NCBI RefSeq assembly: GCF_002148795.1
Contig: NZ_MPOB01000001.1
Coordinates: 496,001-560,000 of the forward strand
DNA from: Oceanibaculum nanhaiense
Lineage (GTDB): Bacteria > Pseudomonadota > Alphaproteobacteria > Oceanibaculales > Oceanibaculaceae
DNA: 64,000 bases
Reading direction: 5' to 3'
Shown: piece by piece, positions 1-64,000 of the stretch
Layout: each line of letters starts with the position of its first letter
Numbering within the stretch: position 1 is the first letter of the stretch
Program-made: the position numbers and the translations under genes
Notes under the pieces: model-generated
Databases searched by the model: none
The model's input: only the letters and a program-made list of their open reading frames with translations
Told to the model about the DNA's origin: nothing

Positions 1-386
1 CGCTGCACGGCATGTGGCTGCGCCTCACCATCGACGAGGATTTCACGATCCGCGCCGCCGAGGCCTTCACCGAATACAGCCCCTACGCGGTCTGCGGCGC
101 CATTGCGCCGAATTTCCAGGCGCTGGAAGGGCTGACCATCGGGCCGGGTTTCACCCGCAAGGTGAAGGAACTGCTGGGCGGCACGCGGGGCTGTACCCAT
201 CTGGTGGAGCTGCTGGGGCCGATGGCGACGACCGCCTACCAGACGCTGGTCGGGCAGCGCCGGAAAAAGCCGCAGCCGGAAGACGCGCCGCGGCGCAAGC
301 CCTGGCATCTGGATACGTGCCACGCGCTGGCCAGCGATGGCCCGATCGTGAAGAAGGATTGGCCGGACTTTTATACCGGCCGCTGA
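1..386 (+). CDS. DUF2889 family protein, 5'-truncated by the window edge
   Basis: The reading frame is open from the first complete codon at position 3 and ends with TGA at 384-386, so about 127 C-terminal residues are visible and the start lies upstream. The conserved stretch around AIAPNFQ, then IGPGF, then GCTHLVELLGPMATTA, is what I recognise as the DUF2889 family. This family has no established biochemical function. Its 3' end overlaps the 3' end of the convergent RHH gene by 16 bases. The family call is fairly secure; the function is unknown. Confidence 0.75.
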   Translation, partial: LHGMWLRLTIDEDFTIRAAEAFTEYSPYAVCGAIAPNFQALEGLTIGPGFTRKVKELLGGTRGCTHLVELLGPMATTAYQTLVGQRRKKPQPEDAPRRKPWHLDTCHALASDGPIVKKDWPDFYTGR

Positions 387-715
387 GTCCGTTCCGCCGC
401 AATCTGCTGGCGCGTCATGCCCAGCGCCGCATCCAGCGGGTGGGGCGTCTGCACGGCGGCGGGCGGCCGAAGGCTGTCAATGGGGTCATCCAGCCCGGCG
501 GCGACCGAGCGGAAATAGGCCAGCGCGAAGACCCGCACCGCCGAGGTCAGGCTGGAGCGGTCGCGCACCTGGTTCACCAGCGTACAGAGCTGGTTGATGC
601 TGAGATTTTCCCGAAGCGAGATATCGCGCAGCGCGTCCCACATTTCGGGCTCCAGCCGCATGCTCGTCCTGTGTCCGTTCACGACGACGTTATGGCTTTT
701 CAGGCTCGTGCCCAT
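371..715 (-). CDS. Ribbon-helix-helix domain protein (RHH_4-like)
   Basis: A small protein of about 114 residues with an N-terminal ribbon-helix-helix stretch (RTSMRLEPEMWDALRDI) followed by a segment containing SINQLCTLV, typical of alphaproteobacterial RHH_4 proteins, which are presumed DNA-binding. The ATG at 715 is chosen because it lies just before the conserved SLKSHNV segment and has a GAAGGG ribosome-binding sequence close upstream. In-frame starts at 808 (ATG) and 838 (TTG) would add a basic Arg-rich leader (RRRRR) that family members usually lack. The tail after the domain is Pro/Ala rich and low in conservation. A second paralogue lies at 11449-11934. The target operator is unknown. 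Confidence 0.7.
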   Translation of the reverse strand: MGTSLKSHNVVVNGHRTSMRLEPEMWDALRDISLRENLSINQLCTLVNQVRDRSSLTSAVRVFALAYFRSVAAGLDDPIDSLRPPAAVQTPHPLDAALGMTRQQIAAERTQRPV

Positions 716-850
716 TTGCCCTTCGCGGTTGCTGCGCCGCCGCCGCCGGGGCGCCGGACGATTATCTTGGTATGTCAGTGTAGTGGAGCGCTTGATGAAT
801 GCAACCATGAAATGTCTTTCTTTTTGAAACACCCTCAATGGTTGATGTGC

Positions 851-1126
851 TCAGGGTATTTTTTCGTCAGGGGTCTGGGTGGACAGCGACAGGGCATGGA
901 TTGGCCCGGTCAGCTCTTCCGCCAGCAGCGCATGGATCATGCGCTGGCGCTCGACGCGTGATTTGCCGGCGAACTGCGCGGAGACGATCTCGACGCGGAA
1001 GTGGCTTTCCCCGCCGGGCCGGTGTCCGGCATGACCGACATGACGGTGGGATTCGTCGATGACCGTCAGGCTTTCCGGGGCGAGTCCCTGGCGCAGCTTG
1101 GCTTCTATCGTCTGGGCAACTGTCAT
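851..1126 (-). CDS. bolA: BolA family protein
   Basis: About 91 residues starting MTVAQTIEAKLRQGL, with the family signature region ESHRHVGHAG and a later HFRVEIVSAQF stretch, followed by RVERQRMIHALLAEEL. BolA proteins are small KH-like folds that work with monothiol glutaredoxins in iron-sulfur cluster or iron homeostasis and in stress-related morphology. The start at 1126 is the natural family start; an upstream in-frame extension to 1231 looks spurious. The downstream neighbour is the RHH gene. The divergent gene at 1350 encodes a DnaJ-domain protein, an arrangement often seen near cobS/cobT in alphaproteobacteria. No glutaredoxin gene is visible in the window. Confidence 0.9.
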   Translation of the reverse strand: MTVAQTIEAKLRQGLAPESLTVIDESHRHVGHAGHRPGGESHFRVEIVSAQFAGKSRVERQRMIHALLAEELTGPIHALSLSTQTPDEKIP

Positions 1127-1349
1127 GGAATCCTCACTGCCTGTGGTTGCGCCGGCATGGCGATTAACCATTACCGTGATACGAAGAGTAACGTCCGTAC
1201 ACAAATGATAAATCCGCAAACCCCGTATCAAAGCGGAAGATGCCGCCTGATGCGGTCAGCTATGCGGCCGGCTGATGCGGCTGCATGTGCGCCATGTTGT
1301 GCAGTCTCGGCGCTTGCCGGGGATGGGTCGCGCGACCATAATTCCTGTC

Positions 1350-1964
1350 ATGGCACGCACGAAGACAATTGACCCGTGGGAAGAGGAGTGGCGCCGGCGC
1401 TATGCCGAGGCGCAGGCGCATCAGCCGGCCCATCGTATGTGCGAGCATCCCGGCTGTTCGGAGCGGGGCGAATTCCGTGCGCCGCGCGCGCGCGACAAGC
1501 TGAACGAATATCGCTGGTTCTGCCTGGCCCATGTGCGCGCCTACAATGCCGCCTGGAATTATTTCGCCGGCATGAGCGAGCCCGAGGTCGAGGCGCATAT
1601 CCGCCGCGATATTATCTGGGACCGGCCAACCTGGCGGCTGGGCGACGGCCAGCGCGTGAAGGAGCCGAAGAAGGGCTGGCGCGTCTATGATGATTTTGGA
1701 ATCTATGAGGAAAATGTCGGCCCGGATGCCGAGCAGGCCGAGAAAGCGAGGCGTCAGGCGCGCCAGCCTGCCGCCTCACCGGAGGCGCAGGCCGCTGCCG
1801 AGCTGGGGCTGGAATTGCCGATCACCTGGCCGGAAGTGCGGGTGCGCTACCGCCAGCTGGCCAAGGAGAATCACCCTGACATCAATGGCGGCGACAAGGC
1901 CGCCGAGGAGCGGCTGAAATCGATCAATCATGCCTATTCGATTTTGCGAAAGTTCTTATGTTAA
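1350..1964 (+). CDS. DnaJ-domain protein with N-terminal Cys/His cluster
   Basis: A 204-residue protein whose J-domain sits at the C-terminus (about residues 150-204), with the essential HPD tripeptide at 175-177 in KENHPDINGG. The N-terminal half carries C31, C36, C58 and H61, spaced like a small zinc-binding module, followed by a WRLGDGQRV segment. The HPD motif means it should stimulate an Hsp70 ATPase; the client is unknown. I start it at ATG 1350 (MARTKT); an upstream in-frame ATG at 1275 adds residues without similarity to the family. It precedes cobS by 100 bases on the same strand, suggesting a link to the cobaltochelatase, but this is inference from position only. Confidence 0.82.
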   Translation: MARTKTIDPWEEEWRRRYAEAQAHQPAHRMCEHPGCSERGEFRAPRARDKLNEYRWFCLAHVRAYNAAWNYFAGMSEPEVEAHIRRDIIWDRPTWRLGDGQRVKEPKKGWRVYDDFGIYEENVGPDAEQAEKARRQARQPAASPEAQAAAELGLELPITWPEVRVRYRQLAKENHPDINGGDKAAEERLKSINHAYSILRKFLC

Positions 1965-2064
1965 AAAACGCGATGCGTAACCCTGCCCGATTGCGCTAGC
2001 CTGCTCCCCGATTTGGCCTGACGGCTGGCAAGGCTCCCTTAAAACAGAACGGAAGTCACCTTTC

Positions 2065-3096
2065 ATGGCTCAAGCTACTGCGTCCGCCATCCCTGCATCG
2101 ACCGTCGCGGAGACTCCGCGCGCGCACCCGCTGGACATGCCGGACATCACCGTTTCGGTGCGCCAGACCTTCGGCATCGATGTCGATATGGATGTGCCCG
2201 CCTTTTCCGTCGGCAGCGAATATGTGCCGGACCTGGACGAGACGTATCAGTTCGACCGGGCGACCACGCTCGCCATCCTGGCCGGCTTCGCGCATAACCG
2301 CCGCGTGATGATCCAGGGCTATCACGGCACCGGTAAATCGACCCATATCGAGCAGGTCGCCGCGCGCCTGAACTGGCCGTGCGTGCGCGTCAATCTGGAC
2401 AGCCACATCAGCCGTATCGACCTGATCGGCAAGGACGCCATCGTGCTGCGCGACGGCCATCAGGTGACCGAGTTCCGTGAAGGCATCCTGCCCTGGGCGC
2501 TGCAGAACCCGGTGGCGCTGGTGTTCGACGAATATGACGCCGGCCGCGCCGACGTGATGTTCGTCATCCAGCGCGTGCTGGAGGTCGAGGGCAAGCTGAC
2601 GTTGCTGGACCAGAACCGCGTGATCCGCCCGCACAAGAGCTTCCGCATGTTCTCCACCGCCAACACGGTGGGCCTCGGCGACACCACGGGCCTCTATCAC
2701 GGCACGCAGCAGATCAACCAGGGCCAGATGGACCGCTGGTCGATCGTCGCCACGCTGAACTATCTGCCGCATGATGACGAGGTGAACATCGTCGCCGCCA
2801 AGCTGCCGGCCTATAACGGCAAGGAAGGCCGCGAGACGCTGTCCGCCATGGTGCGCGTCGCCGACCTGACGCGCGCCGGCTTCATCAATGGCGACATCTC
2901 CACGGTGATGAGCCCGCGTACCGTCATCACCTGGGCGGAGAATGCCAAGATCTTCGGGGATGTCGGGATGGCGTTCCGCCTGACCTTCCTGAACAAGTGC
3001 GACGAGGTCGAGCGCAGCGTGGTGGCGGAATATTACCAGCGCAGCTTCGGCAAGGATCTGGAGGATACCGGCATCCGCGCCACCCGGAAGAACTGA
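2065..3096 (+). CDS. cobS: Aerobic cobaltochelatase subunit CobS
   Basis: A 343-residue AAA+ ATPase of the MoxR-like class. Walker A is GYHGTGKST at residues 85-93 and Walker B ALVFDEYD at 151-158. The N-terminal [20 protein letters not shown] segment is characteristic of CobS. With CobT it forms the ATPase-chaperone module that drives insertion of cobalt into hydrogenobyrinate a,c-diamide by CobN in aerobic cobalamin synthesis. cobT follows 43 bases downstream, so the pair is almost certainly one operon. The large CobN subunit is not in this window. Length matches the family (about 330). Confidence 0.96.
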
Positions 3097-3139
3097 GCCC
3101 CCACTAAGCCCCTTAGGGACAGGTAAAGGCAGGATCGAC

Positions 3140-4993
3140 ATGTCGAGCGGCGAAACCCCGGTCGAGGAATTCAAGCGCGCTACCGCGGCCACCTTGCGGG
3201 CCATCGGTCGTGCGCCCGAGGCCGAGGTCACCTATGGCGTCGAACAGCCCGGCATCATCGCTGGTAGGGTCCGGCTGCCGGTGCCGGCGACCGACCTCAA
3301 CCCGCATGAGCGTGCGCTGGTGCGTGGCGAGGCGGACGCGCTGGCCCTGCGCCTGCGCCATCATGACGAGTCGGTGCACCAGCGCCGTGCGCCAGGCAGC
3401 GGTGTGGCCAAGGCGATCTTCGATGCGATGGAACAGGCCCGCTGCGAAGCCATCGGCGCCAACCAGATGGCCGGAATCGCCGACAATCTGGCGCAGGCGC
3501 TGGACGAACGCTGCAAGCGCAAGGGCTTCGAACACATCACCGATCGCAACGAGGCCAACCTCGCCGATGTGATGCGGCTGATCGCGCGCGAGCAGATCAG
3601 CGGTGAAGCCCCGCCGCCGAGCGCCCGCCGGCTGGTCGATGTCTGGCGCGGCTGGGTGGAGGAACGCTGCGGTGGTGACCTCGATTCGCTGCGCGAGCAT
3701 CTGCTGGACCAGGATTCCTTCGCCAAGGCGGCGCGCCAGCTTATCCGCGACCTGGACATCGATCCGGGCGAGGAGGGCGAGGGCGACGACAGCGACATGG
3801 ATGACAGCGAGGGCGGCGACGACGGCGAAGCCGACCAGCAGGACGACAGCGACATGCAGTCGGCCTCGGACGGCGCCGATGGCGAAGACACCATGCCGCA
3901 GGAGATGCAGGCCGGCGAGGAGGGCGACGAGACCGGCGAACAGGCCGAGGGCGAGATGATGCCCGGCAGCAGCGAGGAGGATTCGGAAGAGCCCGGCTCG
4001 CCGCAGCAGCGCCGCAACCAGGCCGGTGCCGGCGATAACCGCCCCTATCAGCCCTATGTCACCGAATTCGACGAGGTGGTGCTGGCGGACGAGCTGTGCG
4101 ATCCCGAGGAGCTGACGCGCCTGCGCAAGCTGCTGGACCAGCAGCTGACCCATCTGCAGGGCGTCATCGGCAAGCTGGCGAACCGGCTGCAGCGCCGCCT
4201 GATGGCGCAGCAGAACCGCACTTGGGAGTTCGATCTGGAAGAGGGCATGCTGGATACCGGCCGGCTGTCGCGGGTGGTCACCAACCCGACCTATCCGCTG
4301 TCCTACAAGATCGAGAAGGAAACCAACTTCCGCGACACCGTCGTCACGCTGCTGATCGACAATTCCGGCTCAATGCGCGGCCGGCCGATCACCATCGCGG
4401 CGATGAGCGCCGATATCCTGGCGCGCACGCTGGAGCGCTGCGGTGTGAAGGTGGAGATTCTGGGCTTCACCACCCGCGCCTGGAAGGGCGGACTGTCCCG
4501 CGAACGCTGGATTTCCGGCGGCAAGCCGGCCAATCCGGGTCGCCTGAACGATCTGCGCCACATCGTCTATAAGGCTGCCGACGAGCCACTGCGCCGGGCG
4601 CGCAAGAATCTGGGGCTGATGCTGCGCGAGGGTATTCTCAAGGAGAATATCGACGGCGAAGCACTGCTCTGGGCGCATAACCGCCTGCTTGCCCGCACCG
4701 AGGAGCGCCGCATCCTGATGGTGATCTCCGACGGTGCGCCTGTCGATGATTCGACGCTGTCGGTCAATCCGGGCAATTATCTGGAGCGCCACCTGCGCGA
4801 GGTCATCCACTTCATCGAGACCCGCTCGCCGGTACAACTCGTCGCCATCGGCATCGGCCATGACGTGACGCGGTACTATCGCCGCGCGGTCACGCTGGTG
4901 GATGCCGAGCAGCTGGGCGGCACGATGATGGAGCAGCTGGCCTCGCTGTTCGACGAGGATCAGGGCGGCCGCAAGGGACGCCGGGCGGCCTAA
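3140..4993 (+). CDS. cobT: Aerobic cobaltochelatase subunit CobT
   Basis: 617 residues. The N-terminal part is the CobT domain (about 1-205). It is followed by a strongly acidic Asp/Glu/Gly-rich linker (about 207-285) and a C-terminal von Willebrand A domain with a MIDAS motif DNSGSM at 407-412. The arrangement resembles the BchD subunit of magnesium chelatase. It partners with CobS (immediately upstream) and CobN (not in the window) in cobalt insertion for cobalamin. The gene ends five bases before the stop codon of the convergent xerD. Length is within the usual family range (about 600-640). Confidence 0.96.
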
Positions 4994-4997
4994 TCAG

Positions 4998-5969
4998 CTA
5001 GCCCTTGCGGCCCGTTTTGGCTCCGGGCCGGGCCAGCGGGTGGTGCTGTTCGACCAGCCGGCGCAGCCTTTCCTCGACCACATGGGTATAGATCTGCGTG
5101 GTCGAGATGTCGGCATGGCCCAGCATCTGCTGCACGCTCCGCAGATCGGCGCCGTGGTCCAGCAAATGCGTCGCGAAGGCGTGGCGCAGCACATGCGGCG
5201 AAACCTTCTGCGGGTCGATGCCGGCCGTCACCGCCAGCTCCTTCAGCAATTGCGCGAAACGGTGCCGGGTGAGGTGCCCGCTATCGCCGCGCGAGGGGAA
5301 AAGATAGGGCGATTTCTGTTTCTCTTTCTGGCCTTCCTTCAGGAAGGCATCGCGGACCTGCCGGTAGGCCTCGACCGCGCGGATCGAGGCCTCGGTCAGC
5401 GGCACCATGCGTTCCTTCCCGCCCTTGCCGCGCACGATCAGCATGCCGGTATCGCGCGTCACTGCCGCCAGCGGCAGGCCGACCAGTTCGGATACGCGGA
5501 GGCCGCTGGCATAGAGCAGCTCCAGCAGCGCCAGCAGCCGCGCCCCGTCCGGTCCGGGCAGGCCGGCTGCGGCGTCGAGCAGTTGATCGACCTCCGCCTC
5601 GCTCAGTATTTTCGGCAGGGGCCGGCTGCGGCGCGGCGCATCGACCACGGTGCAGGGATTATCCTCACGATAATTCTCGGCATGCAGGAATTTATGGAAC
5701 TGCCGCAGGGCGGAAAGCCGCCGTGCCGCCGTGCTGGCGGCCATGCCGGCGCGCGCGAGAGCGGACATATAGTCGCGCAGATCGGTGGTCGAAGCCGCAT
5801 CGGCGCTGCGTTTCCGCCGGCTGAGGAAATCCGAGAAATCCTCCAGATCGTGCCGGTAGGCCTGCAGCGTGTTGGCGGCGATGCCGCGCTCGGCGACCAG
5901 CATTTCGAGGAAGGCCTCGACGGCGTGGCCAGCAGCGTTACCGGCAGTATGGCTGGCGGCCATCGTCAC
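4998..5969 (-). CDS. xerD: Tyrosine recombinase XerD
   Basis: 323 residues. The N-terminal SAM-like core-binding domain (about 15-105) is followed by a catalytic domain with the full set of active-site segments: Arg in ASGLRVSELVGL, Lys in RGKGGKER, HVLRHAFATHLL, and the tyrosine in ISTTQIYTHV. XerD works with XerC at dif sites to resolve chromosome dimers at the division septum under FtsK control. The given start is GTG at 5969; an ATG at 5963 gives almost the same protein. It lies ten bases downstream of the exported protein gene at 5979-7934 on the same strand. XerC is the alternative, but its location next to aroK/aroB is typical for xerD in alphaproteobacteria. Confidence 0.93.
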   Translation of the reverse strand: MTMAASHTAGNAAGHAVEAFLEMLVAERGIAANTLQAYRHDLEDFSDFLSRRKRSADAASTTDLRDYMSALARAGMAASTAARRLSALRQFHKFLHAENYREDNPCTVVDAPRRSRPLPKILSEAEVDQLLDAAAGLPGPDGARLLALLELLYASGLRVSELVGLPLAAVTRDTGMLIVRGKGGKERMVPLTEASIRAVEAYRQVRDAFLKEGQKEKQKSPYLFPSRGDSGHLTRHRFAQLLKELAVTAGIDPQKVSPHVLRHAFATHLLDHGADLRSVQQMLGHADISTTQIYTHVVEERLRRLVEQHHPLARPGAKTGRKG

Positions 5970-5978
5970 ACGCCCCGG

Positions 5979-7934
5979 CTAGAAGCCGTGGGCGATGGCG
6001 GCTTCCAGTGCCAGCTGCCGCGCAGCCTCCGGCTGGTCCGCCTGGCGCAGTGCCTGAATGATACGGCGCAGCGGCACGATATCGATCTGGCCCAGCGGAT
6101 CGCTGCCGGCGGCAATCAGCACCAGCGACAGCGTCTCGCCGATGCGCCCTTCCGCTGCGGCGTTTTCCAGCGCAAACCAGATTGTCGGCGACGGCAGGGC
6201 GGTTGCCTGGATGTAGGGACCGTCCAGCCAGCCGCGCCACAATGTAGACGGTACCGGTTCGCCGGCGGCGTCCAGCAGGGCTGCCAGCAAGGCCGCGCGC
6301 GCCGGCCCCTCGTTCGGCTGGGCGGTCATCAGCGCATTCAGTGATGCCTCCAGCGCCATATCCTCCCATACCGTGACGGTATCGTCGCCGACAAGGCGCG
6401 CCAGCGGCCACAGCTGCAGCCAGGCCGCCGCCGCCAACTCGTCGAAGCGTCCGCGGTCGCGGATCGCCAGCAGCCAGGGCCGGGCGTCCTCCGGGCGGTT
6501 GGCGGCATAGAGCGCATGCGCCGCCGGTTCGGCGAACCAGATCATTTCGCCCGTCGGCTGCATCCCGGCGATCAGCCCGGCATAGAGCCGCGCTGTCGCC
6601 ATGTAGCTGCCGCCGTCGCGGGCGATGCGCAGCGCGGTGGCGATGGCCTCAGCCTTGGCGAGCGGCAGGCTCTCCTCGCTGGCCAGCCGGAACAGATGGG
6701 CGCGGCTGACACTGTCGGAGCGTTTCTCCGCCGCCGCGATGGCGCCGGCAAGCTGCGCCGGTGTCGCCGGATAGGCCGTGTACAGGGCGGCCAGCCGGTC
6801 GGCGGAGACGATGCCCAGCGCCAGGCCGCGCTCGGCGGCGGCGATGCTGATCTCGGCGGCGGCATAATCGCCTTCGGCAAGGGCAACCAGTGCGGTCGGC
6901 GGCGCGCCGGCAACGGCGTCGGCCGGTACCGGCATGTTCGCCGCCTTCAGCAGTGCCAGATGCAGCGCGGTCGGCGCCGGCAGGCTGTCCAGCAGCACCG
7001 AATGGCCCATCACCGCATCGACAAGCCGGGTGAAGGCGCGGTCTTCCGGCACATTCATTTCACGCAGCACGGTCATGCCCAGATCGACCCGGCCGGTCTC
7101 CCGCGCCAGCGCGTCGCAGACGATCTGCGCCCGGCGCCAGAACACGCCGCCATAGGTGCTGCCGGCGTTCCGGGCGGTGGCGCAGGCCGCATCATCCTTG
7201 CCGCGCAGCAGGTCGGTTTGCAGCGAAAGCCGGCTCAGCCCCTCGCTGCCGGCGTTGCGGGGCAGGCTGGCAAGCAGGGCCGACAGATCGTCCAGTGCCC
7301 CCATCTCGCGCAGCGCCTGGGCACGAATCGTCAGCACGGTGCCCTCCGGCCCCTCTTCCGGGCCAGGCGGGGGCAGCAGGGCGGCAGACACCAGCAGCCG
7401 GCGCTGCAGCGTATAAAGCGTGTGGCTGCCCGGCAGTTCCGGCAGGGATTCCAGCAGCCGCTGCGCCACGGCGCGCGGCGTCCCGTTCCAGATATCCTGC
7501 CCGAAGCCGCGCTCGGCAATGCCCAGCGAATCGAGCGAGGGGGCCGCCAGCACATTGCTCGACACCGGCACCGGCATTGGCACACGCAGCGAGGGCGCGC
7601 TGTCGGTTTGGGCGGGAGCCGCCGGGACCGGGCGCACCGGCGCGGCCGGCGCGATCTGACCGGGTGCGGTACTGTCCGTCGCTGCACCGGGCAGCGTTCC
7701 CGGCAGGGTTTGCGGCGTTTGCGAAGGTTGCCGTTCCGCCGCCGGCGGGCGGTTTTCCTGGCCGGCCCCCTGATTGGCCCCCTGGTTGCCCCCCTGACCG
7801 GGCAGCGGGAACAGGCGCAGCGGTTGCCCGCCGCTTTGCGCCAGTGCCGCGGGCGCGCAGATCGCCGTCGCTGTGAGCAGCCCCAGCGCGAGGGCCGCTG
7901 CCGGGAGTACCGTTCTAGTTCTTGAAACGGTCAT
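5979..7934 (-). CDS. Conserved exported protein of unknown function
   Basis: 651 residues with a clear signal peptide (basic start, Ala/Leu core, APAALA cleavage region near residue 33), a Gln/Gly/Pro-rich low-complexity segment (about 36-125), then a long Ala/Leu-rich region that looks like stacked helices of a TPR/SEL-like solenoid, though I see no canonical repeat signature. It is expected in the periplasm. An AGAAGG ribosome-binding sequence precedes the ATG, and the first 20 bases overlap the end of the membrane-peptide gene at 7915-8055, which implies translational coupling. The order small peptide, exported protein, xerD is a conserved-looking unit divergent from aroK-aroB. I cannot assign a function. 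Confidence 0.75.
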   Translation of the reverse strand: MTVSRTRTVLPAAALALGLLTATAICAPAALAQSGGQPLRLFPLPGQGGNQGANQGAGQENRPPAAERQPSQTPQTLPGTLPGAATDSTAPGQIAPAAPVRPVPAAPAQTDSAPSLRVPMPVPVSSNVLAAPSLDSLGIAERGFGQDIWNGTPRAVAQRLLESLPELPGSHTLYTLQRRLLVSAALLPPPGPEEGPEGTVLTIRAQALREMGALDDLSALLASLPRNAGSEGLSRLSLQTDLLRGKDDAACATARNAGSTYGGVFWRRAQIVCDALARETGRVDLGMTVLREMNVPEDRAFTRLVDAVMGHSVLLDSLPAPTALHLALLKAANMPVPADAVAGAPPTALVALAEGDYAAAEISIAAAERGLALGIVSADRLAALYTAYPATPAQLAGAIAAAEKRSDSVSRAHLFRLASEESLPLAKAEAIATALRIARDGGSYMATARLYAGLIAGMQPTGEMIWFAEPAAHALYAANRPEDARPWLLAIRDRGRFDELAAAAWLQLWPLARLVGDDTVTVWEDMALEASLNALMTAQPNEGPARAALLAALLDAAGEPVPSTLWRGWLDGPYIQATALPSPTIWFALENAAAEGRIGETLSLVLIAAGSDPLGQIDIVPLRRIIQALRQADQPEAARQLALEAAIAHGF

Positions 7935-8055
7935 TCGGGATCACCTTCTCGACGGGCGTGGCCGGCGGCGCGACATTACCGGAAACCAGGAAAGCGCCGC
8001 CGCCAAGGACGAGAAGCAGGAGCAGGACGATGAAAACGATAAGTGCCTTGAGCAT
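7915..8055 (-). CDS. 46-residue single-span membrane peptide
   Basis: A complete small frame from ATG at 8055 to TAG at 7915-7917. It begins with MLKALIVFIVLLLLLVLGGG, one hydrophobic membrane segment (about residues 4-25), followed by a short Pro-rich hydrophilic tail containing PPATPVEKVIPNDRFKN. The gene overlaps the start of the exported protein by 20 bases in another frame, the typical mark of translational coupling. The membrane segment plus short extracytoplasmic tail suggests a small anchor or accessory subunit acting with that protein. The evidence is the clean protein-like composition, the coupling and the lack of another use for the region. The upstream ribosome-binding sequence is weak. 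Confidence 0.7.
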   Translation of the reverse strand: MLKALIVFIVLLLLLVLGGGAFLVSGNVAPPATPVEKVIPNDRFKN

Positions 8056-8266
8056 GAAAACCGATGCGCTGTGCAGATAAAGGCGAAGAGGGTGCCGGGA
8101 CAGATAATTTCGACTATATATACACGGTCAATGGCATTTTCGCGGCATATCCGTCCATGGTTGTTACTTTACCGGCGCTGGCGCGGGCTTTCAACGAGCC
8201 CTCCTTTGGCCTGCCCGACAGCCGGACAGGAGAGTCTCTTGCCATGCGCCCCGCATTGCCGATGAT

Positions 8267-8848
8267 ATGCGGATGACCATAGTACCGAAGCATATTCCCC
8301 GCACCATCGCGCTGGTCGGCCTCATGGGCGCCGGCAAGTCAGCCGTCGGACGGCGCCTGGCGGCGCAGATGGGCCTGCCCTTCATCGATGCCGACACGGC
8401 GATCGAGGCCGCGGCAGGCTGCACCATCGAGGAGATTTTCGCGCGTCACGGCGAGCCGGAATTCCGCGATGGCGAGCGGCGCGTGATCCAGCGCCTGCTG
8501 GAAAGTGAGCCGGTGCATGTGCTGGCCACCGGCGGCGGCGCTTTCGTGAACGAGCAGACCCGCGCCCGGCTGAAGCAGCAGGCTGTCACCATCTGGCTGC
8601 GCGCCGATCTCGAAACCCTGCTGGAGCGTGTCGCCAAGCGCAGCAACCGGCCGCTGCTGAAGCAGGGCGATCCCCGCATGGTGCTGGAAAAGCTGATCGC
8701 GGACCGCTATCCGATTTACGCCGAGGCGGATATCGTCGTGGATACCGCCCCCGGCCCGGTCGAGGAAACGGTGGAGCGCGTGCTGGATGCGCTGACCGGT
8801 TTTCTGGACCATGAATCTTCCCTTACCGAACGGACTGCCGCCTCGTGA
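8267..8848 (+). CDS. aroK: Shikimate kinase
   Basis: 193 residues. The P-loop GLMGAGKS is at residues 18-25, followed by FIDADTAIE (shikimate/magnesium-binding Asp), ATGGGAF (the GGG shikimate loop) and a lid/adenine segment with KRSNRPLL. It phosphorylates shikimate at the 3-hydroxyl using ATP in the common aromatic pathway. Its stop codon overlaps the GTG start of aroB by four bases, so the two are translationally coupled. ATG 8267 is used; a second ATG at 8273 is equally possible. The 211-base region between it and the divergent membrane peptide holds AT-rich sequence probably carrying the promoters. Confidence 0.96.
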   Translation: MRMTIVPKHIPRTIALVGLMGAGKSAVGRRLAAQMGLPFIDADTAIEAAAGCTIEEIFARHGEPEFRDGERRVIQRLLESEPVHVLATGGGAFVNEQTRARLKQQAVTIWLRADLETLLERVAKRSNRPLLKQGDPRMVLEKLIADRYPIYAEADIVVDTAPGPVEETVERVLDALTGFLDHESSLTERTAAS

Positions 8849-9999
8849 CCGCTCTCTCCGTTGACCCTGCCGCTTCCGCCGCCGCCGCGTACGATACGTT
8901 GTCGGTCGATCTCGCCGGCCGCGCCTATGACATTCTGATCGGCGAGGGATTGCTGGCCCGGGCCGGTGCCCTGTCGCGCCCGGTGCTGCGTCAGCCGCGA
9001 GTCGTCATCGTCACCGACAGCCATGTAGCGCCGCTGCACTTGAAGACGGTCGAGGAGTCCTACCGCGCCGCCGGAATCGAGGTGTCCTCGGTGATCGTGC
9101 CGGCCGGCGAAGGCAGCAAGAAGTTCGACCGGCTGCAGGCCTTGCTCGACGATCTGCTGGATTCCCGCATCGAGCGGCGCACCGCGCTGGTGGCGCTGGG
9201 CGGCGGGGTGATCGGTGACCTGACCGGCTTTGCCGCTGCGATCCTGCTGCGCGGCATCGACTTCATCCAGATTCCGACCACTTTGCTGGCGCAGGTGGAC
9301 AGTTCGGTCGGCGGCAAGACCGGCATCAACACGCGCCATGGCAAAAATCTGGTCGGCGCCTTCCATCAGCCCCGCCTGGTGCTGGCCGATACCGGCGTGC
9401 TCGACACGCTGCCGCGCCGCGAATTGCTGGCCGGCTATGCCGAGGTGGTGAAATACGGGCTGCTGGGCGATGCCGGTTTCTTCGCCTGGCTGGAGGCGAA
9501 CGGGTCCGCGCTGATCGCTGGTGACAGGGAAAAGCGCCGCCACGCGGTGAGGCTCAGCTGCGCCGCTAAGGCCGCCATCGTCGCCCGCGACGAGAAGGAG
9601 ACAGGGGACCGAGCGCTGTTGAATCTGGGGCACACTTTCGGCCATGCGCTGGAGGCGGAGACCGGCTTCGGCGAGATGCTGCTGCATGGCGAGGGGGTTG
9701 CCATCGGCATGGTCATGGCGTTCGACCTGTCTGCCCGGCTGGGCCTGTGCCCGGCCGAGGATGCGGCGCGCGCGCGCCGGCATCTGCAGGATGTCGGCCT
9801 GCGCGTCAGCCCGCTGGAAGTCGCCGGCCGCCAGCACTGGTCGGTGGACAAGCTGCTGGGCCATATGGCCAAGGACAAGAAAGTTGCGGACGGCAAAATC
9901 ACCTTCATTCTGGTACGGGGCATCGGCAAGGCCTTCATCACCCAGGATGTGGATGTCCAGGCCGTCCGCGATATGCTCGCCACTTCCATCGAAGGCTAA
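8845..9999 (+). CDS. aroB: 3-dehydroquinate synthase
   Basis: 384 residues, starting with GTG inside the aroK stop overlap. The NAD-binding signature ALGGGVIGDLTGFAA and the substrate/metal region QVDSSVGGKTGIN are both intact, as is the zinc-ligand segment LNLGHTFGHALE. It converts DAHP to 3-dehydroquinate, the second step of the shikimate pathway. The protein is slightly longer than the usual 360 residues because of an Ala-rich N-terminus. It is co-transcribed with aroK and probably with the downstream CBS-domain protein six bases later. Confidence 0.97.
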   Translation: MTALSVDPAASAAAAYDTLSVDLAGRAYDILIGEGLLARAGALSRPVLRQPRVVIVTDSHVAPLHLKTVEESYRAAGIEVSSVIVPAGEGSKKFDRLQALLDDLLDSRIERRTALVALGGGVIGDLTGFAAAILLRGIDFIQIPTTLLAQVDSSVGGKTGINTRHGKNLVGAFHQPRLVLADTGVLDTLPRRELLAGYAEVVKYGLLGDAGFFAWLEANGSALIAGDREKRRHAVRLSCAAKAAIVARDEKETGDRALLNLGHTFGHALEAETGFGEMLLHGEGVAIGMVMAFDLSARLGLCPAEDAARARRHLQDVGLRVSPLEVAGRQHWSVDKLLGHMAKDKKVADGKITFILVRGIGKAFITQDVDVQAVRDMLATSIEG

Positions 10000-10005
10000 C
10001 CGGAA

Positions 10006-11283
10006 ATGACTCCCGAGCTTTGGCTCAACGTCGCCGCCATCGTCGCCTTGCTGATCCTGTCGGCATTCTTCTCGGGCAGCGAAACCGCCTTTACCGCCGC
10101 CTCGCGGGCGCGCATGCATCAGCTCGCCAAGAAGGGCAGCAAGCCGGCAAACATCGTCAACACGCTGCGCGCGCAGAGCGAACGGCTGATCGGCGCCATC
10201 CTGATCGGCAACAATCTGGTCAATATCCTGGCGGCCTCGCTGACCACCAGCATCATGATCACGCTGTTCGGCCCCGAGGGCGTGGCCTGGGCAACGCTGA
10301 TCATGACGGCGGTTGTCGTGGTGTTCTCCGAGGTGCTGCCGAAGACCTACGCGCTGAACAATGCCGACCGTCTGGCGCTGCTGGTGGCGCCGCTGATCCG
10401 GCTGGTGGTGCTGCTGTTCGCCCCGGTTTCGCGCACGGTGCAGATTCTGGTGCGCGGCATCTTCCGGCTGTTCGGTGTGCCGATCACCGGGGATCTGGGG
10501 TCCGACGCCAGCGAGGAAGAGCTGCGTGGTGCCATCGAGCTGCATCAGGGCGAGGAGGGCGAGGGCCATCACGAGCGCGCCATGCTGCACAGCGTGCTCG
10601 ATCTCGGCGATGTCGAGGTCGGCGAGATCATGACCCACCGCAAGAATGTGGTGATGATCGATGCCGACCTGCCGCCGGACGACATCATCGACCAGGTGCT
10701 GAACAGCCCCTATACCCGCATCCCGCTGTGGCGCGAGGACCAGGACAACATCATTGGCGTGCTGCATGCCAAGGCGCTGCTGCGCGAGCTGCGCGGCCAT
10801 GGCGGTGAGATGAAGGGCATCGACATGGCGGCGCTGGCCAGCCCGCCCTGGTTCATCCCCGATACCACCACACTGCTGGACCAGTTGCAGGCCTTCCGCA
10901 CGCGGCGCGAGCATTTTGCCCTGGTGATCGACGAGTACGGCACGCTGATGGGCATCGTCACGCTGGAGGATATCCTGGAGGAGATCGTCGGCGAGATTTC
11001 CGACGAGCATGACGTCGCCGTGGTCGGCGTGCGCGCACAGCCAGACGGGTCTTTCCTGGTCGATGGCACGGTCACGCTGCGCGATCTGAACCGGGAGTTC
11101 GACTGGAGCCTGCCGGACGAGGAAGCCTCCACCATCGCCGGCCTGGTGCTGCAGGAATCGCGGCAGATACCGGAAGTCGGCCAGGTTTTCACCTTCTATG
11201 GCTTCCGTTTCGAGATTCTGCGCAAGCAGCGCCACCAGATCACCCTGATGCGCGTTACCCCGCCGGTAAAGGGCGCCGCCTGA
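10006..11283 (+). CDS. CNNM/CorC-HlyC family membrane protein with CBS domains
   Basis: 425 residues. A DUF21 (CNNM) transmembrane domain with about four hydrophobic spans occupies residues 5-190. A pair of CBS domains follows (about 205-330, including VIDEYGTLMGIVTLEDIL), then a C-terminal CorC_HlyC domain (about 345-420). The family is annotated as hemolysin or magnesium/cobalt efflux; work on CNNM/CorC supports magnesium export. It lies six bases after aroB, a conserved arrangement in alphaproteobacteria, so it is likely in the same transcript. The substrate is not proven by sequence. Confidence 0.9.
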   Translation: MTPELWLNVAAIVALLILSAFFSGSETAFTAASRARMHQLAKKGSKPANIVNTLRAQSERLIGAILIGNNLVNILAASLTTSIMITLFGPEGVAWATLIMTAVVVVFSEVLPKTYALNNADRLALLVAPLIRLVVLLFAPVSRTVQILVRGIFRLFGVPITGDLGSDASEEELRGAIELHQGEEGEGHHERAMLHSVLDLGDVEVGEIMTHRKNVVMIDADLPPDDIIDQVLNSPYTRIPLWREDQDNIIGVLHAKALLRELRGHGGEMKGIDMAALASPPWFIPDTTTLLDQLQAFRTRREHFALVIDEYGTLMGIVTLEDILEEIVGEISDEHDVAVVGVRAQPDGSFLVDGTVTLRDLNREFDWSLPDEEASTIAGLVLQESRQIPEVGQVFTFYGFRFEILRKQRHQITLMRVTPPVKGAA

Positions 11284-11448
11284 TCGGGCGATAACGGCTC
11301 GCACAAAAGCAACTTCAAAGCGACTCTTGCCAGAAATTGATACGCAGGGTTGTGCCCTGTTATCGATTGCGGCAAAGTATCCTACGATTGTGTGCAGGCT
11401 TGGAATGCGCCCTGGAAACTGGGTGCGTGCAGCGATGGGGTCGGGGCG

Positions 11449-11934
11449 ATGCGGAAGGGGCGACGACACGGCAACGGGTCGGCGAAGGGCACGGCGGACG
11501 ACCGTCCGAAACGAAAGCCAGGGTTGAGTTTCGGCGGGGAAGGCAGTCTGCGCAATGGCGCGCGGGTGCGCCGGAATGTCCGGGTTGCCGCCCGGCGGAC
11601 CAGCGTCAGCCTGGAGATTGCGATCTGGGACGCGCTGGCGGATATCTGCGCGCGTGAGGACATGCCCGTCGATGCGATCTGCGATGCGGTGGAATCGCGG
11701 CGCAGCAGCGATAGCCTCGCCTCTTCCCTGCGCACGTTCTCACTGCTGTATTTCCGGCTGACGACCAGCCGCCGGGAGGCGGCTGCAGCGGCAGCAAGGA
11801 ATGGCGGGGCGTCGGTTTTCGACGGTCCCCAGGCCGGATTCCCGACAATCTTCGAGGAAGCCCTGAGCCGGTTCGAGGCGACCCGCGCCGCCGCACCACC
11901 GGGAGGGCCGGAAGAGTCGGATCCGGCCGTCTAG
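11449..11934 (+). CDS. Ribbon-helix-helix domain protein (RHH_4-like), second copy
   Basis: About 161 residues. The RHH core (RTSVSLEIAIWDALADI, then MPVDAICDAVESRR) closely parallels the protein encoded at 371-715, including the following SLRTFSLLYFR, which matches AVRVFALAYFR there. The N-terminal 45 residues are basic and the C-terminal 45 are Ala/Pro-rich and variable. The start is uncertain: ATG 11449 is used, while an in-frame TTG at 11350 would add a Cys-containing leader with no family look. It is presumed to bind DNA. It is monocistronic, with the corC-like gene upstream and a convergent DUF6356 gene downstream. Confidence 0.65.
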   Translation: MRKGRRHGNGSAKGTADDRPKRKPGLSFGGEGSLRNGARVRRNVRVAARRTSVSLEIAIWDALADICAREDMPVDAICDAVESRRSSDSLASSLRTFSLLYFRLTTSRREAAAAAARNGGASVFDGPQAGFPTIFEEALSRFEATRAAAPPGGPEESDPAV

Positions 11935-11940
11935 CGTGTG

Positions 11941-12195
11941 TTAGTCGCCTGCGCCCTGCGCGGCTTCCACATTCTGGCGGTCCAGCTTGCTGCGGTTGGT
12001 GACCATGCGGCCATGCAGTTCGGTGATCGCCATCGACCCGGTCTTCACGCACAGGAACGGGAACACGCCATGGATGAAGCAGGCCAGTCCGGCCACGAGC
12101 ATGCGGCCGGAGAAGGAAAACGCCATCCCCATATGCTCGAAATAGCTTTCGCCGACCGATTTGGGGTGTTCGGTGAAAAGGCTGTGTAAGGACAT
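11941..12195 (-). CDS. DUF6356 family membrane protein
   Basis: 84 residues from MSLHSLFTEHPKSVGESY. The HPxSVGESYFEHM segment followed by a hydrophobic stretch (MLVAGLACFIHGVFPFL) and a TGSMAITELHGRMV segment is the DUF6356 (formerly YbaJ-like capsule-synthesis-annotated) pattern. It probably has one or two membrane segments and an unknown role. It is divergent from the Lrp-family gene at 12311; the shared 115-base region carries an inverted repeat that may be an operator. The longer in-frame extension to 12540 crosses the regulator gene and is rejected. Confidence 0.75.
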   Translation of the reverse strand: MSLHSLFTEHPKSVGESYFEHMGMAFSFSGRMLVAGLACFIHGVFPFLCVKTGSMAITELHGRMVTNRSKLDRQNVEAAQGAGD

Positions 12196-12250
12196 GCGCG
12201 GGCTCCCAGAGGCTTGTTTCAAGTAGGATATCCCAGCCAGCGCAAAAGAA

Positions 12251-12286
12251 TTTGCGATTTTATGGCAGTTTTCCTGTGATCGCAGA
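12251..12286. promoter_or_regulatory. Inverted repeat in the DUF6356/Lrp divergent region
   Basis: Arms TTTGCGAT (12251-12258) and ATCGCAGA (12279-12286) are complementary at seven of eight positions with a 20-base AT-rich spacer. The site lies 25 bases upstream of the Lrp-family start and about 55 bases upstream of the DUF6356 start. Autoregulation by the adjacent regulator is typical of Lrp/AsnC proteins, so this is a candidate operator; binding is inferred only. Confidence 0.4.
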
Positions 12287-12310
12287 AAATTATTCCTCAT
12301 AATCGCCTCT

Positions 12311-12790
12311 ATGAAGAAAACCGTGCCTATAGATGAGCTGGACCGGCGAATTCTTGCCGTTCTGCAGGAGGATGCCTCGCTGTCGCTGGCGGATATCGCG
12401 CGCGAGGTCGGGCTGTCGGCCTCGCCCTGCTGGCGGCGTATCCAGCGGCTGGAGGAGGCGGGCGTGATCCGGGGGCGGGTGGCGCTGCTGGACCCTGAGA
12501 AGCTGAATGTCGGGGTGACGGTGTTCGTCGCGGTGCGCACCAGCCGGCACGATGCGGAATGGCTGGAGGGGTTCTCGCGTGCCGTGCGCGACTTCCCGGA
12601 AGTGGTCGAATTCTACCGGATGAGCGGCGAGATCGACTATCTGCTGCGCGTGCTGGTGCCCGACATCGCGGCCTATGACGCCTTCTACAAGCGGCTGATC
12701 CAGCGCGCCCAGATCACCGATGTCAGCTCCAGCTTCGCCATGGAGGTGATCAAATACACGACAGCCGTGCCGCTGGATTACGCGGAGTAG
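12311..12790 (+). CDS. Lrp/AsnC family transcriptional regulator
   Basis: 159 residues. An N-terminal winged helix-turn-helix (DELDRRILAVLQEDASLS, then ADIAREVGLSASPCWRRI, residues 7-45) is followed by a C-terminal RAM effector-binding domain (about 65-155). These proteins bind amino acids or related small ligands and control their metabolism or export. The divergent partner encodes a DUF6356 membrane protein, and a RidA/cupin group lies immediately downstream on the opposite strand, either of which may be a target. The ligand cannot be told from sequence. Confidence 0.92.
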   Translation: MKKTVPIDELDRRILAVLQEDASLSLADIAREVGLSASPCWRRIQRLEEAGVIRGRVALLDPEKLNVGVTVFVAVRTSRHDAEWLEGFSRAVRDFPEVVEFYRMSGEIDYLLRVLVPDIAAYDAFYKRLIQRAQITDVSSSFAMEVIKYTTAVPLDYAE

Positions 12791-12797
12791 GCTGTCC

Positions 12798-13130
12798 TCA
12801 ATCGACGATGAAAAGTTTTGCCCCGGTACGGGTCGCGGAGCGGTGCGGGGAATCGCCGAAGTCGGAGACCTGATAGCTCATGCCCGGTGTCAGCACGGTC
12901 TTGCGGCCGTCCTTCAGCTCGCTTTCCAGCTCGCCTTCCAGCACCAGCAGGATATGGCCGCGGTCGCACCAGTGATCGGCCAGGTAGCCGGGCGAATATT
13001 CCACCATGCGGATGCGGATGTCGCCGACCTCCAGCGTGCGCCACAGCGCCTCCCCGGTCTCGCCGGGATGGCGGGTGGCCGGCACCTTGGACCAGTCGGT
13101 CGCGGTGAAGGGCAGGGCGGGAATTTTCAT
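12798..13130 (-). CDS. Small cupin-fold protein (DHCW-motif type)
   Basis: 110 residues beginning MKIPALPFTATDW and containing ADHWCDRGHILLVLEGELE and LTPGMSYQVSDFGDSPHRS, the pattern of the small DHCW-motif cupins. The His/Cys/Glu residues are plausible metal ligands of a single cupin barrel. The reaction is unknown. It is the last gene of a minus-strand group with two RidA paralogues, twelve bases downstream of the second. Co-occurrence with RidA proteins suggests handling of a reactive enamine/imine or amino-acid-derived metabolite, but this is an inference. Confidence 0.75.
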   Translation of the reverse strand: MKIPALPFTATDWSKVPATRHPGETGEALWRTLEVGDIRIRMVEYSPGYLADHWCDRGHILLVLEGELESELKDGRKTVLTPGMSYQVSDFGDSPHRSATRTGAKLFIVD

Positions 13131-13142
13131 GGCAAGAGCCTC

Positions 13143-13511
13143 TTAAGGATGGAGACGGGCCGCCGTCAGCTTGATCTCGACCAATATGTCCGGCCGCGCC
13201 ATGTCGGCGCGGCAGCAGGTCAGGGCGGGCGGGTTTGCCGGATCGACCCAGCGGTTCCACGCCGCGACCATGCCGGGATAATCGGACATCCGGCGCAGCC
13301 AGATTGTGGCGGTAAGCAGCCGGGACCTGTCGGTCCCGGCCTCCGCCAGCAGCCCGTCCAGCGCCGCCAGCACCTGGGCGACCTGACCCTCGATGCCGGC
13401 GGCGGTGTCGGACGGCACGGTGCAGACCGAGACAAAACCGCGATGGGCGGTGCCGAGGCTGATCGACAGCCGCTCCGTCGCGATCACGCCATAGCGTTGG
13501 GGCAGGCTCAC
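13143..13511 (-). CDS. RidA family protein lacking the catalytic arginine
   Basis: 122 residues of the YjgF/YER057c/UK114 (RidA) fold. Aligned by eye with the paralogue encoded immediately upstream, the two share TxxLxxAxxWLxxMxDyxxM, NxWVDPxNPPA and PDILVEI. Where the paralogue has PARAC with R97, the arginine that holds the substrate carboxylate in RidA enamine/imine deaminases, this protein has PALTC with L97. Deaminase activity of the RidA type is therefore unlikely. It overlaps the upstream paralogue by four bases (ATGA), so the two are co-translated, and it may form mixed trimers with it. Confidence 0.82.
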   Translation of the reverse strand: MSLPQRYGVIATERLSISLGTAHRGFVSVCTVPSDTAAGIEGQVAQVLAALDGLLAEAGTDRSRLLTATIWLRRMSDYPGMVAAWNRWVDPANPPALTCCRADMARPDILVEIKLTAARLHP

Positions 13512-13867
13512 TTTACCGCCGTCACCATGATTTCGACCAGGATGTCGGGGAACGCCATCTCGGCATTCACGCAGGCGCGGGCCGGCGGGTTCTTCGGATC
13601 GACCCAGGCGTTCCAGACCGAATTCATCGCCTGGAAATCCTTCATGTCCTTCAGCCAGAGCTGCGCGGTCAGCAGCTTCGATTTATCGGTGCCGGCCTTG
13701 GCGAGGTAGGAATCGATGCTGTTCAGGATTTCCTGCGTCTGGCCCTTCACGTCGGCGGAACGGTCCTTGGCGGTCAGGCCGCACAGATAGACCATGTCGC
13801 CATGGATGACGGTGCGGCTCATGATCGGGCCGGGGCCGGTGGTGATGTCGATGCGTTCGATGCTCAT
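13508..13867 (-). CDS. RidA family enamine/imine deaminase
   Basis: 119 residues with the RidA trimeric fold signature, including VYLCGLTAKD, a WLKDM segment and NPPARACVNAEMAFPDILVEI-type ending in which R97 is the key arginine. RidA proteins hydrolyse reactive 2-aminoacrylate-type enamines released by PLP enzymes. It is the first gene of a RidA-RidA-cupin group on the minus strand, probably reading from a promoter between 13868 and 13902 or from the upstream GNAT gene. The exact RidA subgroup cannot be assigned by eye. Confidence 0.88.
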   Translation of the reverse strand: MSIERIDITTGPGPIMSRTVIHGDMVYLCGLTAKDRSADVKGQTQEILNSIDSYLAKAGTDKSKLLTAQLWLKDMKDFQAMNSVWNAWVDPKNPPARACVNAEMAFPDILVEIMVTAVK

Positions 13868-13902
13868 TGGAGCCTCCCTTGGTTGAACCTTCGGGAGAGA
13901 GG

Positions 13903-14409
13903 CTAATCCACGGCGCGCACCAGATACAGCGCATCCTCGCCATAGCTGGCCAGCTTCGCGGCGAGTGCCGCATCGCCTTGATAGGGCGCGAAGCCCCGGC
14001 GCTGCCAGTAGCCGGCGGAATTATTCACCGCCGTCAGGGCCAGAACCGGAAATCCCGCCGCCTTAGCCAGCCTCAGCAGGTGCGCGACCAGTGCTGATCC
14101 CAGCCCCAGCCCATGCGCTTGCGGCAGCAGGGCGATGTCATGCAGATAGAGGCAATCGGGGGCTTCCGGCAGGCTGCCTAGCAGCACATCCAGCGCCGGC
14201 GGCCGGCCCAGCAGCCCCGGATGGCTGACGGCATAACCCAGCAGCCTGCCGTCGCGCTCCGCCACCAGACAGCCGGCGGGATAGAGCGCCAGCCGCTCCG
14301 CCGCCACTGCCGGCGATTCGGGGTACAGCGGATGCACGATCTCCGCCACATCCTGCACGGCGGGCAGGTCGGCGGGAGTCATGGGGCGCCAGAGCTTGGA
14401 TATGGTCAT
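13903..14409 (-). CDS. GNAT family N-acetyltransferase
   Basis: 168 residues with the acetyl-CoA pyrophosphate-binding signature in IALLPQAHGLGLGSALVAHLL (about 103-120) preceded by a DCLYLHD strand, and the typical GNAT N-terminal MTPADLPAVQDVAE. The acceptor substrate is unknown. The next genes on the same strand (RidA, RidA, cupin) start 36 bases downstream, so they may form one operon. Alternative start: an ATG at 14382 in MTPADLP would remove nine residues. Confidence 0.85.
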   Translation of the reverse strand: MTISKLWRPMTPADLPAVQDVAEIVHPLYPESPAVAAERLALYPAGCLVAERDGRLLGYAVSHPGLLGRPPALDVLLGSLPEAPDCLYLHDIALLPQAHGLGLGSALVAHLLRLAKAAGFPVLALTAVNNSAGYWQRRGFAPYQGDAALAAKLASYGEDALYLVRAVD

Positions 14410-14547
14410 GCGATCCGAATACGCGAGCCGGACGCGGCGCCCAAGAAAAATAAATGAGATTTATTTCCGCCCAATGGGAAACCCGGCTTGTCATACTATA
14501 CCGTTGGCTTAGAACAACGCCATGGAACGAGCCAGAGGGAGGCGAGC

Positions 14548-16725
14548 GTGATCGAGCGTGTCGAGGTCGGCGGTCTGAAGATCGCCAGGGTGTTGTACGA
14601 TTTCGTGAATGACGAGGTGATCCCCGCCACCGGGCGCAAGGCGGCCGATGTCTGGGCCGGGCTGGACGCCATCGTGCACGATCTGGCGCCGAAGAACCGG
14701 GCGCTGCTGGCGAAGCGTGACGAGATGCAGGCGAAGATAGATGGCTGGCATCGGGCGCGCAAGGGCAAGCCCTTCAATCTGGCGGAGTACAAGAGCTTCC
14801 TGCAGGAGATCGGCTATCTGCTGCCGGAAGGCCCGGATTTCGCCGTCTCGACCGCGAATGTCGATCCGGAGATCGCGGCCATCGCCGGCCCGCAGCTGGT
14901 GGTGCCGGTGATGAATGCGCGGTACGCGCTGAACGCGGCGAACGCGCGCTGGGGCAGCCTGTATGATGCGCTGTACGGCACCGATGCGATCTCCGAGGAG
15001 GACGGGGCGACCCGCACCGGCGGCTACAACCCGAAGCGCGGCGAGAAGGTGATCGCCTATGCCCGCGCCTTCCTGGACGAGACCTTCCCGTTGGCCGGCG
15101 GCTCCCACAAGGACGCCACCTTCTATGCCGTCGAAGGCGGCAAGCTGGCCGTCACCCTGACCGGCGGCAAGAAGGCCGGGCTGAAGGAGCCGGCACAGTT
15201 CGTGGGCTATCAGGGCGATGCGGCGTCGCCGTCGGTGATCCTGCTGGTGCATAACGGCCTGCATGCGGAAATCCGCATCGATGCCGGCCATCCGATCGGC
15301 AAGACCGACCCGGCCAACCTCGCCGATGTCGTGCTGGAATCCGCCGTCACCACCATCCAGGACTGTGAGGATTCCATCGCCGCTGTCGATGCCGAGGACA
15401 AGGTGGAGGTCTATCGCAACTGGCTCGGCCTGATGAACGGCACGCTGACGGCTGAGCTGGAGAAGGGCGGCAAGACCGTGGTGCGCCGGCTGAACCCGGA
15501 CCGCAGCTACACCAAGCCGGAAGGCGGCACGCTCACCCTGCCGGGCCGCAGCATGATGCTGGTGCGCAATGTCGGCCATCTGATGAGCATCGACGCGGTG
15601 CTGGACAAGGACGGCAAGGAGGTGCCGGAAGGCATCCTCGACGCGATGATGACGGCGCTCATCGCCATCGTCGATCTGGAGCGCAAGAGCGGCCTCGCCA
15701 ACAGCCGCACCGGTTCCATGTACATCGTGAAGCCGAAGATACACGGGCCGGAGGAGGTCGCCTTCGCCAGCGAATTGTTCGGCCGCGTCGAGCAGGCGCT
15801 GGGCCTGAAGCCCTACGCGCTGAAGATGGGCATCATGGATGAGGAGCGCCGCACCACCGTCAATCTGAAGGAATGCATCCGCGCCGCGCAGGAGCGGGTG
15901 GCCTTCATCAATACCGGCTTCCTCGACCGTACCGGCGACGAGATGCACACCTCGATGGAGGCCGGGCCGATGATCCGCAAGGCCGACATGAAGGCTACCG
16001 CCTGGATCAAGGCCTATGAGGACTGGAACGTCGATACCGGCCTGGCCTGCGGGCTGCGCGGGCGGGCGCAGATCGGCAAGGGCATGTGGGCGATGCCGGA
16101 CATGATGGCGGAAATGCTGAAGCAGAAGATCGGCCATCCGATGGCCGGCGCCAACACCGCCTGGGTGCCCTCGCCGACGGCGGCCACACTGCATGCGCTG
16201 CATTACCACGAGGTCGATGTGGCGGCCCGGCAGGAGGCGCTGAAGAGCCGTCCGCGCGCCAGCCTGAACGACATCCTGACGATTCCGCTGGCCGACCGGC
16301 CGAACTGGTCGCCAGAGGAGGTGCAGCAGGAGCTGGACAATAACGCGCAGGGCATCCTCGGCTATGTCGTGCGCTGGATCGACCAGGGTGTGGGCTGCTC
16401 CAAGGTGCCGGACATCAACAATGTCGGGCTGATGGAAGACCGCGCGACGCTGCGCATCTCCAGCCAGCATATCGCCAACTGGCTGCATCACGGCATTGCC
16501 AGCGAGACGCAGGTGATGGAGACCATGAAGCGCATGGCCGCCGTGGTGGACAAGCAGAATGCGGGCGATCCGCTGTACCGCCCGATGGCGCCGGATTTCG
16601 ACGCCAGTGTCGCCTTCGCTGCCGCCTGCGACCTGGTGTTCAAGGGCCGCGAGCAGCCGAACGGCTATACCGAGCCGGTGCTGCACCGCCGCCGCATCGA
16701 GGCGAAGGCAAAGTTCGGGCGGTAG
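14548..16725 (+). CDS. glcB: Malate synthase G
   Basis: 725 residues, matching the length of malate synthase G (about 723). It condenses glyoxylate with acetyl-CoA to malate in the glyoxylate/glycolate route. Recognisable segments include [31 protein letters not shown]-type core, [37 protein letters not shown] and [13 protein letters not shown], all characteristic of form G. GTG 14548 is chosen because a GAGGGAGG ribosome-binding sequence lies just upstream (14533-14540) and the protein then begins [18 protein letters not shown] as in homologues; an ATG-independent extension to 14488 is not supported. It is monocistronic and divergent from the GNAT gene. Confidence 0.96.
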
Positions 16726-16751
16726 GGCGTAATGGGTGAGGGATTGATTGA

Positions 16752-16830
16752 TGCTTGCCCCCTCACTCAGCTCCGCCTAGCTCGCTGCGCTCACAAGGCT
16801 GCGCAACCCTTTCCCTCCAAGGGAGAGGGG
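16752..16830. repeat. Intergenic repeat with gene-like CCCTCAC...GAGAGGGG ends
   Basis: The stretch begins CCCCCTCACTCAGC and ends CCAAGGGAGAGGGG, with an internal GCTCGCTGCGCTCACAAGG. Its ends can pair (CCCTC with GAGGG) and it resembles the widespread intergenic palindromic units of alphaproteobacterial genomes. It lies right after glcB and before a second element. The repeat status rests on recognition of the type, because only one copy is present here. Confidence 0.45.
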
Positions 16831-16871
16831 AAAGAAAAAGCAGGCCCCCGTACGGTGCCGTTCCTCCAGCT

Positions 16872-16970
16872 GTCATTCCCGGCCTTGTGCCGGGAATCCA
16901 GGGTTCAGTTTACTCGGGCGGGCATCTAGCAAGCGGAAGCCTGGACCCCCGCAATAAATGCGGGGGTGAC
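16872..16970. repeat. Composite palindromic intergenic element (about 99 bp)
   Basis: The element opens with GTCATTCCCGGCCTTGTGCC and closes with GCGGGGGTGAC. Each side forms its own hairpin: CCCGG/CCGGG around a CTTGTG-type loop on the left, and CCCCCGC/GCGGGGG around AATAAAT on the right. The outer ends GTCA/TGAC and the inner CCAGG/CCTGG pairs are also complementary, giving a cruciform-like whole. This is a well-known kind of dispersed alphaproteobacterial repeat. Together with the unit at 16752-16830 it fills the 299-base gap between glcB and rnhA. Confidence 0.65.
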
Positions 16971-17024
16971 GGGCAGAGTTGAATGGCGAGTGGCGTGGAA
17001 GCTGGGTGAGGGGAGAAAAGCCTC

Positions 17025-17465
17025 CTACCGCGCCTGCTTGATCGCCTCGGTGGCCAGCTTGTCGGCGCGTTCATTCTCCGGGTGGCCGGCATGGCCCTTC
17101 ACCCAGTGCCAGGTGACCTTGTGCGGCACCAGCGCCGCCTCCAGCCGCTGCCAGAGATCGACATTCTTCACCGGCTTCTTGTCGGCGGTCAGCCAGCCGC
17201 GCTTCTTCCAGCCCGGCAGCCATTTCAGGATGCCGTCGCGCAGGTACGTCGAGTCGGTATAAAGCTCCACCGTCGAGGGGCGCGTCAGCGCTTCCAGCGC
17301 CATGATCGCCGCCGTCATCTCCATGCGGTTGTTGGTGGTTGCAGGCTCCGCGCCCGACAGATCCTTCTCGTGCTTGCCATAGCGCAGCACGGCACCCCAG
17401 CCGCCCGGGCCCGGATTGCCGCTGCAGGCGCCGTCCGTGTAGATCTCGACGATGGGCTTGCTCAT
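17025..17465 (-). CDS. rnhA: Ribonuclease HI
   Basis: 146 residues with all four acidic catalytic residues of RNase HI: D11 ([12 protein letters not shown]), E49 (NNRMEMTA), D71 (LYTDSTYL) and D135 (NERADKLA). The flexible-loop histidine H125 (VKGHAGH) is also present. It cleaves the RNA strand of RNA-DNA hybrids (R-loops, Okazaki primers). Its start overlaps the stop of thrB by four bases. The ispH-thrB-rnhA order is common in alphaproteobacteria. Confidence 0.97.
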
Positions 17466-18442
17466 TGCGCGGCGGTTTCGACCGTGATGCCGTAATCGCC
17501 GGGACCGCGCGCCTTCTGGTGAAAGCGCAGCTTGTGGGCATATTCCATCGGGTCCTTCGGCTTCACGTAGGCGCCCTCGGGATGATTCAGCCAGTCATAG
17601 AGGCGGGTCAGCAGGAAGCGCATCGCCGCCCCCCGGCACAGCACGGGCAGGGCCGCGATCTCGGCCTCGGTCGGCGGTCGCAGGCGGGCATAGGCGTTCA
17701 GCATCAGCCGCGCCTTGGTGATGTTGAAGCTGCCATCCGGCTCGAAGCACCAGGCGTTCAGGCAGACCGCGATGTCGTAGGCCAGCGCGTCGGTGCAGGC
17801 AAAATAGAAATCGATGACGCCGCTCAGCTCGGGGCCCTTGAAGAACACATTGTCGGGGAACAAATCGGCATGGATGACGCCGCGCGGCAGATCGTGCGGC
17901 CAGTGTGCCTCCAGATAATCCAGCTCCCCGCGCAGCATCTCGGCAAGGCCGGGACAGACCTCGTCGGCGCGGTCCGCGCATTTGTCGAACAGCGGCCGCC
18001 AGTCCTCCAGCGTCAGCCCGTTGCGCCGGGACAGGGTGAAATCCGCGCCGGCGGTGTGGAACTGGCCCATCGCGATTCCGACGCCGGTGCAGTGCTGCGG
18101 CTGGATGCGGCGCGGCCACATGCCGTCCAGGAAGCTGATGATCGCCGCCGGCTTGCCGTTCAGGTCGCGCAGCGTGCGGCCCTGGCGATCGTGCAGCGGC
18201 GTCGGGCAGGCCATGCCCTTGGCCGCCAGATGCTCCATTAGCCCCAGGAAGAAGGGCAGATCTTCCGGGTGAACCCGCTTTTCATAGAGCGTGAGGATGT
18301 AGCTGCCGGTGGCGGTGCGCAGCATGAAGTTGGAGTTCTCGACCCCTTCCGCGATGCCGGCGAAGCTGGTGACCTCGCCGATATCGTAGCTGGCGACGAA
18401 TGCCTGCAGATCCTCGTCGGAGACGGCGGTATAGACGGCCAT
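17462..18442 (-). CDS. thrB: Homoserine kinase, ThrB2 (APH-fold) type
   Basis: 326 residues of the aminoglycoside-phosphotransferase-like fold, not the GHMP fold of enterobacterial ThrB. Visible are the N-terminal ENSNFMLRT nucleotide-binding strand, the catalytic loop [12 protein letters not shown] and the metal-binding GVIDFYF. It phosphorylates L-homoserine for threonine synthesis. ATG 18442 ([12 protein letters not shown]) is the family start; an upstream extension to 18475 is not supported. It sits between ispH (48 bases upstream) and rnhA (four-base overlap), so the three are one operon. Confidence 0.95.
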
Positions 18443-18490
18443 GGAATCAGCGCGTGGTAAGGGGGGAGGGAGCAAACTGCCGATTGGGCG

Positions 18491-19435
18491 TCATGCGCTC
18501 AATACCTTGGGCAGCTTGAAGTGGATGTCCTCCTCGGCCGTCACCACTTCCTCCAGCGTCACGTCGAAGCGCTCGCGGCAGGCGTCGATCAGTTCATCGA
18601 CCAGCACATCCGGGGCCGAGGCGCCGGCGGTCACACCCAGCCGCGCGACACCGTCGAGGAAGGTCCAGTCCATCTGGTCGGCGCGCTGCAGCAGCATGGA
18701 TTTCGGGCAGCCGGCAACGCGCGCCACCTCGACAAGACGTTTCGAGTTGGAGGAGTTCGGCGCCCCGATCACCAGGATCGCGTCACAGCGCGCGGCGATG
18801 GCCTTCACCGCCTGCTGCCGGTTGGTGGTAGCGTAGCAGATATCCTCCTGCTTCGGCGCGGCGAGCTGCGGGAAGCGGCGGCGCAGCGCCTCGATGATCC
18901 CGGCCGTGTCATCGACCGACAGGGTGGTCTGCGTCACGTAGGCGATCTCGCGGTCGGCCGGCAGGTCGATGGTCTCGGCTTCCGCACTGGTCTCGATCAG
19001 CCGGACCGCACCTTCGGGCAACTGCCCCATCGTGCCGACCACCTCCGGATGGCCGGCATGGCCGATCAGCAGGATCAGCCGCCCCGCCGCGAAATGCCGC
19101 TCGGCCTCGCGGTGCACCTTGCTGACCAGCGGGCAGGTGGCGTCGAGATAGACCATGTTGCGTCGCTCCGCTTCGGCCGGCACCGATTTCGGCACGCCAT
19201 GGGCGGAGAACACGACCGGTGCGTCCGGCGGCACCTCGTCCAGCTCCTCGACGAAGATGGCGCCTTTTCTCTCCAGCGATTCGACGACGAAGCGGTTATG
19301 CACGATCTCGTGGCGCACATAGACCGGCGCGCCGAACTTCTCCAGCGACCGCTCGACGATCTGGATGGCGCGATCAACACCGGCGCAGAAGCCGCGCGGG
19401 CCGGCGAGCAGGAGGGTGAGGGGCGGTTTTGACAT
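18491..19435 (-). CDS. ispH: 4-hydroxy-3-methylbut-2-enyl diphosphate reductase
   Basis: 314 residues with the three iron-sulfur cysteines C17 ([12 protein letters not shown]), C101 ([12 protein letters not shown]) and C200 ([11 protein letters not shown]), plus the substrate-binding histidines in EIVHN and IGHAGHPEV. IspH is the last enzyme of the MEP isoprenoid pathway, reducing HMBPP to IPP and DMAPP. It is the first gene of the ispH-thrB-rnhA operon; the promoter should lie in 19436-19651, a region that also holds a short tandem duplication. Confidence 0.97.
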
Positions 19436-19543
19436 GCCGTTCTATATGGTGCCGCAATTGCCGGATCGCAGACCGCCGTCCCCACTTTTTCCAGCCGGGC
19501 CGGCACGCTGCCGAATTGGCGACACCCTAATACAGCCGGCCCA

Positions 19544-19579
19544 AGGGCGAAACCGGGTTTTAGGGCGAAACCGGGTTTT
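19544..19579. repeat. Tandem direct repeat, 2 x 18 bp
   Basis: The 18-base unit AGGGCGAAACCGGGTTTT occurs twice head to tail with no mismatch at 19544-19561 and 19562-19579. It is in the 216-base divergent region between ispH and the lipoprotein gene. It may be a slippage duplication or a pair of protein-binding sites; nothing more can be said from this window. Confidence 0.9.
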
Positions 19580-19651
19580 GCGGGGACGGGCGGGACAGGC
19601 TATAGAGTGTCAGACCCTGTTTCCGATCCCAGCAACGGATAGCGCCGCTTC

Positions 19652-20212
19652 ATGAAACGCCTCCTGCCCGCTTTGACGCGTTCCTTCCTCCGCCCGCCGC
19701 TGTTCTTCATGGTGCCGGCCCTGCTGCTGGCCGGCTGCGGATCGATGTTCGGCCCTTCGGCGCCGCCACCGGCCTGTCCGGACGCGCGCGTCGTCGCCAA
19801 TCTGGATCGTATGACACAGTACCGTACCGGCGAGGGGCGCGACCTGACCGACGTGCTGTTCGAGGCGCGTATCGGCGACCTGGCAGGCGCCTGCGGCTAT
19901 GACGAGGAGTCACTGGAGGTCGGGATCATCGTGCCGATCCAGATCGCGCGCGGGCCGGCCAATCAGGAGCGTGTTGCCCGGCTGGAATATTTCGTCGCGA
20001 TCCAGAACCCGGAAGGAACTGTCATCGCCAAACGAAGCTTCCCGGTCGAGGTCGCGTTCGAACGCAACCAGAGCCGGGCGCTGTTTACCGATGAGCTGGA
20101 GCAGCGCATCCCGCTGGCCGATCTGAACCAGGGGCCGGCCTATCGGATCCTGCTGGGCTTCCAGCTCAGCGAGGATCAGGTGCAGGACAATATCCGCCGC
20201 CGTCAGCGCTGA
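19652..20212 (+). CDS. Predicted outer-envelope lipoprotein, unknown function
   Basis: 186 residues with a lipoprotein signal peptide ending in LLLAGC (lipobox cysteine C29). The mature part begins with a Pro-rich linker and a conserved-looking CPDARVVANLDRMTQY segment, followed by a beta-rich domain. No residue triad or domain name is recognisable. It is monocistronic and followed by a good intrinsic terminator. The promoter lies in the region shared with the divergent ispH. Confidence 0.75.
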   Translation: MKRLLPALTRSFLRPPLFFMVPALLLAGCGSMFGPSAPPPACPDARVVANLDRMTQYRTGEGRDLTDVLFEARIGDLAGACGYDEESLEVGIIVPIQIARGPANQERVARLEYFVAIQNPEGTVIAKRSFPVEVAFERNQSRALFTDELEQRIPLADLNQGPAYRILLGFQLSEDQVQDNIRRRQR

Positions 20213-20235
20213 TTTCCCGGATTCTGTCCGGTCCG

Positions 20236-20269
20236 AAACGGCCCCGGCATGCTCCGGGGCCGTTTTTTA
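20236..20269 (+). terminator. Rho-independent terminator after the lipoprotein gene
   Basis: A hairpin with arms AAACGGCCCCGG and CCGGGGCCGTTT, a short CATGCT loop, and a following T-rich tail (TTTTTT). It lies 24 bases after the lipoprotein stop codon. Confidence 0.9.
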
Positions 20270-20302
20270 TTGCCCGGAAAGAAGCAGGGTTTTCTCATAA
20301 AG

Positions 20303-20331
20303 TGCGAATTAGACTAAGAATCAGTTGCAAA
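20303..20331. promoter_or_regulatory. Fur-like palindrome upstream of the TonB receptor
   Basis: An AT-rich imperfect dyad running from TGCGAATTAG to AGTTGCAAA, with the core AAGAATCAG. The outer TGC/GCA pairs and much of the inside are symmetric. It resembles the TGCnAATnATTCTnA-type Fur sites known in alphaproteobacteria. It is about 75 bases upstream of the receptor start, a position fitting promoter occlusion. The match is by eye only. Confidence 0.4.
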
Positions 20332-20404
20332 TAAATATTCCCCTCCCTAGGGTCGCGGCATAGGCGGCGGGGGCCGCAATTCTTGACCTGGAGGGGCTAA
20401 CGAT

Positions 20405-22345
20405 ATGAAGCGCACAGTTGCGGTGGCTGGCAAGGCTGCCTTCCTTGTCTGTCTGGCCGGTACGGCGGCGGCGGAGACCTACAATCTGGAACCGGTGGTG
20501 GTGGAAAGCGGCACCGTGCATTCGTCGCAGTCGGTCCGGGAAAATGTGGAGGCCGCCGGCGAGGTCACCCGCAGCAGCAGCTATGTCGATGGCTCGGTCA
20601 TCCAGAATCTGAACCCGGTGAACACCGGCGACGCGCTGCGCTATTCGACGCTCGGCATCATCAACCCGCCGGGCAACGGTAATCGCTTCGGCGGCGGCAC
20701 CAAGATCCGTACCTCGGGCGACACTGGCGCCACAAATTCCATCGATGGGCTGCCGGCCTTCAGGGCAGCCGGCCAGGAGGGCGGCGGTTACACCAACACC
20801 ACCATCCCCTCGATCGCCATCGACAGCATCGGTGTGCTGCGTGGCGGCCGTGCGGTCGGTTATGGAAATGGCACGGATGGCGGCGTGATCGAGACCCGCA
20901 TCAAGTCCGGGCGCGGTTACAAGGATCATGCGGCGGTTTCGCTGGATCTGAGTTCCGCCATGGAAGCCAACACCCAGGCGGAGTTCGCGCACGGCACGGA
21001 GAAGTGGGACTACTACGTTGCCGGCAGCTGGCTGGAAGCCGACTTTGACGGCAAGCCCGACAATCTGGACGGGCAACATGTGCGCGGTGGCCTCGGCAAG
21101 TTCGGCTATAATTTCAGCGAGGATACGCGGGTCGAGCTGCTGGGCATCATGAGCCGCTCCGAGCCTGACATCATCCGTAACGGCAACGAGGAGCCGATCC
21201 GCACCTCCGCCAATGTGCTGGCGCTGACCCTGGATCACCGGCTGTCGGACAGCCAGAGCGTGCGGGCCGGCCTGTTCCACAATGACAGCCATGCCCTGTG
21301 GGGTGCCCGCAACCGCGACCGTGAAGTCAACAACGACATCCTGTTCGCCGACCATTATCTGGATGTGCCGCTCAGCGATAGCGTGCGCTATCTGGGCACG
21401 GTCGGCGGCGAGGTGAAGCGCACCGAATATCTGCGCGACAACCAGTGGGACGCGAATTTCACCGATGTCGCGCTGAAGTCGATCAACACGCTGCGCTTCG
21501 ACGACAATCTCACCATCACCGCCGGCGCGCGTCACACCTGGTTCGAGAATGACGTGAAGCTGAATGGCGTGGAGCAGCCGGACAACCTGGCCGAGGACAA
21601 GATCTGGTCCTACGAGCTGGGGGCCTCCTACAGCGTGCTGCCGGATACGCGGGTGCGCGCCTCGGTTTCCACCGGCTATAACCGCTACATCGGAAAATAC
21701 GGTAACTACGGGACAGATGCGCTGAATCCCGCTGGTGCAGGTGACAATATTGTCGAATCGCTGACCTACGAAATCGGCGTGCGGCAGGATTTCAGCTTCG
21801 GCTATTTCGACGTCGCGCTGTTCGACACCGAACAGGACGGTGTGGCGCGGCGCAATGGCGGCGCCATCGAGAGCATGATCGTCGATCAGCAGGGGCTGGA
21901 GGTCGAGGGGCTGTGGCGCGCCAGCCGGAAGCTGACCTTCACCGCCAATTATTTTCAGCTTCTCGATGTTGAGGCGACCCGCGCCGATGGCAGCAATGCC
22001 AACGGCAATATCTTTTACGGCACAGACGGCGTGTCGCTGCCGGATTATCAGCTGAGTGTCCAGGCGACTTACGCGATGACCGATACGGTCACCCTGTGGG
22101 GGCTGGCCTACCACACCGGTGGCTACGAGGCGGAAAATCTCGACGGATCGATCACCGAGCGCGATGGCTTCACCAAGCTCGACATCGGCGGTTCCTGGAA
22201 GGTGCAGCCGAACTGGGCGCTGCGAGCGCGGGTCGAAAACCTGTTCGACGAGCGCTCCTTCGGCTCCACCATTGCCGGCACCACGGCCAATGATGGCGGC
22301 AATCTCGGCACCGTGTTCTGGATCGGCACCGACTACACTTTCTAA
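20405..22345 (+). CDS. TonB-dependent outer membrane receptor
   Basis: 646 residues. A signal peptide (cleavage near AAAE, residue 23) is followed by a plug domain (about 30-170, with RTSGDTGATNSIDGLPA and SIAIDSIGVLRGG) and a 22-strand-type beta barrel ending in the terminal aromatic YTF. The usual TonB box is not obvious; the segment NLEPVVVESG near residue 26 may serve. It imports a siderophore, cobalamin or other large substrate with TonB-ExbB-ExbD energy; the substrate cannot be assigned. It is monocistronic, preceded by a GGAGG ribosome-binding site and a Fur-like dyad, which suggests iron control. No inner-membrane transporter is adjacent. Confidence 0.9.
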   Translation: MKRTVAVAGKAAFLVCLAGTAAAETYNLEPVVVESGTVHSSQSVRENVEAAGEVTRSSSYVDGSVIQNLNPVNTGDALRYSTLGIINPPGNGNRFGGGTKIRTSGDTGATNSIDGLPAFRAAGQEGGGYTNTTIPSIAIDSIGVLRGGRAVGYGNGTDGGVIETRIKSGRGYKDHAAVSLDLSSAMEANTQAEFAHGTEKWDYYVAGSWLEADFDGKPDNLDGQHVRGGLGKFGYNFSEDTRVELLGIMSRSEPDIIRNGNEEPIRTSANVLALTLDHRLSDSQSVRAGLFHNDSHALWGARNRDREVNNDILFADHYLDVPLSDSVRYLGTVGGEVKRTEYLRDNQWDANFTDVALKSINTLRFDDNLTITAGARHTWFENDVKLNGVEQPDNLAEDKIWSYELGASYSVLPDTRVRASVSTGYNRYIGKYGNYGTDALNPAGAGDNIVESLTYEIGVRQDFSFGYFDVALFDTEQDGVARRNGGAIESMIVDQQGLEVEGLWRASRKLTFTANYFQLLDVEATRADGSNANGNIFYGTDGVSLPDYQLSVQATYAMTDTVTLWGLAYHTGGYEAENLDGSITERDGFTKLDIGGSWKVQPNWALRARVENLFDERSFGSTIAGTTANDGGNLGTVFWIGTDYTF

Positions 22346-22393
22346 GGGTGATTTGACAGGATGGAGCGGAGACGGCGCGTCACCAGAGTCGCG

Positions 22394-22422
22394 TTGACTT
22401 TCGCCCCATCCCGTCACATCTT
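22394..22422 (+). promoter_or_regulatory. Candidate promoter of the gcv operon
   Basis: TTGACT at 22394-22399, a 17-base spacer and CATCTT at 22417-22422. Transcription would start near 22429, a few bases before the first glycine aptamer begins. The -35 is strong and the -10 is modest, as is common in alphaproteobacteria. Confidence 0.45.
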
Positions 22423-22437
22423 GCCCGCAGTCCGCTG

Positions 22438-22640
22438 AACCTTGCGGGAGAGATCGGTCGCATGTCTCGCGGCCGGCGCCGAAGGAGCAATCCACCCCGG
22501 AAACTCTCAGGCAAAAGGACCGCAAGGGAAGGACTCTCTGGAAAGCAGACAGGCCATGGTCGGCCTGTCTCACCCAAGGTGAAAGCCGCGGGGGCTTCGG
22601 CCCTTTCGGTCAATCTCTCAGGTCCGACGACAGAGGGGGT
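22438..22640 (+). promoter_or_regulatory. Tandem glycine riboswitch
   Basis: Two consecutive glycine aptamers precede gcvT. Aptamer 1 (about 22441-22527) has the GCGGGAGAG start, the GCCGAAGGAGCAA core and CTCTCAGGCAAAAGGACCGC end. Aptamer 2 (about 22528-22638) has GGACTCTCTGGAAAGC, the ACCCAAGGTGAAAGC core and CAATCTCTCAGGTCC followed by GACAGAG. Each has a long variable P3a-like stem. Glycine binding in this class normally turns expression of the glycine cleavage genes on. With the flanking leader it fills the 363-base gap between the receptor and gcvT; the expression platform (22640-22708) includes GCGCAATCGACCGCGC, able to form a hairpin near the gcvT start, with no T-run, so control may act on translation. 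Confidence 0.95.
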
Positions 22641-22708
22641 GCCGGTCTGTAGAAGGCGCAATCGACCGCGCCGACCGGCATCATGAAATGTCGGGAAGGA
22701 CCGAGCCG

Positions 22709-23815
22709 ATGAGCGCCGAAACCCTGTTCACCACGCCGCTGAACGCCCTGCACCGGGAGCTGGGCGGCAAGATGGTGGAATTCGCCGGCTACGAGATGCC
22801 GGTGCAGTATCCCGCCGGCATCATGGCCGAGCATCTCCACACCCGTGAGAAGGCCGGCCTGTTCGACGTCTCGCATATGGGCCAGGTGAAGCTGTCCGGC
22901 GAGAATGTCGCCGAAGCGCTGGAAACCCTGGTGCCCGGCGAAATCCAGGCGCTGAAGCCGGGCCGCCAGCGCTACACCCTGTTCACCAACGAACAGGGCG
23001 GCATCCTGGACGACCTCATGGTCAGCTGCTTCAACGATCATCTGTTCCTGGTGGTGAATGCCGGCTGCAAGGGCCAGGACATCGAGCATATGCGCGCGCA
23101 TTTGCCGGCCGGCGTGAAGCTGGAGGTGATGTTCGAGCGCGCGCTGCTGGCGCTGCAGGGGCCGGCCGCCAAGATTGTGATGGGCCGTCTCGGGCCGGCC
23201 GGCACCGAGCTGACCTTCATGGGCGCTGCACGGGTCGAGATCGGCGGCATCTGGTGCACCGTCACCCGCAGCGGCTATACCGGCGAGGACGGGTTCGAGA
23301 TTTCCGTCGATGAGGACAAGGCCGAAAAACTCGCCCGGCTGCTGCTGGACCAGCCGGAGGTCATGCCGATTGGCCTGGGTGCCCGCGATTCGCTGCGGCT
23401 GGAAGCTGGCCTGTGCCTCTATGGCCATGACATCGACACCACAACCACGCCGATCGAGGCCGATCTTGCCTGGGCCATCGGCAAGCGCCGGCGCGAGGAA
23501 GGCGGCTTCCCCGGCGCCGATATCATCCTCGACCAGCTGAAGAACGGCACGGCGCGCAAGCGCGTCGGCATCCGCCCGGAAGGCCGCGCCCCGGCGCGCG
23601 AGCATACCGAGCTGACGGACGCCGATGGCCGCAGGATCGGCGAGATCACCAGCGGCGGCTTCGGTCCCAGCGTCGGTGCGCCGGTCGCCATGGGCTATGT
23701 CGAGACCGCTTCCGCTTCCGAGGGCACGGAAATCAACGCCAAGGTCCGCGGCAAGGCGCTGCCGGCCAAAGTGGCATCCATGCCTTTCACCCCCCATCGT
23801 TACCATCGCGGCTAG
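22709..23815 (+). CDS. gcvT: Glycine cleavage system T protein (aminomethyltransferase)
   Basis: 368 residues beginning MSAETLFTTPLNALHRELGGKMVEFAGYEMPVQ (shown by its ATG at 22709), the classical GcvT N-terminus. The folate-binding barrel (about 10-265) contains LFDVSHMGQ and YTGEDGFEIS, and the C-terminal beta-barrel domain covers about 275-360. It transfers the methylene group from GcvH-bound aminomethyl to tetrahydrofolate and releases ammonia. A GGAAGGA sequence precedes the chosen start; an ATG at 22688 has no ribosome-binding site. It heads the gcvT-gcvH-gcvPA-gcvPB operon under the glycine riboswitch. Confidence 0.97.
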   Translation: MSAETLFTTPLNALHRELGGKMVEFAGYEMPVQYPAGIMAEHLHTREKAGLFDVSHMGQVKLSGENVAEALETLVPGEIQALKPGRQRYTLFTNEQGGILDDLMVSCFNDHLFLVVNAGCKGQDIEHMRAHLPAGVKLEVMFERALLALQGPAAKIVMGRLGPAGTELTFMGAARVEIGGIWCTVTRSGYTGEDGFEISVDEDKAEKLARLLLDQPEVMPIGLGARDSLRLEAGLCLYGHDIDTTTTPIEADLAWAIGKRRREEGGFPGADIILDQLKNGTARKRVGIRPEGRAPAREHTELTDADGRRIGEITSGGFGPSVGAPVAMGYVETASASEGTEINAKVRGKALPAKVASMPFTPHRYHRG

Positions 23816-23827
23816 GAGTTGCGCAGC

Positions 23828-24199
23828 ATGACCAGGAAATACACCGAAGATCACGAGTGGGTCGAAATCGCCGGCGACATCGCCACTGTCGGCATCACCG
23901 ACTATGCGCAGCAGCAGCTGGGCGACGTCGTGTTCGTCGAGCTGCCGGCCGCCGGCAAGAAGGTGACCAAGGGCGGCGAGGCGGCCGTGGTCGAATCGGT
24001 GAAGGCGGCCAGCGAGGTCTATGCCCCGCTGACCGGCGAGGTCACCGAGACCAATGCCGATCTGGAAGCCGCCCCCGGCACGGTGAATGAGGACCCGCAC
24101 GGCAAGGGCTGGTTCTTCAAGATGAAGCTCAGCGACAAGGGCGAGCTCGACGGCCTGATGGATGAGGCCGGCTACAAGTCCTATGTGGAGGGGCTCTAA
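23828..24199 (+). CDS. gcvH: Glycine cleavage system H protein
   Basis: 123 residues, starting [14 protein letters not shown]. The lipoylated lysine is K59 in [14 protein letters not shown]. This small carrier shuttles the aminomethyl group between the P, T and L proteins. The ATG at 23828 has an AGGAG ribosome-binding site nine bases upstream, overlapping the end of gcvT; a start at 23819 is less likely. Confidence 0.98.
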
Positions 24200-24204
24200 G
24201 CATC

Positions 24205-25557
24205 ATGCGCTACCTACCGCTGACCGAGGCCGACCGGCGGGCCATGCTGGCCGCCATCGGCGTTCCCTCGGTCGATAGCCTGTTCCGCGATGTGCCGGAA
24301 TCCGCCTGGCTGAAGAAGCCCATCGACGGCCTGCCCGACCATATGGGCGAGCTGGAGGTGGACCGCGCGCTCTCCGCCATGGCGGCCAAGAGCATGACCG
24401 CCGGCAGCGTCCCCTTCTTCGTCGGCGGCGGGGCCTACAAGCATCATGTTCCCTCCTCGGTGGATCATCTGATCCAGCGCGGCGAGTTCATGACCTCCTA
24501 CACGCCCTACCAGCCGGAAATCACCCAGGGCACGCTGCAGTACCTGTTCGAATTCCAGACCCAGGTGGCGCTGATCACCGGCATGGATGTGGCCAACGCC
24601 TCGATGTATGACGGCTCGACCGCCGCCGCCGAGGCGGTGGTGATGGCGAACCGCGTGACCCGGCGCAACAAGGCGGTGCTGTCGGGCAATCTGCATCCGA
24701 TGTACCGCGCGGTCATCGAGACCCATGCCAAGCTGCTGGATTTCGAGGCGGTGACCGGCCGCATCGAGCCCAAGGGCGCGTCGGGCGGGGCTGACGATCT
24801 GATCGGCAAGATCGACGAGACCACCTCCTGCGTCGTCGTGCAGAATCCGGATTTCTTCGGCAACCTCACCGACTTCACCAAGCTGGCCGAGGCCTGCCAG
24901 GCCAAGGGCGCTCTACTAATCGTCGCGGTGACGGAGATCGTCTCGCTTGGGGCGGTGAAATCGCCGGGCGAGATGGGCGCGGACATCGTGGTGGCCGAGG
25001 GCCAGTCGATCGGCAACGCGCTGAATTTCGGCGGCCCCTATGTCGGCCTGTTCGCCACCAAGGAGAAATATGTACGGCAGATGCCGGGCCGCCTTGCCGG
25101 GCAGACCGTGGATGCCGCCGGAAGGCGCGGCTGGGTGCTGACGCTGTCCACCCGCGAGCAGCATATCCGCCGCGAGAAGGCGACCAGCAACATCTGCACG
25201 AATTCCGGCCTGTGCGCGCTGGCCTTCACCATCCACATGTCGCTGCTGGGCGAGGATGGGTTCACGCGCCTTGCCGAGCTGAACCATGCGGCGGCGGTGA
25301 CGCTGGCCGGCAAGCTGGCGGGCGTGAAGGGTGTGGAGGTGCTGACGGACAGCTTCTTCAACGAATTCACTGTGCGCCTGTCGAAGCCGGCGGCGGAGGT
25401 TGTCGAGGCGCTGGCGGCGAAGAATATCCTGGCTGGCATCCCGGTCTCCCGCCTGATTCCCGGCCATGACGATCTGCTGGTCATCGCCGTCACCGAAGTG
25501 AACACGCAAGCCGATATGGACGCCCTGGCAAAGGGCCTCAGCGAGGTGCTGTCATGA
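24205..25557 (+). CDS. gcvPA: Glycine dehydrogenase (decarboxylating) subunit 1
   Basis: 450 residues, the N-terminal half of the split P protein, starting [20 protein letters not shown]. Segments typical of GcvPA include [33 protein letters not shown] and [14 protein letters not shown]. It forms a heterotetramer with GcvPB; together they decarboxylate glycine with PLP. A split P protein is the alphaproteobacterial and Gram-positive arrangement. Its stop overlaps the gcvPB start by four bases. Confidence 0.97.
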
Positions 25558-27110
25558 GCGACTGGAGCAAGGCTTTGTCCTCCTTCGAGGGGGCGGCGGA
25601 GAACATGCCGACCATGACCGGCAATCTGGGCCTGCAGCTGGAAGAGCCGCTGATCTTCGAGCAGGGCGAGGACGGCCGCACCGGCGTCGATCTGCCGCCG
25701 GTACCGAAGGTCGGGAGCAAGCTGGGCGGCCTGGCGCGCAAGGGCAAGATCGGCCTGCCCGGCCTGTCGGAGCCGCAGGTGGTGCGGCACTATACCCGCC
25801 TCAGCCAGAAGAACTACGCCATCGATGCCGGGCTGTACCCGCTGGGTTCCTGCACGATGAAGCATAATCCGCGGCTGAACGAGAAGATGGCCCGGCTGGC
25901 CGGCTTCTCCGACGTGCATCCGCTGCAGCCGGTCTCCACCGTGCAGGGCGCCCTGGAGCTGATCGACACGCTGGCACACTGGCTGAAGACGCTGACCGGC
26001 ATGCCGGCCGTCGCCATGTCGCCGGCTGCCGGCGCGCATGGCGAGCTGTGCGGCATGATGGCGATCCGCGCCGCCATCGAGGCGAAGGGCGAACGCCGCA
26101 CCCGCGTGCTGGTGCCGGAATCGGCGCATGGCACCAACCCCGCCACGGCGGCGGCCTGCGGCTACACCGTCGATCCGATCCCGGCCAACGAGCGCGGCCG
26201 TGTCGATATCGAGGCCTTCCGGGCGAAGCTGGGGCCGGATGTCGCGGCGGTGATGATCACCAACCCGAACACCTGCGGGCTGTTCGAGAGCGAGATCATC
26301 GAGATCGCCGAGCTGATCCATTCGGTCGGCGGCTATTTCTACTGTGACGGCGCCAATTTCAACGCCATCGTCGGTCGGGTGCGTCCGGGCGATCTCGGCG
26401 TCGATGCCATGCACATCAACCTGCACAAGACCTTCTCCACCCCGCATGGCGGCGGCGGCCCGGGCGCCGGCCCGGTCGTGCTGTCGGAGGCTCTGGCGAA
26501 GTTCGTGCCGGTGCCCTATGTCGTGCACGGCAAGGACGGCTACAGCGTTGTCGAGAGCGAGGGGGCGGCGGAGGACGGCTTTGGCCGGCTGAAGGCCTTC
26601 CACGGCCAGATGGGCATGTTCGTGCGCGCGCTCACCTACATGATGAGCCACGGGGCGGACGGGCTGCGCCAGGTCGCCAGCGACGCGGTGCTGAATGCCA
26701 ACTACATCCTCGCCTGCCTGAAGGACGAGATGAGCCCGGCCTTCGATGGTCCGTGCATGCATGAGGCGCTGTTCGACGATGATTTCCTGAAGGGTACCGG
26801 CGTTACCACGCTCGATTTCGCCAAGGCGATGATCGACGAGGGCTACCATCCGATGACCATGTATTTCCCGCTGGTCGTCCATGGTGCTCTGCTGATCGAG
26901 CCGACCGAGACCGAGAGCAAGGAGGCGATCGATCAGTTCATCGCCGTGCTCGCCGGCCTCGCGAAGAAGGCGAAGCAGGGCGATCAGGCTGACTGGTTCA
27001 AGGCCGCACCGCGCTTCACCCCGCGCCGCCGGCTGGACGAGACGGCCGCCGCCCGCAAGCCGATGCTGCGCTGGAAGCCAGAAGAACAGTCGAAGGACGC
27101 GGCGGACTGA
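25554..27110 (+). CDS. gcvPB: Glycine dehydrogenase (decarboxylating) subunit 2
   Basis: 518 residues, the C-terminal half of the split P protein, carrying the PLP-binding lysine K292 in [18 protein letters not shown]. Other family segments are [14 protein letters not shown] and [16 protein letters not shown]. The ATGA overlap with gcvPA gives tight translational coupling, suited to a stoichiometric complex. A strong terminator 27 bases downstream ends the operon. Confidence 0.98.
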
Positions 27111-27136
27111 GCTTCGCGGTTTCGAAAGACAGGGAA

Positions 27137-27167
27137 AAGGGCGCTCCGAGGGGGCGCCCTTTTTTTA
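27137..27167 (+). terminator. Rho-independent terminator of the gcv operon
   Basis: Arms AAGGGCGC (27137-27144) and GCGCCCTT (27154-27161) with a TCCGAGGGG loop, followed by a run of seven T. The A-run on the left also allows use from the opposite strand for folC transcripts. Confidence 0.92.
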
Positions 27168-27189
27168 ATCGCTATCCTCGGATGAAGCC

Positions 27190-28500
27190 TCAGCCATTCT
27201 CCGCCAGCACATGGCCGGCGAGGTAGAGCGAGCCGCAGATCAGCAGCCGCGCCGGCTGTCCGTCCGCGCGCAGGATATCGGCGACGGCCCCGGCGACGCT
27301 ATCTGCCGGTTCTGCCGCCAGACCGGCTTCGCGCGCCATCGTCGCGGTCTGTTCGGCGGTCAGCGAATGCGCCTCGCCCGGGATCGCCACCGTCCGCACC
27401 CTGCCGGCGACACCGGCGAAGGCCGCCAGATAATCCTGCGGCGCCTTGGTGTCCAGCATGCCGAAGACGAGATGCAGCGGCTTGTCCGCCCACAGCGTGC
27501 GGGCGGTCGCGGCCAGCACCGTGCCGGCATCCGCATTGTGGCCGCCATCCAGCCACAGCTCCCAGCCCGGCGGCAGCGCCTCCACCAGCGGGCCGCGCGT
27601 CAGGCGCTGCATCCGCGCCGGCCAGCGCGCGGTCTGCAACCCCCTGGCGATATCCGCCTCGGTTACCGGCAGCCGGTCCGTCGCGGCCTCGACCGTGGCG
27701 ATGGCGGCGCCGGCATTGTCGATCTGGTGCAGGCCCGGCAGCACCGGCAGCGGCAGGCGGCGGGTGCCCAGAGCGCTCTCGTAAAGGAGGGCGCCGTTTT
27801 CGGCCTTTGCGCGCCATTCGGCGCCGCCCCGGCTCACCGGCGCGCCGACCGTCGCGGCATAGGCATCCAGCACGCCGGGCACTTCCGCGAAGCGCTGCGG
27901 CGCGTGGATCGCCGGCACGCCCGGCTTCATGATCGCCGCCTTCTCGCCCGCGATGGCCTGGATCGTGTCGCCCAGATACTGCATGTGATCCATCGAGATC
28001 GAGGTGATGACAGTGGCCAGCGGGCGCTCCACCACATTGGTGGCGTCCAGCCTTCCGCCCAGGCCGGTCTCCAGGATCAGCACATCGGCAGGGGTGCGGG
28101 AGAAGGCGAGGAAGGCCGCCGCCGTGGTGATCTCGAACAGGGTGATGGGCGAATCGCCATTGGCGCGCTCGCATTCTTCCAGAATGGCGGCGAGCGTCGC
28201 ATCGGCGATCTCCGCCCCGGCGACATGGAAGCGCTCGTTGAAGCGCACCAGATGCGGGGAGGTGTAGGCGTGGACCTTGTAGCCCGCCGCCTCGTAGATC
28301 GCGCGCAGATAGGCCAGCGTGGAGCCCTTGCCATTGGTGCCGGCGATATGGATGACCGGCGGCAGCGTGCGTTCGGGATGGCCGAGCGCTTCCAGCAGCC
28401 GGTGCATCCGGTCCAGCGACAGGTCGATCAGCTTCGGATGCAGCTTCTGCAGCCGCTCCAGGATCGTCTCGGGGGCCGCCGGCGCCAAACCTGTTGCCAC
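27190..28500 (-). CDS. folC: Bifunctional folylpolyglutamate/dihydrofolate synthase
   Basis: 436 residues starting at a GTG codon. The P-loop AGTNGKGSTLAYL lies near residue 52, and the FolC signature (LILETGLGGRLDATN) near 140. The ligase C-terminal domain follows (about 290-430). It adds glutamate to dihydropteroate and folates. It is the last gene of the minus-strand accD-folC end of the lapA-trp cluster, 29 bases after accD. No separate promoter is evident. Confidence 0.95.
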   Translation of the reverse strand: MATGLAPAAPETILERLQKLHPKLIDLSLDRMHRLLEALGHPERTLPPVIHIAGTNGKGSTLAYLRAIYEAAGYKVHAYTSPHLVRFNERFHVAGAEIADATLAAILEECERANGDSPITLFEITTAAAFLAFSRTPADVLILETGLGGRLDATNVVERPLATVITSISMDHMQYLGDTIQAIAGEKAAIMKPGVPAIHAPQRFAEVPGVLDAYAATVGAPVSRGGAEWRAKAENGALLYESALGTRRLPLPVLPGLHQIDNAGAAIATVEAATDRLPVTEADIARGLQTARWPARMQRLTRGPLVEALPPGWELWLDGGHNADAGTVLAATARTLWADKPLHLVFGMLDTKAPQDYLAAFAGVAGRVRTVAIPGEAHSLTAEQTATMAREAGLAAEPADSVAGAVADILRADGQPARLLICGSLYLAGHVLAENG

Positions 28501-28529
28501 CTTGGGTCGCCCTTTCCTGATTTCGGAAC

Positions 28530-29423
28530 TTACCGGCTGGCGTTTTGAGTGGGCGGAGCGATGCGCGGCGTCGGCCGCTTGTTGCGCAGCAGGCCGAGCA
28601 CGCGGACCAGCGTGTCGCGCATCTCCTTGCGCGGCACCACCATATCGACCATGCCATGTTCCTGCAGATATTCGGCGCGCTGGAAGCCGTCGGGCAGCTG
28701 CTCGCGGATGGTCTCGGCGATGACGCGGGCACCGGCGAAGCCGATGACGGCACCCGGCTCGGCGATGTGGATATCGCCCAGCATGGCGAAGGAGGCGGTG
28801 ACGCCGCCGGTCGTCGGGTCGGTCAGCAGCACGATGTAGGGCAGGCCCTTTTCCTTCACCATCTCGACCGCGATGATCGAGCGCGGCATCTGCATCAGCG
28901 ACAGGATGCCTTCCTGCATGCGCGCCCCGCCGGAGGCCGGGATCGCCAGCAGCGTCGCTTCCTCGGCCACGGCCAGCCGACCGGCGGCGACCAGCGCCTC
29001 GCCCACGGCGATGCCCATGGAGCCGCCCATGAAGCTGAAATCGAACGCGGCGATGACGGTCTTGTGCCCGCCGATGGTGCCATGCGCGACGATGATGGCG
29101 TCCTGCCGGCCGGTCTTGGCCTGGGCTTCCTTCATGCGGTCGGAATAGCGCTTGCGGTCGCGGAACTTCAGCGGATCGAGCGGCGGTTTCGGCAGATCGA
29201 TGGTCTTATAGGCGCCCTCGTCGAACAGCATCTTCAGCCGCGCCACAACCTCCAGACGCATGTGATGACCGCAATGCGGGCAGACGCGGGAATTCTCGTC
29301 GAGTTCGCGCTGGAAGATCATCTGCCCGCAGCTGGGGCATTTCTCCCACAGATTGTCCGGTACCTCGGTCTTCTGCACCAGGGCACGAATCTTCGGGCGA
29401 ACGAAATTATTCAGCCAATCCAT
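28530..29423 (-). CDS. accD: Acetyl-CoA carboxylase carboxyltransferase beta subunit
   Basis: 297 residues. The N-terminal zinc ribbon has C29, C32, C48 and C51 (KCPSCGQ and VCPHCGHH). The crotonase-fold carboxyltransferase domain follows, with FSFMGGSMGIAVGE and IPASGGARMQEG forming the oxyanion-hole region. It acts with AccA in malonyl-CoA synthesis. Gene order trpA-accD-folC is conserved widely in alphaproteobacteria. The C-terminal tail past residue 280 is basic and variable. Confidence 0.97.
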   Translation of the reverse strand: MDWLNNFVRPKIRALVQKTEVPDNLWEKCPSCGQMIFQRELDENSRVCPHCGHHMRLEVVARLKMLFDEGAYKTIDLPKPPLDPLKFRDRKRYSDRMKEAQAKTGRQDAIIVAHGTIGGHKTVIAAFDFSFMGGSMGIAVGEALVAAGRLAVAEEATLLAIPASGGARMQEGILSLMQMPRSIIAVEMVKEKGLPYIVLLTDPTTGGVTASFAMLGDIHIAEPGAVIGFAGARVIAETIREQLPDGFQRAEYLQEHGMVDMVVPRKEMRDTLVRVLGLLRNKRPTPRIAPPTQNASR

Positions 29424-29437
29424 CGGTCGTTCCTGCC

Positions 29438-30280
29438 TTATGCAGCGGTGCGGGCCGCGCGCACGCCACCCGCCAGTTTCGCGACGAAGCCCAGCGCCGC
29501 CTCGACCAGTCCCGGCTTCGCCTTGCCGGCCTCGTCCAGATTGCCGGCGATGATATCGACCAGCGCGGTACCGACCACGGCGGCGTCGGCAACGGCGGCA
29601 ACCGCGCCGGCCTGCTCCGGTGTCTTGATGCCGAAGCCGACCGCGACCGGCAGGTCGGTGTGGCTTTTCAGCCGGGCGACTGCCTGGGCGACATGCTGGC
29701 TGTCCACGGCCTGGGTGCCGGTGACGCCGGTGAAGGAGACGTAATAGACGAAGCCCGACGTGTTGGACAGCACCTTGGGCAGGCGCCTGTCATTGGTGGT
29801 CGGCGTCGCCAGCCGGATGAAGGCGATGTCGGCTTCCAGCGCCGGCAGGCACAGCTCGGCATCTTCCTCGGGCGGCAGATCGACGATGATCAGCCCGTCC
29901 ACCCCGGCGCTCTTCGCATCCTTCAGGAAGCGCTCCACGCCGTAGATATAAATCGGGTTATAATAGCCCATCAGGATGATCGGCGTATCGCTGTCGCCGG
30001 ACCGGAAGGCGCGCACCGCGTCGATGGTCTTGGTCAGCGTCATGCCGGCCTTCAGCGCCCTCAGCGAAGCGGCCTGGATCGACGGACCATCGGCCATCGG
30101 GTCGGAGAACGGCATGCCGATCTCGATCAGATCGGCGCCGGCGCCAGGCAACCCTTTGAGGATAGCCTGCGCGGTCACCGGGTCGGGATCGCCGCCGGTG
30201 ACGAAGGTGACCAGGCCGCCGCGGCCTTCGGCCTTCAGGGCGGCGAAGCGACGGGCAATGCGGGAATCGGATTCGCTCAT
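29438..30280 (-). CDS. trpA: Tryptophan synthase alpha chain
   Basis: 280 residues. The catalytic residues are E53 and D64 in [19 protein letters not shown], corresponding to E49 and D60 of E. coli TrpA. The [10 protein letters not shown] and VVGTALV phosphate-binding segments are intact. It cleaves indole-3-glycerol phosphate to indole, which passes through the channel to TrpB. ATG 30280 ([12 protein letters not shown]) is used; a start at 30307 overlaps trpB and adds unconserved residues. It is thirteen bases downstream of trpB. Confidence 0.97.
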
Positions 30281-30293
30281 CACAGCTTGCCCT

Positions 30294-31517
30294 TTACAGC
30301 TTGCCACGGGCTTTGAGGTGCTTCAGCACGGCGGCCAGATCCTTGTCGCCGCGGCCGCAGAGATTCATCACCATCAGATGGTCCTTCGGCAGGGTCGGCG
30401 CCAGCTTGCCGACATAGGCCAGCGCGTGGCTCGGCTCCAGCGCCGGGATGATGCCTTCCATCTGTGCGCACAGCTTGAAGGAATCCAGCGCCTCCTCGTC
30501 GGTGGCGCTGACATAGCTCACGCGGCCGGTTTCGTGCAGCCAGGAATGTTCCGGCCCGATGCCGGGATAGTCGAGGCCGGCGCTGATCGAGTGGGCGTCG
30601 GTGATCTGCCCGTCCTCGTTCTGCAGCAGGTAGGTGCGGTTGCCATGCAGCACGCCCGGCCGTCCGCCGGTCAGCGAGGCGGCATGCTTGCCGGTATCGA
30701 GGCCGAGACCGGCGGCCTCCACCCCGTACATCTTCACCGACGGATCGTCTAGGAAGGGATGGAACAGGCCGATGGCGTTGGAGCCGCCGCCGATGCAGGC
30801 AACCAGGCTGTCGGGCAGGCGGCCCTCGGCCTCCATCATCTGCTCGCGCGTTTCGGTGCCGATCACCGACTGGAAGTCGCGCACCATGGCGGGGTAGGGG
30901 TGCGGGCCGGCAACCGTGCCGATGATGTAGAAATGCGTCTCCGCCTTGGCCACCCAGTAGCGCAGCGCCTCGTTCATCGCATCCTTCAGCGTCGATGTGC
31001 CGGAGGTGACGGGCACCACCTCGGCGCCCAGCAGGCGCATGCGCTCGACATTGGGCTGCTGGCGCTCGATATCCTCGGCGCCCATGAAGACCTTGCAGTT
31101 CATGCCGAACAGCGCGCAGACCGTGGCGGTGGCCACGCCATGCTGGCCGGCGCCGGTCTCGGCGATGATCTCTGTCTTGCCCATGCGCTTGGCGACCAGC
31201 GCCTGGCCCAGGCAATTGTTGATCTTGTGCGCGCCGGTGTGATTCAACTCGTCGCGCTTGAAGTACAGCTTGGCCCCACCGAAATGCGCCGTCAGCCGCT
31301 CCGCGAAATAGAGCGGCGAGGGCCGGCCGACATAATGTTTCAGGTAATAATCGAACTCCGCCTTGAAGTCCGGGTCCGCCTTCGCCGCCTTGTAGGCCGC
31401 CTCGACCTCCAGGACCAACGGCATCAGCGTCTCGGCGACGAAGCGTCCGCCGAAGATGCCGAAATGCCCGGATTCGTCCGGTCCGGCACGATAGGTATTG
31501 GGGATGGAACTGGCCAT
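30294..31517 (-). CDS. trpB: Tryptophan synthase beta chain
   Basis: 407 residues (TrpB1 type). PLP lysine K98 is in [11 protein letters not shown], followed by the [10 protein letters not shown] and GGGSNAIG phosphate loops. It condenses indole with serine. ATG 31517 ([12 protein letters not shown]) is the conserved start; the frame stays open to 31805 but that extension reads antisense through hicA. Upstream, where trpF is expected on the same strand, lies an oppositely oriented hicAB pair, so trpB either uses its own promoter in 31518-31637 or depends on read-through from trpF across hicAB. Confidence 0.97.
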
Positions 31518-31604
31518 CGTCACTACGCCATTCGTCAGGGGTTCATGAGACGCCGCATAATGCAGACCTTGCCGCTTCTGTGCAAGGCGGGCGGCGGGGC
31601 TTGA

Positions 31605-31637
31605 TTGTATGGACACATTCAGTAAGTATAAGTGTGT
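31605..31637 (+). promoter_or_regulatory. Candidate hicAB promoter with overlapping small dyad
   Basis: TTGTAT at 31605-31610, a 16-base spacer and TATAAG at 31627-31632. Arms ACACA (31613-31617) and TGTGT (31633-31637) flank the -10 and could be a HicB operator. The predicted start point (about 31639) falls on the hicA ATG at 31638, so the transcript may be leaderless. On the other strand TACAAT at 31604-31609 could be a -10 for trpB. Confidence 0.35.
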
Positions 31638-31826
31638 ATGAATAGCCGCGAGATCATACACCGGCTGGAGCGGGAAGGCTGGAGGGAAGTGGCACGCAAG
31701 GGAAGCCACGTCCAGTTCAAGCATCCCGTCAGGCCGGGTCGGGTGACGGTGCCGCATCCGAAGAAGGATATACCGGCCGGCACCTTGCGCAGCATCGAGC
31801 GGCAATCGGGACTGAAACTGACATGA
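31638..31826 (+). CDS. hicA: HicA family mRNA interferase toxin
   Basis: 62 residues of the double-stranded-RNA-binding-like HicA fold. It begins [15 protein letters not shown] and contains the catalytic-histidine region [11 protein letters not shown] and the [15 protein letters not shown] segment, as in type II HicA toxins that cleave mRNA. The histidine in GSH is present, so the toxin is probably active. Its stop overlaps the hicB start by four bases (ATGA). It lies on the strand opposite to trpF and trpB, between them. Confidence 0.9.
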
Positions 31827-32224
31827 CCCTGTCTTATATCGCCTTGATCCATAAGGAGGCCGGCAGCGATTTCGGCGTCTCCTTTCCCGATTTCCCCGGT
31901 TGCATCAGCGCCGGTGCAACATTGGAAGAAGCGCGCGCCATGGCGGATGAGGCGCTGGCCCTGCACATAGAAGGCATGCTGGAGGATATGCAGGAACTGC
32001 CCGCCCCATCCAGCCTGGATGCCATTATGGCCGATCCGGAAAACCGTGACGGGGTGGCAATCCTGGTGCCGGCACCGCCAGGCAGCGCGCGGGCGGTGCG
32101 GGTAAACATCACCTTGCCGGAAGATTTGCTGTCCGCCATCGACCGCCATGCGGCGAATTCAGGCCTCAGCCGCTCCGGCTTTCTGGCCTCGGCGGCGAAG
32201 CAGGCGCTGCGGAAGGCCGGCTAG
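31823..32224 (+). CDS. hicB: HicB family antitoxin with C-terminal RHH domain
   Basis: 133 residues. The N-terminal partial RNase-H-like HicB domain (about 4-60, with [21 protein letters not shown]) neutralises HicA. A C-terminal ribbon-helix-helix (about 97-130, [18 protein letters not shown]) should bind its own promoter. The stop codon lies within a CTAG that is also the stop of the convergent trpF, so the two genes share bases 32221-32224. That tight junction marks the downstream edge of the insertion. Confidence 0.9.
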
Positions 32225-32865
32225 GCCGCCTTCGCCGCTTTCAGGAAGGCCTGGATCAGCGGGATCGACTTGCGGCCCGGCGCATCCTCCACGCCGGAGG
32301 AGACGTCCACGCCCGGCGCACCGCTGGTGCGGATCGCCTCGGCGACATTATCCGGCGTCAGCCCGCCGGCCAGCAGCCAGGGCTTGCCGAAATGCGCGCC
32401 TGCGAGCAGCTGCCAGTCGAAGCGCAGCGCATTGCCGCCGGGCAGTGCGCCCGTCATCTCCTTCGGCGGTTTCGCGTCGAACATCAGCATGTCGACGACC
32501 GGCTCATAATCGCTGGCCTTGGCCACATCTTCCGCGCCGGCCACGGACAGCACCTTCATCACCGGCACGCCGAAGCGGCTGCGGACATCGGCCACGCGCG
32601 CCGGCGTTTCGTGCCCGTGCAGCTGCAGCAGGCCAGGCCGCATGGTTGAAAGGATGATCTCCAGCAACGCGTCATCGGCATCGACGGTCAGCGCCACGGT
32701 GCGGACACTGGCGGGCACCGGCTTCGTCAGCTCGGCGGCCTGTTCGGGGGTCACGTTGCGCGGCGAGCGCGGGTAGAAGACGAAACCCAGGAAATCCGCC
32801 CCGCCCGCGATGGCGGCGGCAACGCTCTCCGGTGTCGAGAGGCCGCAGATCTTGACCAGCGCCAT
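32221..32865 (-). CDS. trpF: Phosphoribosylanthranilate isomerase
   Basis: 214 residues. The general base C7 is in MALVKICGLST and the acid D130 is in LMFDAKPP; the phosphate-binding GGLTPDNV and GVDVSSGVE segments are present. It converts PRA to CdRP in tryptophan synthesis. ATG 32865 is one base after the pyrF stop codon, so it is co-transcribed with pyrF; a longer start at 32961 reads through pyrF. Its 3' end converges on hicB. Confidence 0.96.
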   Translation of the reverse strand: MALVKICGLSTPESVAAAIAGGADFLGFVFYPRSPRNVTPEQAAELTKPVPASVRTVALTVDADDALLEIILSTMRPGLLQLHGHETPARVADVRSRFGVPVMKVLSVAGAEDVAKASDYEPVVDMLMFDAKPPKEMTGALPGGNALRFDWQLLAGAHFGKPWLLAGGLTPDNVAEAIRTSGAPGVDVSSGVEDAPGRKSIPLIQAFLKAAKAA

Positions 32866-32866
32866 G

Positions 32867-33598
32867 TCAGAGGTCCGCGATCTCGGCGGCGATGCGGGCG
32901 ACGGCCCCGGCGGGATCGGCAGCGCCGGTGATCGGCCGGCCGATGACGAGGTAATCGGCACCGGCGCGGATCGCGTCAGCCGGGGTCATGATACGCTTCT
33001 GGTCACCGGTCTCGCTCCAGGCCGGGCGGATGCCGGGCACGATCAGCTTGAAGTCGCGGCCGCAGGCGGCGCGCACGGCGGCGATCTCTCGGGCCGAGCA
33101 GACGATGCCGTCGAGGCCGCAATCCTTTGTCAGCCGGGCGAGCCTGACCACTTGCTCCACCGCCGGCCCCTGCTGGCCGACGGCGGCGAGGTCGCCATCG
33201 TCCAGGCTGGTCAGCACGGTGACGGCGATCACCAGCGGCTTCTTGATGCCGGCGGCATGCGCGGCCGATTCGGCGGCGTCGCGCGCGGCCTCCATCATCG
33301 CCCGCCCGCCGCTGGCATGGACGTTCAGCATGAAGGGCTGGCAGGTACCGGTGGCGGCGCGCACCGCGCCGGCGACCGTGTTCGGAATGTCGTGATATTT
33401 CAGATCGAGGAAGATCGGGTGGCCGGCCTCGGCCACCTTGCGCACCCCGGCCGGGCCGTGGGCGTTCACGAACTCAAGGCCGAGCTTCACGCCGCCAAGC
33501 CCCGGCCCCAGCCGCCTGGCAAGTCCCGCGGCATGGTCGAGGTCAGTGGTGTCGATCGCGCAGAAGACGGGGGAGAGGGCGGCGTTCGTGTCGGTCAT
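32867..33598 (-). CDS. pyrF: Orotidine 5'-phosphate decarboxylase
   Basis: 243 residues. The catalytic D-x-K-x-x-D array is D65, K67, D70 in FLDLKYHDIPNT, and the C-terminal phosphate loop VIGRPITGA is intact. It makes UMP from OMP. It is followed directly by trpF and preceded, 14 bases upstream, by the ornithine cyclodeaminase homologue. The pyrF-trpF pairing is typical in Rhodospirillales. Confidence 0.97.
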   Translation of the reverse strand: MTDTNAALSPVFCAIDTTDLDHAAGLARRLGPGLGGVKLGLEFVNAHGPAGVRKVAEAGHPIFLDLKYHDIPNTVAGAVRAATGTCQPFMLNVHASGGRAMMEAARDAAESAAHAAGIKKPLVIAVTVLTSLDDGDLAAVGQQGPAVEQVVRLARLTKDCGLDGIVCSAREIAAVRAACGRDFKLIVPGIRPAWSETGDQKRIMTPADAIRAGADYLVIGRPITGAADPAGAVARIAAEIADL

Positions 33599-33612
33599 GA
33601 CGGGCTTATAAC

Positions 33613-34554
33613 CTATGCGCGGCTGTAGGCCAATTGCGCCGCAGCAAGGTCTTCCAGCGCGGTACCAACCGACTTGAAGAAGGTGATCTCCTCCGCGGTC
33701 TCGCGGCCTGTCGCGGTGCCGCGCGTCAGATCGTAGAGATCGCCCTGGATGGCTTCCGGCGTCAGCGCGCCGGCCTTTACCGCCAGCACGATGTCGCCGG
33801 CCTCCTTCAAGGCGCCCTCACGGGTATCGACGAACACGCGGGCGCGGCGGACCGCCTCGTCGTCGCTCTCGCGCATTTCCGGCGTAAAGGCACCGACGAG
33901 GTCCAGATGCGCACCGGGCTTCAGCCAAGCGCCCTTGACCAGCGGCTGCTTCGACAGGGTCGCGCAGGAAATCAGGTCGGCGGTGCGCGCCACCGCTTCC
34001 AGATCGCTGGCGGCGGTCACGTTGCGCCCGGTCTCGGCGGCCATCTTGTCCGCCAGCGCCTGGGATTTCGTCTTGTCGCGTGCCCAGATCGCGATCTCAC
34101 GCAAGGACGGGCGCACGGCCAGATGCGCGCGGATCAGCTGCGGCGCCAGCGCGCCGGCGCCGACCATCAGCATCGTCGCTGCATCCTCGCGGGCGAGGTA
34201 GGAGGCGGCCAGCGCCGAGGCGGCGGCGGTGCGCCGCGCGGTCAGGGTCTGTCCGTCGATCATCGCCAGCACCTCGCCGGTGTCGCCGGACAGCAGCAGA
34301 TACTGGCCCATGATGGCGGGCAGGCCCTTCTCGCCATTCGACGGAAAGACGGTAACCATCTTGATGCCGATATAGCCGCCGGGCGTCCAGGCCGGCATCA
34401 GCAGCAGCGTCGCCTCGGCCTTGCCGGGCACCTCGACGCCGTGATGATGGCGCAGCGGCACCGTGCAGCCCTCGCGGAACATGGTGCGCAACGCCTCGAT
34501 CAGGGCGTCGAAGGGAAGCGCCCTGACGGCGCTGTCGGCGTCGATAATCCGCAT
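33613..34554 (-). CDS. Ornithine cyclodeaminase / mu-crystallin family protein
   Basis: 313 residues. Substrate-binding N-terminal domain with YIGIKMVTVFP and GQTLTARRTAAASA, then a Rossmann domain with a MVGAGALAPQLIRAH dinucleotide-binding motif (about 123-140). Members are ornithine cyclodeaminases, alanine dehydrogenases, ketimine or delta1-pyrroline-2-carboxylate reductases, so the substrate is open. ATG 34554 starts MRIIDADSAVRALPF; a start at 34635 is rejected because it runs into lapA. It interrupts the common lapA-pyrF-trpF order but is on the same strand. Confidence 0.88.
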   Translation of the reverse strand: MRIIDADSAVRALPFDALIEALRTMFREGCTVPLRHHHGVEVPGKAEATLLLMPAWTPGGYIGIKMVTVFPSNGEKGLPAIMGQYLLLSGDTGEVLAMIDGQTLTARRTAAASALAASYLAREDAATMLMVGAGALAPQLIRAHLAVRPSLREIAIWARDKTKSQALADKMAAETGRNVTAASDLEAVARTADLISCATLSKQPLVKGAWLKPGAHLDLVGAFTPEMRESDDEAVRRARVFVDTREGALKEAGDIVLAVKAGALTPEAIQGDLYDLTRGTATGRETAEEITFFKSVGTALEDLAAAQLAYSRA

Positions 34555-34567
34555 GGTCAGAGTCGCT

Positions 34568-34957
34568 TCAATGCGTGGTTGGCGTGGTGAAGGCGGTTTG
34601 CGCCGGCTTTCCGGAGGCGGGCAGGTTGGGAACACCGTCCGGATCGACGGCGAGGCGCTTGTCGCGGCGCAGGCGGTTCAGCTCCTGCTCCTGCTGGTCG
34701 GCGACGCGGCGCAGGATGCGGATCTGCCGGCGGGCGCGCAGCACCTCGACCCACATGAAACCGGCACCGATCAGGAAGCCGATGAACAGCATGGCGAGGA
34801 TGGTGACGAACAGCGGCAATGTCACCGCGTAGGGCAGCGGCCAGAGTGTGATCTCGACAGTTGCCCGGTTGGAGATGGCGAACAGGATCGCCAACAGCAG
34901 GAAGGGCAGCGTGATCAGCGCGGTGGCGATGCGGGCAATTCTGGAATGCTGGGCCAT
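34568..34957 (-). CDS. lapA: LapA (DUF1049) family membrane protein
   Basis: 129 residues with two transmembrane segments (about 9-28 and 42-65), a LAILFAISNRATVEITLWPLP loop typical of DUF1049, and a charged coiled-coil-like cytoplasmic tail. In E. coli, LapA/LapB help lipopolysaccharide assembly. In alphaproteobacteria lapA normally follows ihfB directly; here ihfB is some 15 kb away at 49744-50025 on the other strand. ATG 34957 is used (MAQHSRIARI). Confidence 0.88.
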   Translation of the reverse strand: MAQHSRIARIATALITLPFLLLAILFAISNRATVEITLWPLPYAVTLPLFVTILAMLFIGFLIGAGFMWVEVLRARRQIRILRRVADQQEQELNRLRRDKRLAVDPDGVPNLPASGKPAQTAFTTPTTH

Positions 34958-35016
34958 GCCCGCACTCCACACCGGCAGGCGGTCCGCGTCAAGGCTTCCC
35001 CGTCAAGATATTGACG

Positions 35017-36195
35017 TCAAGATTTGGTGGCGAGCTTGATGCCGAAATCGGCCAGCGCGGTCTTCTGCTCGTCGTCGAGCACGGCCTGGGTCAGGTCAGC
35101 ACCTTCCAGAACAGTGGCGCGGCTGCGCCCCGTCGGCCGTCCGTCAGCGCCCATGATCGGCGCGGGGCCCAGCTTGGCGCCGGACAGGTCGGCATTGTTC
35201 AGTTTGGCGCCGGACAGATTGGCACCGGACAGATTGGCGCGCACCAGGCTGGCCTGCGCCAGATTGGCGCCGGACAGATCCGTCAGTACCAGCAGTGCGC
35301 CGTTAAGCAGGGCGCTTTGCAGATTCGCCGCGCGCAGGCTGGCGCCCGACAGGTTGAAGCCGCGCAGATCGGCATCAGCGAGATCGGCGCCATCCAGTTC
35401 CGCGCGTTCGCCGCGCTGGCCCTGGCTGCTGACCCAGCGGTCATGATCGAAGAGCTGGCGGTGCAGCTCGATGTCGAAACCGTCCAGCGGCGGCGCGAAA
35501 TTGGCGCCTTCGGTATCGGCCCCGTCCAGCACGCCGTCGGTGAGTGTCACGCCGACCATCCGGGCGCGCTTCAGATTGGCGCCGTTGAAATGGGCATTGC
35601 TGAGATTGGCGCCGTTCAGCAGGGCCTCGCTGAGGTTGGCGGCGCCGAAATCGGCCTCGGTCAGGTCGGTGTTGCGCATATTGGCACCGGCCAGGCTGGC
35701 ATTGCGCAGCACGGTTCCGACCAGCATCGCGCCGGTCAGGTCGGCCTGGTCCAGATTGGCGCCGGACAGGTCGGCGCCGGACAGGTTGGTGAGGCGCAGC
35801 ATTGCCCCTTCGAAACCGGGCGAGGACATGGAGGCCGTGCCGTGCGCGCCGCGCAGATCGGCACCATTCAGATCACTGTCCCGGAAGCTGGCGCCGGACA
35901 GGTTCGCATCCACCAGACTGGCCTTGCGCAAGGACGCCTTGTCCAGCGTCGCCGCGGTGAGGTCCGCCCCGGTCAGGTCGGCGCCTTCAAGATTGGCGCC
36001 GGTCAGGCGGATGCCCTGCAGGCCCGCGCCGCACAGCTGGCATTTCCGCAGGTCCTGGCCGGACAGGTCGAGGCCGAACAGGCTGACATTGGAAAAATTA
36101 GCCGGCACGGCATCATCCGCGCCAGCAAGCCAGCGCCGGTGCGCTTCCAGCTCAGCGAAGATGTGTTCGCGCGATTTGTAGGAATGCAAGGCCAT
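35017..36195 (-). CDS. Pentapeptide-repeat protein
   Basis: 392 residues. After an N-terminal helix (about 1-30), almost all of the protein is made of A(D/N)Lxx pentapeptides, for example GADLTGADL, GANLDQADL and GANLSNAHF, with a short non-repeat insert near residues 220-255. The repeat builds a right-handed quadrilateral beta helix. Some such proteins mimic DNA and protect gyrase, but most have no known role, and this one lacks features that would place it in the Qnr/MfpA group. It is monocistronic and next to a PAS protein and cfa. Confidence 0.92.
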   Translation of the reverse strand: MALHSYKSREHIFAELEAHRRWLAGADDAVPANFSNVSLFGLDLSGQDLRKCQLCGAGLQGIRLTGANLEGADLTGADLTAATLDKASLRKASLVDANLSGASFRDSDLNGADLRGAHGTASMSSPGFEGAMLRLTNLSGADLSGANLDQADLTGAMLVGTVLRNASLAGANMRNTDLTEADFGAANLSEALLNGANLSNAHFNGANLKRARMVGVTLTDGVLDGADTEGANFAPPLDGFDIELHRQLFDHDRWVSSQGQRGERAELDGADLADADLRGFNLSGASLRAANLQSALLNGALLVLTDLSGANLAQASLVRANLSGANLSGAKLNNADLSGAKLGPAPIMGADGRPTGRSRATVLEGADLTQAVLDDEQKTALADFGIKLATKS

Positions 36196-36229
36196 GACGC
36201 AGTTTAAAACAGGAAGGGTTAAGCGTCTG

Positions 36230-36700
36230 TTAATCCAGACTCGTGCTGTGATATTCCGGCGCCGCCATTTCACGGTAGAAGCCGATCAGCAGCATCCGCA
36301 CCTCGTTTTCCTCGCCCAGGGGCAGGACGAGGCGATGATAATAGCCGACATTGCGATCGTTCGGATGGAAGCGGTGGCTTTCATAAACCGGCTGCCGGTC
36401 GGCGAGGATGCGGTTGTAGCTCGCAATGGCGGGGTTGCGCAGCGCGGTGATGTTGTCCTCGTCAATATAGCGACCGGTCAGGTCCGCGCCGCGAATGGTG
36501 CAGACATTGGTGCCATAGAGCCGGAAGCGGAAGCGGACCTGCGCGCCGCGCTCCACATCGACCAGAATCAGATTCGGCAGGAGGGCGGGAATATCAACCG
36601 GGTCGAGATCCGCGCGTGCCGGCATGAGGCGGTCGCCGCGCCTGCCATCCCAATAATCGTAGAGCTGGCGTAGCTTGCCATGGTCGATCTTATCCCGCAC
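36230..36700 (-). CDS. PAS domain protein (PAS_5-like)
   Basis: 156 residues from a GTG at 36700 that has AGAAGGGG just upstream. It contains a single PAS-like fold (LYDYWDGRRGDRLMPARADLDP, IPALLPNLILVDVE, FRFRLYGTNV, TGRYIDE, and a YHRLVLPL strand), the pattern of the alphaproteobacterial PAS_5 (DUF1491-like) family. There is no attached kinase, cyclase or HTH output domain, so it may be a stand-alone sensor. An ATG at 36775 is possible but would overlap cfa by about 40 bases. The ligand is unknown. Confidence 0.75.
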   Translation of the reverse strand: MRDKIDHGKLRQLYDYWDGRRGDRLMPARADLDPVDIPALLPNLILVDVERGAQVRFRFRLYGTNVCTIRGADLTGRYIDEDNITALRNPAIASYNRILADRQPVYESHRFHPNDRNVGYYHRLVLPLGEENEVRMLLIGFYREMAAPEYHSTSLD

Positions 36701-36734
36701 GGATGCCCCTTCTTCTATGAACGGGGCGGCCGTA

Positions 36735-37976
36735 TCAGGACACACGCATCCTTTGCCTGGTCTGCCACCCGGCATCGTGAGCCGCCTCGAACTCGTGAAT
36801 ATAGTCGCGCGTTATCGGCAGCGCTTCCATCGATTTCGCGAGCTGTATCTGGAAGACCATCAGCTCCTTGCGGCGGAAGCCGAGTTCGCAGGCGGTGAGA
36901 TAAAAGTCCCACATGCGGCAGAAACGTTCGTCATAGATCTCCCGCACCTTGTCGAGATTGCGGTGGAAATTCCGGCGCCAGGCCAGCAGCGTCTCGGCAT
37001 AGTGCAGCCGCAGGATCTCGATATCGGTGATCAGCAGGTTGCACTCTTCGATCGGCCCGGTGATTTCCGAGAGCGTCGGAATGTAGGAGCCGGGGAAGAT
37101 ATATTTGCGCATCCAGGCATTCACCGGCCCCGGCTGGTCGAAGCGGCCGATGGAATGGATGACCGCCACCCCATCCTCGGCGAGCAGCTCCTTCACCTTG
37201 GAGAAGAAGGCGCGGTAGTGATGCCTGCCGACATGCTCCAGCATCCCGACCGAGACGATACGGTCGTAACAGCCGGTTTCGTTGCGATAATCGCGCAAGT
37301 GAAAGCCGACGCGGTCGGCCACATCCTGGTTCTGCGCCCGTTCGTTGGAAACCTTGTGCTGCTCTTCCGACAGGGTGATGCCGGTCACCGACACGTTTGC
37401 CGCCTCCGCCAGCGTTAGGCCCAGTCCGCCCCAGCCGGAACCGATATCCAGCACCTTCTGGCCGGGTTGCAGCGACAGTTTCGCCGCCAGATGCAGTTTC
37501 TTGCGGCGCTGTGCGGTTTCCAGATCGTCTGACGGGTCGGCAAAATAGGCGCAGGAATATTGCTGGTCACTGTCGAGGAACAGGCTGAACAGCCGCCCGT
37601 CGAGATCGTAATGATGCGCCACGCGCTGTTTTGCCCGCGGTATCGGATTATAGTCGGCGAAGCGCGCCACGACGTTGCGGATGCGCGACAGCCAGCGCAG
37701 CACCCCGTCATCATAGGCGAGCCGCAGATTCTGCACGCCGATATCGATGAAGTCGAAGAGGGTGCCCTCCTCGATCACCAGCTTGCCGTCCATATAGGCC
37801 TCGCCCACAGCAAGCTGCGGGGCCAGCATGACCTTCCAGTGCATGTGGGGATCGGTGATCCGGATCGTCACCTTCGGACTGTCCGAGGCCTTGTAGTGGC
37901 GGCGGCGCCCCTTGGCGTCGATGATCGTCAGGTCACCGACCTTGATAAGTCTTTCAAAGAGTTTGTTTGCCAGCAT
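36735..37976 (-). CDS. cfa: Cyclopropane-fatty-acyl-phospholipid synthase
   Basis: 413 residues. The SAM-binding motif KVLDIGSGWGGLGLTL is at about 174-189, preceded by SCAYF (C142), and the C-terminal substrate-binding region includes RFDQPGPVNAWMRKYIFPG. The enzyme methylates double bonds of membrane phospholipid acyl chains, typically in stationary phase or acid stress. It is upstream of the PAS protein with a 34-base gap, so they may be co-transcribed. Length is close to the usual 380-420. Confidence 0.93.
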   Translation of the reverse strand: MLANKLFERLIKVGDLTIIDAKGRRRHYKASDSPKVTIRITDPHMHWKVMLAPQLAVGEAYMDGKLVIEEGTLFDFIDIGVQNLRLAYDDGVLRWLSRIRNVVARFADYNPIPRAKQRVAHHYDLDGRLFSLFLDSDQQYSCAYFADPSDDLETAQRRKKLHLAAKLSLQPGQKVLDIGSGWGGLGLTLAEAANVSVTGITLSEEQHKVSNERAQNQDVADRVGFHLRDYRNETGCYDRIVSVGMLEHVGRHHYRAFFSKVKELLAEDGVAVIHSIGRFDQPGPVNAWMRKYIFPGSYIPTLSEITGPIEECNLLITDIEILRLHYAETLLAWRRNFHRNLDKVREIYDERFCRMWDFYLTACELGFRRKELMVFQIQLAKSMEALPITRDYIHEFEAAHDAGWQTRQRMRVS

Positions 37977-38156
37977 CGTTCGTGATCCTCACGTCTGCTT
38001 CTGGCTCATCCCTTCATTAAATCGTAATAGACAGATAAGAGGTTCCGCAAGTCCGGATAATGGATGTCGCGCGCAAGGCCGGTATTCATTTGCCGCCATT
38101 CAGGCCGGGGCAGGGGCTGGGCGGGGAGGTGCAGGGGAGGATTCTGAACCCGGGCG

Positions 38157-38714
38157 CTAATGCTTGGGGATTTCTAACGGCTCGAAGTTCCGCATCGGCG
38201 GCGTGCGGCGCACGATTTCCTCCAGAACAGCCTCCAGCGCCTTCACATCGCGCTCCAGTCGGGCGTCGGGTTTCTTGTCGGGGGACTTCTCGGCATCGCG
38301 TTCCAGCAGCTCGCCAAGCAGCTGGCGGTCCTCGTCGCAGCGCTCATGGCCGCCCAGATAGATCAGGTCGCGGCGCAGCATCAGGCCGTAGAAGGTGCGG
38401 GCGACTTCCATCGCGGCCCGGCTGACACGGCGTTCCAGCCCGTCAATATGTTCCAGAAGCTGGTCGCGCTCGACGGCGCCCATCTGCAGGTTCAGCAATT
38501 TGCCGCGGGCGAAGGCCGCCAGCACGAGAAAGGATTTCACTTCCTCGAAGAAGCCGCGATAGCGCGTGAAGGAAAAGTGCGAGACCTGCCGCCGCGTGAC
38601 GGCGCAACGGCGCAGCATGGCCTTCGCCTCGCGTTCGAAGGACTGCAGCAATTCGACCGTCATCTGCTGTTCAGGGCTGGGCTTGGCCATTAGAGCGCTC
38701 GCATATTGAGCCAT
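38157..38714 (-). CDS. Hypothetical protein, helical
   Basis: 185 residues, mostly charged and helical, beginning MAQYASALMAKPSPEQQ (ATG 38714). A second ATG at 38690 is equally possible. Visible segments include RRQVSHFSFTRYRGFFEEVKSF and a Lys/Asp/Glu-rich C-terminal region. There is no signal peptide and no membrane segment. I cannot assign a family. It is monocistronic, flanked by cfa upstream on the same strand and a TAXI-TRAP operon on the other. Confidence 0.6.
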   Translation of the reverse strand: MAQYASALMAKPSPEQQMTVELLQSFEREAKAMLRRCAVTRRQVSHFSFTRYRGFFEEVKSFLVLAAFARGKLLNLQMGAVERDQLLEHIDGLERRVSRAAMEVARTFYGLMLRRDLIYLGGHERCDEDRQLLGELLERDAEKSPDKKPDARLERDVKALEAVLEEIVRRTPPMRNFEPLEIPKH

Positions 38715-38754
38715 CCGATATATACTGGTCCTACCTGATACCAACAGGGCCTAT

Positions 38755-38782
38755 TTGACAGGATGGCGAAGGGATTTAGATA
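38755..38782 (+). promoter_or_regulatory. Candidate sigma-70 promoter of the TRAP operon
   Basis: A perfect TTGACA at 38755-38760 is followed after 16 bases by TAGATA at 38777-38782. It lies about 110 bases upstream of the solute-binding protein gene and no other gene is on this strand. The -10 matches weakly. Confidence 0.45.
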
Positions 38783-38891
38783 AGGGGATTCAAACCCACC
38801 CGCAACTTTTCCGTGCCGCATCGTTGGCCGCGGTCAGGTTGAAGGGGCCTTTCCCATCCGGAATGGCACAAACAACAGGAGGCAACGTTTG

Positions 38892-39908
38892 ATGATGAAA
38901 ATCGGTTTCAAGACTCTGGCCGCGGTTGCGGCGATTGCGAGCGTGACGGCGGCATTGCCTGCCAAGGCGCAGGATGCCCGCTCCTACGTGCTCGCCACGG
39001 CGACCACCGGCGGCACCTATTATCCGGTCGGCGTGGCGCTGGCGACGCTGGTGAAGGTGAAGCTGGAGCCGAAGATGAAGATCGGCGTGTCGGCGATCAG
39101 CTCCGCCGGCTCCGGCGAGAATGTGAAGATGCTGCGTGAGAAGCAGGCGGACTTCGCCATCCTGCAGGGGCTGTTCGGCCTCTATGCCAAGGAAGGCAGC
39201 GGCTCCATCGCGCAGGATGGTCCGCAAAAGAACATCCGCTCAATCACCATGCTGTGGCCGAATGTCGAGCATTATGTCATGGCGGCCTCCGAGGTGAAGA
39301 CCGGCACCGCTGCCGATCTGATGGGGCTGAAGGGCAAGAAATTCTCGATCGGCGCGCGCAACAGCGGCACCGAACATTCCAACCGCTTCATCCTGACGAA
39401 TCTCGGCATCGATCCCGAAAGCCTGGATCTGGTGTTCCAGGGCTATGGTCCGACCGCCGATTCGCTTCAGAACGGCGCCATCGTCGGCGCCGGCATTCCG
39501 GGTGGCCCGCCGGTTTCCGTCATCACCCGCATTGCCGCCCAGATGGGCGACAAGGTGAAGGTGCTGCAGTTCACCGACGAGGAAGCCAAGAAGGCCGATG
39601 CCGGCCGCGGGCTTTATTACCAGTACACCATTCCGGCCGGCACCTATCCGGACCAGGACAAGGAATGGAAGACCATCGCCCAGCCGAACTTCCTGAGTGT
39701 GAATGACAGCGTTCCGGAAGAGGATGTCTATCAGATCACCAAGACGATCTATGAGAACCTGCCCTTCCTGAACAACATCCATGCCGCGACCAAGGCGATG
39801 TCGCTGGAACAGGCCATGTCGGGCCTGCCGATGCCGCTGCATCCGGGTGCCGCGCGCTTCTACAAGGAAAAGGGGCTGACCGTTCCGGCGTCGCTGATGG
39901 CGAACTGA
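38892..39908 (+). CDS. TAXI-type TRAP transporter solute-binding protein
   Basis: 338 residues with a signal peptide (MMKIGFKTLAAVAAIASVTA, cleavage near AKAQ). Segments YVLATATTGGTYYPVG, AISSAGSGENVKMLREKQADFA and LKGKKFSIGARNSGTEH are typical of the TAXI (DctP-unrelated) family. It binds a small carboxylate- or amino-acid-like ligand in the periplasm, unknown here. An AGGAGG ribosome-binding site precedes the ATG; a TTG three bases upstream is also possible. It is followed by a hairpin and the fused permease gene. Confidence 0.93.
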   Translation: MMKIGFKTLAAVAAIASVTAALPAKAQDARSYVLATATTGGTYYPVGVALATLVKVKLEPKMKIGVSAISSAGSGENVKMLREKQADFAILQGLFGLYAKEGSGSIAQDGPQKNIRSITMLWPNVEHYVMAASEVKTGTAADLMGLKGKKFSIGARNSGTEHSNRFILTNLGIDPESLDLVFQGYGPTADSLQNGAIVGAGIPGGPPVSVITRIAAQMGDKVKVLQFTDEEAKKADAGRGLYYQYTIPAGTYPDQDKEWKTIAQPNFLSVNDSVPEEDVYQITKTIYENLPFLNNIHAATKAMSLEQAMSGLPMPLHPGAARFYKEKGLTVPASLMAN

Positions 39909-39932
39909 TCCGGTTCCAGTCTCTAATGGATA

Positions 39933-39962
39933 TCGGCGCGGGGCGAGTGATCGTCCCGCGCC
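39933..39962 (+). other. Intercistronic hairpin between TRAP genes
   Basis: Perfect nine-base arms CGGCGCGGG (39933-39941) and CCCGCGCCG (39954-39962) with a twelve-base loop and no T-run. Its position after the binding-protein stop suggests 3' stabilisation or partial termination, which would give more binding protein than permease. Confidence 0.6.
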
Positions 39963-40036
39963 GGACCATTTCCGTCCGGGCTATTCTATGTCCCAGACCA
40001 TTCCCCGTTCTTGTCCTCCAGTAACGGACCACTGCC

Positions 40037-42190
40037 TTGAGCGATGCCCGTCCCCAAACCAGCCAAGCGCCGTCCACCGATGAAAATGCCGGCGAGGTGA
40101 ACAGTGCGGCCAATCTGCGGCCCGCCGATTCCCTGCCCGGCCGTGCGGCCTTCTGGGTCGGCATCGCGCTGGCGGTGCTGCATATCTGGATCAATACGCT
40201 GGGGACGATTTCCGAACTATGGGCGTCGGTGCTGCATTTCGGCGGCTTCGGCCTGCTCTGTGCGCTGCTCTATCCGGCCTGGCAGGCGAAGTCCGCCTCT
40301 GGCCGCGCCATGGTCCTGGCGCTCGATATCCTGCTCGGTCTGGCCGCTGTCTCGCTGTTCGCCTATCTGGTGCTGGGCGAGCCGACCTTCTATGCCCGCA
40401 ATGGCGCCTTCTTCTGGTACGACTGGATATTCACGGCCATGGCCGTGCTGCTGGCGATCGAATTCACCCGGCGTACCACTGGCATGATCATTCCGATCCT
40501 GATCGTGCTGGCCTTTACCTATGTGACCCTGTGGGGCAACTGGTTCACCGGCGTGCTGTCCTTCAGCGGCCTTGGCTACGAGACGATGCTGTTCCGCAGC
40601 TTCTACTCCGATGACGGGATGTTCGGCGTCATCGCCACCATCTCCTACAGCTTCGTCTTCATGTTCATCCTGTTCGGCGCCTTCCTGGTGCGCTCCGGTG
40701 CGGGCGATTTCATCATCGATTTCGCGCGCGCAGTCGCCGGCAAGCTGATCGGCGGGCCGGGCTTCGTCGCCGTCATCGGCTCGGCGCTGATGGGGACGAT
40801 TTCCGGCTCGGCCGTTGCCAACACCGTCTCCACCGGCGTCATCACCATTCCGCTGATGAAGCGCGCCGGCTTTCCCGCGAAGTTCGCCGCCGGGGTTGAG
40901 GCGACGGCATCGACGGGCGGCATGCTGATGCCGCCGATCATGGGGGCGGGCGCCTTCGTGATGGCCAGCTACACGCAGATTTCCTACCTGACCATTGCCG
41001 CCGTCTCGCTGCTGCCGGCGCTGCTGTATTTCTTCGGCGTCGCCTGTTTCGTGCGTGTCGAGGCGAAGAAGCAGAATATGGCGACGACGGACGCCGATGC
41101 GCCGCGCCTGCTCGCGGTGATGAAGCGCGGCATCACCTTCTTCATCCCGATCAGTCTGCTGATCTACATGCTGATCGACGGCTTCACCCCGACCTATGCC
41201 GCCGGCTATGCCATCCTCGCGACCATCGTCGCCTCCTGGTTCACCAAGACCCATCGCATGGGGCCGAAGGAGATCCTGGAGGCGCTGGCGACCGGTTCGC
41301 GCAACATGATCATGACCGCCGTGCTGCTGGTCTCCATCGGCATCGTGGTGAATGCGGTGACGCTGACCGGCATCGGCAACACCTTCTCGCTGATGATCAG
41401 CAACTGGGCTGGCGGCAACATTCTGATCGCCCTGGTGCTGATCGCGCTGGCCAGCCTGGTGCTGGGCATGGGGCTGCCGGTGACCGCCTCCTACATCGTG
41501 CTGGCGACGCTGTCCGCGCCGGCGCTGTCCGACATGATCGTGCAGAGCGAGCTGGTGAACGCCTTCGTCGCCGGCAATGTGCCGGACGCGGCCAAGGCGA
41601 TCTTCATGCTGGTGGCGCCGGACAAGCTCGACCTGCTGAATGGCCCGATGAGCAAGGATGCGGCCGAGGCGCTGGTCGCCGCCATCCCGCCGGAGATGAT
41701 GGGCACGGTGAAGGAATCGACGCTGACGCCGGCCGTCCTGACCACGGCGCTGCTGTCGGCGCACATGATCATCTACTGGCTGAGCCTCGATTCGAACGTG
41801 ACGCCGCCGGTCTGCCTGACCGCGTTTGCCGCCGCCGCCATCGCCAAGAGCCCGCCGATGGCCACCGGCTTTACCGCCTGGAAGATCGCCAAGACGCTGT
41901 ATATCGTGCCGGTGCTGTTCGCCTATACGCCGTTCCTGAACGGCGACCCGATCCTGGCGCTGGAGATCTTCGCCTTCGCGCTGGTCGGCATCTACGCCCT
42001 GATCGGCGCCATGGAAGGCTATCTGGAAGCGCCTGTCGCCTGGCCGATGCGCATCGTGCTGTTCGCCATCGGCATCACCATCCTGTGGCCGAACGACTGG
42101 ACGGTGAACTTCATCGGCACCGGCCTGTTCCTCGCCTTCTTCGCCTGGAACCTGCGGGCCGACCGGCGGCTGCGCGCGGCAACCGCCTGA
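40037..42190 (+). CDS. TRAP transporter fused permease (4TM + 12TM)
   Basis: 717 residues. An N-terminal hydrophilic segment is followed by a small DctQ-like four-span unit and a large DctM-like 12-span unit fused in one chain, the arrangement normal for TAXI systems. Conserved segments include GGPGFVAVIGSALMGTISGSAVANTVSTG and AASGGMLMPPIMGAGAFVMA-type core. It uses the sodium or proton gradient. It begins at a TTG codon. The protein pairs with the binding protein upstream and gives a Na+/H+-dependent importer of unknown substrate. Confidence 0.93.
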   Translation: MSDARPQTSQAPSTDENAGEVNSAANLRPADSLPGRAAFWVGIALAVLHIWINTLGTISELWASVLHFGGFGLLCALLYPAWQAKSASGRAMVLALDILLGLAAVSLFAYLVLGEPTFYARNGAFFWYDWIFTAMAVLLAIEFTRRTTGMIIPILIVLAFTYVTLWGNWFTGVLSFSGLGYETMLFRSFYSDDGMFGVIATISYSFVFMFILFGAFLVRSGAGDFIIDFARAVAGKLIGGPGFVAVIGSALMGTISGSAVANTVSTGVITIPLMKRAGFPAKFAAGVEATASTGGMLMPPIMGAGAFVMASYTQISYLTIAAVSLLPALLYFFGVACFVRVEAKKQNMATTDADAPRLLAVMKRGITFFIPISLLIYMLIDGFTPTYAAGYAILATIVASWFTKTHRMGPKEILEALATGSRNMIMTAVLLVSIGIVVNAVTLTGIGNTFSLMISNWAGGNILIALVLIALASLVLGMGLPVTASYIVLATLSAPALSDMIVQSELVNAFVAGNVPDAAKAIFMLVAPDKLDLLNGPMSKDAAEALVAAIPPEMMGTVKESTLTPAVLTTALLSAHMIIYWLSLDSNVTPPVCLTAFAAAAIAKSPPMATGFTAWKIAKTLYIVPVLFAYTPFLNGDPILALEIFAFALVGIYALIGAMEGYLEAPVAWPMRIVLFAIGITILWPNDWTVNFIGTGLFLAFFAWNLRADRRLRAATA

Positions 42191-42210
42191 GGACTAATAG
42201 AACCTGAGGC

Positions 42211-43416
42211 CTAATAGAAGATGTGCAGCCCGATGCCGGCATAGTCGAGCCGGCGGTCGTAGAACTGTCCGTTCGGGTTGCGGCCGCTGTAATATTCCAG
42301 CAGCAGCATCACGCGCCGCCCGCCGACCACCGGATTGGTGAACTCGATACCGCCGCGCAGCGACATGTCGGTTGACCAGTCACTTTCCTCGCGATTGTGC
42401 AGGTCGGCGGCGAAGACCGGGCGGGCCACCCCGTCGAAGAAGGTGACGTCCGGCGTGATCTCGATGCCGTACTGCGCCGACCAGGGCTTCAGGTCCGACG
42501 GCTCCTTGTGGAACAGGAATCCGCCGCCGCCATAGACCCGGTAGGTGTCGTCGAACTCGTAGGACAGCAGCAGGTCCACCGCCTCGTAGCTGAGATTGAC
42601 CCGGTTGTCCTGGTCCACATCCCCGCGCAGCAGATATTCGTCGCCGAGGTGCGAGCTCTGGTGATAGAGCCGCGCCATGGCGGAGAAATTATCGCGGCGG
42701 TAGGTCACCGGGATGCCGACCCAGTAATCGGCGTTGATCAGATCCTTCGATTCGGAATCGAGGTCGAACAGCGCGAACACGCCGGCCTGGAAGCCCAGCT
42801 CCCAATTGCCGTCATAGGGGGCGGGGCCGCGCAGCAGGCTGAATGTCTCGCCAAAGCTGGTCGAGCCGGCGTGCCGTACATCATCGTCATTGTCGTAATA
42901 CTGATAGGAGGCGGAGAAATGCGCCCAGCGCGGGTCCGCCAGCAGGGCATCGAACAGCGGCTTGCCGGGCGGCAGGGCCACCGTCTGTTCGGTCGGGGTC
43001 GCCTGGGGCGAGACCGGAAGGCCTTCCGCCGCAGGGCGCGCCTGCGCCGTAACGCCGGCGAGTGTGCCTGGCGTAACGGCCGGCGCGGCCGCGCCGGCTT
43101 CCGTGATGCGTACCGCGCGCACACCTTTCAGCTTTTCCAGCGCCCGCGCGATCTCCGTGCTCGACTTGCCGGCGATGGCCTCAAGGCGCAGCGTGACCAC
43201 GCCGTCCCGCACGCTGGCTGCATCGCCGGAGACGGCGAAATCGCGCTCCAGCACCGCCGAGACATAGCCGGCCAGGAAGACATCCTGGCGGCCCGGCAGG
43301 TCGTTCTGTGCCGCCGCCGGCAGGGACGGTCCAAGGACCGCCGCCGCGCAGAGCAGGCTGGAGAGGATCAGGGGGCGGAAATACTTGCTATCGGGTCGCT
43401 CCACGGGGCACTCCAT
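42211..43416 (-). CDS. DUF1207 outer-membrane protein with N-terminal BON domain
   Basis: 401 residues. A signal peptide (AAAQN cleavage region) is followed by a BON-like domain (about 45-110, VSAVLERDFAV, VVTLRLEAI) and a Pro-rich linker. A C-terminal beta-barrel-like DUF1207 domain (about 155-401, LLADPRWAHFSASYQYY, VTYRRDNFSAMARLYHQSSHLGDEYL) ends in a terminal aromatic residue, as outer-membrane proteins do. BON domains bind phospholipid membranes. Function is unknown. ATG 43416 is chosen over a TTG at 43455. Confidence 0.82.
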   Translation of the reverse strand: MECPVERPDSKYFRPLILSSLLCAAAVLGPSLPAAAQNDLPGRQDVFLAGYVSAVLERDFAVSGDAASVRDGVVTLRLEAIAGKSSTEIARALEKLKGVRAVRITEAGAAAPAVTPGTLAGVTAQARPAAEGLPVSPQATPTEQTVALPPGKPLFDALLADPRWAHFSASYQYYDNDDDVRHAGSTSFGETFSLLRGPAPYDGNWELGFQAGVFALFDLDSESKDLINADYWVGIPVTYRRDNFSAMARLYHQSSHLGDEYLLRGDVDQDNRVNLSYEAVDLLLSYEFDDTYRVYGGGGFLFHKEPSDLKPWSAQYGIEITPDVTFFDGVARPVFAADLHNREESDWSTDMSLRGGIEFTNPVVGGRRVMLLLEYYSGRNPNGQFYDRRLDYAGIGLHIFY

Positions 43417-43561
43417 CGGCACGATTCCTGGGGCACGTTTCCTGGTGATACGCAAGAAGGGCCGGCGCAGGGCCGACCCTTCGCGTCGAAGTCTTCTCCG
43501 CCATGGTAGGGGGGGTAGGGGGCATGGCGGCCGCTTCGACCAGTTTAATCCAGTTGGCGGG

Positions 43562-43846
43562 CTAATCTACCTTCACGTCGTCGTCGCTGGTCAGCGCGCC
43601 GGCAGCGGCACCGCCGGCACCGCCGATCACCGCGCCGGTCACCCAGCTGCCGGTCATCAGGCCGATGGCGGCACCGCCCGCGGCACCCAGCGCGCCGCCG
43701 GACAGCGCGCGCTGTTCCTGATTGTTCATACTGGAACAGGCGGACAGGGCCACAAGCGCCAGCGCAGCCATGGTTCCGGTGATGGCCCGCTGCGCGGTGC
43801 TGCGCGCGGGCTTAGCCTGCTCAATACGAATGGGGGTCATGTTCAT
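43562..43846 (-). CDS. Glycine-zipper lipoprotein
   Basis: 94 residues with a lipoprotein signal ending in LSAC (C37) and a Gly-zipper segment GGALGAAGGAAIGLMTGSWV, then GAVIGGAGGAAAGAL. The type is common in Gram-negative envelopes and often stress-linked; the role is unknown. An AGGAGG ribosome-binding site precedes the start. The downstream minus-strand gene encodes the DUF1207 protein. Confidence 0.85.
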   Translation of the reverse strand: MNMTPIRIEQAKPARSTAQRAITGTMAALALVALSACSSMNNQEQRALSGGALGAAGGAAIGLMTGSWVTGAVIGGAGGAAAGALTSDDDVKVD

Positions 43847-44034
43847 GTCACCCTCCTCTGGATGATCTGGGGCCCGCGCGATGCGCCATGGGATGCGGGG
43901 GCGTCAAGGAGAGAACGCGGTGGCGGCGGTGGCGGTTCCCGGAAACTTCACGCAAAAGGTGGCGCGGACGCCTATCGTGGTGCATCGCCAACCGCTAAAG
44001 TCGGTTTCCAATGCGCAGCGCCAGGGAGGAAAGC

Positions 44035-44595
44035 ATGGCCGCCACTGACCCGAATCGCGTCATCCTGACCGGAGAGAACCCGTTTATCCGCCTCAGTCAC
44101 AAGGATGGCGACGCGAACAGCACTGATGCCAGTTTCTGGCGTCTCTATTTCAGCCCGGCCGGCCCCGGCCATGTGCTCTATCTGAAGAGCGAGCTGACCG
44201 AGGATCGCTGGGAGATCTATTCCGACAACATCGCGCTGGCGCGCTGGCTGCAGAACACGGAGCTGAAGGATACCGGCATCCCGGTGCAGGAGGCGGAGTT
44301 CGCCCAGCCGGAAGGCAACCCGCATTATTTCTGGACCGAGCGGGTGATGAGCGCCGATGGCGAGATCGCACTCACCTGGTACCAGACCGGCGATCCGCTG
44401 CTGATCCACACCCAGCCGAACGAGGTGCCGGGCCGGCAATACGGCCTGTCCACCATCCTGATGCCGGCGCTGGGCGCCAGGCTGACGCTGAACGGCATCG
44501 AAGCCTCGGGCAAACCCTGGCCGCGCGAGCGTGACGGGCGGCCGTTCAGCACCTGCGCGCTGGCCTTCTCCGAAAGCTGGACGGAGCCGCGCTGA
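44035..44595 (+). CDS. Hypothetical protein, no recognised domain
   Basis: 186 residues starting after GGGAGGA at ATG 44035. It is a soluble, beta-rich looking protein with LSHKDGDANSTDASFWRLYFSP and FAQPEGNPHYFWTERVMSADGE, ending in TCALAFSESWTEPR. I do not recognise a family, though the composition looks like a real protein. It is monocistronic and ends in the terminator at 44618-44652. Confidence 0.7.
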   Translation: MAATDPNRVILTGENPFIRLSHKDGDANSTDASFWRLYFSPAGPGHVLYLKSELTEDRWEIYSDNIALARWLQNTELKDTGIPVQEAEFAQPEGNPHYFWTERVMSADGEIALTWYQTGDPLLIHTQPNEVPGRQYGLSTILMPALGARLTLNGIEASGKPWPRERDGRPFSTCALAFSESWTEPR

Positions 44596-44617
44596 CGGCA
44601 CCGAAAAGACCTGAATG

Positions 44618-44652
44618 AAAAAGGGCCGGAGAGATGTTCTCCGGCCCTTTTC
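44618..44652. terminator. Bidirectional terminator between the hypothetical gene and tRNA-Ala
   Basis: Arms AAAAAGGGCCGGAGA and TCTCCGGCCCTTTT close a GATGT-type loop. The left A-run and right T-run let it serve both the plus-strand gene and the minus-strand tRNA. Confidence 0.85.
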
Positions 44653-44656
44653 GAAT

Positions 44657-44732
<76 letters not shown>

Positions 44733-44797
44733 TCAAGGTGCGCCGGCGGCTGGGGCCGTCCGGCGCAGGCGGAAGTGTTTAAGCCCTTCGTGGCGAC

Positions 44798-44824
44798 AAC
44801 GCAAGCCTGAGTTTGCGTTTTTTT
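44798..44824 (+). terminator. Hairpin with T-run downstream of TIGR02300, plus strand
   Basis: Arms AACGCAA (44798-44804) and TTGCGTT (44813-44819) with an eight-base loop and seven T on the plus strand. On the minus strand, the direction of the TIGR02300 gene, the same hairpin is followed by non-T sequence, so it would act better on plus-strand read-through. Confidence 0.7.
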
Positions 44825-44870
44825 GGCACCTGAGCCCTGCCCGTGAACGCGGTTCCGGCGGGCGGGCGGC

Positions 44871-45368
44871 TCAGCGCCCGCGCGGCTTCTCGTCCCCGTC
44901 CTCGTCCTCGTCGATCTCTTCTTCCACTTCGTCGAGGCTGTCCTCCTCCTCATCGTCGATGAGCAGGGCTTCTTCTTCATCGTCGTCGAGGTCGAGATCG
45001 ATGTCCTCGTCCTCATCCTCGTCATCGGGGGCCACCCGCTTGGTGCCCGTCACCACGACATCCTCAAGCGTGTCGTCGGTATCGTCATCCTCGGCCAGGA
45101 CATCGTCGTCGCCGACATCCTCGACGTCCTCGACGTCCTCGATGTCTTCCAGCGCATCGGTATCCTCGTCCTTGACGGGGCGTGCCTTCGCCTTCGCCGG
45201 AACCGGCTTGGCTTCGGCAACCGTGCGTACCTTGCGGCTCTTCAGCGCGGTCTCGAAATCGAAGGTGGTGCCACATTTCGGGCACACGATCGGATCGCGC
45301 TTCAGGTCGTAGAATTTCGCGCCGCAGCTATGACAGGTACGCTTAACGCCCCATTCGGGTTTGACCAC
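44871..45368 (-). CDS. TIGR02300 family protein (FYDLN acid domain)
   Basis: 165 residues. The N-terminus VVKPEWGVKRTCHSCG carries a zinc-ribbon-like CxxC...CxxC (with FYDLKRDPIVCPKCG), and the last two thirds are extremely acidic (runs of Asp/Glu ending DEDGDEKPRGR). The start is GTG 45368 with GGAGG six bases upstream; the longer frame to 45527 is not supported. The family is restricted to alphaproteobacteria and lies beside aroA; the function is unknown, possibly an RNA/DNA-mimic or transcription-related factor (inference). Confidence 0.9.
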   Translation of the reverse strand: MVKPEWGVKRTCHSCGAKFYDLKRDPIVCPKCGTTFDFETALKSRKVRTVAEAKPVPAKAKARPVKDEDTDALEDIEDVEDVEDVGDDDVLAEDDDTDDTLEDVVVTGTKRVAPDDEDEDEDIDLDLDDDEEEALLIDDEEEDSLDEVEEEIDEDEDGDEKPRGR

Positions 45369-45589
45369 TTGCCCCTCCGATGTCGTGAGCAGAAAATCCG
45401 CGTGCGACTTGCCACGGCATGCCAGCCAAGTCAAAGCGAAATTGATGCGGCACTTGTGCGCGCCGTGCAAGCGCAAGATGGTTTGGTTCGCTTTTCCGGG
45501 TTTCGAGGTTGGGCGGCGGGCCGGCAATATGTTAGAGACTCGCGCGATATCCGGCGCGGTCGCCGCGCCACCCGTTTCAGGAGGTTTCC

Positions 45590-46942
45590 TTGCATCCGCT
45601 CGTCTCCCGCCGTGCCGAGGCGCTTCGCGGCGCCGTCACCGCCCCCGGCGACAAGTCGATCTCGCACCGTGCGCTGATGTTTGGCGGCCTTGCCATTGGC
45701 GAGACGGCGATCCATGGCCTGCTGGAGGGCGAGGATGTGCTGAACACCGCCAAGGCGATGCGGGCCTATGGCGCGACCCTGAGGCGCGGCGAGGATGGTG
45801 TGTGGCGTGTGCGCGGTGTCGGCGTGGGCGGCCTTGCCGAGCCCGAGGACATGCTGGATCTCGGCAATTCCGGTACCGGCGCGCGGCTGCTGATGGGGCT
45901 GGCGGCGGGGCACCCGATCATCAGCTTTTTCACCGGCGATGCCTCGCTGCGCCGCCGCCCGATGGCGCGCGTCATGAAGCCGCTGGCCGAGATGGGCGCG
46001 CGCTTCGTGTCCCGCGAGGGCGGCCGGTTGCCGCTGGCGGTGACCGGTGCGTCCAGTCCGCTGCCCATCGAATACACGCTGCCGGTCGCCTCGGCCCAGG
46101 TTAAGTCGGCGATCCTGCTGGCCGGCCTGACCGCGCCGGGCGAGACCATCGTCATCGAGCCGGAACCGACCCGCGATCATTCCGAGCGCATGCTGCGCCA
46201 TTTCGGGGCAGCGGTGCGCGTCGAGGACCGCGCGGACGGCACCCGTGCGGTCACGCTGACCGGCCAGCCGGAGCTGGTGGCGGCCACGGTCAGGGTGCCG
46301 GGCGATCCGTCCTCGGCCGCCTTTCCGGCGGTGGCGGCGCTGCTTGTCCCTGGCTCCGAGGTGCGGATTGCCAATGTCGGCGCCAACCCGCTGCGATTCG
46401 GCCTGTTCGAGACGCTGCTGGAGATGGGCGCCGATATCGCGCTGGAGAACCGGCGCGAGGAAGCCGGCGAGCCGGTGGTCGATCTGCTGATCCGCGCCGG
46501 CGCGCTGAAGGGTGTTGTCGTGCCGCCGCGCCGCGCCCCCAGCATGATCGACGAATATCCGATCCTGGCGATGGCGGCGGCGTGCGCCGATGGCCCCACC
46601 GTGATGGAAGGGCTGGCCGAGCTGCGCGTGAAGGAAAGCGACCGGCTGGGCGCGGTGGCGCGCGGGCTGGCCGCCTGCGGCGTCGAAATCGAAGAAGGCC
46701 CGGACCGGCTGGTGGTGCACGGCAAGGGCCGTCCGCCGGCGGGTGGTGCCATGATCGCGGCCAATCTGGATCACCGTATTGCCATGGCCTTCGCCGTGCT
46801 GGGGATGGTGACCGAGAAGCCGGTCTCGATCGACGATGGGGAGCCGATCGCCACCAGCTTCCCCGGCTTCGTGCCGATGATGAACGGGCTGGGGGCGGAT
46901 ATCGCGGACCAGCCGCCCCAGGCATCTGGCGCGCCGGCATGA
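45590..46942 (+). CDS. aroA: 3-phosphoshikimate 1-carboxyvinyltransferase (EPSP synthase)
   Basis: 450 residues starting from TTG 45590 with AGGAGG at 45579-45584. Substrate-binding segments [22 protein letters not shown] and RDHSERML are present, and [14 protein letters not shown] is the phosphate loop; family class is the class II-like type with glycine, not alanine, at the position that is alanine in the CP4 enzyme. It makes EPSP from shikimate-3-phosphate and PEP. Its stop overlaps cmk by four bases. Confidence 0.96.
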
Positions 46943-47577
46943 TCATCGCGGTTGACGGTCCCGCCGCGTCCGGCAAGGGCACCATCGCACGCCGTATCGC
47001 CCGGGAACTGGATTTCGCCTATCTCGATACCGGGCTGCTCTATCGCGGTGTCGGCGTGGCGGTGCTGGATCGCGGCGAGAATCCCGAGGATGCCGGGGCG
47101 GCGACGCGCGCGGCGGAATCCTTCGATCCGGCGCTGATGGCCGACCCCCGATTGCGCGGCGACGAGGCGGCGGTGGCGGCCTCCAAGGTCGCCGCGATTC
47201 CGGGTGTGCGCGCTGCCATGCTGGACTTCCAGCGCGGCTTCGGGCGCACCCCGCCGGACGGCAAGAAGGGGGCGGTTCTGGACGGGCGCGACATCGGCAC
47301 GGTGATCTTTCCCGATGCCGATGTGAAGCTGTTCGTCACCGCCGCCGTCGAGGTTCGCGCCGAGCGCCGGCATAAGGAGTTGCTTGAGCGCGGGAGTCCT
47401 TCTATATATGCGCGCGTTCTGCAGGAGATGCAGGAGAGGGACCAGCGCGACCGGTCACGGTCGACAGCCCCGATGGCAATTGCACCCGATGCGGTTGTCA
47501 TCGACACCTCGGCGCTCGACGTCGAGGCGGCCTTCGAGGCGGCGATGGATCCGATCCGGAAAAAGCACGACCGGTAG
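46939..47577 (+). CDS. cmk: Cytidylate kinase
   Basis: 212 residues. The P-loop [10 protein letters not shown] is at 6-15 and [16 protein letters not shown] and RRHKEL are family segments. It phosphorylates CMP and dCMP. The ATG at 46939 sits in the aroA stop overlap (ATGA); a longer frame upstream reads through aroA. aroA-cmk-rpsA is a classic operon. Confidence 0.96.
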
Positions 47578-47750
47578 AACCCCGTCCGTTGAGCGCCGGC
47601 CTGGCCGCCGGTGCAAGATACGGACACCCGCCCTGGGCCTCCGAGAGCGAGGCAGGGCGGTTGCCCGCCGGCACCATCCAGCGGCCCCGGAAATCCCAAA
47701 CCCATCCGGGGGCGCCGCACGGCAGGGCACATGGAAGGAGACTATTCTAT

Positions 47751-49502
47751 ATGGCCACACAGACCGCAACGGACACCTCGTCCGTCAAGGAAAGCTTTGC
47801 TGCACTGCTGGAGGAGTCGCTCGGCTCCGGTGACGGTCTCGAAGGGACCGTTGTCAAGGGCAGGGTGGTATCCATCGAGGGCGACTTCGCCCTCATCGAT
47901 GTCGGCCTCAAGTCCGAAGGCCGCGTCCAGCTGAAGGAATTCGCCGCACCCGGCCAGAAGTCCGAAATTCAGCCGGGCGATACGGTCGAGGTCTATCTCG
48001 AGCGGATGGAAGACAAGAACGGCGAGGCGATGCTGAGCCGCGAGAAGGCCCGCCGGGAGGAATCCTGGGTCCTGCTCGAGAAGTCCTTCGAGGACAATCA
48101 GAAGGTCACCGGCGTGATCTTCGGTCGTGTGAAGGGCGGCTTCACGGTTGACCTGTCGGGGGCCGTGGCCTTCCTGCCGGGCAGCCAGGTCGATATCCGC
48201 CCGGTGCGCGACATCGGCCCGCTGATGGGCACGCCGCAGCCCTTCCAGATCCTGAAGATGGACCGTCGCCGCGGCAACATCGTCGTGTCGCGCCGCGCCG
48301 TGCTCGAGGAGAGCCGTGCGGAGGCCCGTTCGGAACTGGTCGCCTCCCTGAAGGAAGGCCAGGTGCTGAACGGTGTCGTGAAGAACATCACCGATTACGG
48401 CGCCTTCGTCGATCTGGGCGGCGTCGATGGTCTGCTGCACGTCACCGATATCGCGTGGCGCCGCATCAACCACCCGTCCGAGGCGCTGCAGATCGGCCAG
48501 ACCGTCAAGGTCCAGGTCATCCGCTTCAACCCGGAAACCCAGCGTATCAGCCTTGGCATGAAGCAGCTTGAGGCCGATCCGTGGGAAGGCGTGGACGCCA
48601 AGTACCCGGTCTCGACCCGCTTCAGCGGCCGTGTCACCAACATCACCGACTACGGCGCCTTCGTGGAGCTGGAGCCGGGGATCGAGGGGCTGGTGCATGT
48701 CTCCGAGATGAGCTGGACCAAGAAGAACGTCCATCCGGGCAAGATCGTCTCCACCTCGCAGGAAGTGGAAGTGGTTGTGCTGGACGTCGATCCGGTCAAG
48801 CGCCGCATCTCGCTGGGCCTGAAGCAGACCCTGGCGAACCCGTGGGACGAGTTCGCGGCCAAGTTCCCGCCGCAGACCGAGGTCGAGGGCGAGGTCAAGA
48901 ACATCACCGAATTCGGTGTGTTCATCGGCCTGCCGGGCGACATCGACGGCATGGTGCACTTCTCTGACCTTGATTGGCAGCGCCCCGGCGAAGAGGCCGT
49001 CAAGGACTACAAGAAGGGCGACATCGTGAAGGCCAAGGTGCTGGAAGTCGATGTCGAGAAGGAGCGTATCTCGCTGGGCATCAAGCAGCTCACCGAGGAC
49101 ACCTTCCCGAAGGGGACGGCGACGGCTGCCGCTGCCACCGGCGGTGCCGCTAGCGGTGGCGTGCGCAAGGGCTCGGTCGTGACCGCGACCGTGACCAAGG
49201 TCGAGGATAACGGCATCGAGGTCGAGGTGAGCGGGGCCATCGGCTTCATTCGCCGCGCCGACCTGTCGCGCGACCGTTCCGAGCAGCGCCCCGACCGTTT
49301 CGCCGTCGGCGAGAAGGTCGATGCCAAGATCACCAACGTCGATGCCAAGTCCCGGCGGATGACGCTGTCGATCAAGGCGCGCGAGATCGACGAGGACAAG
49401 CAGGTGATGGCGGAATTCGGCTCGTCCGATTCCGGCGCCAGCCTGGGCGATATCCTCGGCCCGGCACTCGCACGCGGCGGCGAGGCGGAAGACAAGAAGT
49501 AA
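47751..49502 (+). CDS. rpsA: 30S ribosomal protein S1
   Basis: 583 residues with six S1 RNA-binding domains, for example GVVKNITDYGAFVDLGGVDG (domain 3) and GRVTNITDYGAFVELEPG (domain 4), ending with a shorter divergent sixth domain (about 475-545) and an acidic tail. It brings mRNA to the ribosome. A GGAAGGAG ribosome-binding site lies ten bases upstream of ATG 47751. The 173-base leader after cmk may carry S1 autoregulation, but I see no defined structure. The terminator is at 49531-49560. Confidence 0.97.
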   Translation: MATQTATDTSSVKESFAALLEESLGSGDGLEGTVVKGRVVSIEGDFALIDVGLKSEGRVQLKEFAAPGQKSEIQPGDTVEVYLERMEDKNGEAMLSREKARREESWVLLEKSFEDNQKVTGVIFGRVKGGFTVDLSGAVAFLPGSQVDIRPVRDIGPLMGTPQPFQILKMDRRRGNIVVSRRAVLEESRAEARSELVASLKEGQVLNGVVKNITDYGAFVDLGGVDGLLHVTDIAWRRINHPSEALQIGQTVKVQVIRFNPETQRISLGMKQLEADPWEGVDAKYPVSTRFSGRVTNITDYGAFVELEPGIEGLVHVSEMSWTKKNVHPGKIVSTSQEVEVVVLDVDPVKRRISLGLKQTLANPWDEFAAKFPPQTEVEGEVKNITEFGVFIGLPGDIDGMVHFSDLDWQRPGEEAVKDYKKGDIVKAKVLEVDVEKERISLGIKQLTEDTFPKGTATAAAATGGAASGGVRKGSVVTATVTKVEDNGIEVEVSGAIGFIRRADLSRDRSEQRPDRFAVGEKVDAKITNVDAKSRRMTLSIKAREIDEDKQVMAEFGSSDSGASLGDILGPALARGGEAEDKK

Positions 49503-49530
49503 GTCTTTCCCTAGGCTGCAAGCGATCAGG

Positions 49531-49561
49531 AACGCCCGGGCCCTTGTGCCCGGGCGTTTCC
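49531..49561 (+). terminator. Rho-independent terminator after rpsA
   Basis: Arms AACGCCCGGGC and GCCCGGGCGTT around a CCTTGT loop, then TTC. The stem is strong and the T-run short. It lies 28 bases past the rpsA stop codon. Confidence 0.8.
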
Positions 49562-49743
49562 GCTTGTGGATACCTTCGAAAAATCCTTTGATCCGAACGG
49601 TTTACTTGACGCGCTCTGGCTAATCTGCCACCGTGCGTGAAGGAAAACGGCGGAAATGCGCCTAAAATACCGATGATGACGGCGCTACAGGCGGCGATAT
49701 CGCGGGGGGCAAGACGGAAAAACGGCTGACAGGGGACGCTGCG

Positions 49744-50025
49744 ATGACCAAATCGGAACTGATCGCGCGGTTAGCGGAGCAGAACCCGCATCTCTACCAG
49801 CGGGATGTCGAGCGTATCGTCTCGACCATCTTCGACGAGATCACCGCTGCCCTGGCACGCGGCGACCGGGTTGAGCTTCGGGGTTTCGGGGCTTTTTCTG
49901 TGAAGAAGCGCGATGCGCGGGTCGGGCGTAACCCGCGGACCGGCGATGCGGTGAAGGTGGATGCCAAGCATATCCCCTTCTTCAAGACCGGCAAGCAGCT
50001 GCGCGAGCGCCTGAACGCCGACTGA
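49744..50025 (+). CDS. ihfB: Integration host factor subunit beta
   Basis: 93 residues of the bacterial histone-like fold, starting [17 protein letters not shown]. The DNA-bending arm includes [31 protein letters not shown], here with the conserved Pro in NPRTG. It bends DNA as a heterodimer with IHF-alpha. It has its own promoter region (49562-49743). In most relatives lapA follows directly; here a convergent PilZ gene does. Confidence 0.96.
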
Positions 50026-50083
50026 ACGCCGGCCAGACAGCCCCCGCCTGATAGGGCAGGCCGGCTGACGGGCGCGCGCCCTT

Positions 50084-50434
50084 TTAGGCCTTCTTCGGTT
50101 TCCTGGCGTAATAATGCAGCAGTTTCTCGCGCTGCGATGGCGGCATGATCAGCCACCTGGCGGCAAGCCCGCCCGAATCGATTCGCGTCACCAGCACCAT
50201 GCCATTCAGCCGGATCGTCCCGTCCGGCGCCTGGATGTCACGGATCACCGCTTCCACCCGCGCCCTTTGATTGGGGATGAGCCCGCCGCGATAGGGGTGG
50301 ATCAGCAGACCCTCCGGCGACCAGTCATGCAGCGGATAGTCGCGCCCGTCGATCCGGACATAGGCATCGCCTTTCGGGTGCAGCCGGATATGGCGGCGGC
50401 GTTCTTTCAGTCGTGGGAGCATGGTGTTCTTCAT
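50084..50434 (-). CDS. PilZ domain protein
   Basis: 116 residues of a single PilZ domain. The c-di-GMP-binding RxxxR motif is in KERRRHIRLHP (R13-R17) and the (D/N)xSxxG motif is HDWSPEG (D37, S39, G42). The protein therefore probably binds c-di-GMP and acts as a receptor or adaptor. Its partner is unknown. It is monocistronic and convergent with ihfB. Confidence 0.88.
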   Translation of the reverse strand: MKNTMLPRLKERRRHIRLHPKGDAYVRIDGRDYPLHDWSPEGLLIHPYRGGLIPNQRARVEAVIRDIQAPDGTIRLNGMVLVTRIDSGGLAARWLIMPPSQREKLLHYYARKPKKA

Positions 50435-50613
50435 GATGTTTGCAGCTCGTTGCGGCAGTCTTCTGGCCGCAGATTGGGCGCAGCATGATGAATAAACGGT
50501 TAATGCGCATAAAATACCATCTATTTTGACGGGGCGACTTGTCGCACCGCCTTACAAATATGCCCATTCCGTGAAGGGTTGTTGGCGCTGGGGCGCTGTG
50601 CTAGGGGAACGCC

Positions 50614-51069
50614 ATGCTGAATAAGATCAAAGAGATTTTCGCGCCGAAGGCGGGAAATGTGAAGGATGCCCCCGTGCGGGATCGCCTGCATCTGGCCGCC
50701 GCGGCACTGCTGGTCGAGGCGGCCGCCACCGACGCGCAATATGGCGCGCCGCAGCGGGAGGTCGTCGAGCGGCTGTGCCGGGAGCAGTTTGCGCTGGATG
50801 CCGACGAGGCGGCGGAACTTGTGCGCGACGCCGAGGCGGAAATCGAGGGCACGAACGAGCTCTATGGGTTTACCCGCATCGTGCGCGAGGCGATGCCGCC
50901 GGAGGAACGGGTGGCCATCATCGAGATGCTGTGGGAGGTCGTCTATGCCGATGGCACCCTGCACGAATATGAGGCCAGCCTGTTGCGGCGCGTCTGCGGC
51001 CTGATCTATGTGACCGATCAGGATAGCGGCACAGCACGCAAGCGTGTGCTGGAGAAAATGGGGCTTTAG
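50614..51069 (+). CDS. TerB-like (tellurite resistance TerB fold) protein
   Basis: 151 residues with the TerB-type all-helical fold: [21 protein letters not shown], then [13 protein letters not shown], then [35 protein letters not shown]. These are cytoplasmic proteins of uncertain role; tellurite resistance itself is not implied. It is 74 bases upstream of fdxA and on the same strand. Confidence 0.85.
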
Positions 51070-51143
51070 GGGCTGGGCCGTGCCGGGCGTCTTGTCGTCC
51101 GCCGGCTCGCTATTCTCGTTATGTTGGTAGGCTGGAGCGGACG

Positions 51144-51479
51144 ATGACCTACGTGGTGACCGAGGCATGCATCAAGTGCAAATACATGGATTGCGTGGAG
51201 GTCTGTCCGGTGGACTGCTTCTACGAGGGCGAGACCATGCTGGTCATCCATCCGGACGAGTGCATCGATTGCGGGGTGTGCGAGCCGGAATGCCCGCCTG
51301 AGGCCATCATCCCGGATACCGAGGGCGAGGCCGACCGTTGGGTCGAGGTCAATCGCGACTTTGCGGAGAAATGGCCAAACATCACCCGCAAGGGCGAACC
51401 GCCGGCCGACGCAGACGAATATCGCGGCATGCCGGGAAAATTTGAGAAATTCTTTTCCGATAAGCCGGGCAAGGGCTGA
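51144..51479 (+). CDS. fdxA: 7Fe ferredoxin FdxA
   Basis: 111 residues beginning [21 protein letters not shown]. Iron-sulfur ligands are C9, C17 and C50 for the [3Fe-4S] cluster and C21, C40, C43 and C46 plus neighbours for the [4Fe-4S] cluster, matching the spacing of the FdI/FdxA family; C12 and C25 are additional conserved cysteines. It is a low-potential electron carrier, usually essential. It may be co-transcribed with the TerB-like gene. Confidence 0.95.
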
Positions 51480-51777
51480 GTCTTAGCCTCAGCCCGAATC
51501 TATTTGATTCTGTTCGGATTCTTGTTCACGCGCCGCGCCGGCGCGGGCCTTCGCGTGCATGATGTCCTGCTGATGCATGGGCGGAATGCGTGAGGAAGCT
51601 ACCCTTATAAACCAAATTATGTTACGTTTTGTTGGTGGTGAGGGGTGTTTCGCCTGTCACGCTGCCGATTTCCCATATTCGGCCCTTAAGGGCTGCGCGG
51701 GTCGCGCCATTCCCGGATGGCGACAGGGCGGCGTCTTCTGTTTTCGGCGAACGGCTAAGAAAGGTCAGTTGGCTACA
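51480..51777. other. Non-coding gap between fdxA and carD
   Basis: 298 bases. It contains an AT-rich patch (CTTATAAACCAAATTATG, 51601-51620) that probably holds the carD promoter and a GCGCCGGCGC dyad near 51530. An in-frame upstream extension of carD exists but has no ribosome-binding site and an unlike amino-acid composition. Nothing else is seen. Confidence 0.6.
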
Positions 51778-52275
51778 ATGTCAAAAAAGATCGAGTTCTC
51801 AACCGGCGAGTTCGTGGTGTATCCGTCGCATGGCGTGGGCCAGATTGTCGGTCGCGAGACCCAGACGATCGCCGGTCACGAATTGCAGGTTTTCGTCATC
51901 GATTTCGAGAAGGACCGCATGACTCTGCGCGTGCCGGTGGCAAAGGCCGGTACGTCGGGCCTGCGGCCGCTCAGCAGCAAGAAGCAGATGCAGACCGCGC
52001 TGGCCAAGCTGAAGGGCCGCAGCCGCGCGCGCCGCACCATGTGGAGCCGCCGCGCCCAGGAATATGAGGCCAAGATCAATTCCGGCGATCCGGCCTCCAT
52101 TGCCGAAGTGGTGCGCGATCTGCATCGCAACGCCTCGCAGCCGGACCAGTCCTACAGCGAGCGGCAGATGTATCAGGCGGCGCTTGACCGTCTGGCGCGG
52201 GAGTTCGCCGCGATCGAGAGCATCGACCCGGAAGCGGCGGCGCAGCGTCTCGAAGAGATGATGAGCGCGGCCTGA
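51778..52275 (+). CDS. carD: CarD family transcriptional regulator
   Basis: 165 residues beginning MSKKIEFSTGEFVVYPSHGVGQIV. The N-terminal RNA polymerase-interacting domain (Tudor-like, about 5-60) is followed by a helical DNA-binding C-terminal domain containing SRARRTMWSRRAQEYEAKI. CarD binds RNAP beta and stabilises open complexes, mainly at rRNA and stress promoters. It is followed by a terminator and then by the phosphatase-fold gene and rpoH. Confidence 0.96.
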   Translation: MSKKIEFSTGEFVVYPSHGVGQIVGRETQTIAGHELQVFVIDFEKDRMTLRVPVAKAGTSGLRPLSSKKQMQTALAKLKGRSRARRTMWSRRAQEYEAKINSGDPASIAEVVRDLHRNASQPDQSYSERQMYQAALDRLAREFAAIESIDPEAAAQRLEEMMSAA

Positions 52276-52296
52276 CCGTAAGTGACGGCAAAAAAA

Positions 52297-52340
52297 CAGA
52301 GGTGCCCGGCGGAGCTGTTCGCCGCGGCGCCTCTTTTCTT
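52297..52340 (+). terminator. Rho-independent terminator after carD
   Basis: Arms AGAGGTGCCCGGCG and CGCCGCGGCGCCTCT (one bulge/mismatch) around a GAGCTGTT-type loop, then TTTTCTTTTC. It ends the carD transcript. Confidence 0.8.
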
Positions 52341-52408
52341 TTCAGCGGTTCTGCGGCACCGTCTCGGGCGATGGAACAAAGCACCTGCCAGGACGATTTC
52401 AATAGAGC

Positions 52409-53209
52409 ATGAGTGATCGCGACAAGTTTGCCGTACTCCGCGGAGGCGGGCGGGTCTGGGCTGTAGGCGCCATTCATGGCGATGCCGAGCGGCTGTCGCG
52501 CCTGCATGATGCGCTGGCGGCCCGGCTGGAAGATCGCGACTGCCTGGTCTATCTCGGCAATTTCCTGGGCCGCGGCACACGGATCGTGGAAACCATCGAC
52601 GAGTTGCTGCGCTTCCGCATTGCCTTTCTCGCCCGGCCCTACGGTTTTATCGAGGATATCGCCTTCCTGCGCGGCAATCAGGAGGAGATGTGGGACAAGC
52701 TGCTGCAGCTGCAATTTGCCCCCAACCCGCCCGAGGTTCTGGCCTGGATGCTGCGGCAGGGATTGCAGGGCACCATGACGGCCTATAGCAGCACCGCCGA
52801 GGAGGCGCTCGGCATCGCCCGCCAGGGGGCGGTGGCGATCTCGCGCTGGACCGGGCAGCTCAGGGCCGGCATGCAGTCTCACCCCGGACACATGCAGCTG
52901 TTGCACAGCCTGAAGCGCGCGGCCTACACGGATGATGGCGGACTGCTGTTCGTGAATGCCGGCATCGACCCCGAACGGCCGCTGACCGCGCAGAGCGACA
53001 GTTTCTGGTGGGGTGGCGGCAGTTTCGGGCGGATATCCTCCCCCTATGGCGGGTTCGCCAAGGTGATCCGCGGCTTCGACCCCTCGCATGGCGGTGTTGC
53101 CGACACGCCCTATACGGCCACCATCGATGCCGGATGCGGCTATGATGGCGGGCTGGTCGCGGCGTGCTTCGCCCCCGATGGCAGCGTGCTGGACTGGATC
53201 GAAAGCTGA
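52409..53209 (+). CDS. Metallophosphoesterase-fold protein, probable pseudo-enzyme
   Basis: 266 residues that follow the order of PPP-type (calcineurin-like) phosphatase motifs, but with the metal-binding residues altered. GDIHG becomes GAIHG (A21, H23), GDxxDRG becomes GNFLGRG (N51, G54), GNHE becomes GNQE (Q91), and the later HAG and GHTP positions read NAG (N183) and GFDP (F223). The framework is otherwise intact, so it probably folds but should not bind the two metals. It might act as a binding or regulatory protein. It stands between carD and rpoH. Confidence 0.85.
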   Translation: MSDRDKFAVLRGGGRVWAVGAIHGDAERLSRLHDALAARLEDRDCLVYLGNFLGRGTRIVETIDELLRFRIAFLARPYGFIEDIAFLRGNQEEMWDKLLQLQFAPNPPEVLAWMLRQGLQGTMTAYSSTAEEALGIARQGAVAISRWTGQLRAGMQSHPGHMQLLHSLKRAAYTDDGGLLFVNAGIDPERPLTAQSDSFWWGGGSFGRISSPYGGFAKVIRGFDPSHGGVADTPYTATIDAGCGYDGGLVAACFAPDGSVLDWIES

Positions 53210-53404
53210 TCCCAGGCAGGGTCTCTGCCCGGAGCGTCTCCCGGCGGCTGACATGAGCGCCGCGAAGAATGATCAGCCGTTCACCGGCCTGTGATCCATC
53301 CCTTTGGTCATTGCGTACTAAGCTGTGAAAACCAGCCAGGAATGGCGGCATCCGATACCCATCGGGTTTAAGCCGCCCCGGCATCGTCAAGGGATGCTTA
53401 TGCA

Positions 53405-54289
53405 ATGGCCTATATCGACGACCCGGATACCCAGCGCGCGAACCTGACCTTCATCCGCACCTCGATGAAGGAGCCCTTGCTGAGCCGTGAGCATGAGCAT
53501 GATCTTGTGTGCCGCTGGCGCCTCGATAATGACGAGGCCGCGCTGCACGAACTGATCCGCTCCTACACCCGCCTGGTTATCGGCACCGCCTCGAAATTCC
53601 GCAATTACGGCCTGCCGATGGGCGACCTCGTGCAGGAAGGCAATGTCGGGCTGATGCAGGCTGCCGCGCGCTTCGATCCCGAACGCGAGGTCCGGTTCTC
53701 GACCTATGCGATCTGGTGGATTCGCTCCGCCATCCAGGACTATATCCTGCGCAACTGGTCGATCGTGCGCACCGGTACCACCGCTGCCCAGAAGTCGCTG
53801 TTCTTCAACCTGCGCCGGCTGCGCGCGCGGATCAACGATATCGGCGCGACCAGCATGACGCAGGAGGCGCGGGAGAAGGTCGCTCGCGAACTGCGGGTCA
53901 GCCTCAGGGAAGTCGAATCCATGGAGGTGCGGCTGGGCAGCGCCGACCAGTCGCTGAACGCCACCATCGGCGAGACAGGCGAGGATAGCTGGCAGGATTT
54001 CCTGTCGGACGAGCGCCCCAGCCCGGAAATCGCCGTCGCGGGATTGCGCGATGCCGCCAGCCGGTCGCGCTGGCTGGCCGAGGCGCTGTCCGATTTGTCG
54101 CCGCGCGAGCGGGTCATCATCGAGCGCCGCCGGCTCGTCGATGAAGGGGCGACCCTGGAGGAGCTGGGCCGCGAGCTCGGCGTCTCCAAGGAGCGCATCC
54201 GCCAGCTCGAAAGCCGCGCGATGGACAAGCTGCGCGTCTTGATGATGCGCAATGTCTCCCACTTCGACGAATTGTTCGTCGAGGAATAA
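53405..54289 (+). CDS. rpoH: RNA polymerase sigma-32 factor
   Basis: 294 residues. Region 2 includes YTRLVIGTASKFRNYGLPMGDLVQEGNVGL and the melting segment FSTYAIWWIRSAIQDYILRNWS. The sigma-32-specific RpoH box is AQKSLFFNLRRLR (about 128-140), and region 4 is LSPRERVIIERRRL with ELGVSKERIRQLESRAM. It directs heat-shock transcription. The 195-base upstream region should hold its own regulation. A terminator follows at 54324. Confidence 0.97.
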   Translation: MAYIDDPDTQRANLTFIRTSMKEPLLSREHEHDLVCRWRLDNDEAALHELIRSYTRLVIGTASKFRNYGLPMGDLVQEGNVGLMQAAARFDPEREVRFSTYAIWWIRSAIQDYILRNWSIVRTGTTAAQKSLFFNLRRLRARINDIGATSMTQEAREKVARELRVSLREVESMEVRLGSADQSLNATIGETGEDSWQDFLSDERPSPEIAVAGLRDAASRSRWLAEALSDLSPRERVIIERRRLVDEGATLEELGRELGVSKERIRQLESRAMDKLRVLMMRNVSHFDELFVEE

Positions 54290-54323
54290 TTCTTTCCTTC
54301 CCCCTCCCTCAGCCTCCCCCTAC

Positions 54324-54352
54324 AGGGCGCCTTACCGGCGCCCTCTTTTTTC
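54324..54352 (+). terminator. Rho-independent terminator after rpoH
   Basis: Arms AGGGCGCC and GGCGCCCT around a TTACC loop followed by CTTTTTT. It lies 35 bases after the rpoH stop. Confidence 0.92.
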
Positions 54353-54431
54353 ATGGTTAGCTCCCGTCCGAAACAATTGCCTGGCCGGTTGCCTCATCTT
54401 CCGCTCATTCCGATGACGAGAGGAAGAAACC

Positions 54432-54740
54432 ATGAGTGTTACCTGCTGTATTCGCTATGAAATCGATCCGTTCCAGCGTGACGCCTTCGCCGCCTATGCG
54501 CGCAACTGGCTGCGCATCATCCCAGCCTGTGGCGGCGACCTGCTGGGCTATTTCCTGCCGCATGAAGGCACGAATTACGAGGCGCTGGCGCTGATCTCCT
54601 TCCCCAGCCTCGCCGAGTACGAGGCCTACCGCGCGCGGCTGAAGACCGACCCGGACGGCGCCGCCAATTTCCGCATGGCGCAGGAAAAGCGGTTCATCCT
54701 GAAGGAGGAGCGCACCTTCCTGACGCCGGTGGCGCCATGA
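54432..54740 (+). CDS. NIPSNAP family protein
   Basis: 102 residues of a dimeric alpha-beta barrel (ferredoxin-like) fold, starting [22 protein letters not shown] and containing [28 protein letters not shown], as in NIPSNAP/DUF-type small proteins. Function unknown, often linked to haem or oxidised aromatic compounds. An AGAGGAAG ribosome-binding site precedes it. It overlaps the next gene by four bases. Confidence 0.88.
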
Positions 54741-55084
54741 TCGCGGTGATCTTCGAGGTCGAGCCGGCGGCGGGCTGCCGGCAGGCCTATCTCGACATCG
54801 CCGCCGAGCTCAGACCGCTGCTCGATGGGATCGACGGGTTCCTCTCCATCGAGCGCTTCGAGAGCCTGACGCAGCCCGGCAAGATCCTGTCGCTGTCGTT
54901 CTGGCGCGACGAGGCGGCTGTCGGCGAATGGCGCCGCCTGGAGGCGCACCGCGCGGCGCAGGCGAAAGGGCGGTCCGGCCTGTTCGCGGATTACCGGCTG
55001 CGCGTCGCTGCTGTGATGCGCGATTACGGCCTTGACCGCCGCACCGAGACGCCGCCCGATCTGAAGGCGGCGCACGGCGGGTAG
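54737..55084 (+). CDS. Antibiotic biosynthesis monooxygenase (ABM) domain protein
   Basis: 115 residues of the ABM fold, also a dimeric alpha-beta barrel: [21 protein letters not shown], then [23 protein letters not shown] and a [11 protein letters not shown] helix. It may be a monooxygenase or an unrelated small-molecule binder. Its start lies in the ATGA overlap with the NIPSNAP gene. Two related folds in one operon suggest a heterodimer or a common substrate (inference). Confidence 0.88.
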
Positions 55085-55104
55085 GTGGGCGGATAGCGCC
55101 CTTG

Positions 55105-56601
55105 CTACTCGGTGACGATCTTCACCAGCGTGCCGGCGGGCGGCACCTGCCCGACCTGCAGCCCGTTCAGGGCGGCGAAGCGTTCGGCGGCCAGCGGTCC
55201 GGCCGGCATCTTGCCGGCCAGGGCCGCCGCCGTATCGCCGGTGCGGACCTTGTATATCTTCAGCCTCTCGGGTTTCACCTTCGCCGCCTCGGCGGCACTC
55301 AGCCGGCGGAAGCTGTAGGTCGTCTCGCGCAGCCCCTGGGAAAGCTGCGCCGTCAATTGCGGCGGGGTGATGAAGGCGAAGCGGTAGAACCGTCCGTCGC
55401 CGCCGGCGATCGCCACCAGCCGCACATCGACGGCGCTACTGTTGCTGTTGGCGCGTACGGAACCGGTGGCGGCGGGCAGCCCGTTCACCGTGATGGCCTC
55501 GACGTTGGGCAGGCGCAGATTGCCGGCCCAGGCGCGCAGGTAATCGCTTGCGCTGGGATTGCCCTGTGCCTTGCCGATGTCGAAGCTGATGACGGCGCCG
55601 TTGGGGCCGGCCGCCTGTACCTTGGTCTGGCCATTCACCAGCGTGAAGCCGTCGGGCACGCTGAAACGGAAGCGTAAGGCCGGATGGATGAAGTCCTGGC
55701 CGCGTACGAGACCCTGTTCCGGATTGTCGCCATAGAGCATGCCGTTCAGGCGCTGGAGATATTCGTCGCGGGCAATGCGCGGGTTGGCGACCGCGGCGAC
55801 ATTCGCCGCCTGCCGGGCGGCCTCGACCCGGTCCAGCGTGCGCGGATGCGTTGCCATGATGTTGGTCTGATCGACGGTGTCGGGCGATTTTCCCGCAAGC
55901 TGCGCCTGCAGCCGGGAATGGCGGTCCAGCTTGGCCAGGAAGCTGGCCATCGCGTCGGGCGCGTAGCCGGCGCGGGTCAGGTAGCGCACGCCCAGCGTAT
56001 CGGCCTCGAATTCCTGGCTGCGCGAATAGCTTTGCAGATAGGCCTGTGCGCCATAGCCGGCGACGTTCGCCAGTTCGTTCGACTTGGTCAGCACGCCGAG
56101 CAGCGCCACGCCCAGATTGGCAACCACACTCTGGCTGTAGCGCTCGGCGGAATGCCGTGCGGTGACGTGGCCGATCTCATGCGCCACGACGCCGGCAAGC
56201 TCCGCCTCGTTTTCTGCCAGCGCCATCAGGCCGCGCGTCACATAGACATAGCCGCCGGGCAGGGCGAAGGCGTTGACGATCGGCGAATCCAGCACGGTGA
56301 AGGTGAAATTCAGATCGGCCATCTCCGACTGCGCCGCCAGCCGCCCGCCCAGCTCCGAGACGTAGGCGGCGATGTTGCGCTCGTCATAGGTGCCGCCGAA
56401 CTGCTCGGTGATCTTGGGATGCTGTTCCTGTCCGACCTGGCGTTCCTGCTGCGGCGACATCAGGGCGGCAAACTGCTCCTCCCCGGTCGCCGGATTGGTC
56501 GTGCAGGCCGGCAGCAGCGCGGCTGCGCCCAGCAGGCCAAGCGCTGCCAGCAGGCGGATCGGATTGGCCATGTTTCTGGCTTGGGTTCGGTGCGGCATCA
56601 T
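55105..56601 (-). CDS. M48 family lipoprotein metalloprotease with LysM-like tail
   Basis: 498 residues. A lipoprotein signal ends at LLPAC (C33 in the long form; start could also be ATG 56571, MANPIRLL). The zinc motif HEIGH is at 141-145 with the third ligand in SQEFEADTLG. The C-terminal domain (about 320-430) is beta-rich, and the last 45 residues resemble a LysM domain (YKVRTGDTAAALAGKMP). It resembles BepA/YfgC-like or LoiP-like envelope-quality proteases. Start 56601 overlaps the upstream nuclease-fold gene by four bases. Confidence 0.88.
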   Translation of the reverse strand: MMPHRTQARNMANPIRLLAALGLLGAAALLPACTTNPATGEEQFAALMSPQQERQVGQEQHPKITEQFGGTYDERNIAAYVSELGGRLAAQSEMADLNFTFTVLDSPIVNAFALPGGYVYVTRGLMALAENEAELAGVVAHEIGHVTARHSAERYSQSVVANLGVALLGVLTKSNELANVAGYGAQAYLQSYSRSQEFEADTLGVRYLTRAGYAPDAMASFLAKLDRHSRLQAQLAGKSPDTVDQTNIMATHPRTLDRVEAARQAANVAAVANPRIARDEYLQRLNGMLYGDNPEQGLVRGQDFIHPALRFRFSVPDGFTLVNGQTKVQAAGPNGAVISFDIGKAQGNPSASDYLRAWAGNLRLPNVEAITVNGLPAATGSVRANSNSSAVDVRLVAIAGGDGRFYRFAFITPPQLTAQLSQGLRETTYSFRRLSAAEAAKVKPERLKIYKVRTGDTAAALAGKMPAGPLAAERFAALNGLQVGQVPPAGTLVKIVTE

Positions 56602-57383
56602 CTTTCCAGTACCTCGATCTGTTCCGGATGCGTGGCCTCTATCATCGGGCCGTTCCATTCCTTCAGCCAGCCCCGGACCCGGATGGTCCGTCCTGCGAGC
56701 GTCAGCGGGTCGACATTCATTTCCTGGAACAGGCGTCCGGCGCGCCGTTCGATGGTGATTGTGAAATCAGACCTGAAATCCGCGGCAAAATTAAGGTAGA
56801 CGCGCGCACCCTTGCGTTCGGCCTTCAGGACCGTGCCCTCGACCAGCTGGAAACTGTCGATATGGCTGCCGGCCTCGCGGTGATCGAGGATGCGGTAATA
56901 GGGATGCGCCCAGATGCCCCGGCGCGCCGCACGGGCCTCGCTTTCCAGCGCCAGCATGTCGGCCACCGCCGCGCGGTTGTCGGGGAAGGAATAGACCCTG
57001 GCCATGCCAAGGCGCAGCATTTCCCCCTGCACCCACAGATCGTCGCCCGCGCGGAACAGATGTGCCAGCAGCCTTTCGTGCCGGTCCTGCCGTGCGCCGC
57101 CATAGGCCAGCACCAGCTCCCGGCCGAGGGCGATCTTGGCCAGCGCCTGCTTCGATTCCTCGGCCAGCGGCCAGCTTCGAAAGTTGCGCCGCCCCAGCGG
57201 CAGCTTCGGTGCCTGCAGCCCGACCAGCCTGACTTCGCGCCCATTTTCCAGCACCAGCGTATCGCCATCGACGATCTCGACGGCGCGGGCCGTCTCGTCA
57301 CGCACCAGCGCGTCCGACCGGGCAAGGGAGGCCGGCAGACTCAGGATGGCGATCAGCAGCAGCGTGGACAGGCGCAAGAGCAT
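56598..57383 (-). CDS. Thermonuclease-fold protein with degraded active site
   Basis: 261 residues with a signal peptide (MLLRLSTLLLIAILSLPASLA) and a staphylococcal-nuclease-like OB domain (about 32-155), followed by a second OB-like domain (about 185-260). D39/D41 (VDGDT), R52 and R104 align with nuclease D21, R35 and R87. The D40-T41-P-E43 segment, however, reads Q57-A58-P59-K60, so both a metal ligand and the catalytic glutamate are missing. It may be a non-enzymatic protein. It is translationally coupled to the M48 lipoprotease downstream. Confidence 0.85.
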   Translation of the reverse strand: MLLRLSTLLLIAILSLPASLARSDALVRDETARAVEIVDGDTLVLENGREVRLVGLQAPKLPLGRRNFRSWPLAEESKQALAKIALGRELVLAYGGARQDRHERLLAHLFRAGDDLWVQGEMLRLGMARVYSFPDNRAAVADMLALESEARAARRGIWAHPYYRILDHREAGSHIDSFQLVEGTVLKAERKGARVYLNFAADFRSDFTITIERRAGRLFQEMNVDPLTLAGRTIRVRGWLKEWNGPMIEATHPEQIEVLER

Positions 57384-57498
57384 GATCCTTACTTAGCAGG
57401 GAACGGCCGACTCGCAACGTCATTGACGCGGGCGGCCCGGCACCGTTCCATATCCTTCAGGAGAAACCGTTCACGTCCGGCATAGAGGAGAAGCCGCC

Positions 57499-58473
57499 AT
57501 GCCGCCTGAAGACGCCCTGCCGCTCTATCCCGAGATCGAGCCCTTCGAGACCGGCATGATGTCCGTGGGCAGCGATCACACGCTCTATTGGGAACAGTCG
57601 GGCAATCCGGACGGGATTCCGGTGGTCTTCCTGCATGGCGGACCGGGGTCGGGCGCCACGCCGATGCACCGCCGTTTCTTCGATCCCGAAACCTATCGGA
57701 TCGTGGTGTTCGACCAGCGCGGGTCTGGCCGCTCCACGCCGCTGGGCAGCCTGACCGACAACACCACCGCGCATCTGATCGCCGATATGGAGGCGCTGCG
57801 CCGGCATCTCGGCATCGCCCGCTGGCTGGTGTTCGGCGGCTCCTGGGGTTCGACCCTGGCGCTCGCCTATGGTGTCGCGCATCCGGCCTCCTGTCTGGGC
57901 TTCGTGCTGCGCGGCATCTTCCTGGGAAGGCGCGCGGAGATCGACTGGTTCCTGAACGGCATCCGCACCGTGTTTCCGGAGAACTGGCGGAAATTCGCGG
58001 AATATCTGCCGGAGGAGGAGCGCGGCAATCTGCTCGCCGGCTATTACCGCCGGCTGGTCGATCCGGACCCGGCCATCCACATGCCGGCAGCCAGAAGCTG
58101 GAGCACCTATGAAGGCAGCTGCTCCACCCTGCTGCCCAACGCGCATCTGGTTGGCAGCTTCGCGGAAGAGCGCCACGCGCTCGGCATGGCGCGGATCGAG
58201 GCGCATTATTTCCGCCATGACTGCTTCATCGATGGCGAGGTGCTGCTGCGCCGGGTGGAGCTGATCCGGCAGCTTCCGGCGGTCATCGTGCAGGGCCGCT
58301 ATGACATGGTCTGCCCCATCGTCACCGCCGATGCGCTGGCGCAGGCCTGGCCGGAGGCGGATTATCGCGTCATCCCCGATGCCGGCCATTCGGCGATGGA
58401 GCCGGGCATTGCCAAGGCGCTGGTCGAGGCGACGCGCGGCATGCTGGAAAAGCTGTCGGCTGTGGAGGGATAG
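57499..58473 (+). CDS. pip: Proline iminopeptidase
   Basis: 324 residues of the alpha/beta-hydrolase fold (peptidase S33). The nucleophile S115 is in GGSWGSTLALAY, with FLHGGPGSG as the oxyanion loop; the acid and base lie in QGRYDMVCP and PDAGHSA. It removes N-terminal proline from peptides. ATG 57499 (MPPEDALPLYPEIEPFETG) matches homologues. It is monocistronic, with the pagL-like gene 71 bases downstream. Confidence 0.94.
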   Translation: MPPEDALPLYPEIEPFETGMMSVGSDHTLYWEQSGNPDGIPVVFLHGGPGSGATPMHRRFFDPETYRIVVFDQRGSGRSTPLGSLTDNTTAHLIADMEALRRHLGIARWLVFGGSWGSTLALAYGVAHPASCLGFVLRGIFLGRRAEIDWFLNGIRTVFPENWRKFAEYLPEEERGNLLAGYYRRLVDPDPAIHMPAARSWSTYEGSCSTLLPNAHLVGSFAEERHALGMARIEAHYFRHDCFIDGEVLLRRVELIRQLPAVIVQGRYDMVCPIVTADALAQAWPEADYRVIPDAGHSAMEPGIAKALVEATRGMLEKLSAVEG

Positions 58474-58544
58474 GAAAGCCGCGCTTGCACGCCGCCGCTC
58501 AACCCGTATGATCTGCGCGGGGTCTGTTCCAAGGAGGGGATATC

Positions 58545-59069
58545 GTGAGCAGCAAGAACGGGTTGCGGTCGCTGGCCTTTGGCGTGGCGGCGTGCGCTGC
58601 ACTGGCTTTTTCCGGTCAGGCAAAGGCAGAGGAGCCGGCTTTCCTGGCGCTGTCCGGCGGCGCCTACGATGTGAATGACAGCTTCACCGCCGGCGAGTTC
58701 CGCGCCGAATACCGCTTCGCCGAAAAGCACAAGCTCTGGGTCTTCACGCCGTTCATCGGCGTCATGGGCACGACCGATTCCGCCGTCTATGGCTATGCCG
58801 GCATCGGCATGGACATCTTTTTCGGCCGGCGTGTCGTGCTGACCCCGAACTTCGCGGTTGGCGCCTATCATGACGGCGACGGCAAGGATCTGGGTCATGC
58901 GGTCGAGTTCCGCTCCGGCCTGGAACTGGCCTATCGGTTCGACAACCGCTCGCGCCTCGGCATTGCCGTGCACCATATCTCCAATGCCAGCCTGGGCGAC
59001 AGCAACCCCGGCACGGAATCGGTTGTGCTGACCTACGCCATTCCGACCGACATGTTGCTGGGCCGCTAA
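58545..59069 (+). CDS. pagL: PagL-like lipid A 3-O-deacylase
   Basis: 174 residues. A signal peptide (cleavage near QAKAE, residue 29) is followed by an eight-stranded outer-membrane beta barrel. Catalytic residues H144 and S146 (HHISNAS) and E159 match the H-S-E set of Pseudomonas PagL. It removes an acyl chain from lipid A in the outer membrane and may change the host or environment response. It starts at GTG with AAGGAGGGG upstream. The symbol is used for the family and not for proven orthology. Confidence 0.85.
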   Translation: MSSKNGLRSLAFGVAACAALAFSGQAKAEEPAFLALSGGAYDVNDSFTAGEFRAEYRFAEKHKLWVFTPFIGVMGTTDSAVYGYAGIGMDIFFGRRVVLTPNFAVGAYHDGDGKDLGHAVEFRSGLELAYRFDNRSRLGIAVHHISNASLGDSNPGTESVVLTYAIPTDMLLGR

Positions 59070-59074
59070 CGCCG

Positions 59075-61012
59075 CTACAGCTCCCAGCGTTGCCGCCAGG
59101 CCTGCAGCATCAGCACCGCCCACAGCCTGCTGCCATGATCGCGCGTGCCTGCCAGATGTTCGTGCCAGGCGGCGCGGATCGGACGCGATTCCAGCAGCCC
59201 GTCCGCCGATAAGGATTCTGCGCCCAGCAGGCTTTCCGCCCAGTCGCGCAACGGGCCGCGCAGCCAGCCATCCAGCGGCACGGAGAATCCGGCCTTCGGG
59301 CGTTCGAACAGCGCGCGCGGGACGTGCCGTTCCAGAATTTGCCGCAACGGCCATTTGCTTCGGCCGTCGCGGTGCAGAAGGGATTTCGGCAGCCGCCAGG
59401 CGAGTTCCGCTACCCGGTGGTCGAGCAGCGGCACCCTGACTTCCAGCCCGCAGCCCATGCTGGCGCGGTCCACCTTGGCCAGAACATCGTCGGGCAGGTA
59501 GGTCAGCGCATCCATCAGCCGGGCACGGTGGAACGGATCGGCGACCCTCGCCGCGATGCCCAGCTCCTCCGCCGCCGTGCCACGCCGCACCGCCCCCGGC
59601 ACCAGCCCTTCCGCCGCCGGCCAGTGGGTGATCAGGCGGCGGTACATATCGTCCGGCCCGTCCAGCGGCAGCACCGAGGCCAGCTTGCCGACCTTGTCGC
59701 CCAGCATCGGCGGGCGGTAGCGGTCCGGCAGTGCGCCGGCCAGCTTTGACCAGGCGCCCGAGGACGGCATCTTCAGCAGCGCCGAGGCCACCTGCCGCAT
59801 CGGGCGCGGGACGGCGGAGACCCGGTCCCACACCGCCTCGCCGATGCGGTGCCGGTGATAGCCGCCGAACAGCTCGTCGCCGCCATCGCCGCTCAAGGCC
59901 ACCGTCACCTGCTGGCGGGCGAGGCGGGAGACCAGCAGCGTCGGAATCTGCGAGGCGTCGGCGAAGGGTTCGTCATAGAGCTCCGGCAATTCCGGCACGG
60001 TGTTGCGGGCGTCGCTTTCCGTCAGATAGAGCTGCGTATGGTCGGTACCGAGATGGCGGGCGATGGCGCCGGCCAGCGGTGCCTCGTCCAGGTCGCTGTC
60101 CTGGAAGCCAATGGTGAAGCTGCGCACCGGCCGGTCGCTGGCCTGCTGCATCAGCGCCGTAACCACCGCCGAATCGATGCCGCCCGACAGCAGCACGCCC
60201 AGCGGCACGTCGGCCACCATGCGCCGCGTCACCGCATCGCGCAGCAGCGGTTCCAGCAGCGCCAGCGCGGCATCTGCATCCTCGGGCAGCGGGTCGGCGA
60301 GGCCGGCCAGGGCCACATCGCGCAGATCCCAGTAACGGGTCAGGCGCGGTTCCCCCTCGGGGCCGATCTCCAGCAGGCAGCCGGGCGGCAGCTTCCCGAT
60401 GCGCCGGTAGATGCTGTGCGGGGCGGGCACATAGGCATGGCGCAGATAGGCGGCCACGCTGTCCCGGTCGATCTCGCGGGTCCAGTGCGGGCAGGCGGCC
60501 AGCGCCTTCAGTTCGGAGCCGAACAGCACCAGCCCGTCGCTCTTGCCCCAGTAGAGCGGCTTCACGCCCATGCGGTCACGGCCGAGCGTCAGACGGCGCC
60601 CCGATCGGTCCCAGACCGCGAAGGCGAACATGCCGATCAGCCGCGCCACCGTGGCGGATATCCCCCAGCGGGCGAAGCCTTCCAGCATCACCTCCGCATC
60701 ACAATCGCCCCGGAAGGCCACACCGTCGTCTTCCAGCTCCCGGCGCAGCTCCCGGTAATTGTAGATTTCGCCATTATAGGTCAGCACCAGCCGCCCGTCG
60801 GCGCTGACCATCGGCTCGTGCCCGGCGGGCGACAAATCGATGATGGCAAGCCGCCGGTGGCCGAGCGCGATGCCGGCGGCTTCGTCCTGCCACAGCCCTT
60901 CATCGTCCGGCCCGCGCCGGGACAGCGCCGCTGTCATTGCAGCGATGCTGTCCGACATCAGATCGGGCGACAGCCGCCCTTCGAGGTCGAGCAGCCCGGC
61001 AATGCCGCACAT
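59075..61012 (-). CDS. asnB: Asparagine synthase (glutamine-hydrolysing) family protein
   Basis: 645 residues. The class II glutaminase domain begins MCGIAGLLDLEG (C2 nucleophile), with RRLAIIDLSPAGHQP-type and NYNGEIYNY-type segments. The synthetase domain has the ATP pyrophosphatase motif SGGIDS at 276-281. Many such genes near sugar genes modify polysaccharides and do not make asparagine, which is likely here because the next two genes are glycosyltransferase and O-antigen polymerase genes. Overlaps the upstream gene by one base. Confidence 0.9.
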   Translation of the reverse strand: MCGIAGLLDLEGRLSPDLMSDSIAAMTAALSRRGPDDEGLWQDEAAGIALGHRRLAIIDLSPAGHEPMVSADGRLVLTYNGEIYNYRELRRELEDDGVAFRGDCDAEVMLEGFARWGISATVARLIGMFAFAVWDRSGRRLTLGRDRMGVKPLYWGKSDGLVLFGSELKALAACPHWTREIDRDSVAAYLRHAYVPAPHSIYRRIGKLPPGCLLEIGPEGEPRLTRYWDLRDVALAGLADPLPEDADAALALLEPLLRDAVTRRMVADVPLGVLLSGGIDSAVVTALMQQASDRPVRSFTIGFQDSDLDEAPLAGAIARHLGTDHTQLYLTESDARNTVPELPELYDEPFADASQIPTLLVSRLARQQVTVALSGDGGDELFGGYHRHRIGEAVWDRVSAVPRPMRQVASALLKMPSSGAWSKLAGALPDRYRPPMLGDKVGKLASVLPLDGPDDMYRRLITHWPAAEGLVPGAVRRGTAAEELGIAARVADPFHRARLMDALTYLPDDVLAKVDRASMGCGLEVRVPLLDHRVAELAWRLPKSLLHRDGRSKWPLRQILERHVPRALFERPKAGFSVPLDGWLRGPLRDWAESLLGAESLSADGLLESRPIRAAWHEHLAGTRDHGSRLWAVLMLQAWRQRWEL

Positions 61013-62148
61013 CAGGCGGTCTCCCGCAGGATGCGTTCATAGAGATCGACCGTCTCGCGGCCGATGGCCTCGTCCCCGAACAGTGTTTCGGCGCGTTGCC
61101 GGGCAGCGGCGCCCAGGCGCTGGCGCCGTGCGGTGTCGCCGGCCAGCTCCAGCAGCGCGTTGGCCATCGCCGCCGGATCGTTCGCCGGCACCAGCAGGCC
61201 GGCCTCGCCATCGGGGCCGACGACATCGCGGCAGCCCGGCACGTCGGTAGCGACCAGTGGCCGGGCGCAGGCCGCGGCCTCCAGCAGGCTCTTCGGCACG
61301 CCCTCGCCGCCGCGCGAGGCGAGCAGGCCGATATGCGCGCGCCGCCAGACCGTCCGCACATCCGCGACCGGCCCCAGCCACTCGATGCCCGGCTCATCCG
61401 CCCAGCGGCGCAAGCTCGCCTCATCGAAGGAGGCCGGGTTGGCCGGGTCCGGCGCGCCCGCCAGCAGCAGGCGGATATCCTGGCCGCCGCGCTGCAACCG
61501 CCGCACCGCCTCGACCGCCGTGTCGATGCCCTTTATCCGCAGCATGCGGGAGACCAGCGCCACGGTGACCGGCCCGGCCGGTTCCGGCAGGGCCGCGAAA
61601 TGAGTGAGATCGATGCCCGAACCGCGGATCAGGACGGTGCGGTTAGCCTCGGTGAGGCGCAGCTTCAGCGCCAGCGCGCGGTCATCCTCATTCTGCAGCA
61701 GCGTCCAGGCATTGCGGCGGTTGGTGAGCGGCGGCAGCAGGGCGCGAACGCCAGCGCGGATCAGCGTTGCCTTTGCCGTCGCCGTGCCGCCCAGATAGCC
61801 GAAGCCGGTGACCGCGTTCACGCTGGCGCGCACACCGGCCAGCCGGGCGGCCAGCGCGCCGGGGGCGATGGATTTCAGCGCCACATGATGCACGATGTCG
61901 GGCCGTTCCCGCCGGTACAGCTTCGTCAGCACCCGGACCGTCGCCAGCTGGTGGGCGATGCCGCCCTCGCGGCTCCAGGGCAGCGGGATCAGGCGGAAGC
62001 CCTCCTGCTCGATGCGCTTGCCATGGGCGTTCACGCGGGTCGCCACCAGCACCTCGAAGCCGGCATCGCGCGCGGCGCGCGCCTGCGGCAGGCGGTGCGA
62101 CCAGAAATACCAGTCCTCGGTAACCAGAAACAAAAGTCGGCGGGTCAA
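61012..62148 (-). CDS. Family 4 glycosyltransferase
   Basis: 378 residues of the GT-B fold, beginning (TTG 62148, preceded by GGAAGGA) TRRLLFLVTEDWYFWSHRL. The C-terminal GT4 domain contains VALVSRMLRIKGIDTAVEA and a donor-binding GGEGVPKSLLEAAACARPLVATDVPG with E in the EGVPKSLLEA motif. It transfers a sugar from a nucleotide donor, probably on lipid-linked oligosaccharide. The stop overlaps the asnB start by one base, so both are one operon. Confidence 0.9.
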   Translation of the reverse strand: MTRRLLFLVTEDWYFWSHRLPQARAARDAGFEVLVATRVNAHGKRIEQEGFRLIPLPWSREGGIAHQLATVRVLTKLYRRERPDIVHHVALKSIAPGALAARLAGVRASVNAVTGFGYLGGTATAKATLIRAGVRALLPPLTNRRNAWTLLQNEDDRALALKLRLTEANRTVLIRGSGIDLTHFAALPEPAGPVTVALVSRMLRIKGIDTAVEAVRRLQRGGQDIRLLLAGAPDPANPASFDEASLRRWADEPGIEWLGPVADVRTVWRRAHIGLLASRGGEGVPKSLLEAAACARPLVATDVPGCRDVVGPDGEAGLLVPANDPAAMANALLELAGDTARRQRLGAAARQRAETLFGDEAIGRETVDLYERILRETA

Positions 62149-62286
62149 GGGAACCGTCCTTCCATATCCATCGCCGTGCTTACGCGCTGCGCCGTCCCTT
62201 TGTAAAGCATGCCGGCGTCTTGACGGGCCGCGGCGGCACTGGTCTAGTCCCCGGAACCTCCCCGTCCGCCGGAGCCGGATGCGCCC

Positions 62287-63510
62287 GTGACGACGCCCAG
62301 CCGCTTTTCGCCCGATGCCTGCCTGACCTGGAACCTGCGCCTGCTCGGGCTGTGGATACTGGCGATGGGCGCGCTTCTGCCCTGGGCGCCGCGCGCCCTG
62401 CAGATTGGCCTGTTCGCGGTGGCGCTGCTGACAATCGTCCTGCACTGGGCCGGCCAAGGGCGGTTTCCCTGGCCGCGCTATCGGCTGGCGCTGCCGATGG
62501 CGCTGTTCTTCGCCTATGCCTGCCTGACCGCGGTATGGAGCGTGAACCGCGCGGATGCCCCCGCCCAGGCGGGCCAGTTCCTGCTGGTCTATGGCGTTGC
62601 GCTGCCTTTCTTCGCGGCACTTCTGGCGATGCCGGGGGCGGCAGTGCGCCCGGCGGCGAAGGCGGTGCTGGCTGGCCTTGCGCTGGGTGTCGGGCTGTTT
62701 CTTGTCGAGCTGTTGCTCGACCAGCCGATCTACCGGCTGACACGCGGCATGGATTTCACGGAGATGATCGGCGCGAATGCAATCAACCGCCCGGCGGCGG
62801 TCTCCGCGCTGCTGGTCTGGCCGCTGGCCTATGGTGTCTGGCGGCTTGGCTGGCGCAAGTTGGCATTGGCGCTGCCGGTGCTGTTCGCCGTGGCGGTGGC
62901 CTTCTCCTCCAGCCAGTCGGCGCTGGCCGGCATGCTGACCGGGCTGCTGTTCTGGCCGCTGGCCGCGATCTCCTTGCGCGCCGCGCGGCGGCTGTTGCGG
63001 GTTGCGGTGGCGGTGGCCTTCCTCACCATGCCCTTCCTGGCGCAGGCGCTGCAGGCGTCGGGTCTGGCCGATGCGCCGTGGCTACCCTTCTCAATGGGGC
63101 ACCGGGTACTGATCTGGAACCATGTCGCCGGCCTGGCGCTGGAGCGGCCCTTCTTCGGCTGGGGGCTGGACGCCTCGCGCGTGCTCAGCGATTTCGCCAC
63201 CGTGCCGGGGGGCACCTTGCGGGGCGTCATCGAGCTGCTGCCGCTGCACCCGCATAATGCGCCCTTGCAGATCTGGCTGGAACTGGGCGGCATCGGCGCG
63301 CTGCTGGCGCTGGCGATGGCCTGGGTGCTGCTGCGCGCCATCGGCAAGCTGGACCGGGCGGCGCAGCTGTTCGCCTATCCGCTGTTCGCCTGCGGCCTGT
63401 TCATGAGCGGCACCGCCTATGGCGCCTGGCAGACCTGGTGGATGAGCGGGTTTCTGACCGCAGCGGCGGCCTTCCTGATCCTGTGGCGCGGAGCGTCGGA
63501 TGAGCGTTGA
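62287..63510 (+). CDS. O-antigen ligase/polymerase family protein (Wzy/WaaL)
   Basis: 407 residues with about ten membrane segments. The large periplasmic loop contains GWGLDASRVLSDFATVPG and the H in LPLHPHNAPLQIWLELGG, the family signature. It starts with GTG 62287. It either polymerises O-antigen repeats or ligates glycan to a lipid. It is divergent from the GT4 gene and overlaps the downstream GT2 by eleven bases. Confidence 0.9.
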   Translation: MTTPSRFSPDACLTWNLRLLGLWILAMGALLPWAPRALQIGLFAVALLTIVLHWAGQGRFPWPRYRLALPMALFFAYACLTAVWSVNRADAPAQAGQFLLVYGVALPFFAALLAMPGAAVRPAAKAVLAGLALGVGLFLVELLLDQPIYRLTRGMDFTEMIGANAINRPAAVSALLVWPLAYGVWRLGWRKLALALPVLFAVAVAFSSSQSALAGMLTGLLFWPLAAISLRAARRLLRVAVAVAFLTMPFLAQALQASGLADAPWLPFSMGHRVLIWNHVAGLALERPFFGWGLDASRVLSDFATVPGGTLRGVIELLPLHPHNAPLQIWLELGGIGALLALAMAWVLLRAIGKLDRAAQLFAYPLFACGLFMSGTAYGAWQTWWMSGFLTAAAAFLILWRGASDER

Positions 63511-64000
63511 CCGGGAGCCGCTGGTAGAGGTGGTGCTGTCCAGCTATGACGGCGCCGCCTGGCTGGACGCCCAGATATCCAGCATCCTCGGCCAGACCCA
63601 CGGCACTCTCCGGCTCAGCGTGCGCGACGATGGGTCGCGCGACGGCACACCGGATGTGCTGGCGGCCTGGGCGGCGCGGGAGCCGCGGTTTTCGTTCCGG
63701 CTTGGCAGCCGCAATCTCGGCCCCAGCGGCAGCTTCTTCCGGCTGCTGGACGGGGTGGGGGAGGATGCCGCCTTCGCCGCCTTCGCCGATCAGGACGATG
63801 TGTGGGAGGCGGACAAGATCGCCCGGGCGGTCGCGGCACTGTCGGCCCTGCCCGAGGGGGTGCCCGGCCTGTATTGCGCGCGTGTCGTCATCGTTGACGA
63901 AGACTTGCAGCGGCGCGGCCTGTCGCCTCTGCCCGGACGCGGTCCCAGCCTGGCCAACGCGCTGATCGAGAACATTGCCATCGGCTGCACGTCGGTGCTG
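63500..64000 (+). CDS. Family 2 glycosyltransferase, 3'-truncated by the window edge
   Basis: 167 residues are visible from ATG 63500. The GT-A start EVVLSSYDGAAWLDAQ is followed by SVRDDGSRDGTPDVL (nucleotide-binding DDGS) and the metal motif AFADQDDVWE (DxD equivalent). This is the pattern of rhamnosyl- and related transferases that act on lipid-linked polysaccharide. The gene continues past the end of the window. Confidence 0.88.
   Translation, partial: MSVDREPLVEVVLSSYDGAAWLDAQISSILGQTHGTLRLSVRDDGSRDGTPDVLAAWAAREPRFSFRLGSRNLGPSGSFFRLLDGVGEDAAFAAFADQDDVWEADKIARAVAALSALPEGVPGLYCARVVIVDEDLQRRGLSPLPGRGPSLANALIENIAIGCTSVL

Follow-up and report, generated by a model that had tools for sequence, protein, structure and literature searches.

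A complete hicA–hicB pair lies between trpF and trpB, on the strand opposite to both, and it is very probably a recent, species-specific gain with clean filled and empty junctions. The explanation that we favor, with considerable confidence, is a horizontally transferred, self-contained hicAB module that would have landed at the stop codon of trpF and for which no special link with tryptophan is needed. The gene content, the empty site, the junctions, the conserved block upstream of trpB and the homologues of the module are observed directly.

The hicAB pair and its junctions

The window (the whole stretch of 64,000 nucleotides that was analyzed) contains on the minus strand trpB, for the beta chain of tryptophan synthase (30294–31517; identified by family search), and trpF, for phosphoribosylanthranilate isomerase (32221–32868). 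Between them, on the plus strand, hicA (31638–31826) encodes a toxin of 62 residues and hicB (31823–32224) an antitoxin of 133 residues, with an N-terminal HicB domain and a C-terminal ribbon–helix–helix (RHH) domain at residues 92–132. The start codon of hicA is the ATG at 31638 (an alternative GTG at 31632 is possible) and its stop ends at 31826. The toxin gene comes first and overlaps hicB in an ATGA (31823–31826), while hicB and trpF overlap tail-to-tail by 4 nt in a CTAG (32221–32224) that holds both stop codons. The first-pass annotation had described this pair, its opposite orientation and the end of hicB inside the CTAG of the trpF stop, and the open reading frames and coordinates are right.

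HicA matches the Pfam family HicA_toxin with 79.6 bits (E = 1.9e-22; curated cut-off 27) and HicB matches HicB_lk_antitox (PF15919) with 127.5 bits (E = 4.2e-37). The RHH domain reported at first reading is kept, with RHH_5 as the second Pfam domain of HicB (40 bits, E = 3.3e-10). The product of trpF belongs to Pfam PRAI and NCBIfam TrpF, that of trpB to Pfam PALP and NCBIfam TrpB. The solved chains matched by HicA and HicB are those of B. pseudomallei. With HicA (4c26/6g26), 59 residues align (E = 1.7e-18), and residues 7–131 of HicB, nearly its full length, match 6g1n. In the GSH of HicA (residues 22–24), the histidine falls opposite residue 24 of the B. pseudomallei toxin, which is alanine in the solved chains, and the catalytic histidine noted earlier is indeed present. 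A catalytic role is described for His24 of HicA (PMC11594946). Since both proteins score above the curated family cut-offs and the site is empty in a sister species with trpF and trpB products 92%–96% identical to those of the window, the pair is not a chance call. By its sequence, hicAB is a standard type II toxin–antitoxin module. As in the HicAB of Sinorhizobium meliloti (PMC6327479) and B. pseudomallei (6g26, 4c26), there is a HicA toxin with the catalytic His24, a HicB with an N-terminal neutralizing domain and a C-terminal RHH, and the toxin gene precedes; on the other hand, the sequence has diverged and the genomic site is different.

The genus sample comprises the species of the window and three sister species (G001, G002, and G003), with G003 the closest (trpF 92% and trpB 96% identical). 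In two of the three sisters, trpF and trpB are adjacent without hicAB, separated by 83 nt in G003 and by 130 nt in G001. In a global alignment with G003, homology ends after position 31594 and resumes at the stop codon of trpF (TGA in G003, TAG in the window). The inserted segment, read on the plus strand, extends from 31595 to 32220 (∼627 bp, with edges to ∼5 nt) and contains the operator/promoter region and the two genes only. In the three sister genomes, there is no DNA match to the insert and the HicB protein of the pair is not encoded. A mobile element around the insert was considered and rejected: the promoter and the two genes leave no space for a further gene, and the segment has no match in the DNA of the sisters. 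As to a target-site duplication, no repeat longer than 3–4 bp could be seen by eye at the junctions, and a repeat of that size is indistinguishable from the G+C-rich context. The left edge, GGCTTGAT, resembles the inverted end of trpF of G003, a likeness left as probable chance.

In most genomes of the class with both genes on one contig, the trpF–trpB gap is below 300 nt. With the gaps of G003 and G001, this agrees with the earlier view of the pair as an insertion into an otherwise short junction, and the empty junctions in these two relatives favor a recent insertion. The absence of hicAB in the relatives could in principle result from several losses instead. The sample of four species and the rearranged junction of G002 leave some room for an old arrangement, with hicAB at this site in the ancestor of the genus and lost in the sisters, but the junctions of G003, the closest sister, and of G001 are compact, no remnant of the insert is seen in either and neither genome encodes the HicB of the window, so that such a history appears extremely improbable. 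The recent gain is the reading kept below.

The trpF–trpB junction is usually tight, not inviolable, since several genera carry other genes there: a patatin-like gene on the trp strand (G014), an open reading frame on the opposite strand (G043), and other genes (G019 and G025). Loci with unrelated genes at this junction in other genera (L140:2939–3577, L141:3018–4052, L145:1050–2222, and L146:2180–3124) contain an opposite-strand reading frame whose end resembles a J domain, a patatin-like gene, and two reading frames without family match. A literature search on trpFBA in the class found no paper.

Signals upstream of trpB and hicA

The edge of the insert is directly upstream of a block that precedes trpB, and the block itself is intact. 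Its 24-nt sequence GGCAAGGTCTGCATTATGCGGCGT, just 5′ of trpB, is invariant in four of four species. Given that 133 of the 207 four-fold degenerate sites of trpB (64%) are identical in all four, an invariant run of that length has a chance of ∼2e-5 per start position. A 22-nt core of the block is found a single time in each genome, in every case ahead of trpB. Within the block, which the four species share, a putative trpB promoter (31557–31585, minus strand) reads TTGCAC-17-CATTAT (TTGCAC/TTGCGC, 17 nt and CATTAT at 31585–31557); the hexamers match the σ70 consensus at three and four of six positions. In G002, trpF and trpBA are on separate contigs (L110 and L144): trpF is followed by MarR-like and GroEL genes and trpB, on another contig, lies 3′ of a branched-chain-transporter-like (livF-like) ATPase gene (neighbor names read from the translations). 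The upstream block is retained there although trpF is elsewhere. This retention with trpB without trpF upstream, the invariance and the single copy together suggest that trpB is probably independent of read-through from trpF. In the simplest reading, the block is probably the promoter of trpB itself, spared by the insertion; it could also be a regulatory leader rather than a promoter. A trpB start site within 31518–31637, raised at first reading, now has a candidate in this putative promoter, on sequence evidence. An inverted repeat CCTTGC...GCAAGG (31570–31590, minus strand), conserved in the sisters and partly duplicated in G002, overlaps the putative –35 of trpB and could be an operator.

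According to the first-pass annotation, transcription from trpF into trpB would be antisense to hicBA and could tie the toxin to tryptophan demand, or the reverse. In such a scheme, read-through would repress hicBA or, reciprocally, hicAB transcription would lower trpF. The geometry is real, with convergent trpF and hicB ends overlapping by 4 nt, and a terminator-like site was looked for at the junction and not found. However, trpB is separated from the insert by the block with promoter spacing, which is conserved and position-independent and is probably a promoter; further, none of the three sisters has the insert, so that nothing points to a selected linkage. Once the trpB block is seen, the antisense coupling appears to lose its main support; it is neither needed nor supported, and we consider it very unlikely. 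For tryptophan synthesis, this is a caution, as a link with the toxin is unnecessary given trpB's own upstream block.

For hicA, the earlier proposal was a promoter overlapping the region upstream of trpB. The best candidate is instead inside the insert (31605–31638, plus strand), where a putative promoter TTGTAT-16-TATAAG (TTGTAT from 31605; TATAAG at 31627–31632), nearly leaderless, is combined with putative HicB operator half-sites (ACACATT ... GTGTGTAT). In the upstream region of trpB, the only plus-strand match to a promoter consensus (31532–31561) was discarded as a hicA promoter: that sequence is also present in the sisters without hicAB. One putative half-site, TGTGTAT, is just 5′ of and at the ATG of hicA. 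Of 42 homologues, 38 carry half-sites of the type TGTGTA/TACACA 5′ of hicA (mean of 1.4 and maximum of 5 in shuffled sequences). Next to the start codon, the usual forms in the homologues include GTGTGTATAAATACACAC and ATACACATTCGTGTGTAT, and the variant of the predicted operator in the window is GACACATTCAGTAAGTATAAGTGTGTATG, around the TATAAG –10. The half-sites of the window fit the autorepression of hicAB via the RHH domain of HicB, demonstrated by gel shift in S. meliloti (PMC6327479), where there is also an experimental precedent for the RNase activity of HicA (PMC6327479). At another locus (L092), a 19-nt sequence 5′ of hicA, ATACACACTTATACTTACT, matches the hicA upstream sequence of the window exactly in reverse complement, as if the operator were flipped.

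The predicted operator (∼31609–31638) is ∼24 bp from the putative –35 of trpB, and HicB bound there could alter the trpB promoter, so that the state of the toxin–antitoxin pair would shift trpB transcription. Such a coupling of the divergent promoters is improbable, because the insertion is recent and species-specific and the predicted operator is upstream of the –35 hexamer, not on it.

In the favored explanation, the module (promoter/operator, hicA RNase toxin, and hicB antitoxin–repressor) would have been acquired by horizontal transfer in the species of the window, at the stop codon of trpF, in a short spacer and just upstream of the presumed promoter of trpB. HicB would repress its own promoter through the TGTGTAT half-sites and mask the active site of HicA, with the translation of hicB coupled to that of hicA via the ATGA overlap. 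The insertion would be tolerated because trpF, trpB, and the trpB promoter are all unbroken, and no special tie to tryptophan is needed. The transfer, the promoter activity, the binding of HicB, the toxicity, and the neutrality of the insertion are the parts that we infer from sequence.

Relatives of the module and a second slot after livM

Homologues of HicB ∼60%–71% identical are found in Caulobacter, Rhizobium, Roseomonas, and other Alphaproteobacteria; relatives occur also on plasmids and, with up to 69% identity, on viral contigs. We did not find a relative closer than ∼71%. That the module came together with trp genes from elsewhere was rejected, with no trpF, trpB, trpA, or pyrF at 66 loci of HicB homologues.

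There are four HicA genes in the genome of the window. A second hicAB pair (contig C5; L139, 4674–5253) is directly 3′ of livM, immediately past its stop codon, and before a gene for a transporter of the Sbt_1 family. In G003, the slot after livM (L149:2548–3140) contains a higBA-type pair, with a HigB-like toxin (34.9 bits) and an HTH_3 protein. Both genomes have the same left breakpoint, TGAGGCTT, to within about one base. Homology between G001 and the genome of the window also ends at that breakpoint, and in G001 neither a toxin–antitoxin pair nor the Sbt gene is there. The livM slot is thus common to two types of module in sister species. That modules in this genus generally enter defined slots, at or just after stop codons and by a scarless mechanism, is a tentative and rather unlikely extension; if true, it would make the integration route of such modules testable.

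Known insertions of this kind

Toxin–antitoxin pairs between housekeeping genes are documented: mazEF between relA and mazG, a gap that parDE occupies in Salmonella; ccdO157 (ccd) in the folA–apaH interval of E. coli O157:H7; and yafNO in dinB–yafP (PMC7167474). The features common to these insertions and the present one are a small module without a mobile element between housekeeping genes, empty sites in relatives, and the use of one gap by different modules. The window pair differs in being antisense to its neighbors, in a stop codon overlapping that of the neighbor and in its alphaproteobacterial host. Similarly, the first description of hicAB was of an insertion into the pilus gene cluster of Haemophilus (PMC11594946), strain-specific and within another gene cluster, with a different site and host. 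The entry of toxin–antitoxin modules into housekeeping operons and the sharing of slots are already known; what is new is an example with unusually clean filled and empty junctions. Such insertions are considered likely to be independent of the biological functions of the modules, and their integration mechanism is stated to be unknown (PMC7167474); junctions at base level are therefore useful raw material. The genus offers a clean filled/empty pair and a second slot in which module types alternate between sister species. Near the trp/pyrF cluster of the window, a long protein of pentapeptide-like repeats is encoded on the minus strand (35017–36273).
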